A stretch of 64,000 nt of DNA from Suillus spraguei (Eukaryota; Basidiomycota; Agaricomycetes; Boletales; Suillaceae), in the NCBI GenBank assembly GCA_016800925.1, contig JABCPU010000275.1:1-64000 (forward strand), read 5' to 3'. Every line of letters begins with the position of its first letter. Within the stretch, counting starts at the first letter, position 1. Of the stretch, positions 1-64,000 are shown piece by piece. The notes under the pieces were generated by a model. That model was not told the origin of the DNA. It did no database searches and saw nothing but the letters and a program-made list of their open reading frames with translations. A program made the translations under genes and the position numbers.

Positions 1-1380
1 CGTTAGATTTACTGATGGACAGTAGAGGTTTGTTTGCTGTTGTTTTGCAATTGTTCATTCTTGTCGACTGGGATGCAGTTGGTGGGTTTGGTGTGTTCAT
101 CGGGGCCATGTTTCTTGGGTGGTTGGTGTTTTTTTTTTGATGCTTGGGGTCTCATTGATGGGTGCTTGTGTTGTTTGGGGCTCTTGGGGCCGCCTTTTGG
201 CGTCCTGTGCGCAGTTGCGCGCTGCTTTGGTGGTCGAGTTCCGGGGTCCTAGTCGGGGTGCCACCTGGTCCGGGTCCAAGAAGCGATTGAGAGAGATGAT
301 CGATGCAGTGACTCACCCTCACTAGCAGGATTTTATACACCGAATAGACTGATTATGTACCAGATAGATCAACATTGTCAAATGATCCCAAAACTATTGT
401 TTTTCGACGGAGATGAAGAGACGGCAGTCTCGCGAAAATGCTAGGGTTGCAGAAACTAAGCGGAGCCCATTTGATGGTGAGCAAAACTTACCTTGTCAAG
501 CAAATGAAGCCCTCGCCATGCAAGGGCTTCATTCGCTTGACAAGGTCACTGGAAACCACCCGAGCGTAGAAACACTAAGTTCGAGATCAGACGGTGTAAA
601 TGTGGATGAGCGTATGTGAGAGCGTATGTGATTGAAACGGGAGTAAAAGACGGTAATTGGTACATGGCTGATGTCTGGTATAATTAAGACGTTAGGTCAA
701 AATAAGCATAAATAACACGCAGTGTCCAATCGGGCGTCATGCTGCGTAAGCTAGCGTACAGTCACCTAATAACCACCACCATGTGCGGCTGATCCCAGGT
801 CAGTGCGTGATGATTCCTCACTGCCCACAAGTCCAAGTTAGGTTCAAGATTTGCAAAAGTAGCTAGCATGGAGCGCCTCTGTTTGGTTTCGCTCCGCGTA
901 TTTTTTCGGCCTATCGATATGAAATAGCGGCAAACTGCGGCAAAGCGCAGAAAATGAAATCTGGTCTACATAAAGCTGTAACAATTTGCCCCTCCGAGAT
1001 CTGGCATAGAATTTATTTGGCCATTCAGTGGCAAAGTATCCTAGGCTATGAGGGTCCGTTCCCTACTATGTGAGGCCAAATACTTTGAAGATTGGTTGCT
1101 ATATCAATTTCAATGATGTTCGTCAGTTCACTGACGACAGTGAAGTGCTCCATCACAAGCTAAGCCTGATCCATATCCCGGTATCTATAACATCACCGCT
1201 CATTCACAGGAGATAAGAAGCTGTATGGAACATATTTTTTGACCTCTGTTATATCCTGCACCACAGTGCACATCATACCTGCCATTACATATATAACTGT
1301 ACGTATTATATTTAATGTGCGTTCCGTCATTGACCATTTTCTCATCACTTGCTGAGACTATTCCAGTGTACAACCTCTAG
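1..1380. other. no gene recognised
   Basis: The first part (about 30-260) is a T/G-rich stretch that is open in several frames by composition only. The rest shows no exon chain or recognisable protein on either strand. The only clear structure is the hairpin at 491-545. Confidence 0.5.
491..545. repeat. long hairpin, 23-bp arms
   Basis: Bases 491-513 and 523-545 are reverse complements with a single mismatch, separated by a 9-nt loop. The stem core reads CCTTGTCAAGCAAATGAAGC. No gene or transposon boundary could be tied to it. It could be a small foldback remnant, a transcript hairpin or a chance relic of a mobile element. Confidence 0.7.
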
Positions 1381-2700
1381 ATGGAGTATTCGCCTGACGA
1401 TATCGCAGCAGCGAGGAGCTTGCAGTCCGTTGGGGTGCGTCTCTTTGTCGATACGAGAGCGAATAAATACTTGACAACCTATGTTCCACCAGTACATGTT
1501 CGGTGCGTACTATCTGAACCCCTTATTCTTTGCCCTAACACGCTTCAGTATCGATGGCTACATTCTGGGTAGGCTTATTCTGACCTATTTGCGTCCGCTG
1601 TTAAACTTGCTCACCTAGATCTATGATTATGCATCTTCACTTCATGAAGAGGTAATGCACCCGTTCCGTGATACACCTCGGTTTTGATATCCATAATTTG
1701 CTGTGCAAAGTGGACGTTTTTTGCTTCAATCGAACTGGAGCAAGGTGAAAGCCCTTTATATCGTTACGCGATATATCCCCTTTCTCCTCCTCACTGAAGT
1801 TCTATACAGTACGTTCCGCTCCGGCACGCATCACCTCGATGACGAATTAACACTTATTCTTCAGTGGGCCTTAGCCCGAATGATAACATAGATGTATGTG
1901 ATACTATAGAGAGTTAGTGACCATGAACGACTTACTGCATGATGTTGCTAGAAATGCCGGTTGTTGTCCAATATTAGCTCAGGTATGTACATGGTACATT
2001 CATGTGTGCACGTCACTCGCCGAGACTAGCACTTTCCTTTCACAGCTCTTGTCTTAATATCGGCCGTTAGCTCCGAGTGTATGTCCTTCCTCCTAAGATA
2101 TGTATGTTCCTAATTTTGTTTATCCAGGCTTTTTCATCCTCAGAACATGTGCGCTCTGGAACAACAATAGAATCTTGGTCGTAGCCATGCTGAATCACTG
2201 TTCCCGTGAGTTCCAAATGGGCTCATTCACACAAATATGGTAGTAGATGCATCAGCTAGACTATCATCGGAGTATCCGTTGGCGTTACCTTCGCCACTAC
2301 AGCTGGTTCCGCAACATGTACGCGCTCTAAATTCCCCCTTGGTATTCCATAACCACTGAAACATTCTGTTCACTTTCACAGATGCAACTAGCGTGATCCG
2401 GGTATCACAGGTTGCTACTGGAGCTCGGGTAGTATCCAGCTCTTCATACCATATCTTCTCCTTTCTGCACTTGAATTGGGTGGGTGACAAGCAGCATACG
2501 CACGTACAACAAGCACATGCTGACAGATACTTCAGGACTTATGATTCTCACGATCGTACGCGCTATACAAAGCTGGAAGATAAACTCAAGTCATTTATAC
2601 GTTGTCCTGCTGAAACATAACATATTCTATTATATATGTGGTTTTTGTGAGTTAACACTCGCATGCGCCGTTTTACCATGCTTATCCTCTTTCCTGAAGT
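1381..2700 (+). pseudogene. DUF6533-family membrane protein gene, probably frameshifted
   Basis: Small exons spell the usual DUF6533 landmarks of mushroom membrane proteins. The start is MEYSPDDIAAA at 1381. A short exon near 1618-1653 gives IYDYASSLHEE, and an exon from about 1712 gives NWSKVKALYIVTRYIPF. Near 2142 the RTCALWNNNRILVVAM segment follows, and near 2510-2640 IQSWKINSSHLYVVLLKHN. Near 2480 the frame reading FIPYLLLSALELG runs into a stop, while the family sequence resumes one frame over (VTSSIRTYNK from 2484), so a one-base loss in the G-run is likely. The function of the family is unknown; it is predicted to be multi-pass. The 3' end is not resolved. A better-preserved relative lies at 60492-62219. 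Family assignment is by remembered consensus. Confidence 0.6.
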
Positions 2701-3854
2701 GTTCTCAGTAGCGAACGTATTCGTATCACTACTCCTCGATGTGCGTGTATCTTCCAAATACCTTTTATGATGGAACCATTGATGTTTCGTGCACAAGTAC
2801 TCATACAACGACATATTGCAAGTGTACGCACCTCCACATCCTGCTGGGTATTCCTACTAATGATACCTGAAATGCACACCCACGTACAGTGTCAGTTCAA
2901 ATCCTCGCAATCCTCGCAACGCGCATGCACCTCCATCTCTGGCATGCCAACCGAGATGCACACAGTTCTGACGGCCTTGTGCGTATCCAAATGTCCGACA
3001 TGGCCCCGGCGTGATATCTTATCATGTGGCTTATTGGTGTTGTTCCCGGAGCGCTTGGACTGCGCGAGGTAACTGGTGGGGGTGGATTTGGCAGTGTTCG
3101 CTACGTGCTTGACTTATAGGACGAGACTGCTGCGGGGCAGGAGGAACATTTGAATGACCTTGGCCTATTTAACTTCCATAGTTTCCACTGTAAACAGTGG
3201 CGGATCCAGGATTGGAGGGTGCCAGAGCCGGGCGCACAGCCTGACGATACAGAGCACACCAAACTCCACGAATCATACCACGTTCATGAATTAGATGATA
3301 AGATGACAGTTGTCTATGTGGTACGATAATTGTCGTCAGTAGCAGTGGAGAAACAACACAATACGGACCCACCATTCTTCCACCTTCACTTCTACGTCCC
3401 TCAACCGCTGGTTCTTTATGAAAGCAGAACACCCCGCAGCTGCCAGCCCGAGCTGTGCCTAAATGAGCCCGGACCTCGTCACTCATCCACATAAGGATCG
3501 CCAGCATATCCGCCACGCATCGCGCAGCCAAAAAGCGTAGCTTTCGGCAAGTTCGGGCTCGCGGACTGCATTGCTGTATGTAGTTGTTGGACTAACCCAG
3601 TTCATAGATTAACAAGGAGGCGTACTCAAAGACGTTCCTCCCGCCCAAGAAAAGATAGTTGCCCGGATCTGCTGTCCACCCCGATTAGTATACATTCATG
3701 ATGTAATCTTTGATTTTCGCGACAATTATGCCAGTGATGGGTCGTTTTCTTGGAATTAATGACCAAGGGGAGTGTCTGATGATATGAGAGACCACGGAAC
3801 ACTGATTCTAAATCTGAGGTTCTTGTTTAAACATTTACGTGCAAGTCACAACAC
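2701..3854. other. no gene recognised
   Basis: This may hold the decayed 3' end of the DUF6533 gene. A sequence at 3195-3212 (CAGTGGCGGATCCAGGAT) resembles the terminal inverted repeat of some hAT elements, but no partner repeat was seen within the next kilobase. A 120-codon minus-strand reading frame at 3169-3531 has no recognisable features. Confidence 0.35.
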
Positions 3855-4440
3855 TTAGTTCTCCAAAAACTCTGCAAACGCACGTGCCACATCCTCCTCT
3901 CCCCACTCCACCTTCTCTTTTTCCGTGCTTCCAAGTGTCACAGCGTTCTGGCGCGCAGCCACAAATTGGTATTTGAGCCACTGCAATCTTAGCGCACGAT
4001 GCGGGAGTGTTAAGCGGACACGTAGCACAGGGTTCTCATTGGTAAGGGTATTCGAACTAGGCTCGAGCGTATTGACGGTGAGGGCGATAGGTGCCCTAAG
4101 CGGGCCAGTTGCCTGAGCAGCTATGAGCGAAGGAACCAGTGCGGACGTCGTCTGTGGGTGCCTTGAATGTAGTTTGAGTACCGACGTTTGGAGGTTTGAA
4201 GATGCCCGTCGTGACTGCGTCTGATATGCATTTGTGTGGGAGTGTCGGGTCATCCCAGGGGATGGTGAAGAGCGAGGCATCCCAGAGAACTATGGATGAG
4301 AGCATCGAGGCTATGGCTCTCAGTAATTCAAGTGACTTTCGGGTAAGGCTGGAGTGACGCCAGACCTAGAACAACAAATGAATTCCGCATAAATAAGACA
4401 TACTATGGCTAGCTCACCTGCGTAGTGCCTGGTGTCAAGT
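3855..4440 (-). CDS. hypothetical protein, partial or broken
   Basis: An intron-like stretch (GTGAGC donor, TTCTAG acceptor, about 4367-4415) leads into an exon reading RKSLELLRAIASMLSSIVLW, then PHKCISDAV. Another frame from about 4150 down to the stop at 3855 reads convincingly as protein (for example LRLQWLKYQFVAARQNAV) and ends in AFAEFLEN. The two frames do not join without an intron or a one-base shift near 4120-4200. No domain was recognised. The gene follows the secreted-peptide gene in the same direction but shares no reading frame with it. It is probably a remnant of a larger host gene. Confidence 0.35.
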
Positions 4441-4456
4441 TCACTACCCATCATAA

Positions 4457-4750
4457 TCAAAGATTGGCGTCATGTTCCTCATACTTCTGCTCGTCATATC
4501 CATTGTAATTGAAGAGACCGAAATCATGTTCCTCGCGCGTCTGCTCATCATATTCACTGTAATTGAAAAGATTAGAGTCATGTTCCTTGCGCTTCTCCAC
4601 ATCTGGCAGCAAGTTGCACTTATCAACCTTAGCATGGCAATGAAGTCATGAATACTCACTGGAACGTTTTGCAATAGTGTCTTGTGTGGGGCACGCCGTG
4701 GCAAGAACCACGATAGATGCGAGCATGCTGAAGATAAGAGACAGCTTCAT
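4457..4750 (-). CDS. small secreted repeat peptide precursor with Kex2-type sites
   Basis: Exon 1 is 4660-4750 and exon 2 is 4457-4602. The 57-nt intron has a GTGAGT donor and a CCAG acceptor, and splicing keeps the frame, giving 78 residues. Residues 1-20 form a signal peptide (MKLSLIFSMLASIVVLATAC). Dibasic KR sites follow at 28-29 and 34-35. After the second KR come two complete 18-residue repeats of the pattern xEHDxxLFNYxxYDEQxx and a truncated third (EEHDANL). In the third repeat the frame for FDYDG lies two bases away, suggesting a short T-run deletion. This layout matches Kex2-processed secreted repeat peptides of fungi. The receptor or role is unknown, and no CaaX end typical of basidiomycete pheromones is present. 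Confidence 0.7.
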
Positions 4751-6249
4751 GTCTGAGTTAAGAGATGCAACTGGTTACAGTACTTTGCTGATGGATTGCA
4801 TTAGAATATTCAAGCAGGTTTTATATCTCTTCAAAGTTCATAGGTGGGATATGATATGGAATTTCATAGGTAGGGTATGACATCCGGGGTTGACCTGATA
4901 CCCACACCTGACCTGCGGGTACCAAAATTTTCGGAAGCTTACCCATACTTAGCCAGGTCAGAGGATCACTATGTGCCAAACCTTCTCCATATGACCATCA
5001 TTCTTCCTCTAGTAAGTAGACGAAAATTATATGATGGAATGAGGATAAAGCGTACCGTATGAGAATAAATAAGACACAAGTAAGCATGATGAAAGTCGGG
5101 CACATCAAATGTGATATAATACGTGAATTGATCGATTGGGGCGAGGAATGTAGCAGAGGTTGGATGCTCCAAGAAAGGGAGCAATACCGAGGAGGCCGAG
5201 GACTGCATCGAAACTCCGACAAGTCAACTCACAATTTTCAAGGCAGACTTGACTGTCCCTCCGCTGTGTGTCTGACTTATGAGGACAGTCGCAACAATGC
5301 CTCCTTTCCGAGAATCTCAGTATGGTGCGAGTGCGAATCAATGCGCTCACTACCAATAGCTCTTATGTCCCAGCACAACTCGAACCTCAGGAGGATCGAC
5401 AATGTCGTCGATATCTTGAACTACACACCAGGATCCTGACACTAAGCAATGGAGTCCTTGTCGTCGGTCGCTGGCGGCAGGCTCCTGGATACAGTATTCA
5501 GTCGTTATACTTTGATGCGCTCACATTTCACAAGGCACGCTATAAGGTACTGTGTAAGTCGGTTTATCCTTTGTTCCACGATGACGTCGTCTATCGGTTT
5601 CTTGAGAAGACACATCTTGATTCCAGAATATGATCCGCACGATATCATATGAGTAAGAGTGAGAATGGGTTTTGACTGTCACGCAGGGGCCAATACTGAA
5701 TTTATATTGAATAATGCAACCAGTTTGTAAAACCTCAAACCTTCATAACTCAGAGCCATGATCATATCATGATGCACATCGCACGCTGTCCCTGAAAATC
5801 AACGTGTGTCAAAGTCTATCGAGTTTGAAGGCCATCTTCCGCTCACAGCCAGGTCTTTTCAGAGATCTCATTCATCATGCAACCAGCTGGAGTCAGCGAT
5901 GTTCTCAGGAACGTTTGAGTTCATGTATCTACATAGAGTTTATAAGGTTAAAATGACCATAACGAAAGTGGTGCAGGTTGAAACAGGGACTAACTCAACC
6001 TTGATGTACTTGGAATTGGACCGCGGATACATGAGAGGTACATCAAATGCAGTAGCTCTCGTCACTATCTCGACTGAGGACGACCAACATTCTCCAAACA
6101 CATATACGCCATACCAGACGAAGTTGCGTGATTATACAACCATTTCGCACAGTTCCACATCCTGAATCTACCTCGACAGACCTTTCAAGTAACCTGCATC
6201 CACACCTAAGCTCCACTCCGAACCGGAACATCAGTCGCATCGCCCGACG
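4751..6249. other. no gene recognised
   Basis: Several 60-130 codon reading frames occur (for example 5322-5633 plus and 5806-6165 plus). None joins into an exon chain or resembles a known family. They may include decayed exons. The start of the region (4751 to about 4870) should hold the promoter of the minus-strand peptide gene. Confidence 0.35.
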
Positions 6250-9200
6250 TTAAGGTCTTGCTGAAGACAAGCAGATCAGCGGGATTACTGCCAGGACATA
6301 ACAGCTAAACATACACAGGCGATGCTCTAGAATGATTTCAACGATTCTGCTGGCCAACTCGCCTTGAGAGTCACGAACAGATTGTTTTCCCTTCTCATGG
6401 AAGCGTCCAAATAGTAGTTTGGCTTTCCAAGTAAACGAGTTTCCTTGGCATGCGTGGACCGCTTTCCTCACAGCTTCCCTCACAGCAGCGGCATGCGGAG
6501 ACGCAATGTACCGCTCGAGAGCGACATTAAAAGAAGGAACAGACTTCTGGCTGTCCGGAAGATAGCGTCGCTTGTCGAAAATGTAGAAAGAGTGTTCAAA
6601 GATAATGGCAGCGGCTAAATGATCGATAATAAGCAGGTTCGTCGCAACGTAGCCTCGAAATTCACCAGAAATGAGTTGAACATCGGTCTCCGAGGGTGTT
6701 GAGCCAGAGACCTGGCACATTCGCAACATGAGAAATGTGTACAATTTGTGACTAATTAGACACACCACAGAGAGTAACCTAGACTGCGTGTCTGCGCACT
6801 GTTCCCGAGAAATCTGGTCAAACAATGATGGAAAATTGAAAATCGTCCACTCTGCTGAGGATCGATACACTCACTTTCTGCCAATGTGTAGCATCTTCAT
6901 TCAGCATGGCCCAAAGTCAAAGGAGGATAAAGAAACCAACCTCCTATTGATGGATCAGCGATATCGTTTGCAAGCAAGACTCTAAGATAAAAAAACTCAC
7001 ACACTGTTGAGGGACGTGCGATTTCAGTAGTAAGCAAAACTCAAACTCAACAGAAGATCAGCACACTAACATGCTGTGAGTAGATGAGCCATGGGATTGG
7101 GATTGGTGAGCAAGGCTGACGCTCGATTGGTGTGAAGAGACTCACCGACTGTCAATGGGAATCAGCAATGCCATTGGTCAGTGATACTCCAATTCGACTG
7201 CGGATCAATGTGCTTACACTCTGTGAATAGATGGGCAACGCGTCAGTCAGTATGATTCGAGTTCGACACTGGATGGGCCAACTCACAAGCTGTTAACAAA
7301 GCAGCAATGTTTTCGGTCAGTATAGACCATGGCGTCAGGGCGACGGAGAATCAATACACTCACACCCTGAAAGAAGATCAGGGAGCACATCAATGAGGAA
7401 GATAGGAAGTCGGCAGAAAATGATCACACTCACAAGCTGTCAAGAGATCAATGATTTGTTCTGTGAGTGGCTCAAGGTCGGTAGAAGATCAATGTACTGA
7501 CCTCCTGCCGAGAGATCGCCGATTGCTTGAGTCAGAAATTCTTACACTTAATAAATGATGGGCTCACTCACATCCTATCAACAAACGGGAGATGGCTTGA
7601 TTGAGAACGGCTCGAGCTCCAAGGAGGATTGACACACTCACAGCCTGCGAAGAGTGGGCAAGGACTTGGATCAGCATCGCTCGAGCTCGAAGGAGGATCG
7701 ACACACTCACAGCCTGCGAACAGTGGGCAAGGACTTGGATCAGCATCGCTCGAGCTCGAAGGAGGATCGACACACTCACATCCTGCGAAGAGTGGGCAAG
7801 GACTTGGATCAGCATCGCTCGAGCTCGAAGGAGGATCGACACACTCACAATCTGCAAAGAGTGGGCAAGGACTTGGATCAGCATCGCTCGAGCTCGAAGG
7901 AGGATCGACACACTCACAGCCTGCGAAGAGTGGGCAAGGACTTGGATCAGCATCGCTCGAGCTCGAAGGAGACACACTCCATCTGCAAAGAGTGGGCAAG
8001 GACTTGGATCAGCATCGCTCGAGCTCGAAGGAGGATCGACACACTCACATACTGCGAAGAGTGGCAAGGACTTGGATCAGCATCGCTCGAGCTCGAAGGA
8101 GGATCGACACACTCACATACTGCGAAGAGTGGGCAAGGACTTGGATCAGCATCGCTCGAGCTCGAAGGAGGATCGACACACTCACATCCTGCGAAGAGTG
8201 GGCAAGGACTTGGATCAGCATCGCTCGAGCTCAAGGAGGATCGACACACTCAACGAGTCAAATTACACATGCTCGACAAAGAACGACAACAATCTGCAAG
8301 AGTGGGCAAGGACTTGGATCAGCATCGCTCGAGCTCGAAGGAGGATCGACACACTCACAGCCTGCGAAGAGTGGGCAAGGACTTGGATCAGCATCGCTCG
8401 AGCTTGAAGGAGGATCGACACACTCACATCCTGCGAAGAGTGGGCAAGGACTTGGATCAGCATCGCTCGAGCTTGAAGGAGGATCGACACACTCACATCC
8501 TGCGAAGAGTGGGCAAGGACTTGGATCAGCATCGCTCGAGCTCGAAGGAGGATCGACACACTCACATACTGCGAAGAGTGGGCAAGGACTTGGATCAGCA
8601 TCGCTCGAGCTCGAAGGAGGATCGACACACTCACACGCTGCGAAGAGTGGGCAAGGACTTGGATCAGCATCGCTCGAGCTCGAAGGAGGATCGACACACT
8701 CACATACTGCGAAGAGTGGGCAAGGACTTGGATCAGCATCGCTCGAGCTCGAAGGAGGATCGACACACTCACACGCTGCGAAGAGTGGGCAAGGACTTGG
8801 ATCAGCATCGCTCGAGCTCGAAGGAGGATCGACACACTCACATACTGCGAAGAGTGGGCAAGGACTTGGATCAGCATCGCTCGAGCTCGAAGGAGGATCG
8901 ACACACTCACATCCTGCGAAGAGTGGGCAAGGACTTGGATCAGCATCGCTCGAGCTCGAAGGAGGATCGACACACTCACATACTGCGAAGAGTGGGCAAG
9001 GACTTGGATCAGCATAACTCCATGGGATTAATCAACATACCATCTGCAAGTAAACGCCCAAAACATAAATGAGAACGACCTTCAAAATTTCTGATAATCT
9101 TACAGAAATATGTGGAAACCAGATACTGCATCTGGCTATCAACGCCTCATGCAATCTCTCAGTTGTCTCAGCTGGTTGCAAGAGGTAACGCAGTATGCTA

Positions 9201-10279
9201 GACGATATCAGTCGTCAACGCTTGTGGCGAGGTAAATGAGACGATGGGTAGTTACTGCTCAACTGCATATTTCATGCAGAGCTCCAAGTTGATCTGCTGC
9301 GTTGAGACGAATAATCGCTGAAGCACGTCGCTATCCAGAGTTCCAGCTGTGCGTTCGATGAGTGGTCCACAATCTGCATCATCCTTGTCCATGTCTAATG
9401 GATCAATGGTCATTACCCATCGCAATTTGACTATCATTTAGCTTACTGGGAAGGCATACATGGCATTTTGGAGGCCACCGAACACCCTTGAGAAACTCCA
9501 ATTGCGGCCCATTAGCAAATGACTTCTCGGCGTGTGTCGGGGCCAGTGCTCGAGCGTCTTTTATTGATTTTCCCTTTGATTTTAGCTCTCCGTAGGCGAC
9601 GTCGTAGAAGGCATCGAACTTGGTAAATAATACTATCACAGGGACTGACGAGTGTGAGTTTGCGCATCAGTTGAACATCAACTATAGTCGCTTACTGCTT
9701 CCTGTGTCACACTGGGAGAAAAATTTGAATTCGCCTGCGGTGAAAGATCTGCTTGCTTCGTCCATCGGGATGCAATACCTGTGTTGAAATGTGAGATGGC
9801 ACACGTCGCGATTGATCAATTACAATTACCATATAGCATGGAGTTGGTTTTTTAGTTTGGTTTCCTTTGAACGGCGCACGATAAATTCCTTGACCTGGTC
9901 AAACTCGGATTCGCCGCCCGCCTCAAACCCACGTGAATCATGGAAGACGAATCCCGGGTTGCTTGGGAACACCAATTCATTCTCAATATTGTGCTCTCCA
10001 CGCTGAGAGTATGTCAATTCATGTCATCAACCAAGAGCACACCTCAATACCTCTCTGGATGGATCTAAAACTGCAGGGTCGACCTGATGTTAACGGGTTA
10101 GTAGTGATCACTGCCACCCTCTTACTAGCGCGCACCTTTTTTCCAGCGCAGTCATAGATTACTGGATTCTCCCGAGTATTGCAAACCCTCCGGAGAATGG
10201 TAGTCTTTCCCGCATTTGCTCTTCCTATAGTGAGGATTCGAAAGCGACCGATTTTCTCCTTTATCTCTGAAGGATCCAT
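6250..10279 (-). CDS. GTPase-domain protein with a chain of about 32 three-nucleotide exons
   Basis: The start ATG is at 10279. Large exons are 10136-10279, 10051-10083, 9830-10002, 9696-9778, 9447-9644, 9256-9394 and 9104-9197 (864 nt, 288 codons, ending in phase 0). They encode a fungal G-domain: P-loop GRANAGKT at residues 19-26, switch motif DSRG at 81-84 and TKFD at 152-155. The ending CSIWFPHIS fits the family's WFP segment. Next come 3-nt exons at 9041, 8980, 8911, 8842, 8773, 8704, 8635, 8566, 8497, 8428, 8359, 8291, 8186, 8117, 8049, 7918, 7849, 7780, 7711, 7642, 7572, 7502, 7434, 7364, 7287, 7218, 7146, 7071, 7001, 6941 and 6875 (leftmost base given). One further unit at 7980 has lost its donor. 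The introns are mostly 57-74 nt with GTGAGT-like donors. The terminal exon 6250-6813 continues in phase 0 for 187 codons. No triplet is a stop in this phase. The total is about 507 residues. GTP binding is inferred from motifs; the role is unknown. Confidence 0.72.
6875..7641 (-). repeat. eleven old, diverged intron-plus-triplet units
   Basis: Reading the plus strand, each unit shows a donor complement (ACTCAC, CTAAC, CTTAC, CCAAC or CTGAC), then exactly three bases, then CTG or CTA (acceptor complement). The triplets begin at 6875, 6941, 7001, 7071, 7146, 7218, 7287, 7364, 7434, 7502 and 7572. The introns between them are 63, 57, 67, 72, 69, 66, 74, 67, 65, 67 and 67 nt long. Intron bodies share little sequence, so these are the older part of the array, yet the exon length never changes. 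On the minus strand they would encode, in order, D E L G L S S H C E K. Confidence 0.75.
7642..9043 (-). repeat. young 69-nt tandem array (66-nt intron + 3-nt exon)
   Basis: About twenty nearly identical 69-nt units repeat from 7642 to about 9040. On the minus strand each unit reads as an intron starting GTGAGTGTGTCG, with a GCTGAT branch-like site and an acceptor TTCGCAG, followed by one triplet. The triplet is the main variable position: GCT, GAT, ATT, TAT or CGT (minus strand). Two units are irregular: 7971-7982, where a deletion removes the donor, and 8232-8293, where about 35 extra bases lengthen one intron to 102 nt. Because 69 is a multiple of three and the unit has few stops, long reading frames cross it on both strands; these are by-products. 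Confidence 0.8.
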
Positions 10280-11700
10280 GGGAAGGTAAATATTGTGAGT
10301 GAGAAGCGTTGATGCAACCTTATAATTTATCAGTGTGCAGTGTGGACCCTTAGCTAACCCAAATCAACTTCCGCCATACACGAGTCGTTGGCACTGAAAT
10401 TTGCCCTTAAGCCCCGTGAAACGTAATAAATGTACCTACTATATTTAATCTCCGAGTCCCTGGTCTCCCATAAGTAGCTCGGACCTTGCGATCACATAGA
10501 ATTCAGGAAGACCGGCAGGTTCATGTTATCTTAGTCGATTGAACCTAACCTTATGTTTGCCTTGTTATGTCACAAAATGATATCTATATTTGCAATCGCA
10601 ACGTTCTGAAAATAGAGTTCAATGTACCCTTCGGACCTCACGCCATCCACAATGAAAAGACCCCAGACTCTGCTCGACATATTCATATTCGCTTCAGTCT
10701 AATGTTGCAGCCATTATCGAGCGGTATACAATGGTATCAAGATATCTTCATCCCTGCGCAACTTGAGTTTGGATCGCAAGAAGACGCTGCTCTCGTTAGA
10801 TTTCCCAGAAAGGTTGTCTCACCACTAAGAAGGTTCATTAAGTGAGCATATCCAAGGCCACAGAGCGAACAGCTTTCGGGATGTAGCAGGCCCGAGGCTG
10901 TGTACGAGGACAAAACGGTATGTAAGTTATTCGTGCAGTAATGTCCCTCCTGGATGCAGCCACAAATGATCTTACACAGCTCATCAGCCGCCCTGATCTT
11001 CTGTTGTCGTTATCCTTATATTATTAACGTCTTTTCCCTTACCGTTCTCATTCATGACGTGGTGGTCAGTCTCCAGACGTCATGTCATTTGTATCATAGA
11101 ATGTAGTAATGACATTGATGAATATATCCTGAACTTAACGTCGACTGCTTGAAAATGCGAAGCACGCTAGGGCCATAAAATGGGTTGTTGTAGGGAGGTA
11201 TTTCGGACAAGCAAAAGATGTGCTAGCATGAACTATATGCGTTGCAGGACAACTCATGGCTGAAAATGAGTCAGAGTGTCTTGTTATAGGTTCAAGTGAC
11301 GCCTAAGTATAGCGGCCGAGACAACGAGGCCGAAGTATATGATATTCAACTATTCAATCTAGATTCTAAGTACTCATCCATGAGGTATATCACGGTACTG
11401 AACTCGAGATGGGAACATCGGTGAGTAGTAGAGTAGAACTAGCGAGTCGTCGAACTCGCTAGTCACGACTCGATATAATTATGTACAGTATGCTGCCCGT
11501 CATGAACACAACTGTCTGATCGAAGGGCATTAGCAAGTGTGCAGGATGGCACTGGCATGATTCTTCGGGGCGCTGGTTGCTGCAGTGCATCTTGTGTCCA
11601 TCGACGGGCCGTGCCGAGTTGTACCACTGAATTTTGCATGGCTGTGATATAGCGAAGGAACCAGAGGCTTTGATAGCAGTGAAAGCGACAAGCGCTTACA
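10280..11700. other. no gene recognised
   Basis: The start should hold the promoter of the minus-strand GTPase gene; a TATA-like ATAAATTATAAGG lies near 10317-10330 on the minus strand. A 92-codon plus-strand frame at 10567-10845 has no recognised domain. The rest shows no exon chain. Confidence 0.35.
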
Positions 11701-11838
11701 TAAGTGTCAATGAGAGGTGAATAAGTTCGTTGTGATTTGGAACCCATAAAAGCGCCGAGCCTCAGCCTGGGCCTCGTTGGAGAAACATTCAACGAGGTTT
11801 TCATTATAAATGCTGTCAGTAAGGCTGCTCGATAATTG
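11701..11838 (-). pseudogene. ribonucleotide reductase small-subunit (R2) remnant
   Basis: An exon-like piece starts after an acceptor TTGCAG at about 11839 and reads YNENLVECFSNEAQAEARRF, then YGFQI. In a different frame it goes on to LIDTYV before a GTAAGC donor. This matches the conserved R2 helix that carries iron-ligand residues and the FYGFQ...HSE...LLIDTY block. The HSE segment is missing or scrambled, so the iron-binding site is not intact. No other R2 exon was found nearby, so this is a lone fragment. Confidence 0.5.
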
Positions 11839-12315
11839 CTGCAACAATAAACTCAAGCGAACCGATATCAAGCAGAGTCTGGGGTCTTTTCGTTGTGAAT
11901 ACTTACCACGAGGGTGTTCGGACTTTTTCTGTGCAGGATTTGGAGAAACTCGAAAGAACCGAGTAAGGTTCGACTGATAACAGGGTACTAGAATCACTGG
12001 GCAGTGGGCAATATTTGATATAGTTATGCACCATGAGGCGTACACGAGGAGACCCTAAGCTGACCGCTTCCGTAAATGTGAGTCAATTTCTATATTTGAA
12101 ATCGTACATGGATCTCAGTAAGTGGTGCACATGTTTTCTATTTGATAATTAAAACGACTGCAAGGTGTTGGCTGGCGCAAGCCATTGGTATCCACTTGGT
12201 GCACCGCAGGGCGTACACGTCATAGGGTACTTCACTTCCTCGCAGCTGATGCATGGAAAAAACCGTGAGCACAACATAACACTACAACGAGCACAGCCAC
12301 TCATACCGTCAATAG

Positions 12316-14065
12316 ATCGCTTCGCACGAAAAGCCAGGCGAGGCCAGCATCGACCATGAGTTCATCTCACCGCAGAACGACAAGTTTGTTCTCCATGATA
12401 GCAAAGGCTTCGAACCAGGGGATGAAAACAACCTCGAAATAGTCCGAAATTTCATTGAACATCGGAGGAACATGCCTACTCCGGAACATCAGTTGCATGC
12501 TATTTGGTAAGGATTCTATCTGACCATTCCGTTATGTTGGACTGATCAAGTATCCGGAAGGCTTGGCTTTCAGATACCTCATGCAGGCGGACGTTTGTTA
12601 GAGACAGGAACGGAGAAATTCCTGAAATTGAAAAGTAGCGGAACGCTGGGAGACAGTAAGTGAATCAATAGCTACCTCTTCGTTATGTTAGAGCTTACGC
12701 TTGGTCAAAGTTCCCGTTGTTGTCGTTCTCACTAAATATGATATGCTCATCGACCGCATGGAACGAACTATAGACGAAACCTCTCTTAATATACTGAGCA
12801 ACGAAGCCATCAAGGAACTTGCGAAGACCAAAGCAGAAGCCGAGCTCCAGGATATCTGCATCGGACCTCTACAGAGATTTGCAGGGCCTGATATTCCCTA
12901 CGTCAAGATCTCTAGTATGTACCAATGTTCAGACGGGTTCATGCGTGCCTCTGAAGTGTAATATCGCAGCCTGTAAAGACCATAAGGAGACAATAACCCA
13001 CCTGATTCAAATAACTGAAAACTGCGTCGGTCTGCATTCTACGCCCGAGGCTGCGGTTATGACCTCCATCGCTCAGCGAGTGCATCCTGGACTCAAAATA
13101 AAGGCGTCAATCGAGTAAGCCTTGCTTGCTTCATTCTTGTTTCGTTATTCATGCAGCTTCAGGGTTGGCAAAAGAAGTCTGTCCCAGTTTCGCGTCAATA
13201 ATCACTGAATACAATCTAAATCTTCATGTCTTGCAGGATATTGGAAGGCGCTCGCATCAAGCACGATGTTCAAGAACCGCAAGACGTGGGATTGTCTATG
13301 TGCTTCACACTGACATCGTCAATGTGTGGAACTTCTATGATCCTCATCATGTAAGGATACCTTGTTTGTTGTCGCCGCATCCGTTCTAACGTGATTTGTG
13401 CACAGTACTTGCGCAGTCAAGAGTTCAGGGAAATGATAGTGAAAATGGTTGATAAGCTAGAAGTTGGACCTACGGCTAATCCCACCAAGACCATGTAGGC
13501 CGGTCTTTTACGCGACAGATAGATTTGCATCTCATCGGTTAATTACAGTACTATTGGGCTATCCATGGTAGGCACTATTGCGGGCATCGTGTCCGCCCTG
13601 GCAGGACCCGCCGCTCCCATCGTAGTACCGCTCGCAGCAGGTGCTGTACTTGCCGTATGGGTTCACGATGTATACCAGATATCGTACGCACCATTATTTT
13701 TTTCGTGAGCAAAAGGATGTCGACGCTTTTTCCTCAGCCATGCAGTGCTTCAGCGCTTCATGTCCTACATCGTCCACTTAACACTTGTCTTGCAGACACT
13801 TTATCTTGTGTCAGAAAGCCAGGAACTTACTCGTAGGGTTATCAAGCTCGCAGTCGCTTCCTATCTCGATTCCCCAATAAGCGGAGAAGTTGTTACTTGG
13901 ATTCAGGAGTATGACAAGCGGTTGACCATCCTGGAACGCGGGGATCGCGATGCCTTGGATGAAATCGTTGAGGTAATGCAATTTTATAGCATTGATGCGG
14001 CACAAATGTCCAAACATCGGGACGAAATTCCCCATGTGGGTTCGTTACCAGACGAAGCATGGTAA
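12316..14065 (+). CDS. fungal GTPase-like protein, 5' part not found
   Basis: The visible exon chain starts after an acceptor at 12315 (IASHEKPGEASIDHEFISPQ) and includes HDSKGFEPG (DxxG motif). Splicing 12506 to 12561 restores AIWLGFQIPHAGGRLLETG. The exon at 12711 reads PVVVVLTKYDMLIDR (TKYD base-recognition motif). Later exons give AQRVHPGLKIKASIE, YWKALASSTMFKNRKTW, HTDIVNVWNFYDPHH, YLRSQEFREMIVKMVDKLEV and a hydrophobic segment near 13555-13670 (GTIAGIVSALAGPAAPIV) that may be a membrane anchor. The last exon ends at 14065. No P-loop GxxxxGK[ST] was found in 12033-12315, so the gene is 5'-truncated, degenerate, or has an unrecognised first exon. It is a distinct paralogue of the minus-strand GTPase. 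Confidence 0.65.
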
Positions 14066-14662
14066 ATTGAGAAATCATACTCTTTCTTTCGTGGATGGTT
14101 TTGCGCGTGGGCAGTGTCTTCGCATACGCGTACTTACTTGTACATATTATGTGACTGAGGTTATGGGTGATCATCGCACTGTAGTACATTAGCGTCTTCT
14201 ATTAACATCGTGTGCTTACTGCTAGATCTGACTTGAACCCTCTAACATGTCAAGTATCGTAGCTCTCAGCACGAGTCTTCTGTTCACCTGGGCGGCCCGC
14301 CCCCATTTCTCGATCGATCCACCAGCTCCTGTTTGCCATTCCTCTGCAAAGTTCACCTTATCATGTAGACTCTTAGGGGTCCTGTGACAACCATCCGTTC
14401 TAAGTGTCGTTCTCGCAGAGGCTCTGCTGCCAACAACTACCAAGTTAGCAATAGGGGTTATTACTTACCGCATTTGACAAGTGAACGTGCGATCATTAGT
14501 CGCGTGTCTTCAACTACCCTCCACCAACCTGACAGACCCTAAAGATCTGCAAGCCACCACCAAGTCAGGCCGTTTGCCTATTGTTCAGATATTGAAATAA
14601 GTACTGACCTGAAGTTCTGCTCTAGTCCACCGTGCATCTCAATTCACTTGATTGCAGTCGCG
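14066..14662. other. no gene recognised
   Basis: This spacer lies between the GTPase-like gene and the BTB gene. No supported coding sequence or repeat was seen. Confidence 0.4.
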
Positions 14663-15060
14663 ATGATGGAGACAGAGCCCATTCTTGGTTCGGTTTTGGC
14701 CATGGTACCAGTGGATGAGGGCATTTTCCACATGTCCTTCTCTTCTCTAGATGCAGATGTGATACTCGGTGCCAAAGATCATACCATGTTCCGCATCCAC
14801 TCATGGACGCTCAGGACGACATCGGGCTGGTTCCGATCCCTCTTTTCCATGCCTCAACAAAGCCTTGCTTCAAATCACCCCGAGACCATCAATCTAGACG
14901 AGGACTCGCACACGCTAGAGAGTCTGCTACTTATGATTTGCGGTCTGCCTATCAATCCACTCACATCGTATGACGAGGTTGATGCATTGTTATTTGCCGC
15001 GGAAAAGTATGAAATGCCAGGGCCTGTCTCACTCATATGCATGCTTATCATGACTAGTGA
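14663..15060 (+). pseudogene. BTB/POZ domain protein, truncated
   Basis: From the ATG at 14663 the frame encodes a basidiomycete BTB domain: DADVILGAKDHTMFRIHSWT, then SGWFRSLFSMPQ, INLDEDSHTLESLLLMICGL and DEVDALLFAAEKYEMPG. BTB domains mediate dimerisation and often recruit partners to cullin-3 ligases. The protein-like sequence ends near 15050, where G/C-rich repeat DNA starts; only 16 unrelated codons follow. The C-terminal half seen in family members is missing, which points to disruption by mobile DNA. Confidence 0.65.
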
Positions 15061-15200
15061 TGTGCATGGCCCGGCTTCAAGCCGTGGGCCAGCCGAAGCC
15101 GGCCCCCATTGAGCCAGGCCTAGCCAGGCCAAAATCATGGCCTGTACAGGGCTTTGGCCTGGCCCATCATTTTGCAAAGCCTAAGCCGCTGGCCCAGGCC
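15055..15200. repeat. GGCC-rich repeat, possible hAT element end
   Basis: The segment begins TAGTGATGTGCATGGCCCGG and is dense in GGCC/GGCCAGGCC motifs in both orientations. This resembles the subterminal repeats of some fungal hAT elements. The matching opposite end was not found, so it is at best a truncated element. It interrupts the BTB gene. Confidence 0.45.
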
Positions 15201-15508
15201 GGGGCTTTTAGGGTAGTATAGGATGCCTCGGACATGTCGTTTCCATGGTCAGATTCTATTTTTTACCTTTATCTTCTACTTCGCCCCACTATCACTACAT
15301 GTCAGAGTTGATCCATTAAAGTACCTTTGCATCCTTCATGCGAGTGAATCACCATGTTTCTGTTGATAAATGAGTGAGTCGCCATGTTTTTTTTGACATT
15401 ACCCACTCTAATGTCGGAATAGGTCCTTTGATTCGCTATGCCATCTGTTCGGAGGTTTAACAGTCTGTCAAGTCTGTAACTTATATTCTTTGCTGATTGG
15501 TTATTGTA

Positions 15509-15516
15509 CATGCATC
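15509..15516. repeat. 8-bp target site duplication, left
   Basis: CATGCATC directly precedes the left TIR and is repeated exactly at 19317-19324. Confidence 0.85.
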
Positions 15517-18500
15517 TAGTGCTGCCGCAGTCCGGTCCCGAACCATGGTTCGAACCTGAACCCATCCAGACTGGACCAGTGGTTTGGTCACAGGTTTGGT
15601 CTCTCTCCTGGACCGAACCCCCTAACAGGTTCGGGGTTCGATGTCGTCACTGAAAAATGCGGACCGGTTCGGACGCGTCCGAACCGGTCCGAACCTGCAC
15701 CATGTGCACAATTCCAGCTGCGTGTTTTTCGTGAGGCTTCCTGTCAGTTTAAGTAGTGCGCTCACCAACTTCTGTTCCTTCTCTTCTTTTGACAGTAGCA
15801 TTCCCCACATTGCACAAGCAACAAGGGTACTTTTTTCAGCTATGCAACGACTCGAAGCACCGGTACTATGTTCACCGTCTCTCATGTTTGATAAGTTGCT
15901 AACTTCTAATGTTTTTTCATTCAGAATATACCTACTACTGTGGTGATTCCTGGGTTTTCCACCAAGTTTGCGCAATGGATTGTCATTTTGGAACTTGAAG
16001 GTGCGCAACATTTTTTTATTTAGTTTGAGATATATATATTCACTTGTGGTATAGGTTCAACATTTGCACTCCCTGCTGTAACTATGTTCGAGTCGTCTGC
16101 ACCAGCCCGTCGTCCTGACGGTTCGTTGAAAAGCGCTGAAGAGATGGAGTGGATACATGACCCAGATGATGACACTACCATCCTCCCTCCCCCTCCTCCA
16201 TCCAAAGGCACTCTCAATTTATTCATTCGTCGTTCAGGCCGCGCTGTCAAGCCTACAGAGAAGATCCGGGAGACTGCCAGCAGTATCCCAGCCAAACGGT
16301 CAGCTGTAGGACCTCCTGCCCCCACACCCAAGAAAGCACTCATGCGCACCAGGAATGAAGAGCGTGACGACAACGACAGTGATGAATACAACGCCGAAGA
16401 AGAAGCCCCTCCACTTGAGGATTTTACAGATGATGAGGAAGACGATGAGAACGAGAACGAGGAAGCTTACCAAAAGACGAAGAAGCTTGGTGACCAGGAT
16501 CGTGAAGACCGTAAATCCCTCAAGAAGGTCGAACGCAGTGCCGATTTGACCATGATCTTTACTTTCGAGAAAGATTGTGTTAACCCCCACACCCAGGAGT
16601 GTGAAAATGGGTGGTGGTGTGAGGTATGCAAGGCTAACAATGTTCCGCTTCACCAGTGCTTTTTTAAGGGGGGTATTTCAACTCAACGCACGCACATTGC
16701 ACGGAATCCCAAGTGCCATTACCCTATCTACAAGGACCGCTGTGAACAACGGGGTCTCACGATGCACGATCGTGCAATCCCTCATAACTGCAAAGCAGAC
16801 GTGCCGCAGGCTACCTTGGACACCTCACTTACTCCCAAGATTCCTGCATTCACAAAGGCTGGACTCATGGATTATATTGTCGAACTCATTGTTGCCGAAG
16901 ATGAGGTGAGCGACTCTCATTTTTGATATATTTTAAGACACTCATACGACATTATAGGCCTTTCAACTTGTAGATAAAGGACCCTTCCACCGCCTACTTC
17001 AATATCTCCGGCCATCACTTTCAGACCGAGACATTCCCCACCGTACCAAAACTCGGGATGAAATACTCGAACGTGCAAAGCTGGCAGTCGAGCGCGTGAA
17101 AGAGAAGCTCAGCCGTGTCGATAGCAAAATTTCCATGACATTCGACTCTTGGACGTCTTTTCCTGGTCACCCTTTTCTGTCAATTACAGCGCATTACATA
17201 GATTCTCCAGCCGAAAACCCTCATGAGTGGGAACTCAAGGTGGAGCAGCTCGCGTTCGCACCCATTCACGGCAATCACAGCGGCGCGAACATCGGGAAGA
17301 TTTTGATCGAGAACATCAACAAATACGACATCCGCACGAAGCTCGGGTGGTTCACGGCTGATAACGCATCAAATAACGATACTGCCATTGAGATGGTCGC
17401 GACCTCTATTGACCCTTTCGGAGTGGAGTGGAAACCAATTGAGCATCGAGTACGGTAAGTTCGTTCATTAAGTACTGAAGTTGAGATTACTGATGAATAT
17501 TCAGTTGTATGGAGCACGCACTCCACTTAGTTGCAAAACACTTCGTTGAAGAAGTGGCTCCTACACCGGCAAGCATCTTGCACAAGAAGGCAGCTCAAGC
17601 TGAAGACGAGGATGAGGATGGCGAGGAAAGTGTTGAATTTGACGTTGGTGACACTATTGGCAAGGCGCTTGCATTTGTAGCGCAGGTAAGCTCTTTAATG
17701 ATCTATCTGCTATTGTATAGTACTGACACGAGACCTTTGTTTAGGTCCGGAAGTCTCCTCAAGCTCGTGTCTTCCTTCAAAAGTGCTGCAAGGAGGTGAA
17801 CGAGCCCCCATTGGAGCTTTTGAAATGGGTCCGCACACGTTGGGCATCTCTTTTTAATATGTTGGAGCGTTTTTTTAAATTGCGCAAAGTAAGTTGTCTA
17901 CTACCGACTACATGAACACATTACTGACTTGATTATTAGGGAGTAAACAGATTCATCCAGCTCGCTGATGACAGCGACGAGGTCCCAAATCTGAAGGGAA
18001 AATCATACGCGGATTTCAGGCTTTCAGCACACGAGTGGGCAGAGTTGGAGTTGATCCGTGAAGTCCTCCAGGTAAGTCATTTCTCTCTACCTTCTGCAAT
18101 TATGCTTATGTGCTGCACACCGCACACCAAGGAGCCGGCAGATGCTCAACAGAGCTTCTCTGCCACACGTGAACCAACCGTATGGAGAACCATTCCAGTG
18201 CTCGAATGTCTTCAAGACACTTTGCAAAACATGGCGAACGCGTCAAAATTTGCCCGTTTCTCAACGGCCATTGAAGCTGGTGTCACTAATCTCCGCAAGT
18301 GGTATAGTAAGACTGACGACACAGATGTATATTTCATTTGTCTCGGTATGTATCTCGTATCTATTCTAATGCCTTTGAACATCATTGACCTTGTTGGTGT
18401 AGCGCTGGACCCCAACTACAAGGTCGCGTACGCAAAAGACAAATGGACCGCTCATTTTTTCAAACAAGGCATGCAATGCCTCGAGAGCACGGTACGTCGC

Positions 18501-19316
18501 TCATCACTCATTTCTGTCAATTGTATACTAATCTTACATAGTTTGATATGTATCATCGCAGTAGTACTCCCTCGCAGGCTCCTGCAGAGCCGTCTGTTAC
18601 TGCACCTCCCTCGCTTGCTCGCCAAGGCTGTATGGCCATAATTGGATGCGAAGCTCTGTCAAATCGCGTGTCGTGAATGACGCAACCACACGAAGGCCTC
18701 GTCAAGAACTCGAGGACTATCTAGATGCACCGCTCGAGGACGTCAACAATGTGGTGGCTTGGTGGGGTGTACGTCTCGTTATTTTATTTGTATTGCTTTC
18801 GTACTGACATGATTCAAAAAACTTTAAAGCACCATTCTATACAATACCCAACTATTTCCGCATTGCAAAGGACTACCTCGCCATTCAGGGATCAGCTGTT
18901 GCGTCTGAGAGAGCATTTTCGAGCGGCGGTGTTACTGGGACCGTGCGTCGCAGCTGTTTGAAGCCAACAACATTCGAGGCTCTTCAATTGCTCAAGAGCG
19001 CATACCGCCAAGGTCACATCTCCGCAACAGCCCAGGCTGAATTCGCCGCTCCTTATGATAACCGCGTCGATGTCAATGAAGAGTTCTAGTAGCTATTCGT
19101 ATTGTACATGTCATTTTCGTTTTGATTTTTTTTGCTAATTAAATCAACGGTTCGAGGGTTTGAACGCGTTCTGAACCTGAACTGAACCCTTGCGAACGCG
19201 TTCGAAGGCGTCCGGTCCAGGGTTCGCCCATCTTGCTTGAACCTGACCACTGGTCGAGTTCGGGGTTCGCAGATATAGGGTGATGAACCTAACCGAACCG
19301 GACTTCGGCAGCACTA
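15517..19316 (+). mobile_element. hAT DNA transposon, complete with TIRs and TSD
   Basis: The left end reads TAGTGCTGCCGCAGTCCGGT and the reverse complement of the right end reads TAGTGCTGCCGAAGTCCGGT, so the 20-bp TIRs differ at one base. Both are flanked by the 8-bp duplication CATGCATC, the size expected for hAT elements. Subterminal DNA carries many GGTTCGAACC/ACCGGTTCGG-like motifs in both orientations, as is usual for transposase binding. Total length is 3800 bp. Inside is one spliced transposase gene on the plus strand. Confidence 0.9.
16084..19089 (+). CDS. hAT transposase (BED finger, hAT C-terminal dimerisation)
   Basis: Nine exons are proposed: 16084-16905, 16958-17454, 17505-17685, 17745-17888, 17940-18071, 18132-18345, 18403-18491, 18542-18766 and 18830-19089. 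The N-terminal part is acidic and low-complexity, followed by a BED-like zinc finger (WWCEVCKANNVPLHQCF, with later H and C). The catalytic core includes ISMTFDSWTS and GWFTADNASNND, and C-terminal exons include VRTRWASLFNMLERF. The last exon holds the dimerisation motif SAVASERAFSSGG. Within exon 8 the frame must shift by one base near 18625-18631 to reach YGHNWMRSSVKSR, so this copy is either slightly damaged or has an unrecognised splice there. Confidence 0.85.
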
Positions 19317-19324
19317 CATGCATC
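19317..19324. repeat. 8-bp target site duplication, right
   Basis: CATGCATC follows the right TIR and is identical to 15509-15516. Confidence 0.85.
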
Positions 19325-20334
19325 CTTACTGCTCTACCCACTACCTTCATATGATAAGCCCAGACACTGTGACCTCCACCAATGGCAATGAGCCTCGTGC
19401 AGCATGCCCTATACGTCGGATAAAACCGACAGCTGCCTGTTACAAGAACATCTTCTTGCACCCCTACTATCATTTTTCCTCCTATGTGTTGCTGTCTACT
19501 CTCGTCCTGACAAGGCCTCCATCCTCATCCTCCACTACCTCATCTGGCTTGCCATCATCACTCCTTACCTTGCCTATGCTTGCCTCCTCCATTGTTGCTG
19601 AACATGCCCTCTTTGCGCACCTTCTACCTCCTTCGTGCCTATATGTGCCTCTTGCCTTTGCGCACTTCAAGTGCCTCCTCTGCTCTCGTCGCATTACTTT
19701 GCACTTCAACACACGCACCCTCTTGGTTCATGGGAACCCCCTGTCTGCTCTCAAGGACATTTTGGTATCGTCTTATGCTTTATCCCTTTATCGTTTACCT
19801 TTCTTGACTCGTGCGTCGCCTCATTGGCTTGTACCCTTTATACCTTCGGCTCCACACTTATGACCCCTTCGTGCACATGCACATTCTCATTGGTCGATAT
19901 GCCTCTGACTCGTTCACGAGCATGTATCCGCTTATTGGCTATCTGACTCCATACTTAATCCAGCGATACTTACGTATTCCACTCCACTTCAATCTTATGT
20001 ATAAATACACGCAGATAGCCTTTGTACTTCTTTAACTTGAATCTACTTGATCTTCGACCCTGAACTTCCTTTCGATAAGCTTTTCATAAGCTTATTGTCT
20101 CTATTCGAACTTCGTAGAAGCTCATCGCTTCTATGTCTTTGATCGTTGTCAAGAACCTCGTCTCTGACATAGGTCGTGAGACAGCGTGTAGCGCCCACCT
20201 CCGACTGATGCAACTAGCGCACTACGTGCTAGGAGACCGATACGCACGGGCCGCCGCTCTTGATAGAGTGCCCGTTGCAGACACCACTCAAGTTCCTTAG
20301 CGCCTGGCTAGGTCGCTAACACTGCCCTTCTTGA
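19325..20334. other. no gene recognised; pyrimidine-rich DNA
   Basis: C/T-rich sequence (about 19440-20040) stays open in several frames by composition. A TATA-like TATAAATAC near 19999 and the following T-rich stretch could be part of an old LTR, but no paired copy is in the window. Confidence 0.35.
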
Positions 20335-20680
20335 GCACTGGAAAAGGCAGCCCTCCCATCACAAACTAAGGCCATCAATGAATTCCGAGCTGCAGAGGCC
20401 GCAAAGTCTACTACTGAAAGTCCACAGACTGCCACCCCAGGTCCATCACTAGGGCCATCCATGGCCCAGCCCACCATATCTACATCGAACAATAAGCGGC
20501 CCTACATTGAAGAAATCTTGAATGACATTCTGCCGGGTGATGACAAGCGTGAAAATGCACGCTCAAACCCAAAATGTAAGTTATTTTCCCCTTCATGATG
20601 CAATATGACTATGACTTAATGCTTGACTATCAGTGAAAAACCTCGAAAATCAACTGCAAGAACAGGAGCCCCTTCAGTGA
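20335..20680 (+). CDS. C-terminal gene fragment, acidic/coiled-coil tail
   Basis: An open stretch 20335-20575 reads naturally as protein (AALPSQTKAINEFRAAEAAK, then PYIEEILNDILPGDDKREN) and ends at a GTAAGT donor. Splicing to 20634 after an acceptor CAG keeps the frame and gives KNLENQLQEQEPLQ followed by a stop at 20678. An in-frame stop lies just upstream at 20332, so the 5' part is missing or lies in an earlier exon. No domain was recognised. It may be a fragment of a transposon-encoded or host protein. Confidence 0.4.
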
Positions 20681-20739
20681 CAAACTCCGTACTATACGGG
20701 TCACCGACCCACATAATATCCCGTCAAAGACAGGCCAGC

Positions 20740-21190
20740 GGACCATGGGCCGAGGTTATGTATATCCTGATGTTGACAGATGGGCTGGGGAGAATATTAT
20801 TTCCGATGGAGACAGGTGGGCCGGGAGACTTTTATTTTCAGGAGAGACGGGCGGGCCAAGGGAAACATGATTTCTGATGTTGATGGATGGGCCAGGGGGA
20901 TATCATCCCCAACAGAGATGGGTGGGCCCATCTGGGTATTATGTAGAGTAGGATATTATAGACAGCTGGGCTGAAGAGAGATGCAAGGCAAATATTATTG
21001 CATAGACAGGTGGGCTGAGGTAAGAGAATATTACATATACGGGTGGGCCGAGGTGAGAGAATATTACATATATGGGTGGGCCGAGGGTGCAGTAAAATAT
21101 TTATTGCATAGACAGGTGGGCCGACATGGGGGAATTTTACATAGATGGGTGGGCCAAGGTAAAATATATTACATATACGGGTGGGCCTAG
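20740..21190. repeat. degenerate short tandem repeat (GGTGGGCC units)
   Basis: A motif of about 30-45 nt containing GGTGGGCC(G/A)AGG and a following ATATTACATATA is repeated about ten times with heavy variation. It is best preserved between 21005 and 21190. Confidence 0.65.
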
Positions 21191-21339
21191 ATATGTATCA
21201 TAAAGACGTACAGCTGATGTAGCCACCAGAGAATCAAACACATAGGATACATGCACCCTATGAGTGCATATACCTACCATCGACCACCAAAATCTAAACC
21301 CTGAAGCACAAAAACCTGAATTCATCATGTCTGACATTC

Positions 21340-22012
21340 ATCGATAATTGAGGTGCCGGGTGCCGGGTGCCAAGTCCCAAATCCAGGAACTCGAAACTGG
21401 AGATTCAAACTAGAGATTTCCTGAATTCCAGATACCCGGACACCCGAAACACAACACACAAGGTGAAAGATTTAAAGTCCATGTGTCGAGTCATCTAGTG
21501 CCGAGTGCTGGGTGCGGGTGCAGAGTACCAAAACTAGAAACTAGAAACTCGAGATTCGAGACAAAACAGACATCTACCAAAAATGTGTGGATCAAAGTTT
21601 TGTTGTTGCCTGACATGTGTCTGAGTCCCGAGGACCGAACCCCAAAATTGTGGACTACCGTATTTCGGGATTCGGGGTTCGGCACTCGAGATTTGAGATT
21701 TGAGATTTGAGATTTGAGATGAAAAAGATATCTGCCAAAAATGTGTGGATCAAAGTCATTTTATTGCTTAACATTTTTTTCAATCTCAAGTGCAGAAGCC
21801 TGAGTACCGAACCGTGAACCCCTAAAAAGTAGACGACTGGAGTTTGGAGTTTGGAGTTCGGCACTTAGAATGTGTGGATCAATAGGTGTCTATTGCCTCA
21901 CATTGTTCTGAGTCCCGAGTCGCGAGTACTGGGTGCCAGGGTTCAGGGTTCAGCACTGACAATATGTTGATCAAGATCTTTCACATTATGAGTACCAAGT
22001 CCCAAGTCCCGA
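21340..22012. repeat. degenerate tandem repeat of about 150-170 nt
   Basis: Blocks containing ATGTGTGGATCAA, a T-rich stretch, GAGTCCCGAG and GGTGCCGGGTGCC recur at about 21585, 21740 and 21870, with shorter pieces around. The right end is cut by the LTR at 22013. Confidence 0.55.
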
Positions 22013-23601
22013 TGACACGCACCAAACTGGTCTGGTGCATGGCTGACTAAGCACTACTGCAGCTGAAAAATAGTACCAGGACTATAATAGCTTAGTGTTC
22101 CTCTATTCAGAAATCAATCCATGACACAGAATTGAAAGTTTCTTGTTGCTCGTAAAAGTTTGCTTATTATTTCTAATTCATTTTTCATGGGTGTGTTTAT
22201 GTATGTTTGGCTACAGAAACTACTTCATAAGATTCCCACAGATGTCAGGTGACCCAGCAAAATAATTACATGGAGTTACCCTGCAGAGAAACTCATGAAA
22301 CACATTATGATTCACTCGCGTCATTTCTATGCATCTACAAAAAAGTGCAGATTTATGCTTCAAATATTACATAATTGATATTCCTCCTAGGATAGCCACT
22401 AATAGTCACCTGATCTCAAATTTATGCATAGCCATTGATATCCCACATGACTTCTTCTCACACCCTTGAGCATATTACAAATCAACTATGACAATATTCA
22501 ATAAATAGGGTAGGTCAGCACCCCTACAAAACGTGGGAAAACAGTAGCATAGCCATTCATTTTGTCTATATAAGACCACCTTTTTGTCAATAAAAGAGAG
22601 ATTTTCTCCCCCTCAGAAATATAACTGAGAGTGAAGTGTGACCAGCACTATCAGCACACTGTCAAGAACATTGTCAACAACAGTAAGATTGGAAGTCTAC
22701 TCTGTGAGATAGCACTACCTTGAGCTCACTGTGCTCAACAACTAGCAAGACCCTGAGCTCACTGTGTCTGACAACCAGCACAACAAATCTTTTTTTTTGA
22801 CAAATTCATTCTAGTTTCTTTCATCATCTTCCCTCTGTTTTTCTTTCTCTGTTGTCTGTTTCCTTGCTTCTGTTTCTTTTGAATCTTTCTCTTTTTCTTC
22901 TTTTTTTGATCACTGGTCTCTCTCTCTTTTTCAAAGTTTGTTGGTGCTAAGTGTCCTTGTGTTTCTAATATTTGTGTTGTCTCTTTAGTCCATCTAAGGC
23001 CAGAGTAGCTTAGTGGAGAGACTTTAGAGTTGACAGTGAACACTTGATCTCACACATCTGAGTAGCGATACTGAGTTAAGGTCTTCACTGACTGATAGAC
23101 TCTAGTTATTGAAAGGGGACTTGGTATTGAAATCCAAGGACGTCCATTCCTGTTATCCGCTTAATACTCATAGTGAGTTCCTTGGCAGCAGGATCCAATA
23201 GTAAGCTAGAAGATCTCTGAAGTAGTGACTAGTCTTGACCAGGGATTCTACCTGCTTGTCTGAGAAGGTGATTGTTGTAACTTCCCACAAATTGCAGTAG
23301 CACAATTGTTGCAAAACACCTGCATTCCATTGGAGAGAGTAATTCAGCCAGTTACTTCTGTTTCTAGTTTGTTTGACTTCTGTGTTTTTCTTTGAAGTTT
23401 AGTTGTTTCGAGAATCTTTGTCATTGTCCAAAGTTTGCTGATCTCACAGAAGTGACTCATTTGCTGACCGTAGCCTGGGGAACATAAACAGCCACCCACG
23501 TACAACCACGTTATCAGTCATTGGTATTTGTCTGAATCACTGACCGTGGAGATATTTGGTTTTATAGGTCTTTATCTATAGATCATCTATCTAAGAAGAC
23601 A
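22013..23601 (+). repeat. extra LTR in inverted orientation (copy a)
   Basis: This 1589-nt sequence runs from TGACACGCACC to AAGACA, the same 5'-to-3' order as the LTR of the minus-strand Gypsy element, but it lies on the plus strand. It is a near-identical inverted copy of 23621-25252. A 19-nt spacer (23602-23620) separates the two; each side begins with TTATTG/CAATAA, which also adjoins the LTR next to the primer binding site of the full element. It therefore looks like an LTR plus the first bases of an internal region from a second element fused head-to-head. Confidence 0.85.
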
Positions 23602-23620
23602 TTATTGTGGGATCCAATAA

Positions 23621-25252
23621 TGTCTTCTTAGATAGATGATCTATAGATAAAGACCTATAAAACCAAATATCTCCACGGTCAGTGATTCAGACAAATACCA
23701 ATGACTGATAACGTGGTTGTCGTGGGTGGCTGTTTATGTTCCCCAGGCACGTCAGCAAATGAGTCACTTCTATGAGATCAGCAAACTCTTGGACAATGAC
23801 AAAGATTCTTGAACAACTAAACTTCAAAAGAAAAACACAGAAGTCGAACAAACTTAGAAACAGAAGTAACTGGCTGAATTACTCTCTTCAACGGAATGCA
23901 GGTGTTTTGCAACAATTGTGCTACTGCAATTTGTGGGAAGTTACAACAATCACCTTCTCAGACAAGCAGGTAGGATCCCTGGTCAAGACTAGTCACTACT
24001 TCAGAGATCTTCTAGCTTACTATTGAACCTGCTGCCAAGGAACTCACTATGAGTATTAAGCAGTTAGCAGGAACGGACGTCCTTGGATTTCAATACCAAG
24101 TCCCCTTTCAATAACTAGAGTCTATCAGTCAGTGAAGACCTCAACTCAGTATCGCTACTCAGATGTGCAAGATAGAGTGTTGCTATCAACTTCTGAAGTC
24201 TCTCCTACTAAGCTACTCTGGCCTTAGATGGACTAAAGAGACAACACAAATATTAGAAACACAAGGACACTTAGCACCAACAAACTTTGAAAAAGAGAGA
24301 GAGACCAGTAATCAAAGCAAAAGAAGAAAAAGAAAGATTCAGAAACAGAAGCAAGGAACAAGACAACAGAGAGAAAGAGAAGAAGAGAAGAAGAGAAAGA
24401 AACAGAGAAGAGAAAACAGAGAGGAAGATGATGAAAGAAACTAGAATGAATTTGTCAAAGAAAAAAAGATTTGTTGTCTTGCTGGTTGTCAGACACAGTG
24501 AGCTCAGGGTCTTGCTAGTTGTTGAGCACAGTGAGCTCAAGGTAGTGCTATCTCACAGAGTAGACTTCCAATCTTACTGTTGTTGACAATGTTCTTGACA
24601 GTGTGCTGATAGTGCTGCTCACACTTCACTCTCAGTTATATTTCTGAGGGGGAGAAAATCTCTTTTTTTATTGACAAAAAGGTGGGTCTTATATAGACAA
24701 AATGAATGGCTATGCTACTGTTTTCCCACATTTTTGTAGGGGTGCTGACCTACCCTATTTATTGAATATTGTCATAGTTGATTTGTAATATGCTCAAGGG
24801 TGTGAGAAGAAGTCATGTGGGATATCAATGGCTATGCATAAATTTGAGATCAGGTGACTATTAGTGGCTATCCTAGGAGGAATATCAATTATGTAATATT
24901 TGAAGCATAAATCTGCACTTTTTTGTAGATGTATAGAAATGACGCGAGTGAATCATAATGTGTTTCATGAGTTTCTCTGCAGGGTAACTCTATGTAATTA
25001 TTTTGCTGGGGTCACCTGACATCTGTGGGAATATTATGAAGTAGTTTCTGTAGCCAAACATACATAAACACACCCATGAAAAAATGAATTAGAAATAATA
25101 AGCAAACTTTTACGAGCAAAAAGAAACTTTCGATTCTGTGTCATGGATTGATTTCTGAATAGAGGAACACTAAGCTATTATAGTCCTGGTACTATTTTTC
25201 AGCTGCAGTAGTGCTTAGTCAGCCATGCACCAGACCAGTTTGGTGCGTGTCA
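23621..25252 (-). repeat. Gypsy 3' LTR (copy b)
   Basis: On the minus strand it runs TGACACGCACC to AAGACA. It is a direct repeat of 36869-38471 with scattered single-base changes and small indels, so it is the left LTR of the element. A polypurine tract next to it (25253 onward, minus strand) is not obvious. Lysine-rich reading frames inside are compositional. Confidence 0.85.
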
Positions 25253-25359
25253 TCTAGTGGAAAGTGAGAAATCAATCGTCCCCGATTGTGAAGGGGCAGG
25301 GTGGGAGAAATTGACTTGTTCATCTGCTGTGTTTGGGAATGGATATCGCAGAGGGTTTG

Positions 25360-25776
25360 TCATGATTTTGTTAAAGGGTAATGCAGGAAGCTCCTCAGGG
25401 CATCTTGCTGTTGAATCTCCCTCAATTCCTGTTCTATGTCGTCCAGTTCATAGTTCAACCATTGTGCAACTTTGAAAATGTAGTTGCACGTGGGGCAACG
25501 CCATCGGAAAAGGTATGTTCCATGCCGTCTTGTGCCGGAGTAGGGTCTTATGTCTACCTGATAATGTGGATCTCCTTGGGGATGCATTTCTGTGGCGTGC
25601 TCTGTGAGCAGACTTCCTAATTTGTCTAGTTGACTTTCTACTATACTCATCTGACTTCGAAAATGTTCCTCATTTGAGTATATTTTTCCAAGGCGAAGAT
25701 ATGCAGTAGGAGAAATTCCTGGCTCTGGATGGGGGTTCTGTTCTAAGCCCAATTCGATCCGGGTTGCACGGTTCAT
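25360..25776 (-). CDS. accessory ORF 3 of Gypsy element, CxxC + coiled coil
   Basis: This 138-residue frame starts MNRATRIELGLEQNPHPEPG. The C-terminal part has a putative metal-binding or disulfide pair in WRCPTCNYIF, then a helical charged segment LDDIEQELREIQQQDALRSF and an ending HYPLTKS. The same plan (WTCSVC, coiled coil, TFPLD ending) occurs in the frame at 27109-27486, so the two are probably duplicates. It lies between integrase and the 3' LTR, where standard Gypsy elements have nothing. The function is unknown. Confidence 0.5.
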   Translation of the reverse strand: MNRATRIELGLEQNPHPEPGISPTAYLRLGKIYSNEEHFRSQMSIVESQLDKLGSLLTEHATEMHPQGDPHYQVDIRPYSGTRRHGTYLFRWRCPTCNYIFKVAQWLNYELDDIEQELREIQQQDALRSFLHYPLTKS

Positions 25777-25974
25777 TGCTCTCCTAGACGAATGGTTACG
25801 CTTGGGAAGTTGTTGTCCTCGATGATTTGCAAATAACCAATGTGTTGACTAAAAAGAATGTAGAGTCCAAGTACGCAGGTAGTATACAGTATCAGATCAA
25901 AGGGAAGCATAGGGAACTATAGTCAAAGCACGATTGTCAAATGATATATGTGATGCAAAGAGATTTGTATGTGT

Positions 25975-26598
25975 CTAGTTTTGGGGATTGTTAGAGTTGG
26001 AACCAGATGCCTGGTGCGACTCCTGATACACCTCAACAATTGTGCCAAAACTCTCATTTCCTTCAAGCACATCCCGTAATTCTTTCAATTGCCGGTTGAG
26101 TATCTCAGAAATCTCCTCTGTGTATGTTGGAAGACGCTTGGCGCACTTCTTGAGCAAGCGTGCAAGACGAATGTGTCTGGGAAGGTGGAGGATTCCCAAT
26201 GGCAAGGTGAGCTGAACAGGTTGGCGAGGGTATGGGTCATCTGGGTCAATGTCTAGCGGAGTAACATTGACAACTAGGTGTTCTTTAAAGTGCACCAACA
26301 CTTGCGAGATTTTTCCGGAATATTTCCAGCCATCGCGTGACTGATCCTCCATGCTTATAATTTTTCCTAGTGAAAGAGGAGTGCGACGGTGGCATCCGCA
26401 TGTATATAGGTATGCCCATTCATGGTCGGATACGCGGGTGTATTTGACCGGCCTTGTGTAAATGATGGGGGACCGATGGTCCAAAGCCACAAATGGTATG
26501 GCAGGAGTAGGATGTTGGCGGAAGTACATAGTTGTGAGCAAAAAAAAGGATTTTTTTCTGGAAGATAAGTGATAGTGGGTAGCGCTATGGTTGAGCAA
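25975..26598 (-). CDS. accessory ORF 2 of Gypsy element, unknown
   Basis: This frame of 207 codons (the first Met may be internal) contains YTRVSDHEWAYLYTCGCHRR, a proline-rich patch DIDPDDPYPRQPVQLTLPLG and a basic/leucine-rich helix HIRLARLLKKCAKRLP. A helical C-terminal part ISEILNRQLKELRDVLEGN follows, then a polar end. The gene is read in the same direction as pol. No known family was recognised. An env-like role is not supported, since no clear signal peptide or membrane anchor is seen. Confidence 0.45.
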   Translation of the reverse strand: MLNHSATHYHLSSRKKSFFLLTTMYFRQHPTPAIPFVALDHRSPIIYTRPVKYTRVSDHEWAYLYTCGCHRRTPLSLGKIISMEDQSRDGWKYSGKISQVLVHFKEHLVVNVTPLDIDPDDPYPRQPVQLTLPLGILHLPRHIRLARLLKKCAKRLPTYTEEISEILNRQLKELRDVLEGNESFGTIVEVYQESHQASGSNSNNPQN

Positions 26599-27108
26599 GA
26601 ACTAAGGACACTTGAAGGCTTTTTACAGCGTCCTTTATACAAATATTGAGTAGGGTCCTTAGGGTTTGGCACTGATTGACCTGTCAAGAAAGTTTGACAG
26701 GTTTGGTAATTAAACCCTTTTAGGAGGTAATTGAAATGTAACGTCCCTTATTAATGCCACTAGGGTATTTTAACTTTTAAGGTATACTTCATAATATCTT
26801 CTGCCGAAATTAAGATTCAGTTATCTTTTTAAGTTTGGGAGCCTTTTTATTCAATTATTTGATCCTCCGCACGCAGCAACCAACGGAATAAAATGTAACA
26901 TGTAGTACAGTGCCTCCTTACAAGCCGTTTGTATCCTAAGTCCCATAGTGTGATTATAGTCAGTAAGTAATCTGAAAACAAATGTAAATGAGAACAACGT
27001 ATATGGTGTATGAATAAAGCTAGACAAGCAGCTTGGGTTTCTTGCAACAAGCGTTCTTCTGCCGAAATGTGATCCATCGGTAAAACCTTTCTCAAGATAA
27101 CAAATTTT
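26599..27108. other. Gypsy 3' spacer
   Basis: AT-rich DNA lies between accessory frames. An 82-codon minus frame at 26847-27095 is possible but unsupported. Confidence 0.3.
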
Positions 27109-27486
27109 CTAGTCTAGTGGGAATGTTACCCAGGATTGTATCTCCGCTTTTTCGATCTCTTTGAGACGTGCTTCTATGTTCTGGGCCTGTCGCTCTAAGG
27201 TAGCACAGACCGAGCAAGTCCAATTAGGCTGGTTAGGGAGTGTATTCTGTTCTTCTGTATTCAGAGGATCTGTTAGGTATGCATTTCCAGGTTCCAAGAG
27301 AATGTTCTGGTCAATTCCTGGAGTATGTTTGTCTAGTACATGTCCTACCCAGTTGGCAGTAATGTGGAGTAGGTTATTACGAGCTTGCCGTCGCCGAATC
27401 TTAAACTGTTGTGGGGAATCACTAGTTTCACTATTCGGGGTCTCCATAGGGATCTGATACAAGGTTTTCTTCTTCAGCTTCTTCAA
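27109..27486 (-). CDS. accessory ORF 1 of Gypsy element, CxxC + coiled coil
   Basis: This frame of 125 codons overlaps the end of the integrase frame by about 56 nt. It begins with a basic stretch (MKKLKKKTLYQ) and has FKIRRRQARNNLLHITANWV in the middle. The CxxC pair WTCSVCATLERQ is followed by a helical segment NIEARLKEIEKAEIQSW and the end VTFPLD. Its C-terminal third resembles that of the frame at 25360-25776. No known domain was recognised. Confidence 0.45.
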   Translation of the reverse strand: MKKLKKKTLYQIPMETPNSETSDSPQQFKIRRRQARNNLLHITANWVGHVLDKHTPGIDQNILLEPGNAYLTDPLNTEEQNTLPNQPNWTCSVCATLERQAQNIEARLKEIEKAEIQSWVTFPLD

Positions 27487-30400
27487 TTCCCTGGGAAAGT
27501 GCTTGAAATTGCTGGGAGTTTCTGGTTATATAGGGCAGGAGTCTGAAGGCCGCTATTCCGCGTCGGGATATTGTACCATCCATTTCACTCAATACATATG
27601 ACCCTCCCTGAGTTCTCCGCTCCACTATATATGGGCCAAGATAGCGGGGCTTGGTCTTTCGATTTAGTTCTTTCTCTATTCGGGTATTTCGTACTAGAAC
27701 TAAATCACCTGAATGGTATACTTCTTGCCTTAATCGTTTAGCATATCTTTTCTCAAATTGTTCTTTGGATTTACACCGAGCCATTTTCAATGCTTCTGCT
27801 GCTTGCTCCAAATCTTCAGGGCGTCTTTCCAGCTGGCGTATTCGTAGTGCTAACAGATCTGCTGAGGTCATTTCACTCATGAAACCATCTACCATGAATG
27901 TTGCTTCTGCCAAGTCAAATGGCAATACGGGATGTACTCCATGAATTAGGAAGAATGCTGAGAATCCTGTTACCCGACTAGTGGTAACTCGGTCTGCAAA
28001 TAAGGTTTGAGGGATCTTCTGAGGCCATTGCGTAAGATTATCACCACATGATTTGACTAGTGCTTCTCGCAATGTGAAATGTCCTCTTTCAACTACTCCA
28101 TTAGCCTGGGAATTATAGGGCGAGATTGTGACATGTGGGATGTTTACTTTGTCCATAAGTGCCGAAAATGCACCTTGTACTTCTGGCCCATTATCAGTGG
28201 TTACCTGCCCTATGGCTCCATATCTGCAATATAGATCTTCCCAAAAAAACTTGCTGAGAGTCTTGGCAGTGGGTGCTCTTAAGGCTCGTCCTTCTACGTA
28301 GCGGGACAGGTCATCTCTCGCTAACACAATATACTTGAATCCTTGAGCCGGGGCATATGCATGATATCAATGTAGATTTTCACAAAGATTGTGGAGGGAG
28401 TGGAGATTGTGATAGGAATATGCATTTTAGTGGTACTCCGGATTTGGCAGGGGTGACATGACTGTACATGATGTCGTACATCTGCAAACAAGTATGGCCA
28501 GAAAAATCGGAGCCGAACTGTTTCCCATGTGGCTGCCTCACCCCTGTGTCCAAGCTCTTCATGTGCCTGATTGAGAATTGTCGCACGCTTCTCCGGATCA
28601 AATATTACCAAAAGTGGTGGTCTATCCTGCATCTTTTTATACATTCTTCCGTTCTGCACAAAGAACTTGACAGCCTTCTTCAGAAATCTCTTCTTTGCTG
28701 AGATGGTTTCGAATAAGGGTGTTTCTAGAGTGGTTAGGAACTTGAACATGTCCCTTAGATTCTTTTCCTGATGTCCTGTTCCAATGAATACTGCCTGAGA
28801 AGATACCTTCCTTCCTGGTGCCAAGACCATGGTATTAAGACAAGCCTGGGATGTACTACCATATAAGGCTAATTCATCTAACCATGTATCATCTTGAGGA
28901 TCAATACTTTCTCCTTCTCCTAAACCTCTTCTGGACAATGCGTCAGGTCCCTTGAATTTAGTGGCAGGTACGTGAATGAGTGTGAAATCGAAGAGCAGGA
29001 TTCCTTGGATCCACCGGTTAATAGCTGCATTTGGCTGAAGATCAGGCTCATTTAACATCCCTTTGATATATTTGGCATCTACTTCCACATGGAGAACTTT
29101 CACACCAATGATGTAAAGGCGGAAATGACGGAGTGCTCGGTAAAGTCCATACAGTTCTAACTTCGGTTGCGAATATCGGGATTCCACCTCATTGAAGGGT
29201 AATGACCCATATCTTGCAGGTCGCTTACGTCCTTGTTCATCCTCTTGAATAAGATAATCCCAGCTGCATATAGCTTGAGTCCACTGATAAGGTAACTGGG
29301 CGATCTGAGGTATAGTCAATTGATCTGAGAGCTGGTGCTGAAGCAACTAGCTTTTTTAATGTTTCAAAAGCTTCTTTCCTTCTTTCATCCCAGACAAATT
29401 CAATGTCTTCCTCCACAACTCACTCAGGGGTCTGGCTAGTGTGGAGTATCCTGGAATCCATATGCGAACAGTGCACATAATCCTAGAAATGCTCTAGCTT
29501 CCTTTGGAGTTTTTAGATCAGGCCAATTAAGGATCTTGTCTACCTTTGTTTTATCAGGGATCCTCCCTTCAGGGGTACATGTTTGTCCAACAATCAGTAC
29601 TTGAGGAAGGCATAGCTGAATTTTGAGGGCTGAGAATGTGGCACCGGCCTCCTTGATACGATGCATAATTCGTTGAACATCTAGAGCATGAAGCCAAATA
29701 AATTTGCGAATGCCTGGATTCTCAGGCAGGACTTCAGGTTGACCATGCTCATCAGGAAATATGCTTGTAGGTCTTTGATAGGGAGGTCATCTATGAAGAT
29801 GTTGGCTTTTTTCAGGAATTTCTTCTTTGAGCACAAAAGTCATACAGTTCTGAAATTCAGCAGGAGAGTTGGTGAATCCAGTGGGGAGTGAAGTGATACG
29901 AAGCAGTCCCAGGGGTGTCAAGAATGCAGTAAGATCTCTGCTTTGTGGGTGCAATTTCCTGGCATCAATCCCAAAATAAATCGAACACAGTGTAACACTG
30001 GGCTCCTGCAAATGGCTCCACAAAATCATCAAGAATAGGAGGTAGACCTGCATCATGAATAGTGACCTTGTTGAGTGGCTGAAGGTCATGAACTATCCTC
30101 AGCTTTCCATTCTTCTTGACTACACAGAACCATCGTGATCGGTATGCGGATTGACTTGGTTCATAAACTCCTGCCTCTATCTTTAATTTCAATACTCTAT
30201 GACCTTGCTTCGTATTCCTGGAGGAATTGGAATGTTCTTATATTCCCATGGGATATGTGGGATGGTAGGAATAATGTATGGGGAAAAGTATGATTCCTTC
30301 AGAGTACCCCTATCTGTATCTTCAAAAGCTAATGCATCCTGGTGTAACCACATAATGTGTCGAAATAGTTTCTCCTCTTCTGGTCGTAAGAATCCTGTGG

Positions 30401-30845
30401 AATTGATCTTGAGAGCTTCCAATCGTTCTGCAGTGAGTTTCTTGGTGGGAATCACTTCTGGAGGATTTGGAGATAGGGGTATAAGGGTGGCTAAGGGGTC
30501 AGTCGGGATTTGCCGAACTACTTGAGCTTCTTGGGGGAACACTCCAGGAACAGGCCGTACCTTCTTATCTACTCGTTTATACATGGTAAGTGAGCTAGCA
30601 TCACCTGGGCGGTCCAGATCATTGTCCAAATCATCGTCAGGGATCCAAAATAGCCCATCACTCTCTTGGTCTTCTAGGGTCATTGTCCATATGGAGTCTC
30701 CAGGCTCGAAGTGTTCTGTGATACTCCCAATCCATATGGTTACCTCTTCCTCCTTATTTTGTCCTCCTGATTCACAATTTATAGGGGTATCACTGGCTCG
30801 CACATATAATCCAGAACTCGTAGTCTCCTTTGCCATTTGCTGCAT
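27431..30845 (-). pseudogene. Gypsy pol: RT, RNase H, integrase; several frame breaks
   Basis: From 30845 the frame gives VRPVPGVFPQEAQVV and PHIPWEYKNIPIPPGIRSKV, then breaks near 30190. RT continues with GVYEPSQSAYRSRWFCVVKK and FAGAQCYTVFDLFW, breaks near 29970, resumes with FLTPLGLLRITSLPTGFTNS and breaks near 29790 before the active site FIDDLP. RNase H/connection sequence starts before 29346 (RPARYGSLPFNEVESRYSQP). Integrase has an HHCC finger (HEELGH ... CHPCQ), a first catalytic D in YIDIMHMP, a frame break near 28340, then TTDNGPEV and NSQANGVVERGH, with the final E about 35 residues after the second D. A chromodomain-like end is not clear. As written, the enzyme cannot be made as one polypeptide. 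Confidence 0.85.
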
Positions 30846-31684
30846 TCTTGTGGAGTTCAGTTCCTCGGACCGGGTATAGGCTGTTGGGTTGGCAATGTAT
30901 TATATAGGTCTACCCTGATTCTTTCTCACACAACTAGACTAGAATGAATGTCGTAATACTCCGTAATAATCTTGGGTCTTGTGGACTACTACCGCTGATC
31001 TTAGTTTGGTTTCTGCTTAGGTATATGTATTTCACCAGTAAATTTATACTAGTTTATGTATACTACCCTAAGGCTGGCAGGCAAGGTGGTTCGTGTTTTG
31101 CTTGACAGGTTTGTGAACTATCTAAGCTTTCGAGCTTCTTTGGCTGAAGGATAGGCTTTGTTGAATTAGATGAACATGTGGCATAGGATAATTCATAGGG
31201 TCTAGTTGTTCAACCAATAGGTTCATAACTTATAGAGTTCTTAAGGCTTTTTAACACTCTTGTTTTGCTTAAGACTTATGTTTTGTTTCATGTGTTAGCT
31301 GCGCGAAGCTTTTGACTAAAAAAAAGGGGGGTGTGTTCGCGTGATTCTTGATGCTAAATCGGTCGAGATTCTTAAGGGTCCAATTGTATACAGCCAAAAA
31401 TAGACTCATCGCACAAACTTTCGACGACAAGTAGTTATACATTTCGTACACATACGTAGTAGGTACCATAGGCACAGGAACAGACAGTAGACAGCATCAG
31501 ACATATGTCAGTAAGTACAAGCAGACAGGCGGATACAAACAGTCACATGGACAAGCAGGCGACAGGAACAAGCAGACCCGCTATAGTAGAATGTAACAAA
31601 AAAAAAGCATAAGCACACGACAATACAAATATACTAGTACATAAACACTACTGCTGTCCAAAGACTCGAGATGCTCTCCAGTAT
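30846..31684. other. Gypsy spacer between protease and pol frames
   Basis: This AT-rich stretch lies inside the element with no supported frame. A purine run of A and G near 31317-31331 followed by TGTG looks like a polypurine-tract/LTR junction on the plus strand and might mark a nested, decayed element. Confidence 0.3.
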
Positions 31685-34600
31685 CTATTCTAAGAAGTAA
31701 GGGCCGTTGCGTTCAAAACGAGGAGAGGAACGCTCGTACTTGGACTCTGTTACTGACAAGACATGGTTCATGCTTGTGGAAGCTTCCACGCCCGTCCCGT
31801 GAAGATCGTCGAGTAAGTAGTGCTGGAGTAAGGTGTGAACGACGTCCTCGTCAGGGAGGAAGCTTTGGAGTAAGTCGTCAATAGAGTCTGCGAGAGTGAA
31901 ATGCCCAAAGAACCTAAAAAATCCTGCAGCTGTGCGCAAAAACGCGACCTCCTCGAGAGTGAAGAGTGGGTTAGCAGAGGGCATAGCTGCATGAAGAAAG
32001 TAGCGCGAGTGACGGTTGCTGGGATGCAGCACACACCATCCACAATGATGAGGATCATCTGATCCTGCATGCTCTCCTGGGACTGTACTGGAGTAAGGGT
32101 GCCATGGGTGAGCTGAAGGATGGTGCGTGCGGCGGAGCGCATAGTCTTGAGTTCCTCGATGCGACGGTAGAGGCGGCTCCTGCCTCGTGGGACGTGTGCC
32201 TCGTAAGTCGAGGTGTCGTAGTGATAGATGCAGCTAGGGCGGGTAGTGTAAAACGCCGCGTGCTCAAGCCCGAGCTCGCGGACGGCATGAGACGCCATGA
32301 TACCGGTTAGGAATTTGCAGAGGGAGGTAAGACGCTGGGAGGAGATAGGGTCGTAGTGGCCGTGGAAGGGGAGACGCTGGTAGGTCTGGTCGCTGTAAGA
32401 GAGGCCGAATGGGACAGGCGCGAGTCGGTCGAAGATGTCGTTGTCTGGGTCGGGCTCCTCAAGCGCCTCAGCATCTTGAGTAAAGGTAAGGGAAGAGACG
32501 AGCTGGGGAATATATTTACGCGACCACGGGTCAGAGATATCCTCTGCGAGCTTCTTGATGTGCATGAGGGTGGCACGAGGAGCAAGCTTGGTGGATACGG
32601 GCTGCGCAGAGGGCAGGAAGACGGCGTCCTCCTCTTCGTCGGCACAGGACGAGGAAGAGTTACTGCAGTCAAGGAACAAGTCGTCGTCCGAGAGTTCCTC
32701 CTCTGGACCGTTGAGCTCGACTTTGTGTGCCCAAACGCAGCGGCGCTTTTATTGAGGGCAACGAGCCATGTCTTGACAACAAGGGCTTGGTGGAAGAGCG
32801 TGGCTTCAGAGGCGACCTTCGCCTCTGAAGCCTTGGGCGTCCTGGGCGGCGTAGGTAGAGACACTGTAGTAGATACCTCCTTCCTCTTCATACTCTCTTC
32901 TACACCCATACTCTCTTTTACTTCTCTCTCCAGGGACCGGCGGGATGCTGTCTCGTCCTTGAAGTCCTTAAGGTCGTCGGGGGTAAGAGGCAATATCTTG
33001 GGCGCAAGGGCACTTGATGGATCTGCGGCCGGAAATGAAGCGCCGTTCCCGAGGGTGTTTGCTCCCGGGAACTCTAAGATGTCGGCAGGCGCCATGTGGG
33101 CGAGGCCGTTGAAGTCGATAGTGGGTAGGAGGGTAGAGCCAAGGCCCATAGAGCGCTTGACTGCTGCGTCGTAGGCTTTGAAGAACGGGCCAGGCGTGAG
33201 TCGCTTGGCGAAGGCAAGGGGAGTAGGTGATTGAATTTGTCTTGCGTCGATCGGAAGCTCGAAGGCAGGTATAAGTACGTTGCCGCTTTGAGATATTACA
33301 TCTTGAGCGGCGAAATTTGCATGTACTACTATATTTGGAACGTAATCTACGATGTGCCTGGCTTCGTTCCTAATTTTAGAAAACTGCGAGGCGTTCAATG
33401 CTAAGTAATCAGCCTCGTGATTTCCATTAATGGAATGTGTAAACTGCACGTTGGCCGTGTGCCGAAAGGAGTGATGCCCGGGGTGGACCATCGGTTGCTT
33501 AGCGTTAGATCCGGCGTACTCGATCATAGCTGGATTGGGCTGGAAGAGTGTAATAGAACGGATGGGAGACATGATGGGCCGAGTTCTGGTAGGTCCCTTG
33601 AATATTGTAGTTTCTTTTATAGCTCTTGTAACTACACTTTCCTTTAACGTTTTTATTAACTGTAAGGCCTCTATTGCTTCAATGCTACCTATAGTTCTGC
33701 GTGATATGTCTACCAATTTCCTCTGTGGGTTGTACTTGCGCAGCTGAGATTCTCCGTCAGTATCTGATGCTTCTATTACCCCCGTAATGAGGTAAGTACT
33801 ATTTTTAGAATTCATTTGGTGTGCTGCGCTGTTGCCGGCGATACCCGCACATGTAATACTCCAGCCTTTCGCACCGTTGTCCCGCTTCTTTCCGTATTTG
33901 GAAGGAACCACTAACACTTCGGATATATCGTCGTTAGTAGGACTATTTCCGAATTCGAGCCATGTGCCTGTAGGGCGCTCGTGTATAGATACTGTATTGT
34001 GAGTTTGCCAAGGCCTTCCCAATAAAATATCAAATGGGACCGAGTCCCCTACATATATGTCGGCTACTGTAAGTACTGAGCCTATTTTTACGGGTACCTG
34101 AGAAACCAGACCCTTAAGATGTCCTGTACCGCCATTTGCATCATGTAGTACTAAAGTTTTACTCCTATTGATCGGGAGCTTAATGAATTTCTCATACATG
34201 TGCTCTGATACTATATTTAGCTGACTGCTGGTATCAATTACCGCTTTAAGACTGTTCCCGTGAATTTTGATTGGTAATTCTATTAACGCACCTTTTGATG
34301 GTGATTCGGAACTTCCCATCACGTTAAATCCTTCCGCTGTATTCTCACTCCCTTCGTTCGGGTCAAATACTAGGTGAGTTTCCTTTCTTGTCATTGTTTT
34401 GGGTCTGATCGACTCGGCCAACAGCCCTGACAACTCCTTAGATACGCCCAAGATCTCTCCCGCAGTAAGTTCTACAGGTACGTTTAGTATTCGGCTTAGT
34501 ACTAATTTAGCATTGATTCCATCAGCTAATTCTGATCTTCGGATACCCGATCGAGTATCGATCGTTTGATCCGCCTGCTTCTGAGGCATTTCCCTCCCCT

Positions 34601-36056
34601 TCGGTATGTCCTTTTGATTCTTCTTGTCCTGCCTTCGTCCCTGCTCCCTGACCTTTACTTTTTCCATAGGTTCGTCTTCCATGACGATGTCGTCGTCCTG
34701 TCCATCATACCGCGCCTGCTCATCAGCAGGTTGTATGGTTGACGCATTGTCTCGCGCCTTTCCCTTTTTCGGTTCGTCCCTTCTTTCTTTTCCTTCTCGC
34801 GTCTTACCTTCTTGTTCTGGAGCTCTCATTGCTCCTAGAGGTATGTTCCATTGTTCTTCCCTGGGGTTTCCCTGGGGTATACTTACTGATTCAGACTTTT
34901 TCTTAGGTTCTACTACTTTAACTTCTCGTGCCTCGGGCACTGGTGCTTTCGACTGCGCCGGCTTCTCGACCGTCAGACCCTCTACTGGTTTTGCAGGGTG
35001 CTGTCTGCCCACAGGTCCGTACATCCTATCTCCTCTTAATTCGTAACGCTGACGCTGTTCTTTCTTTAGTTCTTCTCTCACGTCTCGCCCTTTCGAAGGG
35101 TAGACTCCATCAAACACTTCGTTTCTCCTTCGCGTTCCTTCCTTCGGAGTCCTATAGACTGGGTAAGTCTTTACTTCTTCTTCACTTTCTTCATTACTCA
35201 TGTATCCTAATGCCCAACAGTTTTCACGCTCTTCCTCCTCTTCACTCGCATTCTCTACCTCCGCCCATGTAATAAAGTGAGTGGATGCTGATTCCTTCCA
35301 GTTTTCGTATGCTGTCGCTAATGATTCTGTCCCCCATCGCCTTAGGGGTGCTCCGTTTGGCAACATGATCCTTCCATTATCCGACTTCCTCAAGGCTCCT
35401 TCTGTAAGTAGTTTCCCTATCACTGGACATCCTACTAACCCATGCCCTATCTCTCCACAGCCAAAGCATGCAGATGAGTTAGTGGGGTAGTTAGTAGAGT
35501 AGCTAGTATTAGGATTAGTATTTCGGTTGTTAGCACTTTGGTACCTATTATTAGCACTACTCCCAATGTTATTCACTCCAAAACCATTGTTCCTTGGTGT
35601 GAATCTGGCACTAGGAAATCTAGAATCTCGTATTCCCATTTCTTGTTCTCTCTTCTTTCTTTCTAATGGGCTTTCAATGATATCCTTTACTGCTGGATCA
35701 AGAGTGATTGCTTTGTAGTACAGGGTGCTATAATTAGCATCACCTATCCTCATCCTTCCAAGTTGCTGAATTAGATTCTCAACTTCCTCATGGGAAGTTG
35801 ACTTGGCACGTTGCCTTTGCACTGCTTTGCGAGTTTTGACAATAGGAGTTTCATCTTCCTCAGAGCTGGAATCTTCAAAGCGAGTCTTACGGACGATGGG
35901 CTTGCTCACAGATGAGTGCTTTTTGTGCTTTGCTCTCTTTGAAGATTTCGCTTTCTTCCAGTGCTCCTCCTCTGAGTCTGTACTTGATTCTGATTCTGAG
36001 TCAGTGTCACTATTTGAATTTTCACTATCTGAATCTTCAGTATCTGAGTATACCAA
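31685..36056 (-). pseudogene. Gypsy zinc-knuckle and protease frame with long C-terminal extension
   Basis: The frame from 36056 starts with a Ser/Asp/Glu-rich region (DSDSENSNSDTDSESESS). It has a CCHC knuckle CFGCGEIGHGLVGC and then a long charged linker. An aspartic protease-like segment reads LKAVIDTSSQLNIVSEHMYE, with DTS at the active site, followed by FDILLGRPWQ. About 400 residues later, near 32750, the frame turns into unlikely sequence while a second frame (NGPEEELSDDDLFLD onward) reads well down to about 32000. A third frame finishes at 31685 ([20 protein letters not shown]). At least two breaks are therefore present, or the extension is reached by frameshifting. The roughly 700-residue extension beyond protease was not recognised. 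Confidence 0.7.
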
Positions 36057-36074
36057 ATCAGTATCGAAGCGATC

Positions 36075-36746
36075 TCATTGCAAAATTTTCTCTGCAGCCT
36101 GTGACACTTCTTCAAAAGGGAAAGGAGTGGTCATACCCCTCAAGGGTGTAGGTGCCATTAATCGTGTTTCAATTTTGGCACGTAATGCCTTGGGAATCCC
36201 TTTCCAAAAATAGGTGGCATGGTCATTGCTCGAAATCTTATTTTTAGCAAGCAGCCACCCTCCTATGGCAACAAATTCTCGTGTATACTTCTTCCACTCT
36301 GACAATGTTCGTATAGAGGCAGTGCGGTGTTTGTTGACAAAGCTAACCAGGCTGCGAACTTTGTACCTCTTGGCATCTTTGTCTGCATCAAAGAAGCTGA
36401 GAAAGTCTGCCTTCAATCCAGCCCAATCATTGTTTCTATAGTGTGGCAATATTTCTATGAGTCGAGTGATACGTGATGAACAATACAGGGTAACATTCTC
36501 GCATTTTTCCCGATCGGTGGCTATCTGGTACTGGGTACATAATGTCTCATAGTGACGAAGAAATCTCTTGACTTGGTTATACTTACCCTTGAACTTCTCA
36601 GGGGCATGCTTCCCTCCTGGCAAAGGTAAGATAAGAGGTATTTGGTAAGGTTGCACTACTTGCACAGGAGCAACTGGAGGATTTGCAGGAGCGGCTTGTT
36701 GAATTTGAGCAGCTACAGCTGCACCTGGGTTTGCTGTTGGATTCAT
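36075..36746 (-). CDS. Gypsy Gag capsid-like protein
   Basis: The frame is 223 codons with a Pro/Ala-rich N-terminus (PANPPVAPVQVVQPYQIPLI) and GGKHAPEKFKGKYNQVKRFL. The core DWAGLKADFLSFFDADKDAK and ATYFWKGIPKALRAKIETRL is typical of retrotransposon capsids. Its stop at 36075 lies 19 nt before the start of the next frame, so the zinc-knuckle/protease frame may be reached by frameshift or reinitiation. Gag would form the particle in which reverse transcription takes place. Confidence 0.8.
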   Translation of the reverse strand: MNPTANPGAAVAAQIQQAAPANPPVAPVQVVQPYQIPLILPLPGGKHAPEKFKGKYNQVKRFLRHYETLCTQYQIATDREKCENVTLYCSSRITRLIEILPHYRNNDWAGLKADFLSFFDADKDAKRYKVRSLVSFVNKHRTASIRTLSEWKKYTREFVAIGGWLLAKNKISSNDHATYFWKGIPKALRAKIETRLMAPTPLRGMTTPFPFEEVSQAAEKILQ

Positions 36747-36846
36747 GATGACAATAGATAGGGGCTATGATTTAGTGAAAGTGTGTGGGTCAACAACAAT
36801 AAGACTGGTCTGAATGTGCTTGAGGAGCGTAAAAAAATAAACCACG

Positions 36847-36864
36847 CCCTCGCGGTGGGCTCCA
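36847..36864 (-). other. Gypsy primer binding site
   Basis: On the minus strand, four bases after the 5' LTR, the sequence TGGAGCCCACCGCGAGGG begins. It starts with TGG as expected for pairing with the CCA end of a tRNA. The tRNA was not identified. Confidence 0.55.
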
Positions 36865-36868
36865 ATAA

Positions 36869-38471
36869 TGTCTTCTTAGATAGATGATCTATAGATAAAG
36901 ACCTATAAAACCAAATATCTCCACGGTCAGTGATTCAGACAAATACCAATGACTGATAACGTGGTTGTACGTGGGTGGCTGTTTATGTTCCCCAGGCTAC
37001 GGTCAGCAAATGAGTCACTTCTGTGAGATCAGCAAACTCTTGGACAATGACAAAGATTCTCGAAACAACTAAACTTCAAAGAAAAACACAGAAGTCAAAC
37101 AAACTAAGAAACAAAGTAACTGGCCAAATTACTCTCTCCAATGGAATGCAGGTGTTTTGCAACAATTGTGCTACTGCAATTTGTGGGAAGTTACAACAAT
37201 CACCTTCTCAGACAAGCAGGTAGGATCCCTGGTCAAGACTAGTCACTACTTCAGAGATCTTCTAGCTTACTATTGAACCTGCTGCCAAGGAACTCACTAT
37301 GAGTATTAAGCAGATAACAGGAATGGACGTCCTTGGATTTCAATACCAAGTCCCCTTTCAATAACTAGAGTCTATCAGTCAGTGAAGACCTTAACTCAGT
37401 ATCGCTACTCAGATGTGCGAGATCAAGTGTCACTGTCAACCTCTAAAGTCTCTCCCACTAAGCTACTCTGGCCTTAGATGGACTAAAGAGACAACACAAA
37501 TATTAGAAACACAAGGACACTTAGCACCAACAAACTTTGAAAAAGAGAGAGAGACCAGTGATCCAAGAAAAAGAAGAAAAGAGAAAGATTCAAAAAAAAC
37601 AGAAGCAAGGAAACAGACAACAGAGAAAGAAAAACAGAGAGGAAGATGATGAAAGAAACTAGAATGAATTTGTCAAAGAAAAAAAATTTGTTGTCTTGCT
37701 GGTTGTCAGACACAGTGAGCTCAGGGTCTTGCTAGTTGTTGAGCACAGTGAGCTCAAGGTAGTGCTATCTCACAGAGTAGACTTCCAATCTTACTGTTGT
37801 TGACAATGTTCTTGACAGTGTGCTGATAGTGCTGGTCACACTTCACTCTCAGTTATATTTCTGAGGGGGAGAAAATCTCTCTTTTTTATTGACAAAAAGG
37901 TGGGTCTTATATAGACAAAATGAATGGCTATGCTACTGTTTTCCCACATTTTTGTAGGGGTGCTGACCTACCCTATTTATTGAATATTGTCATAGTTGAT
38001 TTGTAATATGCTCAAGGGTGTGAGAAGAAGTCATGTGGGATATCAATGGCTATGCATAAATTTGAGATCAGGTGACTATTAGTGGCTATCCTAGGAGGAA
38101 TATCAATTATGTAATATTTGAAGCATAAATCTGCACTTTTTTGTAGATGTATAGAAATGACGCGAGTGAATCATAATGTGTTTCATGAGTTTCTCTGCAG
38201 GGTAACTCTATGTAATTATTTTGCTGGGGTCACCTGACATCTGTGGGAATATTATGAAGTAGTTTCTGTAGCCAAACATACATAAACACACCCATGAAAA
38301 AAATGAATTAGAAATAATAAGCAAACTTTTACGAGCAAAAAGAAACTTTCGATTCTGTGTCATGGATTGATTTCTGAATAGAGGAACACTAAGCTATTAT
38401 AGTCCTGGTACTATTTTTCAGCTGCAGTAGTGCTTAGTCAGCCATGCACCAGACCAGTTTGGTGCGTGTCA
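36869..38471 (-). repeat. Gypsy 5' LTR (copy c)
   Basis: On the minus strand it runs TGACACGCACC to AAGACA (TG...CA) and is 1603 nt. It is adjacent to the primer binding site and Gag. It is a direct repeat of copy b and an inverted repeat of copy a. Confidence 0.88.
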
Positions 38472-40747
38472 CCGGAAAGACTCCATACGAGATGGTTCAT
38501 GGCACTCAACCTAATCTTGCCCATCTTCGCGTCTTTGGTGCTCGCTGTTTCGCTCGGATTCCCACTGAACTCCAGTTGAAGCTTGGACCACGTTCGCGTG
38601 AGGCTGTCTTCATGGGGTATCCACCTGGAGTCAAGGCTTGGAGGTGTCGCGACGCTGTTACTGGCGCGTTCTTTAACTCTCGAGATGTTATCTTCGACGA
38701 GAGTTTTACTGATCGTCCGTTTCCTGACAGTGATGATGACGACGATACCACAGTGAACGCCTCATCCTCTCCACCTGAGCCTGCTCCTCCTGCCGAGCCT
38801 CCCATGTCACCATCATTCGTCGTTCTGGTCGCATTCCCATCAATAGCGAGAAGGGTCAGCTTTTCAAGGAACGTCTCCAGGCCGACAAAGCACGTCTACT
38901 CCGTCAACGTGAACTCCGTGCAGCACGTGTCAATGGCGTACCTCCGTCATTGACAGCCTCCTCTGCATCAGAGCCTCCCATCGTCACTACTCCTACACCA
39001 ATGCCTGACCTTCCTGCACCTGCAGTCGCTGACCCGGACGAGATAGTTCCGGATGACGATGAAGTAGGTTTCCCACATGTCATCGCTAACTTGATCGTTG
39101 TCAAGGTGGCCACACTCTCTGTCCGCAGCGACACGCGTCGCAATCCCCTTGCGTCTGGATATGATCTGCGTATTCCACCTGCCACTTACGACGAAGCGAC
39201 ACGACGACCTGACAGTGACCACTGGTTAGCGGCGATGCGGAAGGAGATGAATCTCATGAGCGAGATGAATGTATACGAACTTGTGAGCCTTCCAGCGGAT
39301 CGACGGGCAATTGGGTGTCGCTGGGTCTTGGAGTTTAAGGAAGATCTCAAGGGGGGCCGGTGTTTAAGGCGAGGCTGGTTGCACAAGGTTTTTCACAGAT
39401 TCCGGGTGTTGATTTCGGCCGGACCTTTGCGCCTGTTGCGAAATCTGCGAGTATTCGGGTTCTGTCTGCCTATGCTGCTGCTCACGACTGGGAGCTTGAT
39501 TGCTTCGACGCGAAGCGTGCATTTCTCTGGGGGAAGCTGCAGGAAGATGTATACATGCGGCAACCACCTGGTTTCGAACGTCTTGGGCCCGACGGAGGAG
39601 TCTCGTTGCGCATCTGCTGTCCTCGCTTTATGGTCTCAAGCAGGCAGCGTATGACTGGTACGAGTTGTTACGCGATGTGCTAACACGTCTCGGTTTCTTG
39701 CGTTGCGAGGCAGACTACGCAGTCTTCATTTTCGATCATGTCAATGCGCAGGGTGTGCGTGTCATCTGCATTATTGCATGGCACGTTGACGACGGCCTGG
39801 CAGGGTCCAACAATCGCGCATTCCTCGACCAGACGAAGAGTCAGATTGCCAAATGCTTTGGCATCACCGATCTCGGCGCCGTATCCAAGTACCTCGGGAT
39901 TCAATTCATTCGGGATCGCAAGACGCGTGAATTATGGATGCATCAGGAGGACTACATACTCTATCTACTGGACGAGCACGGCATGACCAACTGTAATCCT
40001 GTCGCCCTTCCTATGGACCCGAATTTTCCTTTCGGGCGTCCCACTGATGTTTTCCCTCATATCGACGACCTTCACACCGAGTACCGCAAACTGATCGGCG
40101 AGCTCCTGTACCTTGCCATGTACATGCGACCCGATATTGCGCTTGCTGTCATGCGCCTCTCACAATTCAACGCGTCTCCCGAACCGAAACACTACTCCGC
40201 TGCCAAGCACGTCCTTCGCTACCTTGCAGGGACGATCACGGTGCGTACGCACTATGGGGGTGCTGGGATCAATCCAGCGTTGCATGGATTCTCTGACTCT
40301 GACTGGGCGTCGTGCCCCGAGGACCGCGTGTCGATCTCGGGATATGTTTGGTTTCTGAATGGCGGACCTGTATCACACTCGGCCAAGAAACAAACGACTC
40401 AGGCTCTCTCGTCCACAGAAGCAGAATACATGGCCCTCACCGCAGCGATCCAAGACGGCATATGGCTCCAGTCTCTATTCACCTGCCTCCAGTTCACCAT
40501 TTCTCTCCCTCTGCAGTTATTCGCCGACAACGCGGGTGCCATCGCTCTCTCCAAAGAAGCCACGAACCATATCCGTACTAAGCACATCGATCTGCGCTAT
40601 CATTTCATTCGTCGTCACATCGAAGAAGGCACTTTCATACCTATCTGGGTCTCCACGCACAAGAACACTGCCGACATCTTCACCAAGGCTCTGCCTCGTC
40701 CTGCATTCACGCATCATCGTTCCGGTTTATCTCTCGTGTCTAGTTGA
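38472..40747 (+). pseudogene. Ty1/Copia pol fragment: integrase end, RT, RNase H
   Basis: The fragment starts inside integrase (GKTPYEMVHGTQPNLAHLRV, then FGARCFARIP and the VFMGYPPGVKAWR block). RT follows: HWLAAMRKEMNLMSEMNVYE, GCRWVLEFK, KARLVAQGFSQIPGVDFGRT, LSSLYGLKQAAYDWYELLRD and the active site AWHVDDGLAG. RNase H gives SDSDWASCPEDRVSISGYVW and ALSSTEAEYMALTAAIQDG, and the C-terminus gives NTADIFTKALPRP before a stop at 40745-40747. The frame changes near 38830, 39350 and 39630, so this copy is inactive. Gag, protease and most of integrase are missing; the Gypsy LTR forms the left edge. Confidence 0.88.
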
Positions 40748-40753
40748 AGGGGG
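40746..40753 (+). other. Copia polypurine tract
   Basis: GAAGGGGG overlaps the stop codon region of RNase H and immediately precedes the TGTGTTGATATTCAACG LTR start. Confidence 0.65.
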
Positions 40754-41033
40754 TGTGTTGATATTCAACGACGTCATCGCTCGTCATAGTTAGCTTTCTA
40801 TTTTTACTTTCGGACTCTGTACGTATACCTTATAAGCCTCGCGCTTCGCCCCACTTGTACCTCAGCCGTTCTTATCATAACGCTGAGGTATGTATTTCGT
40901 TTCCTGCACGCCGTCTCTAGCTCATGTATTTCGTACCTCTAGACCTCGGTTCTAGGTACTTGCAATGTTAGCCGTTCTTATCATAACGCTGAGACCTCGG
41001 TTCTAGATCTTCTAAGACCCATGTGCGCGCTGC
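40754..41033 (+). repeat. Copia 3' LTR, right edge approximate
   Basis: It starts TGTGTTGATATTCAACGACG right after the polypurine tract. Internally it repeats CCGTTCTTATCATAACGCTGAG and ACCTCGGTTCTAG twice. The right end is not fixed because the partner LTR is outside the window or lost; a CA at about 41033 is one candidate. Confidence 0.55.
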
Positions 41034-41337
41034 ACTGCAGCCCTTTTATACCCCGCTTTCAATCGCTACGCTAACGTATTATGTGCGCTTTCTAACTCAT
41101 GTAATTGCCAATCATTTGACCCCCATAAGCCAAAGGACAACAATTTTGGAAATCGGACGAGGCAATTGTGACGTTCAAGATCCGAATACAGACACCATGT
41201 TGTACAGAGTATCATCGCCTACATACCACTTCAAACCAATCATCGTGTCCCAGGTCTACAAAGCTATTTTGAATCTAGCATCCAAATCAATCGACAATCC
41301 AGTCACGCGTATTAGCGCAAACTAACCCAATGATTGT

Positions 41338-42619
41338 TACAAAATAGCAGCAATCAAATCAGGCCATGGCCCAGGAATCACCAGCGTGCTATCGAGATTA
41401 CCCATCATTTCAATTTTTAGTACAATAGATTGTTGGTAGGAGGCTCCGTGATAATTGTCGTTGAACTTGATGAGAAGGAAGATCCAGTCACGTCCGCTAC
41501 GGATTTTTTTTTCTGATATAAAGTAGCAAGTTGGAAATGTGAACCAAAAAGCTAATGTGCTTACTGGAGAAACTTTCCGCACACATACATCTCACATACT
41601 GTCTGACGAACAGTTCGAGTGATTGAAAAGCTTGACCTCCACATTGAAGAAAACGTATGTTGCATACATCTTGAAGGCAGCAAGTTCCGGGGATATAAGA
41701 AAGAAGGCTAGAGGGAAAAATGAGCTGGGCGATTGGAATAAGAATAAGTCAAGGCAGATTCACCAGCGTCGCATTCCTTTGCTACCATGGAAATGTGATC
41801 TACAAGTCCAAAGGTCCCCAAACTCAACAAATTGATAGTCGCGGCTGGGTCGATTCCGCGTGGAGAACCATGCGCTTATTTGATGGAACCATTGTAGATG
41901 CACGGAAAAAGAACGCATCAATCTACGGATGAGGGCTTGCATCGGTCTGACAGTGTATGAGAGCAATGCAAAGGTTGATAGATCATTAACATACCGTCCT
42001 AGGAACGAGACTTGCCAACAAATGTAAGTGACGGTACAGATTGGTAGAAGACCAAAATTCATTCTGTCCAAGGGAAGTAGTCGCCGCGACGAGTTTATCA
42101 AAATTGGACTTCAGGCGAAGAATGCCATTCAACGTGATTTTTGAGTCCTCCATGGTCATACTGGAGAATTCAAGAGACTGTAGAGTGAGAGGAAAGCCAT
42201 TTCATAACGTTCCGTAACTCAAGTTTACCTCAGGCCTCTCTAGCTTCGACCTCAACAAAATGAGCGTCGTGTCGATCTCCTGCTCAGAGCCCTCTTCATC
42301 TTCATCTTGCTCATCGGAGGCCTTATAGACAATGGCTTTCTTCAGCTTGAGAAGAGAGCCATACGCGAGTTGCATTTCCAATCCACCGAGACCGGAGAGT
42401 TTACGCTTCTTAGAAAACATGAAGATTGCAACAAACAGGGGTTGGGCCGAGGGGATTGCCGCTGGGTAGGCAGACCAATGTGCGCTGAATGACTGATTTA
42501 GCATGTGACTTGCCAGAAAGACGAACCACAGGGTTAGTCAATGAAGATCGCTTCTTAGCAGCGAACCATGCAGCCCTTGAAGCTGTGGTCACCCACGAAT
42601 GAAAAAAGACAGGCGGCAA
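41338..42619 (-). CDS. hypothetical multi-exon protein
   Basis: The probable start at 42619 reads MPPVFFHSWVTTASRAAWFA. The next piece reads AHWSAYPAAIPSAQPLFVAI then MFSKKRKLSGLGGLEMQLAY, with an acidic patch DEQDEDEEGSEQEID and LILLRSKLERPE before a donor near 42230. The following exon reads EDSKITLNGILRLKSNFDKL and ends RHLHLLASLVPRT at a GTATGT donor near 41996. A last exon ends MMGNLDSTLVIPGPWPDLIA at 41338. The join between the first two pieces and the middle region (41640-41950) is unclear. No domain was recognised. Confidence 0.45.
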
Positions 42620-42840
42620 ATGTAGTTTACTCTTCTTTACTCTTCATTACCGCTGTAAAGATTGACCGTCCGCAGCTGAGCGGAGTCCTTGTTTGAAATA
42701 AGGCGTGGCACATTGGATTTATGAGTCTTCTACAAGGCTGGTAACATATACATATAGTATAGCAATAACAGCATAGAGTATACAGAGAGAGTAACAACTG
42801 ACCGTCATATGGAAAACTCTGTAACAAACAGCGTAGAGTA

Positions 42841-44013
42841 TCAACACAATACAAATTGGAGCGAAGGTACGAGGGCAACGTATTCCGCTTGTTCATCTAT
42901 GACTGCATTATCGCTGACAATCAGACTCTCCAGTGGACACCCTGACCGTGCCAGGAATGCCTTGAACTCCTCATGAGGCCACTTTGGTATGTTGTGAACA
43001 GCAAGTGCACGTAGAGTGGGGAGTGAGAGCGCATTGAACAAATCGCAGAATTGGGGCCCTACGTCAGTGTTAATGTAACAATCACGAGTGATATGCAAGG
43101 TTTGAAGTTTGGTGTGCGTGAATGGCTCTAACGCTTCTTGGACATAATCGAAAAATATGATAACCGTCAAAGAAGAGAGATTGGGAGCTAGCTGGAGCAA
43201 TTGGAGAACACCGTCCGGTTGCCATATTTCGATCTTGATTGTTGTCAGGTGGGCCCAGGGATTGCAAGACGACAAGTGATGGGAGCCGAATAACAACCCT
43301 GATACAGCAAGACTGTCCAGAGTGAGCGGCAGTTGCGAGAAAGAGCGTGAGATTCTAGCTGTTGCATCCCCATCATCAGTAAAGCTACGATGGTATACGT
43401 ATACGTTCATGAATATCTCTTCAAGTGCTGGGAAGTTTGCGAACATGTTAAGTTCAGGTTCATCATGATCGGGATACCATATATCAACACGGAGAGATGA
43501 GATTTGATTAACATAGGGCCGAAGAAGGCATTGTATCTTGGACCAGTGACCATCCGCGTGGAAACCAAGTCTTATCGAGAGGGAACGTCCACGTGCACGC
43601 TTGAGCCAAGAGTCATAGCAGAAGGCTACCGGCTGCCAATCTCTGTCATCAACTTCTACAGACAGCATACACCACAAGTTGGGCATGCCCACGGCAACCT
43701 CCCTCCAAAGTCGACATACTCTGGTCAATAGCATAGGTGCAGATAGCTTTGATGGGAGCTGCAGTTCATTGAGATCCGAAAATTGCGGGAGACAGTGGTA
43801 AAAAATTTGGGATAACACTTCTGTTGGCAGGCGCCAGAGAGGTGATATGAGTCTCTTGTGTAAATTAATGGACTCGATGATCCCGTTCTTCTGCTCGAAG
43901 AGCTGCTGCTGGAGAGTTTGGATACCATCCATGATTGTTTGCAGACCTGAGATATTGTGCGAAACTGCGTCCAACTGGTGTTGACGTTCGATGATAATGG
44001 CACTGATGTCCAT
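42841..44013 (-). CDS. F-box protein, basidiomycete type
   Basis: This is a single 390-codon exon. An N-terminal helical segment (residues about 1-50) with a leucine/glutamine-rich coiled-coil character precedes the F-box ISPLWRLPTEVLSQIFYHCL (about residues 56-75) and LLTRVCRLWREVAVGMPNLW. The rest shows irregular leucine-rich repeat-like strands (LDSLAVSGLLFG, LSSLTVIIFF, LQTLHITRDC, LRALAVHNIP). F-box proteins bring substrates to SCF ubiquitin ligases through SKP1; the substrate is unknown. This large mushroom family varies fast in number. The gene is intact and intronless. Confidence 0.85.
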   Translation of the reverse strand: MDISAIIIERQHQLDAVSHNISGLQTIMDGIQTLQQQLFEQKNGIIESINLHKRLISPLWRLPTEVLSQIFYHCLPQFSDLNELQLPSKLSAPMLLTRVCRLWREVAVGMPNLWCMLSVEVDDRDWQPVAFCYDSWLKRARGRSLSIRLGFHADGHWSKIQCLLRPYVNQISSLRVDIWYPDHDEPELNMFANFPALEEIFMNVYVYHRSFTDDGDATARISRSFSQLPLTLDSLAVSGLLFGSHHLSSCNPWAHLTTIKIEIWQPDGVLQLLQLAPNLSSLTVIIFFDYVQEALEPFTHTKLQTLHITRDCYINTDVGPQFCDLFNALSLPTLRALAVHNIPKWPHEEFKAFLARSGCPLESLIVSDNAVIDEQAEYVALVPSLQFVLC

Positions 44014-45288
44014 GGGCTCAATTAAACAGTGGAATTTCGATTAGGAATTGTGGTTCGGGGATACGGAGTGTCGAGGTGAGGTATCTGCTAACGGTCAATA
44101 ACGCATCAGATGAAACATCTTCATGAACGTACAATTACCTGTGACCGTAACTGAAGGGAATGGTTGTTATTCGCAAAGAGAAGTGTCTAATACTTCGGCA
44201 CTTAAGATGATGATCTGCAACGCAGCAATGATATTCGCGACGAGACTTTTGGATTGATTATTGTTTGTATGATGTGACCCGTTATGAGGTACCGCGTGCG
44301 TGTGACGAATGTGAGAAGCGTAAACTCTCAGATGCGGCACAAGGGTAAATGAGGACGCTCGAATGACCAGATACAAGTCAGGTAGATTCCAGAACGGCCA
44401 AACGTTACAGAAACAAGGTACTACTTTCTTATACTAGTGAGATAACGAAGCTTGTGATTAATCGGCAGATAGGGTAAATGTTTCAGATGGCGCAACTGTC
44501 AGTCCATCTTCTTGAAGTGCGAAGAGTTAAACATTCAAACTTGCAAGCTTGAAGCTAGGCCCTGGTAGTATTCATATCCGATGTACATTGAATCCCTAAG
44601 TTATGCATTGTTACGATATGCATTATGAGCAAGTCTACTGTACTTCACTGCGTTAACCAGCCTCGTTTGCATTCCAGGACACTCCTCCCAGTGCATTCAT
44701 TTGGCTGACTCTTGTATCCACTCCGTCACCTTTCCTATCAACTTTAATCTAAACGTTCGAACACTTTGATCCTCTCGGCAACTTCGTGTCCTGGCCGCTC
44801 TTTTCGCTTCACACTCTGCTCCCCCTTAATTCTCATCACGCACTCTGGTATTTGTCCCATTAGTTGTATAATGCATTTGTACAAGCGCTCCGCTCTCTCC
44901 GCTCTCTTTACAGCAGTAATGAAGAGTGATTAAGCTACGTTCGCCACCTGTAGTCTGCACTCGGTCTTTCTGGCAAGTAGGTGTCAAAATTTGCAAGATG
45001 CTTTCCGTTGTGTGACAGAATGTCGTCGACCTGTCGCAGCGCCAATTTGTAGTCGTTGAAGTTGTTCCCAAGAGAGACATTACAGTCACGAGTGCCGAAG
45101 TGCGCACAGAACACTCGTCAAACAACACAGCATGATACGATGGACAGAAATGTGATCGAGCTCCGGTGGCATTTCGTGCTTTATATATGTAGAAAGAGAG
45201 CCGACCAAAGGGGTGTGCTTGTATTGCTAGGATCTAATCACACAGAAATCCAACCAATGAATAAGACATATACTTGGGCAATTCCATA
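44014..45288. other. no gene recognised
   Basis: This intergenic DNA between the F-box and protease genes has only short frames without family resemblance. Confidence 0.4.
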
Positions 45289-46781
45289 TTAGTAGATGGT
45301 GGTATCAGTGAACGAGGTTGTGGCAAAACCGACGCGGCGGTTGGTGGCATCAAGCACGGTGTAGAAGCGCTGCATGAATACGACGCCATTAACAAAGTCA
45401 TAGTCCCCTTTGCCAATTTGCGTGCCGATATTATAAACGATGAGATATATGGAATCAATCTTACCCCCAATCATGGTGTTGAGAGAACGAGGCCAGATTT
45501 GGGCGTTAGCGGTGAGAGTGTAGGTTCGCTGTACGAAACGGTAAACAAGGGGTGTGAGTGCTGACAGAAGTAACGTACGCCGCTACGAATATTGAACTTC
45601 AGTTCCCGTAGGGCACTGTACTGATCGTCGGAAATAACGAGAAGTCCAGTTGTCGAATCATCATATTCACCGCCGGTTGCAGCCTTGTACAGGTCAAAGG
45701 CCTCTATCGAACACTAATTAGACCACCATTACTCGCTGCACTCTAGTGGATACACACCAGTTGCCATCCCAATAAGGGACTGGCCACAATCGACAATACC
45801 AGCGGTGGTTGCTAAGATCTCTGTGGCGCCGTATGTGATGCTCTGCTCGATACCCCAATACTCCGAGGCAGGCTTGATCTTGGTGATAGGACTGAAATAA
45901 AGCAATTGCTATCGGTCTGGATTTATATAGAAACTGAGGTAGCTTACGTGTATTCAATGTTATCGTTATACAAGGTAGGGTCAGTTCCACCAAAGGTGAG
46001 TTGCCCAGTCGCTTCTAGCGGGAAAACGCCGTAGGGCTGCAAGAAGATACCAAGAATTTCCGCACGAATGAGATTTTGGCTATGCAGGTTGTTAGTGACA
46101 GTCGGGATCGGCTCTTCCGGCGTTTGTGTCAGGGTGTCGAGTGTCAAGTCAACAGGCCCGATGCCGAGGACACCGTCAAAATCATGCGCGCCCTCTACTT
46201 CATCAGCAACACCGACCAACTGCCCGATGACGGTGAGCCCAGGACCGACGATGACGGTGTCGAGGAACAGAGATCCTATATGGATCATCATCGTAGGTAT
46301 TTTCAACTTATGATATCATACTGTATGTCACACCTTTGATGTAGCCACCAGTGTACGCGATATCTAGAGCTTGCTCAGTGGGGGAGCTGGTGTCGGTTTT
46401 CTTGTACACAGAGGTACGAACCCATATGTTCGCGCTACCGCTGTCGAGAATCAAGTTATCTTCAATCATGCATTAGCAGCCGCATGTTTTCTCAGTATTG
46501 AACTTACATCTTGTGGAGGGGTCGCCAATGTCAACTGCCAGTGTGATGCAGCCAAATTTTGAATGCATTGTCAGAGGAACATCGGTGAAATGTTGTCCCT
46601 GCTTGCTGCGATCCCTAAGGGCATGCAAACGAGCTCTGTCGTGCGCCACGAGGTCATAAGTACCATTGGAGAACTTTAGCCCATTGGTAATGGGGACGGA
46701 GACAGGGGAATTGGCAGCTTTGACGGGCGATCCCGTGATTGACAAAACTAGGAGAAGTGTTAATAATGTAGTGGAGAACAT
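45289..46781 (-). CDS. secreted aspartic protease (A1, polyporopepsin-like)
   Basis: The start at 46781 opens with a signal peptide (MFSTTLLTLLLVLSITGSPV), then a propeptide (DRARLHALRDRSKQG). After splicing, YNLILDSGSANIWVRTSVY carries the first catalytic Asp (D-S-G). Next come AYTGGYIKG, GSLFLDTVIVGPGLTVIGQL, DFDGVLGIGPVDLT and GQLTFGGTDPTLYND. The second catalytic motif is GIVDCGQSLIGMATG, where D and G are kept but the usual Thr residues are replaced. The C-terminus reads YDFVNGVVFMQRFYTVLDAT and GFATTSFTDTTIY. Introns are short. It is probably a secreted acid endopeptidase; activity is uncertain because of the altered second motif. Confidence 0.8.
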
Positions 46782-46795
46782 GGATTACTGGAAAG

Positions 46796-46995
46796 CAATA
46801 TCATACCAGTGGCCCCCGAGCCGTTATATATGTGCTTGCGAATTTGATGATGGTAATGTCGGGCACCTTGGTACTAGGCTACTGGCCACGTATTCACACG
46901 TCCCCTCGAAAACGCGATGACGAGATAGTTGCAATCCGAATGAGTCATTATGAGTGCGAGGATTACAAGGCTTCCCGACAAAGCGTGACAAGAGA
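46796..46995. repeat. duplicated promoter-region segment, copy 1
   Basis: This is the sequence just upstream of the aspartic protease start, with a TATA-like GTTATATATG. It recurs in diverged form at 49690-49860. Shared blocks include GCGAATTTGATGATGGTAAT and ACAAGAGATGGTTTGCTTTC. Confidence 0.75.
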
Positions 46996-47037
46996 TGGTT
47001 TGCTTTCGCCAATACCAGGTGGCAGGAACGAAGCACT

Positions 47038-47655
47038 CAAAAGTGGCCACCTGTCCGACGCTCCGCCTGACACAATTGTAGTACTCTTGAGACTTGCCGC
47101 CATGCCTGGAAACTGCCGTCACATTCACATTCCAGCAGCTGTGAAATAATCATGTCTGTTCATATGACATCTAGTAGCATAGCCACTCACACAAGCTACC
47201 GAAGTTTTAACCGAGTTCCTCGGCTCTCGTCTCGAAGGCTCAGTGTTGTTCGATCGTACGCTGCGAGAGCTCGTCGTCGCAGCTTGGTGACTAATAAGAG
47301 CATGAAGCGAACGGTCTCCGAGCTTGCCATTCTAGGACATTTTGCGCGCTCAAATATCGTCACAAGCGGAGCCCTTTTGTTTGTACAGCTCCACAACTGA
47401 ACAAAAGCGGTGAAATCAGACTGGGAGAACAATTATCACCTCTGAAGTCGAGGGGTCTTCGAACAACACTGAGCCTGTGAGACGAGAGCCGAAGAACTCG
47501 GTTAACAGTGCGGTGGGTCGTGTGAGTGGCTTGTGCTATGCCAATAGATGTTATATGAGCAGACATGGTTACCCATTGCTGTTTTACAGCTGCTGGAATG
47601 TGACGGCCAATTGTGTCGGGCGGAGCGTCGGACAGGTGGCCATTTTTAGGTACTT
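47038..47655. repeat. diverged inverted duplication (foldback), arms about 200 nt
   Basis: The left arm 47038-47254 and right arm 47456-47655 are reverse complements with several gaps. Matched blocks include GGCCACCTGTCCGACGCTCC, TCGGCTCTCGTCTC and GGCTCAGTGTTGTTCGA. The loop is about 200 nt. Both arms keep an open frame containing CVxRSVGQVAxF, so a coding remnant may have been duplicated. No TIR/TSD pair was established. Confidence 0.6.
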
Positions 47656-48132
47656 TGCATGGGACCCTTTTGTTTGTACAAACAAAAGCAGTGAAGGGAA
47701 CACCATCGATATGAAAGTAGCTGTAAGCATAAAATCTGATTCTCAGCGTCCAAAATCGTTTTTTGAATCACACGTTGAATCGCTTCAAAATCGTCCACTC
47801 TGGCTACCTCTATTTTACCACACCAGCAGTCACTACTTAGTGACTTGAGTGCTCACTGTCCTCGTTGTACTAGATATAGCAGCACTGTTTCGGGCCCCAC
47901 CTGTGAGGATGTGACTACGACACTAATCATAGGTGATAACAGATGGGTTTTGCACCTGGGAGGTTCAGCGTGGTAGAGCCCGATCGATCAGACACTGCAT
48001 AGCAAGTACTGCTATACCGCTGCACAACTGATATTCTGAACCTGATATTGAGTAGTACACCCTATTGCACCCAGCTGACGAGTAAATTTATTAGTATGTC
48101 TACCAGTTCACATCGTGACTTCACGACATTTC
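47656..48132. other. no gene recognised
   Basis: This spacer lies downstream of the lactonase-like gene and shows no supported feature. Confidence 0.4.
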
Positions 48133-49352
48133 TTAGTACCACAAGAAACCAGTGGGACATCCCACAATATCTTCGCCGAGCTTCGCGATTTCTTGGAGTC
48201 CCTTCCCGCCATCAATCCTCTCAAATACCTTCACACCACCACCTTCCACACCACCCACAATCAGATACTTATCTTGGTCACCTCCAAACGCCATCCCCCG
48301 GACATGGGTTAGCCCCGTACGCACCTCGTTCACAAGCTCTGGCTGGCCCTCTCCGGCTGCGAGGGAGAATATCGCAATAGTGTCACCCTCCAAATGAGGA
48401 TCATTTCTGTTCGAAGTGTAGATGAATATTTCAGGAAAGAACGTGTTTGGTTCGGGTAGCAGAATTTCCGCTGCCGTCATGGTATCTGGAATTGGCAACG
48501 CAGAAAGCGTGAACAGAGATGTAAGAGGAGTAGGGGGCGCCGGAAGCGGAGGGAGTGTGTGTACAGCAAGCTTTAAGGTGAGCTCCAGTAGCGTGTAAAG
48601 GGTAGTTCCTGTTGTAACAATTAACAAGATTTCAGGAGTAGAAGTGGATGACACACCTCGAGCTGCGACGTGTCGTGGGCCGCCCCCTGGTTCAAAGTCA
48701 ATACGACCGCAAATTGTCCATTTGCCATCGCTTCGTTTGATAAGTCTCCAGACTGTATCTGCACCTAAATCCGGGACCAGGAGTTCTTTCTCCATATGGT
48801 TCAGTGGATTGAAGATGATTTGATGGGGGTGGGACGAAGATTGACGAGCTTTGTTTCGACCTACATGTTCGAATGGCATCGAAAGCGTCCATGGGTTTGG
48901 TGAGAGTATGTAAGGAGCGGACGTTGATATCGGAAAGGTTGCGATTGTGCCCGAGGAGTACTGGGGCAGATGCGAATGCAAGAAATTCATCGCTCAGGAC
49001 AGGTGGAGTTAACAGTGTGGAGACTTACATTTCCAACGATGAGCTCGTCCTCTGCGACAAGAAGGGTGCAAGGGTCTGCACCACCACTCTTGGCCCTGGC
49101 CACCACGTCTCCTCCCGCAATAGTTCCACCCCTTCCATACTTGATCGCAACGACCTCTCCATCTGCCTGTTCGAGCCCTGTATATATGAGGGATTTGTTA
49201 GACGGATGAGATGCGATCCATGATGGATGGTGTCCGACGAGTGTTCGAGCGACGAGATTAAGTGTTGGAGAGCCCGTCGGTGGCGTTGGATCAAAAGACA
49301 ACGTGTAGACTGAGTCAGTGTATGAAGCGACTAGGATCGTCAGCGGTGCCAT
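48133..49352 (-). CDS. lactonase-type seven-bladed beta-propeller protein
   Basis: Exons are 49029-49352 and 48133-48960, with a GTAAGT donor and CCCCAG acceptor; splicing joins EDELIVGN to YSSGTIATFPIS. The start reads MAPLTILVASYTDSVYTLSF. Typical family segments are HPSWIASHPSNKSLIYTGLE, SHPHQIIFNPLNHMEKELLV then PDLGADTVW, GGGPRHVAARG, EIFIYTSNRNDP and a final DKYLIVGGVEGGGVKVFER. This is the lactonase (6-phosphogluconolactonase-like, PF10282) fold. In bacteria the fold hydrolyses 6-phosphogluconolactone; in fungi the family is broad and the substrate is not certain. There is no signal peptide. Length (about 383 residues) is normal. Confidence 0.82.
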
Positions 49353-50123
49353 GTTATCTCTTTACAGGTAAATGCACGTAAAAAACCAGATCGTTGATAA
49401 AGAGTTTAAATTGGGCTGATAAGCTGTGGGATTCCGTATTCTTAAAACACTGTTATATCAATGTGACAACGGCGGTGTTTTGTCGGGATGATGTTCGGAA
49501 GCTGACATTAATTGTCCGCGGGGCTCAGTACTAAGTGTCATCACCGGCAGCCTGGTTCTATGCGGTGGATTGACCATAGGCATCCGGGAGCACTTTTACT
49601 TATGAAACTGTTCTGTCGTCTATGATAAGGAGCCCGCTTTCAATGAAAAGCACTTTGGAGGGTACTTAGCTGAATATCATACTCGATGGCTCCGGGCCAT
49701 TATATATGTGCTAGCGAATTTGATGATGGTAATGTCAGGTATCTAAGTATTAGGCTACTAGCCACGTATGAGACGACGAGATAGTTGCGATCCGAATGAG
49801 TCATCACGAGTGCGAGGATTATAAGGCTTCCGTAACAAGAGATGGTTTGCTTTCGGTGGTAGGATTCTGTTTACCCATATTTCAAATGTCACTGGTTACC
49901 ATTAATGCATCTTCCATAGTGTAATCGGGTTAAGCTGTGTCGTGTGTAGAGATACGCACCTCACATCACAGTATCTGACGTCGGCCTTGATAGTGTGTGA
50001 AAACTAGCCAATAGCCTCCATGATTTATGTAAATCAGTAGTCTATCAGCACCTGCCAGTCCTTCGATAGGTCTGACTAGGGGACAGTTCACCTCAGCCGT
50101 ACTCAACCTCACGCTCCAGTAAA
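49353..50123. other. intergenic region with duplicated protease-promoter segment
   Basis: Apart from the copy at 49690-49860, no feature is supported. The right end should hold the WD40/HET gene promoter. Confidence 0.4.
49690..49860. repeat. duplicated promoter-region segment, copy 2
   Basis: It resembles 46796-46995 in the same orientation, with substitutions and deletions. It keeps the ATTATATATGTGC TATA-like stretch but no protease coding sequence follows. Confidence 0.7.
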
Positions 50124-53079
50124 ATGCTTCAGCTTTCCACAAGCGCCATGCCCGTTCGAGAGTTCAAATATCATACAAAAGCCATACGCGCTGTAGCAGT
50201 TTTCCCTGATGGCCGACGTATGGTGACGGGTTCATTTGACAAGACGCTTTGTTTGTGGGACTTGAGGACAGGTGCTATGTTGAAGAAGATGGAGGGGCAT
50301 CACGATAGGGTGACGACATTGGTGGTATCACGAGATGGGCAGTTGATAGCAAGTGGTGATCAGAAAGGAGTATTCATCATTTGGCACGGGGAAACCGGCA
50401 AACCTCTTACTCAATCTACCAAAGCTCACTCTAATCGGATCTACACATTGGACTTTTCTCCCGATGGAACAGTACTAGCCAGTGGTTCAGAAGACAATAC
50501 AACCAAGCTATGGTGCACGACAACATGGGAGCTACAAGGAAACCCGATTGAGCGTAGAAATTGCGTCCGTTGCGTTCAGTACTCGCCATCCGGCGAGTTT
50601 CTTGCGATTGCAACATACGCCAATATCCAAATTTATAATTCAAACACGAGAGAATGCGTCGCAGACTTCAAAGGCCAGATTCCTTACAACTTTTCACTCA
50701 CGTGGACACCCGATGGCACACGCCTTCTCACAGCAGGACATAAAAATGATCCGACCATACGGGAATGGGATACAATGACCTGGAAGCAGGTTGGTGACCC
50801 CTGGATGGGTCACACTTCAGATATCTCTTCCATTGCTGTTCATCCGGCGGGCATACTCGTCGCTTCTGCATCTTATGACAATCATATTCGTCTCTGGCGA
50901 CTCTCAGATCGACGAACCATCGCCGTCTTCCAGCACTCAAGCTGGGTAGGATGTGTCACTTTCTCCGTGGATGGCAAGCATATTCTCAGCGGAGGTTCCG
51001 ACAGGATGATCTCAGGGTGGGCAGTACCCAAGAGTGCTTGGCCTGATTCAAAGGTATTTTACTGTTAATTATCCGCCCCTTCGCCATATCATAGCGTATC
51101 TTTGAATGGAAAGGCTCGAGTCATTGCAAACCGCAATATGGTCATCTCAGGAAAATCACTGTGGGAGGATGTGCTTCTCGACGCGCAAAAGGTATGATGA
51201 CATCTATTCGGAGCTTCCTGCCCAATGCTCACTTTGACCACATATAGGTAATCGAATTGAACCCTTTGTCGCATGTTGGATACCGGTTGAAGTATGCAGC
51301 GCTTCATGGCGCAAAACGCTACGATGAAGCTGTTGAGGCCTTCAGACTGATGCTCACCAAATTAGACAATGCTCATGATATGCAAATACGAAGTAAGCTC
51401 TAGTAAGTATCACACTGTCTTGACGCTCAACTCCTTCAGAGCTGCGCGAACAGTATGCCAGTCCCTCCGAAGCAGATAGCATCATTGAAAAGGTCATAAA
51501 TGTTCAGCTTGACACCGCCCCGCTTCGCCTGCTTGAAACCGCCACCGGGCGTCTATGTGATCGAGAAGTACAAATAAGCACTTTCAAGACGACCACAGAG
51601 TACAAGCAGCTCCTGTTATCGATTATGAAGCATGCAGACCTTCCAAGGGAGATCGTCGCAGATGTAGTGGCGACATACTTTGGTTGCGTCATGCTATCAC
51701 ATAGATGGGAAGGAAAGGAGCCGCTGTTGCACGACATCAAGGGCAAGGTCGTGTATCAGTTGGAGGCAGCCGGTGGTCTCACGAAGTTGCAGTTATTCTG
51801 CAAAAAAGTTCACCAGGCAGGGTTTCACTGGGCGTGGGTTGATTCATGTTGCATCGACCAAAACAACCATGTCGAGCTCCAAAAATCACTCAACTCTATG
51901 TTTGCGTGGTATCGCAATTCAGCGCTCACAATCGTCTACCTATCGGATGTTCCGCCTTCATCCAAGTCTGGCGCACTGACAAAGAGTGCTTGGAACACCC
52001 GAGGATGGACCGTTCCAGAATTCTTAGCTCCTAAAGTCATTCTCTTCTACCAACAGGATTGGACTCTATATCTCGATAATGACTCTTACAACCACAAGGA
52101 GTCTGTCGAGATCATGCATGAGTTGGAGGACGCGACGGGTGTAGATGCACATACCCTCGTTACCTTCCAACCGGGGATGAGAGACGCCCGAGAAAAACTC
52201 AAGTGGGCGTCTACGCGTGTCACTACCGTGGCGGAAGACATTGCGTACTCACTGTTTGGTATCTTCGGCATCCAGCTACCTATCCTTTATGGCGAGAATA
52301 AGGAAAATGCCCTTGGGCGGCTCCTACAGGAGATAGTGGCTCGATCGGGCGACATTACAGCTCTTGACTGGGTCGGACAGCCATCTACGTTCAACAGTTG
52401 TCTTCCAGCCAGCATTTCATCATACGCAGCTCCTCCATGTACCCTACCGTTTTCCGAAGATCAGATCCAGACAGCCGTCTCTTCGCTGCATCATACTATG
52501 GCTATAGAGCTGGCTTCAAATGTTTATGACCGGCTTGACAATATGAGCGCTGCTCGCTTCGCAAACTGCAGACTGCATCTACCTTGCATAGTGCACCGCG
52601 TTACAGAAGTCAGACGGAGGCAGGATCTAGCCCAGGAAACTCATTTCACGTACGGAGTAAAGGCAGATGGACTCCATGACCTATCGATCACCACCGAAGA
52701 GACGCTGATTCAATTCACATGGGCAAGGCCCACTCCACAGTCATTTTTGCTTGTCCGTCCATGGGACCGTCGTCTTCTCGAGCTGCCTGACTTTGCAGAG
52801 CCTGCCTTCGATGACGACGCGGTTGATTTGCCTGATCCTGGGACTCCGTTAGATCACTCGCGCTATTCTGCCAAGCGGGAACAGATTGATTCGGAGCGTC
52901 GCTCACGAGCATTGCGATTGATTGTGCGCCTTGGACAACCATTTGGTGCATTTTTGCTCGCGCAGCAACGTGGCGGAGAGTACAAGAGGATCGCGTCAGA
53001 TCGTGATATCATTGCCCAAGTCAAAGACGCTACTTCTGTTCACAATATGATGGACATTAGGATCCTCGAAATATTGTAG
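50124..53079 (+). CDS. WD40-TPR-HET fusion protein
   Basis: Exons are 50124-51053, 51114-51191, 51248-51392 and 51440-53079; all joins keep the frame. Exon 1 encodes about seven WD40 repeats (MVTGSFDKTLCLWDLRTG, VLASGSEDNTTKLWCTTTW, LVASASYDNHIRLWRLSD, ILSGGSDRMISGWAVP). Exons 2-3 encode a TPR-like helical pair (VIELNPLSHVGYRLKYAALH, GAKRYDEAVEAFRLML). Exon 4 encodes a HET-type domain with the order seen in mushroom relatives: FGCVMLSHRWEGKEPLL, GFHWAWVDSCCIDQNN, GWTVPEFLAPKVILFYQQD and STRVTTVAEDIAYSLFGIFG. HET domains act in heterokaryon incompatibility and self/non-self responses in fungi; the role here is inferred. The gene appears intact, about 930 residues. Confidence 0.88.
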
Positions 53080-53227
53080 CTGTATGTATCAAGACTAGAG
53101 ATCCCGGATGTAACATGGTCGAGTATGGGAGCAGAACTTACCACAACAAAAGAAAGTGGTGACTTGCGTCAATCTTCATTTAATGGGAGTCAGTCAAATG
53201 GTCTGAATCAGGATTACGCGCGCACAG

Positions 53228-53900
53228 TCATGACAACCACTCTTGCTGCCACCGTTTAAGGCGAAGTCTCCCCAGGATGATCTCATGCCTTCCTTCAGCC
53301 ATCTTTACGACCTCGCCAATCGCGTTCGAACACTGCTCGTCAAATAACCTCATCTCCCTATTTTTTCTCAGTATGCGATCGGGTCTGCTACCGGGTGTTG
53401 GAAGAGAATAAGGCTGGTATTTCGTAGATGTTTGAGGGAGTTGCGGTTTCCAGAAAGGCTTATGGGAATAATACAGTTTTTCGACCCACAAAACATGATT
53501 TTGTCGTAACCATTTCAGATTGCGAGTGATTTTATGGGCGAGTCCTCGCGATACCGCCGCGGTCGCGAGTAGCGAAAGTGTATGATCCACTAAGATTTTT
53601 GACAGAACTCAACATAATTAGGTATGACTCAAAGAATTGGATGAACCTACCCCGCTTGTGCCATGTGTGTAGCCACCGGACAATCTGTGTGCGCTCAGAT
53701 GAGCGAACGCCGCGGTGCTGAAGCCTGTGTATCTTTAATGCGGCCTCGTCGAAGACAGGTCTCCACAGCCGCAGAATTTGAGTTCTCGACGGAGAATGGT
53801 GCAGCACCACCGCGGAATTGGTTCGGAGAAAGAGTCGGTACAAGCTTCTGAATTCGGCAAGAAGACTGGCATTGGTATGCCTGACAATCCTGGTTGGCAT
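53228..53900 (-). CDS. LYR-motif mitochondrial-type protein
   Basis: The likely start at 53900 gives MPTRIVRHTNASLLAEFRSL, then YRLFLRTNSAVVLHHSPSRT and LRLWRPVFDEAALKIHRLQ. The LYR motif with following basic/aromatic residues is typical of Complex1_LYR-like proteins, which help iron-sulfur cluster delivery or mitochondrial assembly. After an intron (about 53592-53651) a second part reads ATAAVSRGLAHKITRNLKWL and YYSHKPFWKPQLP, ending RLKRWQQEWLS at 53228. The intron join is not frame-perfect with the obvious donor, so exon borders are approximate. Confidence 0.55.
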
Positions 53901-54245
53901 ATTCTCAGTTTTGGCCCAGGGGACTTGGCTGAAACAGTGCTTATACGCAGTCACCCGTGAGTTATGGGTAGCAGGCATCAAATTATGTAATATTAACATT
54001 TAATTTTGGAGTGAATATCAATAGATTTTGTTATCAATCGCTATCAAGCCAAATAGCATTTCCACTAACATTCCTTTGCTACACAGTTTCATGTCTCTCG
54101 GATTTACTGTTATTGTGCAATGTGAAACACAATTTTCAAATTGTCTAAATTTAGGGTTTCAAGTAGTAAAGACACGCGTCTCGGTATAATTTTTGTCAAT
54201 CAATATTTTCCATGTGGCAAGATAAATATTGTCTAAGCAATTTTG
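53901..54245. other. no gene recognised; AT-rich spacer
   Basis: It contains the probable promoter of the minus-strand LYR gene and AT-rich DNA up to the DIRS-type repeat. Confidence 0.4.
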
Positions 54246-54447
54246 TCGGAGTTAAACTTGATTAACTAAGTTGAATCGATTCGCGACGCTGGTCGAAACA
54301 ACCTCGTGACTCTGCGTCATACTTAGAGGCCCTTTACCAATCTAGATAAAGTGTCTGACTGATCAGTCGGTTTTGATCTGCACGTCGCACACTTGTCTTC
54401 TGAGCACCGTCTGCTCGTGCACATTCAGCACCATTTTATTTCGTGTC
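54246..54447 (-). repeat. DIRS-type terminal repeat, copy 1
   Basis: This 202-nt segment is about 98% identical (three substitutions, one indel) to 63407-63609. Relative to the tyrosine recombinase read on the minus strand, it would be an inverted 3' terminal repeat. The other copy precedes a Gag-like frame on the plus strand. Confidence 0.75.
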
Positions 54448-54489
54448 CCACCCACCCTGTATTTTCCCACTAAAACATTGCAACTTTTC

Positions 54490-54890
54490 TAGCATTTCTA
54501 TCGTGCCTCCGACACTCAATTCTGGTCTTTTCTTGCCTATTGAAGTCTGTCTCCTAGTTTTATTGCTCATTCTCAAGCACATCTTATCGAGTCTAGCATC
54601 TGTTTTGCCTTACACTGCCGTATCATGTACTTTTCGCTCTCTCAGAATCAATTTACACTGGTGTCTTACAGCGATTAGGCAAGCGGAGTCCCCCAGTTTC
54701 ATACTCGGGGGACTCAGACAAGTTTTATTGCAAACTGAGAGAGCGAGAAGTACATGATACGGCAGTGTAAGGCAAAACAGATGCTAGACTCGATAAGATG
54801 TGCTTGAGAATGAGCAATAAAACTAGGAGACAGACTTCAATAGGCAAGAAAAGACCAGAATTGAGTGTCGGAGGCACGATAGAAATGCTA
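54490..54890. repeat. near-perfect palindrome, 156-bp arms
   Basis: Arms 54490-54645 and 54735-54890 are reverse complements with one mismatch, around an 89-nt loop. The loop itself contains a small hairpin, GAGTCCCCC paired with GGGGGACTC. It lies between the DIRS-type terminal repeat and the recombinase fragment and may derive from their rearrangement. Confidence 0.85.
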
Positions 54891-55035
54891 TAAGGCTTTT
54901 TTATTTTATTTTATAACGTGTTTTTTCGTTGTTTTGTGGTCATGGTGCCAGGCGAGTAGGTGAAATCCAGTCGAACAAGCGATTAGGCGAAATCCAGTCT
55001 GAGTCAAGAATGAGGTCATGTGTGAGTCAATCCGT

Positions 55036-55642
55036 TCATGTAGCAGGGTTGCGTTCACGAGCCGAGCCGTGTAGTAAAGCGTTGAGCAGAAAAGGATGCT
55101 GACGAATATACTTTCTGAATTCATCAGAGGACCACCGACCTGCTGCCTGAATAAGGTCTGGAGCCATTCCCACAATCGCAAGTGCAGTTGCACCTCCAGC
55201 CCTCATTGAATGTCCTGACATCGCGTTACCACAGTGTCGACGTAAGCGTCGTAAGAACCAACTTCTAGTTGGTATGGCGCCCGTGCTCGACAACCAAAGT
55301 GCCGGCCGACTTGGAAAAGCAGTGTCACGAAACGTCAAATAGCAATGGATGAGCGGAAGAGGATCCAAATCAATAACAGAACTTGACGGGATGAGGATAG
55401 TGGTGCCATGAGAGTTCCTCGATACCTGCGCGTTCGAACGTTTTTCGAAGACCAGAACGAAGGTGAATCACGAAGAACGACGCCACAATTCTGATAGGAT
55501 GAGATAAAGCTTCCAGGGTCGCGTAAGTTCTTACCTCATACGTCCAACAACTCATGGAAGATCCGCACTGCGGACGCATCAGAGAGATGTCGAAACGTGT
55601 GATGCGGCGACCAAGCCGGATTACAGGCGTCGACGTCTCCAT
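55036..55642 (-). pseudogene. tyrosine recombinase fragment of a DIRS-like element
   Basis: From about 55368 the frame reads TRSWFLRRLRRHCGNAMSGH, then SMRAGGATALAIVGMAPDLI and GRWSSDEFRKYIRQHPFLLN. This holds the H-x-x-R box and the catalytic Tyr region of tyrosine recombinases. An upstream piece (55370-55642) lies in another frame, so the gene is broken near 55370. The N-terminal half, reverse transcriptase and Gag are absent. Tyrosine recombinases integrate DIRS elements without target duplications. Confidence 0.75.
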
Positions 55643-55799
55643 GTGGAATACTAGCGTGCTTGCGGGCTGCCCCCTTGGCTCTTCTGAAGGGCAAGTTCTT
55701 TCTGGTCATACAATTCTAGTCTACGAGGACATTTTTTCAACTGCGCCGCGTCAGCTGGTATGCATATTGAGCTTCGTCGGTGTTCAATAAGATGATAGA

Positions 55800-57000
55800 A
55801 GCTCACCAAAGTCCAAGCTCTCTCCGATACGAATGATTAATTGACCGGGAACATCTTCAGCACCCAGATTGTTAACATTAATGGGACCCCATTCGGTCCC
55901 AGAAATACCCTGCAACACCGTTTGAGCGCCTAAAATGTTGATATACCAGTACTTCTAATCATTCACGTGCGAAGAACCTTGATAACAAGCAGCAGAGAGA
56001 TAATAAGACCGGCAATAATTCCGATCTCGTAGCAGAGGACGAAAAAGTAAGGAACAGCACTGCAAGGTCAGTCCAAATACTGATCCTTAATGACAGTCGT
56101 CATCACCCTAAGACCATACAAGACAACAAAGCATACCGAACAGTGATATCACAAAGAGCAGATGTTAAAGACAAGTCAGCACTACAGACCAAGCGGAAAG
56201 GAAATGAACATACATTGAGGACAAGACACGTTGACAAGTAGTATAAAAACATGAGAAGGAAGAATGCGCACAATGTCATGCTGGTATCAACAAAGGAGGC
56301 TAATTGCGTCTGCGCACCAACATCGCTGTTAATTTTCGACCAAACAATTGAGCCTAAGACTGGTAACGTGCCAGGAACGAAAGATCCTGAAACGTTGACA
56401 GCCCCAACTTGCCAAGTGCAATGAGTTCACGGTTCGACTGATCTCGGAGTAACAAAGCGACCGGTGTTCTGTTTCGCTGCAACGATACTATCCACGAGTC
56501 ACAGCCTATGATGGTTATTGAACTGGGTGATGTTAATGGACGCATTCGCGAAAAAAATCATGCGCATATACCACACTCGAAGTCATTCCTCTGATGTAGC
56601 ATACAAGTTGATTTGTTCAGCGGAAAGTTGGGGAAATGGTCTTGATAGGTATTATGCCAAGGATATTGATACGTTCTTCGTCTCAGTGCAGATAACATGA
56701 AATAACTATGCAAACCAGTCAGAGAGGAACGAAAACAAAGCAGGAGACATACTTGTAGAGAGCACGACAATTCATGCTGCCCACCAAATTCATTTCAAAT
56801 TAAAAGTCCGCAGCGCCCTCAATTACGGTAATTACACCATTCCAATGTCACGCTACTAGTAGCTTGCGAACCTGAATGTAACATCAATCGCGAACCGAAA
56901 ATTGTGTCCCATTCAATCAACAAGAACAATCCTTTCAAACTATTTAATGCTAAGTAACAGAGGCTGAAACACTCATGTCCAGCTTCGCAGCAACCACACG
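55800..57000 (-). CDS. multi-pass membrane protein, multi-exon, borders approximate
   Basis: Minus-strand pieces read as one membrane protein. An exon with LVGSMNCRALYK lies near 56755-56795. Near 56220-56390 are FVPGTLPVLGSIVWSKINSD and MTLCAFFLLMFLYYLSTCLV. Near 55980-56050 is FFVLCYEIGIIAGLIISLLL, then VIKVLRT. Near 55805-55935 is WGPINVNNLGAEDVPGQLII, then RIGESLDFGE. Short introns with GT/AG ends separate them. At least three transmembrane segments are evident. It resembles a mushroom-specific hypothetical family without known function. The first exon and the stop were not fixed. Confidence 0.55.
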
Positions 57001-57136
57001 TAGTGCGCTGCGCCACTGCGAGACTGCTTGGCTTTTCACAGAATCCGACTTCAAAACACTAATTTTTCCAGTGGTATGCGATTAATATTCACTCCGTCAA
57101 TGACTACTATCCCATGATACTGAAGATTTCTGGTAG

Positions 57137-57693
57137 ATGATATTTGCAACCGTTGTATCACCTCGTCCCAAGCTGCTAGCCCTTGCCTGCACTGTGTGCT
57201 GGCTCTGGCTCCATCTCTTCCAGTTCAACATCTCTTACCAATCCTCTGCTGATGAAGATATCGTGAATTCGCCGTGGCGTCCTCTGCCGTCTGGACGCAT
57301 TAACGTCGAGGATTCTCATACCTTGCGCTGGGCACTCCTCGTTTCCTGCTTGGGCTTTTCATCTCTTCTTAGCTTTAGTGTGTTCCTAACTAGTGGGGTG
57401 TTCATAGTGTTTATGATCCTTCACGACAATCTTCGTCTCGGTCACCGTCCCATTTTCAGAAATGTATGCAATGTAGCGGCGTATGTGACTGCTGGAGTCG
57501 GTTGTTCGCTGATTTTGTGTAAGTCGCATCCAGCCTCTCGGGTGAATATTTTGTTGAACAGATTTTATTTTAGCAGGGGAATCTTCGCTTGACGGAACGA
57601 GCATAAAGGCGTTCTCCTGTAGCGTGCTTGTCATCCTTCTGACAATTCATGCGCAGGATGTCGCCGACGTCAGTAGTGACGAACTCTGCTGAT
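57137..57693 (+). pseudogene. UbiA-like prenyltransferase, C-terminally truncated
   Basis: The frame from 57137 reads LWLHLFQFNISYQSSADEDI, then VNSPWRPLPSGRINVEDSHT, matching the first substrate-binding region (N...D/E-rich motif, NxPWRPLPSGR) of fungal UbiA-type enzymes. A GTAAGT donor near 57520 and an acceptor GCAG at about 57575 lead to SVLVILLTIHAQDVADVSSD and a stop near 57693. In relatives this DxxD region is followed by about 120 more residues with further helices, missing here. N-terminal helices are also short. It is probably a broken relative of membrane prenyltransferases or cyclases of terpenoid pathways. Confidence 0.55.
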
Positions 57694-57791
57694 CATAGCG
57701 CTGGAAAGATCTCGCATATATATGCATAGCGTACTTTCGCCACGTTCCTTACCCCGTTTTTGAGCCTGGAGCATATTCTTTGTCTCTATCG

Positions 57792-58058
57792 TTACTTAGG
57801 TCGGACTTCGCTGCTTTCTCCTTCGCGAGATTCGCGACCAGTCAAACCACCGCCTGTATAAAGTCCGTATCCTTTCATATTGCCTTGTCCATAACTCAAT
57901 CCTCGTAGATATGGCTCACGGGTGTTCATCTCTCTGACGTTTCCCTGTGTTGGCAAGATAGCATCGCCTGGTTGTGTCAGGACTCTAGCGGTCAATGAGT
58001 GTCTGTCCAGTGAATGGAAAGGAGGCGGCCCCGTTGGCTGCACAAGCGGGACGAGCAA
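57792..58058 (-). CDS. hypothetical small ORF, weak
   Basis: This 88-codon frame has a polar, glycine-rich end (REPYLRGLSYGQGNMKGYGL). No upstream exon or family was recognised. It may be a gene fragment or chance. Confidence 0.2.
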   Translation of the reverse strand: MLVPLVQPTGPPPFHSLDRHSLTARVLTQPGDAILPTQGNVREMNTREPYLRGLSYGQGNMKGYGLYTGGGLTGRESREGESSEVRPK

Positions 58059-58700
58059 TCATTTTGAATCTTGGTGTTTCCCACTAGTGTGTCACCTTTC
58101 CTTACAGGCCACTAAAAATTACTATTAGCTATAGTTTATTTCCTTCTAATGCGTCCCCAAATTCGACAAACGTTCCTTACTCCTTACTTCTAGATGTACA
58201 CAAGAGCTCATTACTCTATTCCTCTAATTCTGGCTTGTTACATCGCAAGATCAACTACTTGACAATGCATTGCCATTTCGTTCGTTTTGTTTCTGGGGCG
58301 AGTCTGAATATTGAATGGCCTTTGTGAATACGAGTTGACATGCACAAACAAATTTGAGGGTACCCATTGATGCTGATGAGGAGAGTTGGAGACTGAACGA
58401 GATCGCGACTCGGAGCTCCAAAATCTCCATTATCCAGATTCCTCCGCACATTCGATGAGAATCTTAGCATATTGATAGGCACTTGCAGGAGAAGAAGGAA
58501 CTTCATGAGCGTATGAAGGTTGTGCATGCCTGGAGGAAACATATCAGGGAGCTTGGGAGGGATGCTAAAACCCCAGAACAGCATGATGAATATTCAAGGA
58601 AACTCAAAGATGGCCCACAACCTGGGTGGAAACCCTGAGTCTATATTCCATTTAGAGTGTTAAATACTACATTTTAATAGATTATGTTTGGCAACAACTT
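58059..58700. other. no gene recognised
   Basis: Short frames only. A minus-strand stretch near 58255-58584 (PDMFPPGMHNLHTLMKFLLL) could be a fragment of a host gene but has no supported exon structure. Confidence 0.3.
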
Positions 58701-58701
58701 G

Positions 58702-58846
58702 AGGAGAGATGGGAGATGGGAGATGGGAGATGGGAGATGGGAGATGGGAGACACAAGATGGGAGATGGGAAACAGCAGACTGGTAAGAGGAAATGAGAGA
58801 CAGGAGACCAGTAACAGGAGATAGGAGACGGGAGATGGGACACTTG
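58702..58846. repeat. GGGAGAT simple repeat
   Basis: Five to six perfect 7-nt GGGAGAT units lie near 58710-58750, with degenerate GGAGAYR units on the right. This is a purine-rich microsatellite. Confidence 0.85.
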
Positions 58847-59089
58847 CATGATTTTGTTGTGTGACAACTTAATACTGTTGCCCCCTATTAAAACTTGACA
58901 CAAAAGATTTATTCAAGTTTATAGTTTGCAGTAAATAATTTACAAAAATCAAAATCAAATGCAATGACATGAGGATGAGATGGGCAATAAACTCACAAAG
59001 ATGGTGATGTGGTACTTTACTTCTCTCAAAATATTGGTTAAAGTTATAATTTATTTCAAGACCTATTATCATTATTAAAGATAATTATT

Positions 59090-59290
59090 AAAATGAAGCC
59101 AAGGCCAGAAAGCCAAAAAGAGTGTGGGGCAAAAGAGAATTATTGGGATGAAGCCAAGGCCAGGAAGGCAACAAGAGTGCAAAGCACTCTTTTTGCCTTC
59201 CTGTGCCTTGGGCAAACAGAATTATTAGGATGAAGCCTTAGCCAGGGAGCAAAAGGAGTGCGAAGCACTCCTTTTGCTTCCTGTGCCGAA
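59090..59290. repeat. tandem hairpin-bearing repeats
   Basis: Three related blocks start with GGATGAAGCC..GGCCAG. The second contains a 19-bp stem (59162-59180 with 59184-59202, one mismatch, AAA loop). The third contains an 18-bp stem (59244-59261 with 59265-59282, one mismatch, GAA loop). Shared core is GAGTGC-loop-GCACTC. Confidence 0.75.
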
Positions 59291-59507
59291 GGCACAACGG
59301 GTGGTGGACTCGTGACTCATCAAGGACAGAATTAGTGTGAGAAAGAGAATACCACCGTTTTCCAGGCCTGAGACCTCAGGTCTCAGAGTCAGACTGACAA
59401 CCCGCTCGCCGAGACTGGCACTGACCCACCTGTTCATCTTCATAATGTCAACAGTTGAAACTCAGCTGTTGAGATCACCAATCTTCGGACTGCCGGGCCC
59501 ATGGCTG

Positions 59508-59674
59508 TAGTTGAATACAAGGGCCACTCGCGCCCGGGTCTTCATTTTTCTCTATTCTGTTTTTAGTCTAGTGATGATGCGCTGGTCACGAGTCTAGTAG
59601 TTGAATATAAGGACCACTCGCGCCCGGGTCTTCATTTTTTTCTATTCTGTGTTTAGTCTAGTGATGATGCTGTA
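59508..59674. repeat. direct duplication, about 90-nt period
   Basis: GTAGTTGAATA(C/T)AAGG(G/A)CCACTCG, CGCCCGGGTCTTCATTTTT and TTAGTCTAGTGATGATGC occur twice, near 59508-59590 and 59598-59674. Few differences separate the copies. Confidence 0.8.
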
Positions 59675-60491
59675 TTCACCGCACATCAATCATATGTGAA
59701 TGTACATCTGATCAACTGGCGCACACTGTAAATAAGGTGAGTGCGAGCTGTCTTGTATGAAATTCCGCGCTTACCATTTATTGGCATTCTTATGATGCAA
59801 TAGGCCGATATCCGACGTGGAGGGCGAGAAAGTGTGCGCATGATCAGAATGCGGATTATTCATCGAAAGAGTTATACAGGTAAGTGGTCTGTGGTCATGG
59901 TAACAATGCGCCCGAGTGTTCTTTTCTCCATGTCCTCCCTCAGCACTGTTTGGAACTAGCGACGACACTGCATTTTTACCAATCAGGGATTCTCAACCTC
60001 TTGCTATGAAAACTGATGCCCTGTCAGCACCGCACCAACTCTACGACACAGATAGAAGATTCTGTACATTGCTGGCAACCTTGGGGCACGAAAGCTTTAT
60101 GAACCAGAGAGCAAAAGGTGGTCATGAAGCAACAGATGGCTGAGGACGAGGAGCATGGATAGTAGACAATGAGATGTGTGCTTGCACTGGCATACAGGTA
60201 GAGCGTGAGTTACCTGTCTGCTTCGTATGGATCTGACCTATTTTTGACGGTCTATTCTATTTTTGGTCTAGCCTTGGCTGCCTGGCATCATGATGCGGAC
60301 CCAGCCTTCCATCTTTTGTGGTATTCCTGCGCAGTTTTTTCATGATAAACACATACCTTAGTGAACCAAAGCAGAAACGGACATCATTCCTCGCTCTTAT
60401 TTTGGTTATCTAAGCGCTGGGTGGTGGTATATATGCCATCGCCATACATCCACCAAGTTCGCCTCTCACCTGCACCCCATTCTCTACCAAT
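59675..60491. other. no gene recognised
   Basis: Frames at 59771-59968 (minus) and 59916-60143 (plus) lack support. The right part should include the promoter of the DUF6533 gene; a TATA-like GTATATATGCC lies near 60427. Confidence 0.4.
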
Positions 60492-62219
60492 ATGACCGTC
60501 GTCTCAGGCGATCCCCCTTGGTGGCCGGACATGAATGCATATATTTTTGCCAGCTATTTTGGAGGTTCGTAGAGAGCAGTCGTGTTGAAGCTGATGCATG
60601 ATATCTCAATCTAACGTTGGCTGCGGTTTCGCAGTTGCCGCCCTTGTTGTAGTGGTATATGATTGGGGTGAATATGATACTATTAAAGGATTGCTTTGGA
60701 CATCTTACGAGTATTTTCAGCCCTTACATTCGGACAAGAAGTATGCTGATGTTATGACTGGGGAAGCCCTCTTGCTAATAATGGGTTTATAGGTAGAATT
60801 GATCTGGGTGAGTAGAGCCTCGTGTCAGGGGAACACACATGAGAACACACTTAATGACAGAGGCAACGCTTGTCCCCGATGACAGTCATGTATCTCGGTG
60901 TATGTAGCTAGTGTGTTGCTGTGGTCACGCTGTGCTGACTTGAAGGTATCCTAGGTGCGCTACCTCGGAATCTTATATGCCACGTATGTTCGAAAGGTTC
61001 AGTAATTGGTGTTGTGCTAATCATGTATCTCGTAATCAGCCTGAGCATGCTGTGTATGTCGCCGTGGTACATTCACTGTCTTTACTTTTTCTGACCAACG
61101 GCATACAGGGAATGTTCCAGCCACCTCGCTAACAGACACAGTGAGTCTTCTGTACGGTGCTATTCCCCTCCAAATAACTGTGGTGTCCTGTAGGAGTGAG
61201 TGTGGTTCTTTGCTAACTTCTTGGTTCACGAATGACTGCCACACTATATTGCCACAGATGTGATTCTCTCTGAATTGTATGCCACACGAGGCTGGTCACT
61301 GATTGGATTTGTCAGGCTTTATTGTATACGTCGTATGGAATTGGATTTGTGCTGTAGCATTTGCTATGCTGTGGGGTGAGCTTGGCACTTGCGAGACACC
61401 AGTGATATTGACTTGACTTCAAGTCATCACCATCACTCGGTTGCATGCCATGTATCAACGATCCAGAAAGATCCTGATATTCCTTATTGTCACCTTTCTG
61501 GCCGTCAACATTTTCAGCGTAATGGTCGCTGTAATGATAACGATGCATAGTTCAGCGGGTACGCTTATTTGCCAATCAAAAAAAAAAAACGTGCATCTCA
61601 TCGATGAATATCAGAGGAACTCATTCTTTCCGGCACTTATCAGTGCTCGTTTAGCTACCCGGAATATATCCTACTTCTGAGTTCCATTACTTGGATACTC
61701 GTGACTGTGTTTGAGGTCGTCGCACTGTGTCTTGCAGTCTGGATTACGGTAAAACACTTCCGTGAGCTGCGACGACATTCAGCAGGAGGGATTATTGGGG
61801 ACTGTTTCGAGGTGTTGCTGAGATCTCACGTACTTTACTTTGCGAGGTGAGCTGATATTGTGGTTATCATTCCCTTTTCCACTGAAGGGCTCCACGTGAT
61901 AGCTTTGTTGTTAGTGCTTGCTTCGAGCTCATTTCTGATTTCTCTCCAATGGCAGTATGTCAATCTTTCACTGAACTGAGACCTCTGCATAAGACCATGG
62001 TTCATTGTTTCTATAGGTTCAATATTCCCTAAAGTTCCAGATTTATAGTGGCTTGTTTCGGATTTTGGAGGTTGTGCAGATGTTTATGCTAGGACCCCGC
62101 CTGATCCTTAGCCTTCGAGAATATCATGCCGAGCTCGTGGCCAATTCTGATGCAACAACCTGCATGACCTCAATTGCATTTCAGGAACGCGTGCATATAT
62201 CGACTGGTAATGGTGTATA
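60492..62219 (+). CDS. DUF6533-family multi-pass membrane protein with very short exons
   Basis: The start MTVVSGDPPWWPDMNAYIFA is at 60492. Short exons then join in frame: VAALVVVVYDW, a 20-nt exon (60721-60740), a 15-nt exon (60793-60807), a 37-nt exon (60861-60897) and a 29-nt exon (60955-60983). Together they spell ALTFGQEVELIWRQRLSPMT, then VMYLGVRYLGILYAT, the DUF6533 signature. Later exons give RLHAMYQRSRKILIFLIVTF, SITWILVTVFEVVALCLAVW, HSAGGIIGDCFEVLLRSHVL and the C-terminus GPRLILSLREYHAELVANSD, ending HISTGNGV. About seven transmembrane helices are expected. The role is unknown; the family is mushroom-specific and large. The gene seems intact. Confidence 0.75.
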
Positions 62220-62724
62220 GCACGATAGATACTCGATAGGACTAATGGTTGTCTACAGCGGAGCAGGAGAATTTGTTTTTATTTATTATCACTCTCATCT
62301 TGGTATTACTCTAAGTTATGTGGTGTTCTGAAGTAGATTTCAGTGATATATATGTTTGGACAATGTTTTCGTTATGGTATTTAGTTAGTCATTTGAACTT
62401 TGTTATACGTATGGTACAGGTATACGAGATCCACGCACGCATGGCGCTTGAAAGCGTAGGTGCTAGATTTCATGTGCGGCTTACAGCTATCTGCTGCTGC
62501 AGTCGGACAATGTCGAATATAACCAATGTCAGGCAACACTTAAGAATTTATACAACCTCTGTATACCAGGTAAACACGAAAAATTTACCGCCTATCGCAT
62601 TCTCGTGCTCTTGCATGAACGGCATAAAAAGCGTTGTGTCCCCTCTTCCCCTCTCGTCAGTTCAGGATATGACTCATACTTGTATTCTTGCTTCACTACG
62701 TAGAGCTTGATTTCTACGTAGGTT
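62220..62724. other. no gene recognised
   Basis: A 130-codon plus frame at 62318-62710 begins with hydrophobic sequence. It may be a decayed piece of another DUF6533-like gene, but no motif is clear. Confidence 0.3.
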
Positions 62725-63057
62725 ATTTTATGGATTATTTCATTGATCGGGAGAGGACCAGGGCACTGATGACTATGACAAAAGCGTCAGTATCCATTAT
62801 CTCCATATAATTATAACCCTATCTTACTCGTTTCCATCATATACCACACAATAACATTGTGCTTCATTCAGAATGAACTCGGCTTTGAAACAATGTCAGA
62901 CACACTCAAGTTCATAGAAACGCACGGTTCCGCCTTTTTTACCAACTCCAACGCCCCCGATCGGGACAAGACGGTTGAGTGTAAATCTGCCGCACCACAG
63001 TCGGCACAGGTTTACGAGGAGAAATACCGCAAGGTTGGGATCAAGGGTGTGATATAG
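62725..63057 (+). CDS. hypothetical exons, C-terminal part
   Basis: An exon-like piece near 62730-62783 reads GYFMDYFIDRERTRALMTMT before a GTCAGT donor. After an acceptor near 62870 an exon reads NELGFETMSDTLKFIETHGS, then AFFTNSNAPDRDK, and ends EEKYRKVGIKGVI at 63057. It looks like genuine protein but was not recognised. The 5' part is not defined. Confidence 0.4.
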
Positions 63058-63406
63058 TTCGCCCCCTGCACACTGGCACATCTCCCTTTTCGCTCCGCGC
63101 CTCCGCATCGGTTGTTATTGCTCAATACACGCCTCAAGGAACTGAGAAATCACATATAAGTAGTACTGAGAATAAGTCATGACTCGCGCCTGCACCAAGA
63201 CTATCGAGGATGCAGGGTCGACCAGCACCAACCGGCTTCACCAGTCTCCCCTTCCGAAAACATCGCAATGACCGCTCACTAGTCACAGTATAATGACGAA
63301 TCGTTGGGTCCTTGACATTTAGCAAGCTCATTTGTAGAGCAACTTGCTTTCATTCCTTGGATATGTGTCGTCCCATCCGAGTTAAGAGTGTCCGTCGGAA
63401 TTTAAA

Positions 63407-63609
63407 TCGGAGTTAAACTTGTTTAACTAAGTTGAATCGATTTGCGACGCTGGTCGAAACAACCTCGTGACTCTGCGTCATACTTAGAGGCCCCTTTACC
63501 AATCTAGATAAAGTGTCTGACTGATCAGTCGGTTTTGATCTGCACGTTGCACACTTGTCTTCTGAGCACCGTCTGCTCGTGCACATTCAGCACCATTTTA
63601 TTTCGTGTC
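63407..63609 (+). repeat. DIRS-type terminal repeat, copy 2
   Basis: It is nearly identical to 54246-54447. It starts TCGGAGTTAAACTTG, contains a palindrome GTTAAAC-TTG-TTTAAC and ends TTTCGTGTC, immediately before a Gag-like region. Confidence 0.75.
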
Positions 63610-63990
63610 ATCTTGAATTTCTTTAAAATTCGGTCATACTTCCAATCATATGTCAGATCCAGGTATGCCAGCAATCCGACACAAACACAAGCATCTCTCA
63701 GAGGACCTGGAATACAGGGGTCTTCAGTTGAAACCGAGCTTGATAGAGCGCATCTACCCCAACAAGACATGGCGAAGAGATGCCTCGATGTCATCCAAGA
63801 TTTCAGGTCTGCCAAAGGAACGAAATTTGATGCCTCCTATATTATCTGCGGGATCATCAAAGAAAGCTTACCCCTTGGCTCAGGGGAAGACCCGTCTGTT
63901 ATCATGGCTATCTACCTTACAATGCTTGATGCATGGGAGTCAGAACAAAATCAGGCTGGACAAAGAGCAGCGGGCACATCCAGAGTATGA
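63610..63990 (+). CDS. Gag-like ORF of a DIRS-like element, element continues past window
   Basis: The frame ending at 63990 reads SNPTQTQASLRGPGIQGSSV, then DMAKRCLDVIQDFRSAKGTK and EDPSVIMAIYLTMLDAWESE. A second frame with an ATG at 63651 is open to the window edge, so the correct start is uncertain. Position right after the terminal repeat suggests the first gene of the element. The rest lies outside the window. Confidence 0.45.
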   Translation: MLNFFKIRSYFQSYVRSRYASNPTQTQASLRGPGIQGSSVETELDRAHLPQQDMAKRCLDVIQDFRSAKGTKFDASYIICGIIKESLPLGSGEDPSVIMAIYLTMLDAWESEQNQAGQRAAGTSRV

Positions 63991-64000
63991 CATTCCGCAG

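Follow-up and report, generated by a model that had tools for sequence, protein, structure and literature searches.

Runs of codon-sized exons have already been reported from truffles. According to later papers citing the original work, the NACHT-ANK genes of the ascomycete Tuber melanosporum (Iotti et al. 2012) contain tens or dozens of 3-bp exons, which are said to diversify the C-terminal recognition region, the diversity being ascribed to alternative splicing (PMC4986451, PMC10197012, PMC3689799, PMC9815663). The preliminary description of the Suillus spraguei gene considered here, which knew of no comparable run in described gene models, must be revised on this point. The likeness, as far as those citing papers go, lies in tens of consecutive 3-bp exons within an expanded fungal family: in Suillus there are 31 such units in the window (the whole 64,000-nucleotide stretch of DNA analysed) and up to 87 at another locus (C392), in phase 0. 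What is new relative to the truffle system is the phylum, the protein and hypervariability at the DNA level, Suillus being a basidiomycete, the protein a G-domain protein and its diversity evident when paralogs and alleles are compared at the DNA level.

A second likeness is to the WD, ANK and TPR repeats of fungal NLR proteins such as HET-E and HNWD, outlined in one source as units that exchange keeps similar and in which a few positions are hypervariable and under selection (PMC4986451). The arrays of the Suillus family are likewise built of units that are nearly identical apart from a few diversifying positions. In HET-E/HNWD, however, it is protein that is conserved, whereas in Suillus it is the intron, the variable position being the entire exon. 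Nor do the Suillus units form a translated WD/ANK/TPR repeat: of 497 introns of up to 97 nt, 335 are multiples of three and 162 are not.

Introner-like elements insert into many unrelated genes. They have been described in fungi as multiplied spliceosomal introns (PMC4457414). Among the matches listed (the best of at least 547, with 40 of 69 candidates scored), the Suillus intron copies lie on seven contigs, in arrays of one GTPase family. Bicycle genes are insect effectors rich in microexons and are not known to have uniform codon-sized exons. What they share with the Suillus arrays is that they form a fast-evolving gene family, as summarised for gall aphids (PMC9168663). Many tiny exons in one gene are also found in the micro-exon genes (MEG) of Schistosoma, for which exons of 3-81 bp and introns of up to 5 kbp are quoted (PMC10526429); the Suillus exons are instead a uniform 3 nt and the introns mostly 66 nt, with some longer ones, such as those of 102 and 128 nt in the window, and none of the kb range seen. 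Finally, CYP621A of Fusarium, cited for a one-nucleotide exon (PMC12940212), indicates that a fungal spliceosome can join an exon of less than 4 nt, although a single tiny exon is involved there.

The GTPase gene and its chain of three-base units

On the minus strand of the window, the spliced translation of the GTPase gene runs from seven ordinary exons (10279-9104) through 31 predicted three-base exons (9043-6875) to four terminal exons, ending with TAA at 6250. The features are as follows.

10136..10279, minus: exon 1, P-loop of the G domain (GRANAGKT); spliced translation and relatives
10051..10083, minus: exon 2, 33 nt, VDPAVLDPSRE; spliced translation, also in P0001
9830..10002, minus: exon 3; spliced translation
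9696..9778, minus: exon 4; spliced translation
9447..9644, minus: exon 5; spliced translation
9256..9394, minus: exon 6; spliced translation
9104..9197, minus: exon 7, last residues WFPHIS, phase 0; spliced translation
7642..9043, minus: proximal array, 20 predicted single-codon exons MYDYRYRYDDAIDYYAIDAA; mostly near-identical 69-bp units, triplets hypervariable
6875..7574, minus: distal array, 11 predicted single-codon exons DELGLSSHCEK; introns diverged, ELG codons conserved between loci
6766..6813, minus: terminal exon a (ISREQCADTQSRLLSV); spliced translation and relatives
6666..6711, minus: terminal exon b; spliced translation, boundaries by homology
6315..6614, minus: terminal exon c (AAIIFEHSFYIFDKRRYL...); spliced translation and relatives
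6250..6260, minus: terminal exon d, HRLSRP then TAA; spliced translation, relatives ending HRLPRP or HRLTRP

The seven exons had been described as closing in phase 0 at 9104, which stop-free translation and the match to relatives uphold. A single terminal exon of 187 open codons had been proposed beyond the array; its phase 0 start at 6813 stands and the frame is indeed open, but the length misleads, since two stretches are missing in relatives and the frame is therefore better read as 6813-6766, 6711-6666, 6614-6315 and 6260-6250. The introns separating terminal exons a, b and c are stop-free. When three relatives' proteins were scanned against Pfam, MMR_HSR1 (PF01926) was the sole family matched, at 23.7 bits (cut-off 21.9) in P0123 and just under the cut-off in P0034; P0121, which is partial, had no Pfam match, and NACHT-ANK, WD, ANK and TPR were matched in none of the three.

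The strict acceptor-3 nt-donor pattern yields 31 units (9043..6877), which are all of its matches on the minus strand between 9300 and 6700 and compare with the 'about 32' first counted; the absence of stops among the triplets, also claimed at the outset, is borne out. An extra unit near 7982, part of the proximal array, has lost its donor. Introns are mostly 66 nt, but two are long, at 102 nt and 128 nt. When the window's minus strand was block-shuffled 40 times, a procedure that does not preserve repeat structure, chains reached a length of 3 at most, against pieces of 12, 3 and 16 on the real strand. The 20 proximal units are mostly one 69-bp tandem repeat (94-97% matches) and so are not independent of each other, while the 11 distal units have diverged yet retain YAG-NNN-GT.

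Arrays elsewhere in the genome and in proteins of relatives

Chains of at least six units are present at 19 of the 23 Suillus spraguei loci examined: 16 of 20 fetched loci (the other four having no chain of six), both of two further loci and the window itself. Paired YAGNNNGTGAGT units number 395 genome-wide, against 3 for the reversed pattern. Across the 19 loci, 429 of 469 GTGAGT donors stand 3 nt after an acceptor, units within one array not being independent in this count, compared with none of the 60 such donors in antisense orientation. None of 548 triplets is a stop codon, where position-wise base frequencies predict 7.8. Mutually dissimilar representative introns (95, taken at spacings of up to 80 nt) measure 51-74 nt, and 58 of them contain CTRAY (shuffled mean 15.4, maximum 26).

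The arrays are not uniformly intact. Frame-breaking 2-nt units precede GTGAGT in eight cases (three in C522, two in C333, three in C1100) and, with any donor allowed, number 11 in six loci (C522 4, C333 2, C922 1, C1100 4); many of these, though not all, fit the loss of a single base from a short run. C136, C326, C339 and C567, whose arrays may be decaying, include units in which the exon is 1 nt long or the acceptor is broken. C453 and C522, whose arrays number 31 and 27 units, respectively, have a 1.9-kb flank in common that matches at 100% (rounded).

Transcript-like proteins of relatives carry 8 to 37 residues at the array's place and are read straight across it. The source contigs of P0121-P0124 and P0131 are presumed, from their length and source, to be RNA, and in their own genomes the segment would be split into single codons. 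P0123, a 543-amino-acid frame from M to HRLPRP on an 1848-nt contig, has ARYYYDDVRDLDVLDLLRDLDVLLLLKREK where the array would be. In P0121, DELG plus eight residues precedes the terminal exon, as at loci C392 and C158b, and DELGI occupies the place predicted by two sister loci; this spacing was reproduced by 3 of 200000 shuffles of the P0121 segment, and it fits only some loci, since DELG is followed by seven residues in the window and by six in C751a. P0122 and P0124, possibly paralogs, alleles or isoforms, have 37 versus 8 residues at the array and are identical at 199 of 210 positions after it. Leading runs of NNT-encodable residues agree with the single-codon reading in P0122, P0123 and P0016 and do not fit in P0121, P0131 and P0124. 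The motif LG.S.CEK of P0122 and P0128 was considered as a homologue of the distal codons but is not used as evidence, because C432b, with an array ending REE and the terminal exon LSHSHCADMQSR, suggests that the terminal exon's first residues are its counterpart.

Codon variation, intron variation and competing readings

Taken from sequence comparison, the region 9043-6875 most probably comprises about 31 real, translated one-codon exons of the GTPase gene (a probability of roughly 0.93); the whole explanation, in which these exons also form a hypervariable segment under exchange, we hold with good though slightly lower confidence. Splicing as single codons, put forward as an inference from triplets and spacing, gains support from the 3-nt donor spacing and from the proteins that cross the segment, one of them with the predicted motif, and further support from the codons themselves. 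In the ten homogeneous arrays (of 19), all 2181 unit pairs that differ are nonsynonymous and 0 synonymous, distinct codons giving distinct residues, where 22% of single-base neighbours would be expected to be synonymous; third-base diversity is zero in six of the ten. Mean triplet diversity across 15 arrays is 0.32-0.69, against 0.00-0.21 for introns. The ratio is 134 in C432b, which uses the codons AGA, GAA, GAC and TTT and has 3 intron variants over 29 units. Codons account for a minimum of 54 of 148 changes, on 3 of 69 positions. The reverse holds for the distal ELG motif, where the E and L codons are identical in six of six representative loci beside intron cores that are 75-76% alike. The allele-like pair C922/C1100 was dropped as a demonstration of faster triplet change, since the counts did not clearly show it (2 of 137 triplet sites versus 10 of 3062 intron sites, with 122 gapped columns set aside).

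How the arrays arose is a separate question. Introner-like intron copies could have entered the coding sequence of an older, uninterrupted peptide codon by codon, without multiplication of units, an origin that we regard as unlikely. Such insertion would suit C432b, where codons next to identical introns differ from one another at two or three bases, the identical 66-nt intron found unchanged on six contigs, and the codon order of the four arrays tested, in which there is no excess of repeated triples or identical neighbours other than at lag 2 in C392 (P 0.02); the same test gave no sign of block duplication. It sits poorly with introns that lie in phase 0 at intervals of exactly 3 nt, with an array length that differs within an allele-like pair and with the restriction of the listed intron copies to seven contigs, all with this GTPase family. 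In C392, moreover, an 8-bp duplication precedes 14 of 14 CGT codons and 2 of 72 others, and a tagged cassette at so many places points to unit exchange.

That the array is an inert tandem repeat within one large intron (9104 to 6813), along which splice-like motifs were copied, is very improbable. The proximal units do form a satellite-like 69-bp repeat, and in some relatives' gene models FPHI is followed by the terminal exon at once, the array being skipped (P0034, P0118), or nearly so, with two or three residues left (P0023, P0126). An inert repeat would, however, account neither for selection at the level of residues nor for conserved distal codons, splice motifs in 95 mutually dissimilar introns and residues at the array's place in transcript-like proteins. 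We give equally little credence to directed mutation of the triplets without protein selection: the 134-fold excess of triplet over intron diversity in C432b would be compatible with it, but the third bases, invariant in six of the ten arrays, and the lack of synonymous codon pairs would not.

Still less probable is translation straight through the array, with introns retained, as a 23-residue repeat (x-VSVSILLRARAMLIQVLAHSSQ) in which a single residue varies. The 66-nt intron has no in-frame stop, retention would leave 241 of the 497 introns (up to 97 nt) open (29 of 30 in C432b), and the gene models P0020 and P0036 read into the 66-nt intron; yet only 335 of the 497 are multiples of three, many contain stops, and the repeat is missing from the transcript-like P0121, P0122 and P0123. 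An assembly or sequencing artefact can be dismissed, for although single-base length changes within arrays resemble long-read errors, the structure is the same at 19 loci on separate contigs or places and the translated unit recurs in gene models from other species, over 22 residues in P0020 and P0036 (S. subluteus and S. cothurnatus) and over no more than seven in P0011 and P0012 (S. placidus and S. weaverae).

A candidate recognition segment

The array of one-codon exons is thus most likely a hypervariable segment between the G domain and the C-terminal domain. The introns between the codons carry donor, branch-point-like and acceptor motifs, and introns this short are presumably recognised by intron definition, in which case exon length would hardly matter and skipping any unit would keep the frame. 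Proximal residues would diversify whilst exchange within and between loci kept the introns alike, the distal ELG part being held constant. With codons far more variable than introns, the arrangement looks like a fast way of changing a recognition peptide. By analogy with variable repeats in the proteins of fungal nonself recognition, the segment could be one of variable recognition or interaction, a reading for which the chances are a little short of even. More speculative is a form of codon shuffling at the DNA level, arisen apart from the truffle system, in which each intron-flanked cassette carries one residue and the shared intron supplies the homology for exchange of single cassettes within or between loci; the frame would be kept because all cassettes consist of a single phase 0 codon.

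Because these genes are missed or cut short in gene models, a large gene family of an ectomycorrhizal genus is misannotated where it varies most. If the one-codon reading is right, codon-sized exon arrays originated in two phyla of fungi, each time in another protein family, runs of up to 87 consecutive three-base exons put the idea of intron definition to a strong test, and the 66-base intron beside each codon provides a built-in control for selection. Were the shuffling account also true, cassette exchange together with free exon skipping would reprogramme a nonself-recognition GTPase residue by residue. The arrays also point to a candidate nonself-recognition family in mushrooms, testable by strain comparison.

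The GTPase gene and its relatives

The gene in the window (contig C453 of an 86 Mb fungal assembly) opens with seven ordinary exons, from 10279 to 9104 on the minus strand, whose spliced translation is a G-domain protein. As the preliminary description had it, the seventh ends in phase 0; its last residues are WFPHIS, and the array follows. There the strict pattern YAG-NNN-GT picks out 31 triplets between 9043 and 6877, reading MYDYRYRYDDAIDYYAIDAADELGLSSHCEK, which bears out the reported chain of about 32 acceptor-3 nt-donor units. The proximal units are 69-bp repeats with 94–97% matches and the distal units are diverged; the longest chain in block-shuffled sequence was 3 (40 trials). The terminal part comprises four exons and ends with HRLSRP and a TAA at 6250, the C-termini of three related database proteins (P0023, P0034 and P0118) being HRLTRP or HRLPRP. 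The long open stretch described for a terminal exon does exist, but not as a single exon: residues from two parts of it are missing in most relatives, so these parts are read as stop-free introns, one of which the gene model P0130 retains. The GTPase family is large, with 1527 proteins returned at E ≤ 0.001 by a search using 276 residues from the G-domain half, and all species named among the 120 matches listed are Suillus.

Genome-wide, a paired-unit pattern gave 395 matches versus 3 for the reversed control, individual places being among the matches listed. Twenty-three loci were inspected (20 fetched regions, two more and the window), and 19 of them show chains of six or more units. Later counts rest on these 19, with C292a, C301, C361 and C481, which lack a chain of six, excluded.

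Long arrays at other loci of the genome
C392 (L051): 87 units
C922 and C1100: 48 units each, two-base units included
C432a: 45 units
C158b: 34 units
C432b (L053): 31 units, the first M, then R, E, D, F

In C432b, 30 units are built of AGA, GAA, GAC and TTT only, with codons differing at up to three bases, and the introns of 29 units fall into three variants.

Probable coding triplets and their introns

The strongest test of coding is the absence of synonymous pairs. Ten arrays contain five or more near-identical 69-bp units, and in none of them do two different codons stand for one residue (0 synonymous against 2181 nonsynonymous unit pairs); synonymous codons make up 22% of the single-base neighbours of the 548 triplets of the 19 loci, and the third codon base is invariant in six of the ten arrays. 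Two further counts, neither made up of independent trials because units of one array are related, are that exon length is 3 before 429 of 469 GTGAGT donors (0 of 60 on antisense strands) and that none of the 548 triplets is a stop, as had been reported for the chain of the GTPase gene, against 7.8 expected from position-wise base frequencies. A minimum-change count, with equal rates assumed, places 54 of 148 changes in exon positions, which are 3/69 of all positions. Across six representative loci the distal E and L codons are identical in all six and the G codon in five, intron cores being 75–76% alike; the units flanking these codons are no more alike than the introns. EL[GS] is present in 13 of the 19 loci and ELG in 12.

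Among 95 mutually dissimilar array introns, limited to spacings of at most 80, CTRAY lies 14–50 nt upstream of the acceptor in 58 (shuffled mean 15.4) and the donor is GTGAGT in 50. On retention the frame would stay open in 241 of 497 introns summed over loci and in 29 of 30 in C432b, so that, C432b excepted, the frame is enough by itself to exclude translation as a repeat at most loci.

The array place in transcript-like proteins

A search with residues 265–400 of the predicted spliced protein returned 11 proteins (707 candidates), and one with the database protein P0123 returned five, itself included (1948 candidates). P0123 is a frame of 543 residues, from M to HRLPRP, on a contig of 1848 nt, too short for thirty 66-nt introns, and reads FPHIW-ARYYYDDVRDLDVLDLLRDLDVLLLLKREK-LDRSDCEKMQSRLFSV across the array place. 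We infer that the short contigs behind such proteins are RNA and that the segments concerned would be split into codons in their genomes. In our own alignment the array place holds 37 residues in P0122, 24 in P0121, 21 in P0131 and 8 in P0124. P0121 has DELG and eight residues before the terminal exon, the spacing predicted by loci C392 and C158b (seven residues follow DELG in the window and six in C751a); shuffles of its segment placed the motif there in 3 of 200000 cases and anywhere in 37 of 200000. Leading NNT-encodable runs of 26 residues in P0123, 33 in P0122 and 22 in P0016 match the array codon style; no such run was seen in P0121, P0131 or P0124. When eight further tails were compared with the translated intron, three matched over 13–22 residues (P0020, P0036, P0116), P0011, P0012 and P0061 over only 7, and P0016 and P0113 showed no match; other species with the unit thus include at least S. 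subluteus and S. cothurnatus.

Variation, precedent and possible role

Within the 15 arrays with enough 69-bp units, mean triplet diversity is 0.32 to 0.69 versus 0.00 to 0.21 for introns. In the C392 array the intron before each of the 14 CGT codons ends with an 8-bp duplication, as it does for 2 of the 72 other codons; the duplication marks the CGT cassette, which stands at many places, and is a natural tag of cassette spread. An identical 66-nt intron occurs unchanged in C453, C522, C392, C333, C922 and C1100, probably through exchange between loci. C453 and C522 share 1901 bases of flank at 100% (rounded), which no other covers in full among the matches listed, and are 98.7% identical in the 3' part of the gene; from this likeness we take them as alleles. 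Their arrays number 31 and 27 units with differing codons, and four of the 27 C522 units are two-base. Against a simple picture of variation count the codon order, with no trace of block duplication in four arrays tested except at lag 2 in C392, the small difference between C922 and C1100, and the broken units of some loci.

PMC4986451, PMC10197012, PMC3689799 and PMC9815663, all citing Iotti et al. 2012, report tens or dozens of 3-bp exons in truffle NACHT-ANK genes, a precedent for the codon-sized exons of the S. spraguei GTPase family. Among the matches listed from the open-access literature, titles and abstract openings gave no report of codon-sized exon arrays for Suillus, basidiomycetes or GTPases; two basidiomycete papers mention microexons (PMC1184071, PMC4014442).

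Other features in the window
12325-12510, plus strand: second, diverged G-domain stretch (44% identity), on the other strand from the GTPase gene
24476-24550 and 37693-37767: 33-bp tandem repeat, the same at two places 13 kb apart
27431-36056, minus strand: retroelement-like frames (integrase core, gag-type protease, DUF4100), all below curated cut-offs
50124-51068, plus strand: frame with WD40 repeats, lying just upstream of the HET frame
51625-53079, plus strand: HET-domain open frame (Pfam PF06985, heterokaryon incompatibility, E 1.5e-11)

The second G-domain stretch carries no codon array of at least three units, and similar neighbours lie near paralogs on C432, C888, C158, C751 and C292. 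In fungi, both HET-domain and WD40-repeat genes belong to classes linked with nonself recognition. Since the family is large, its variable segment is diversified at the residue level and differs between the alleles, and HET and WD40 frames lie in the window, our best guess, by analogy with fungal NLR repeats as outlined in PMC4986451, is that the variable segment of the GTPase would be a recognition segment.
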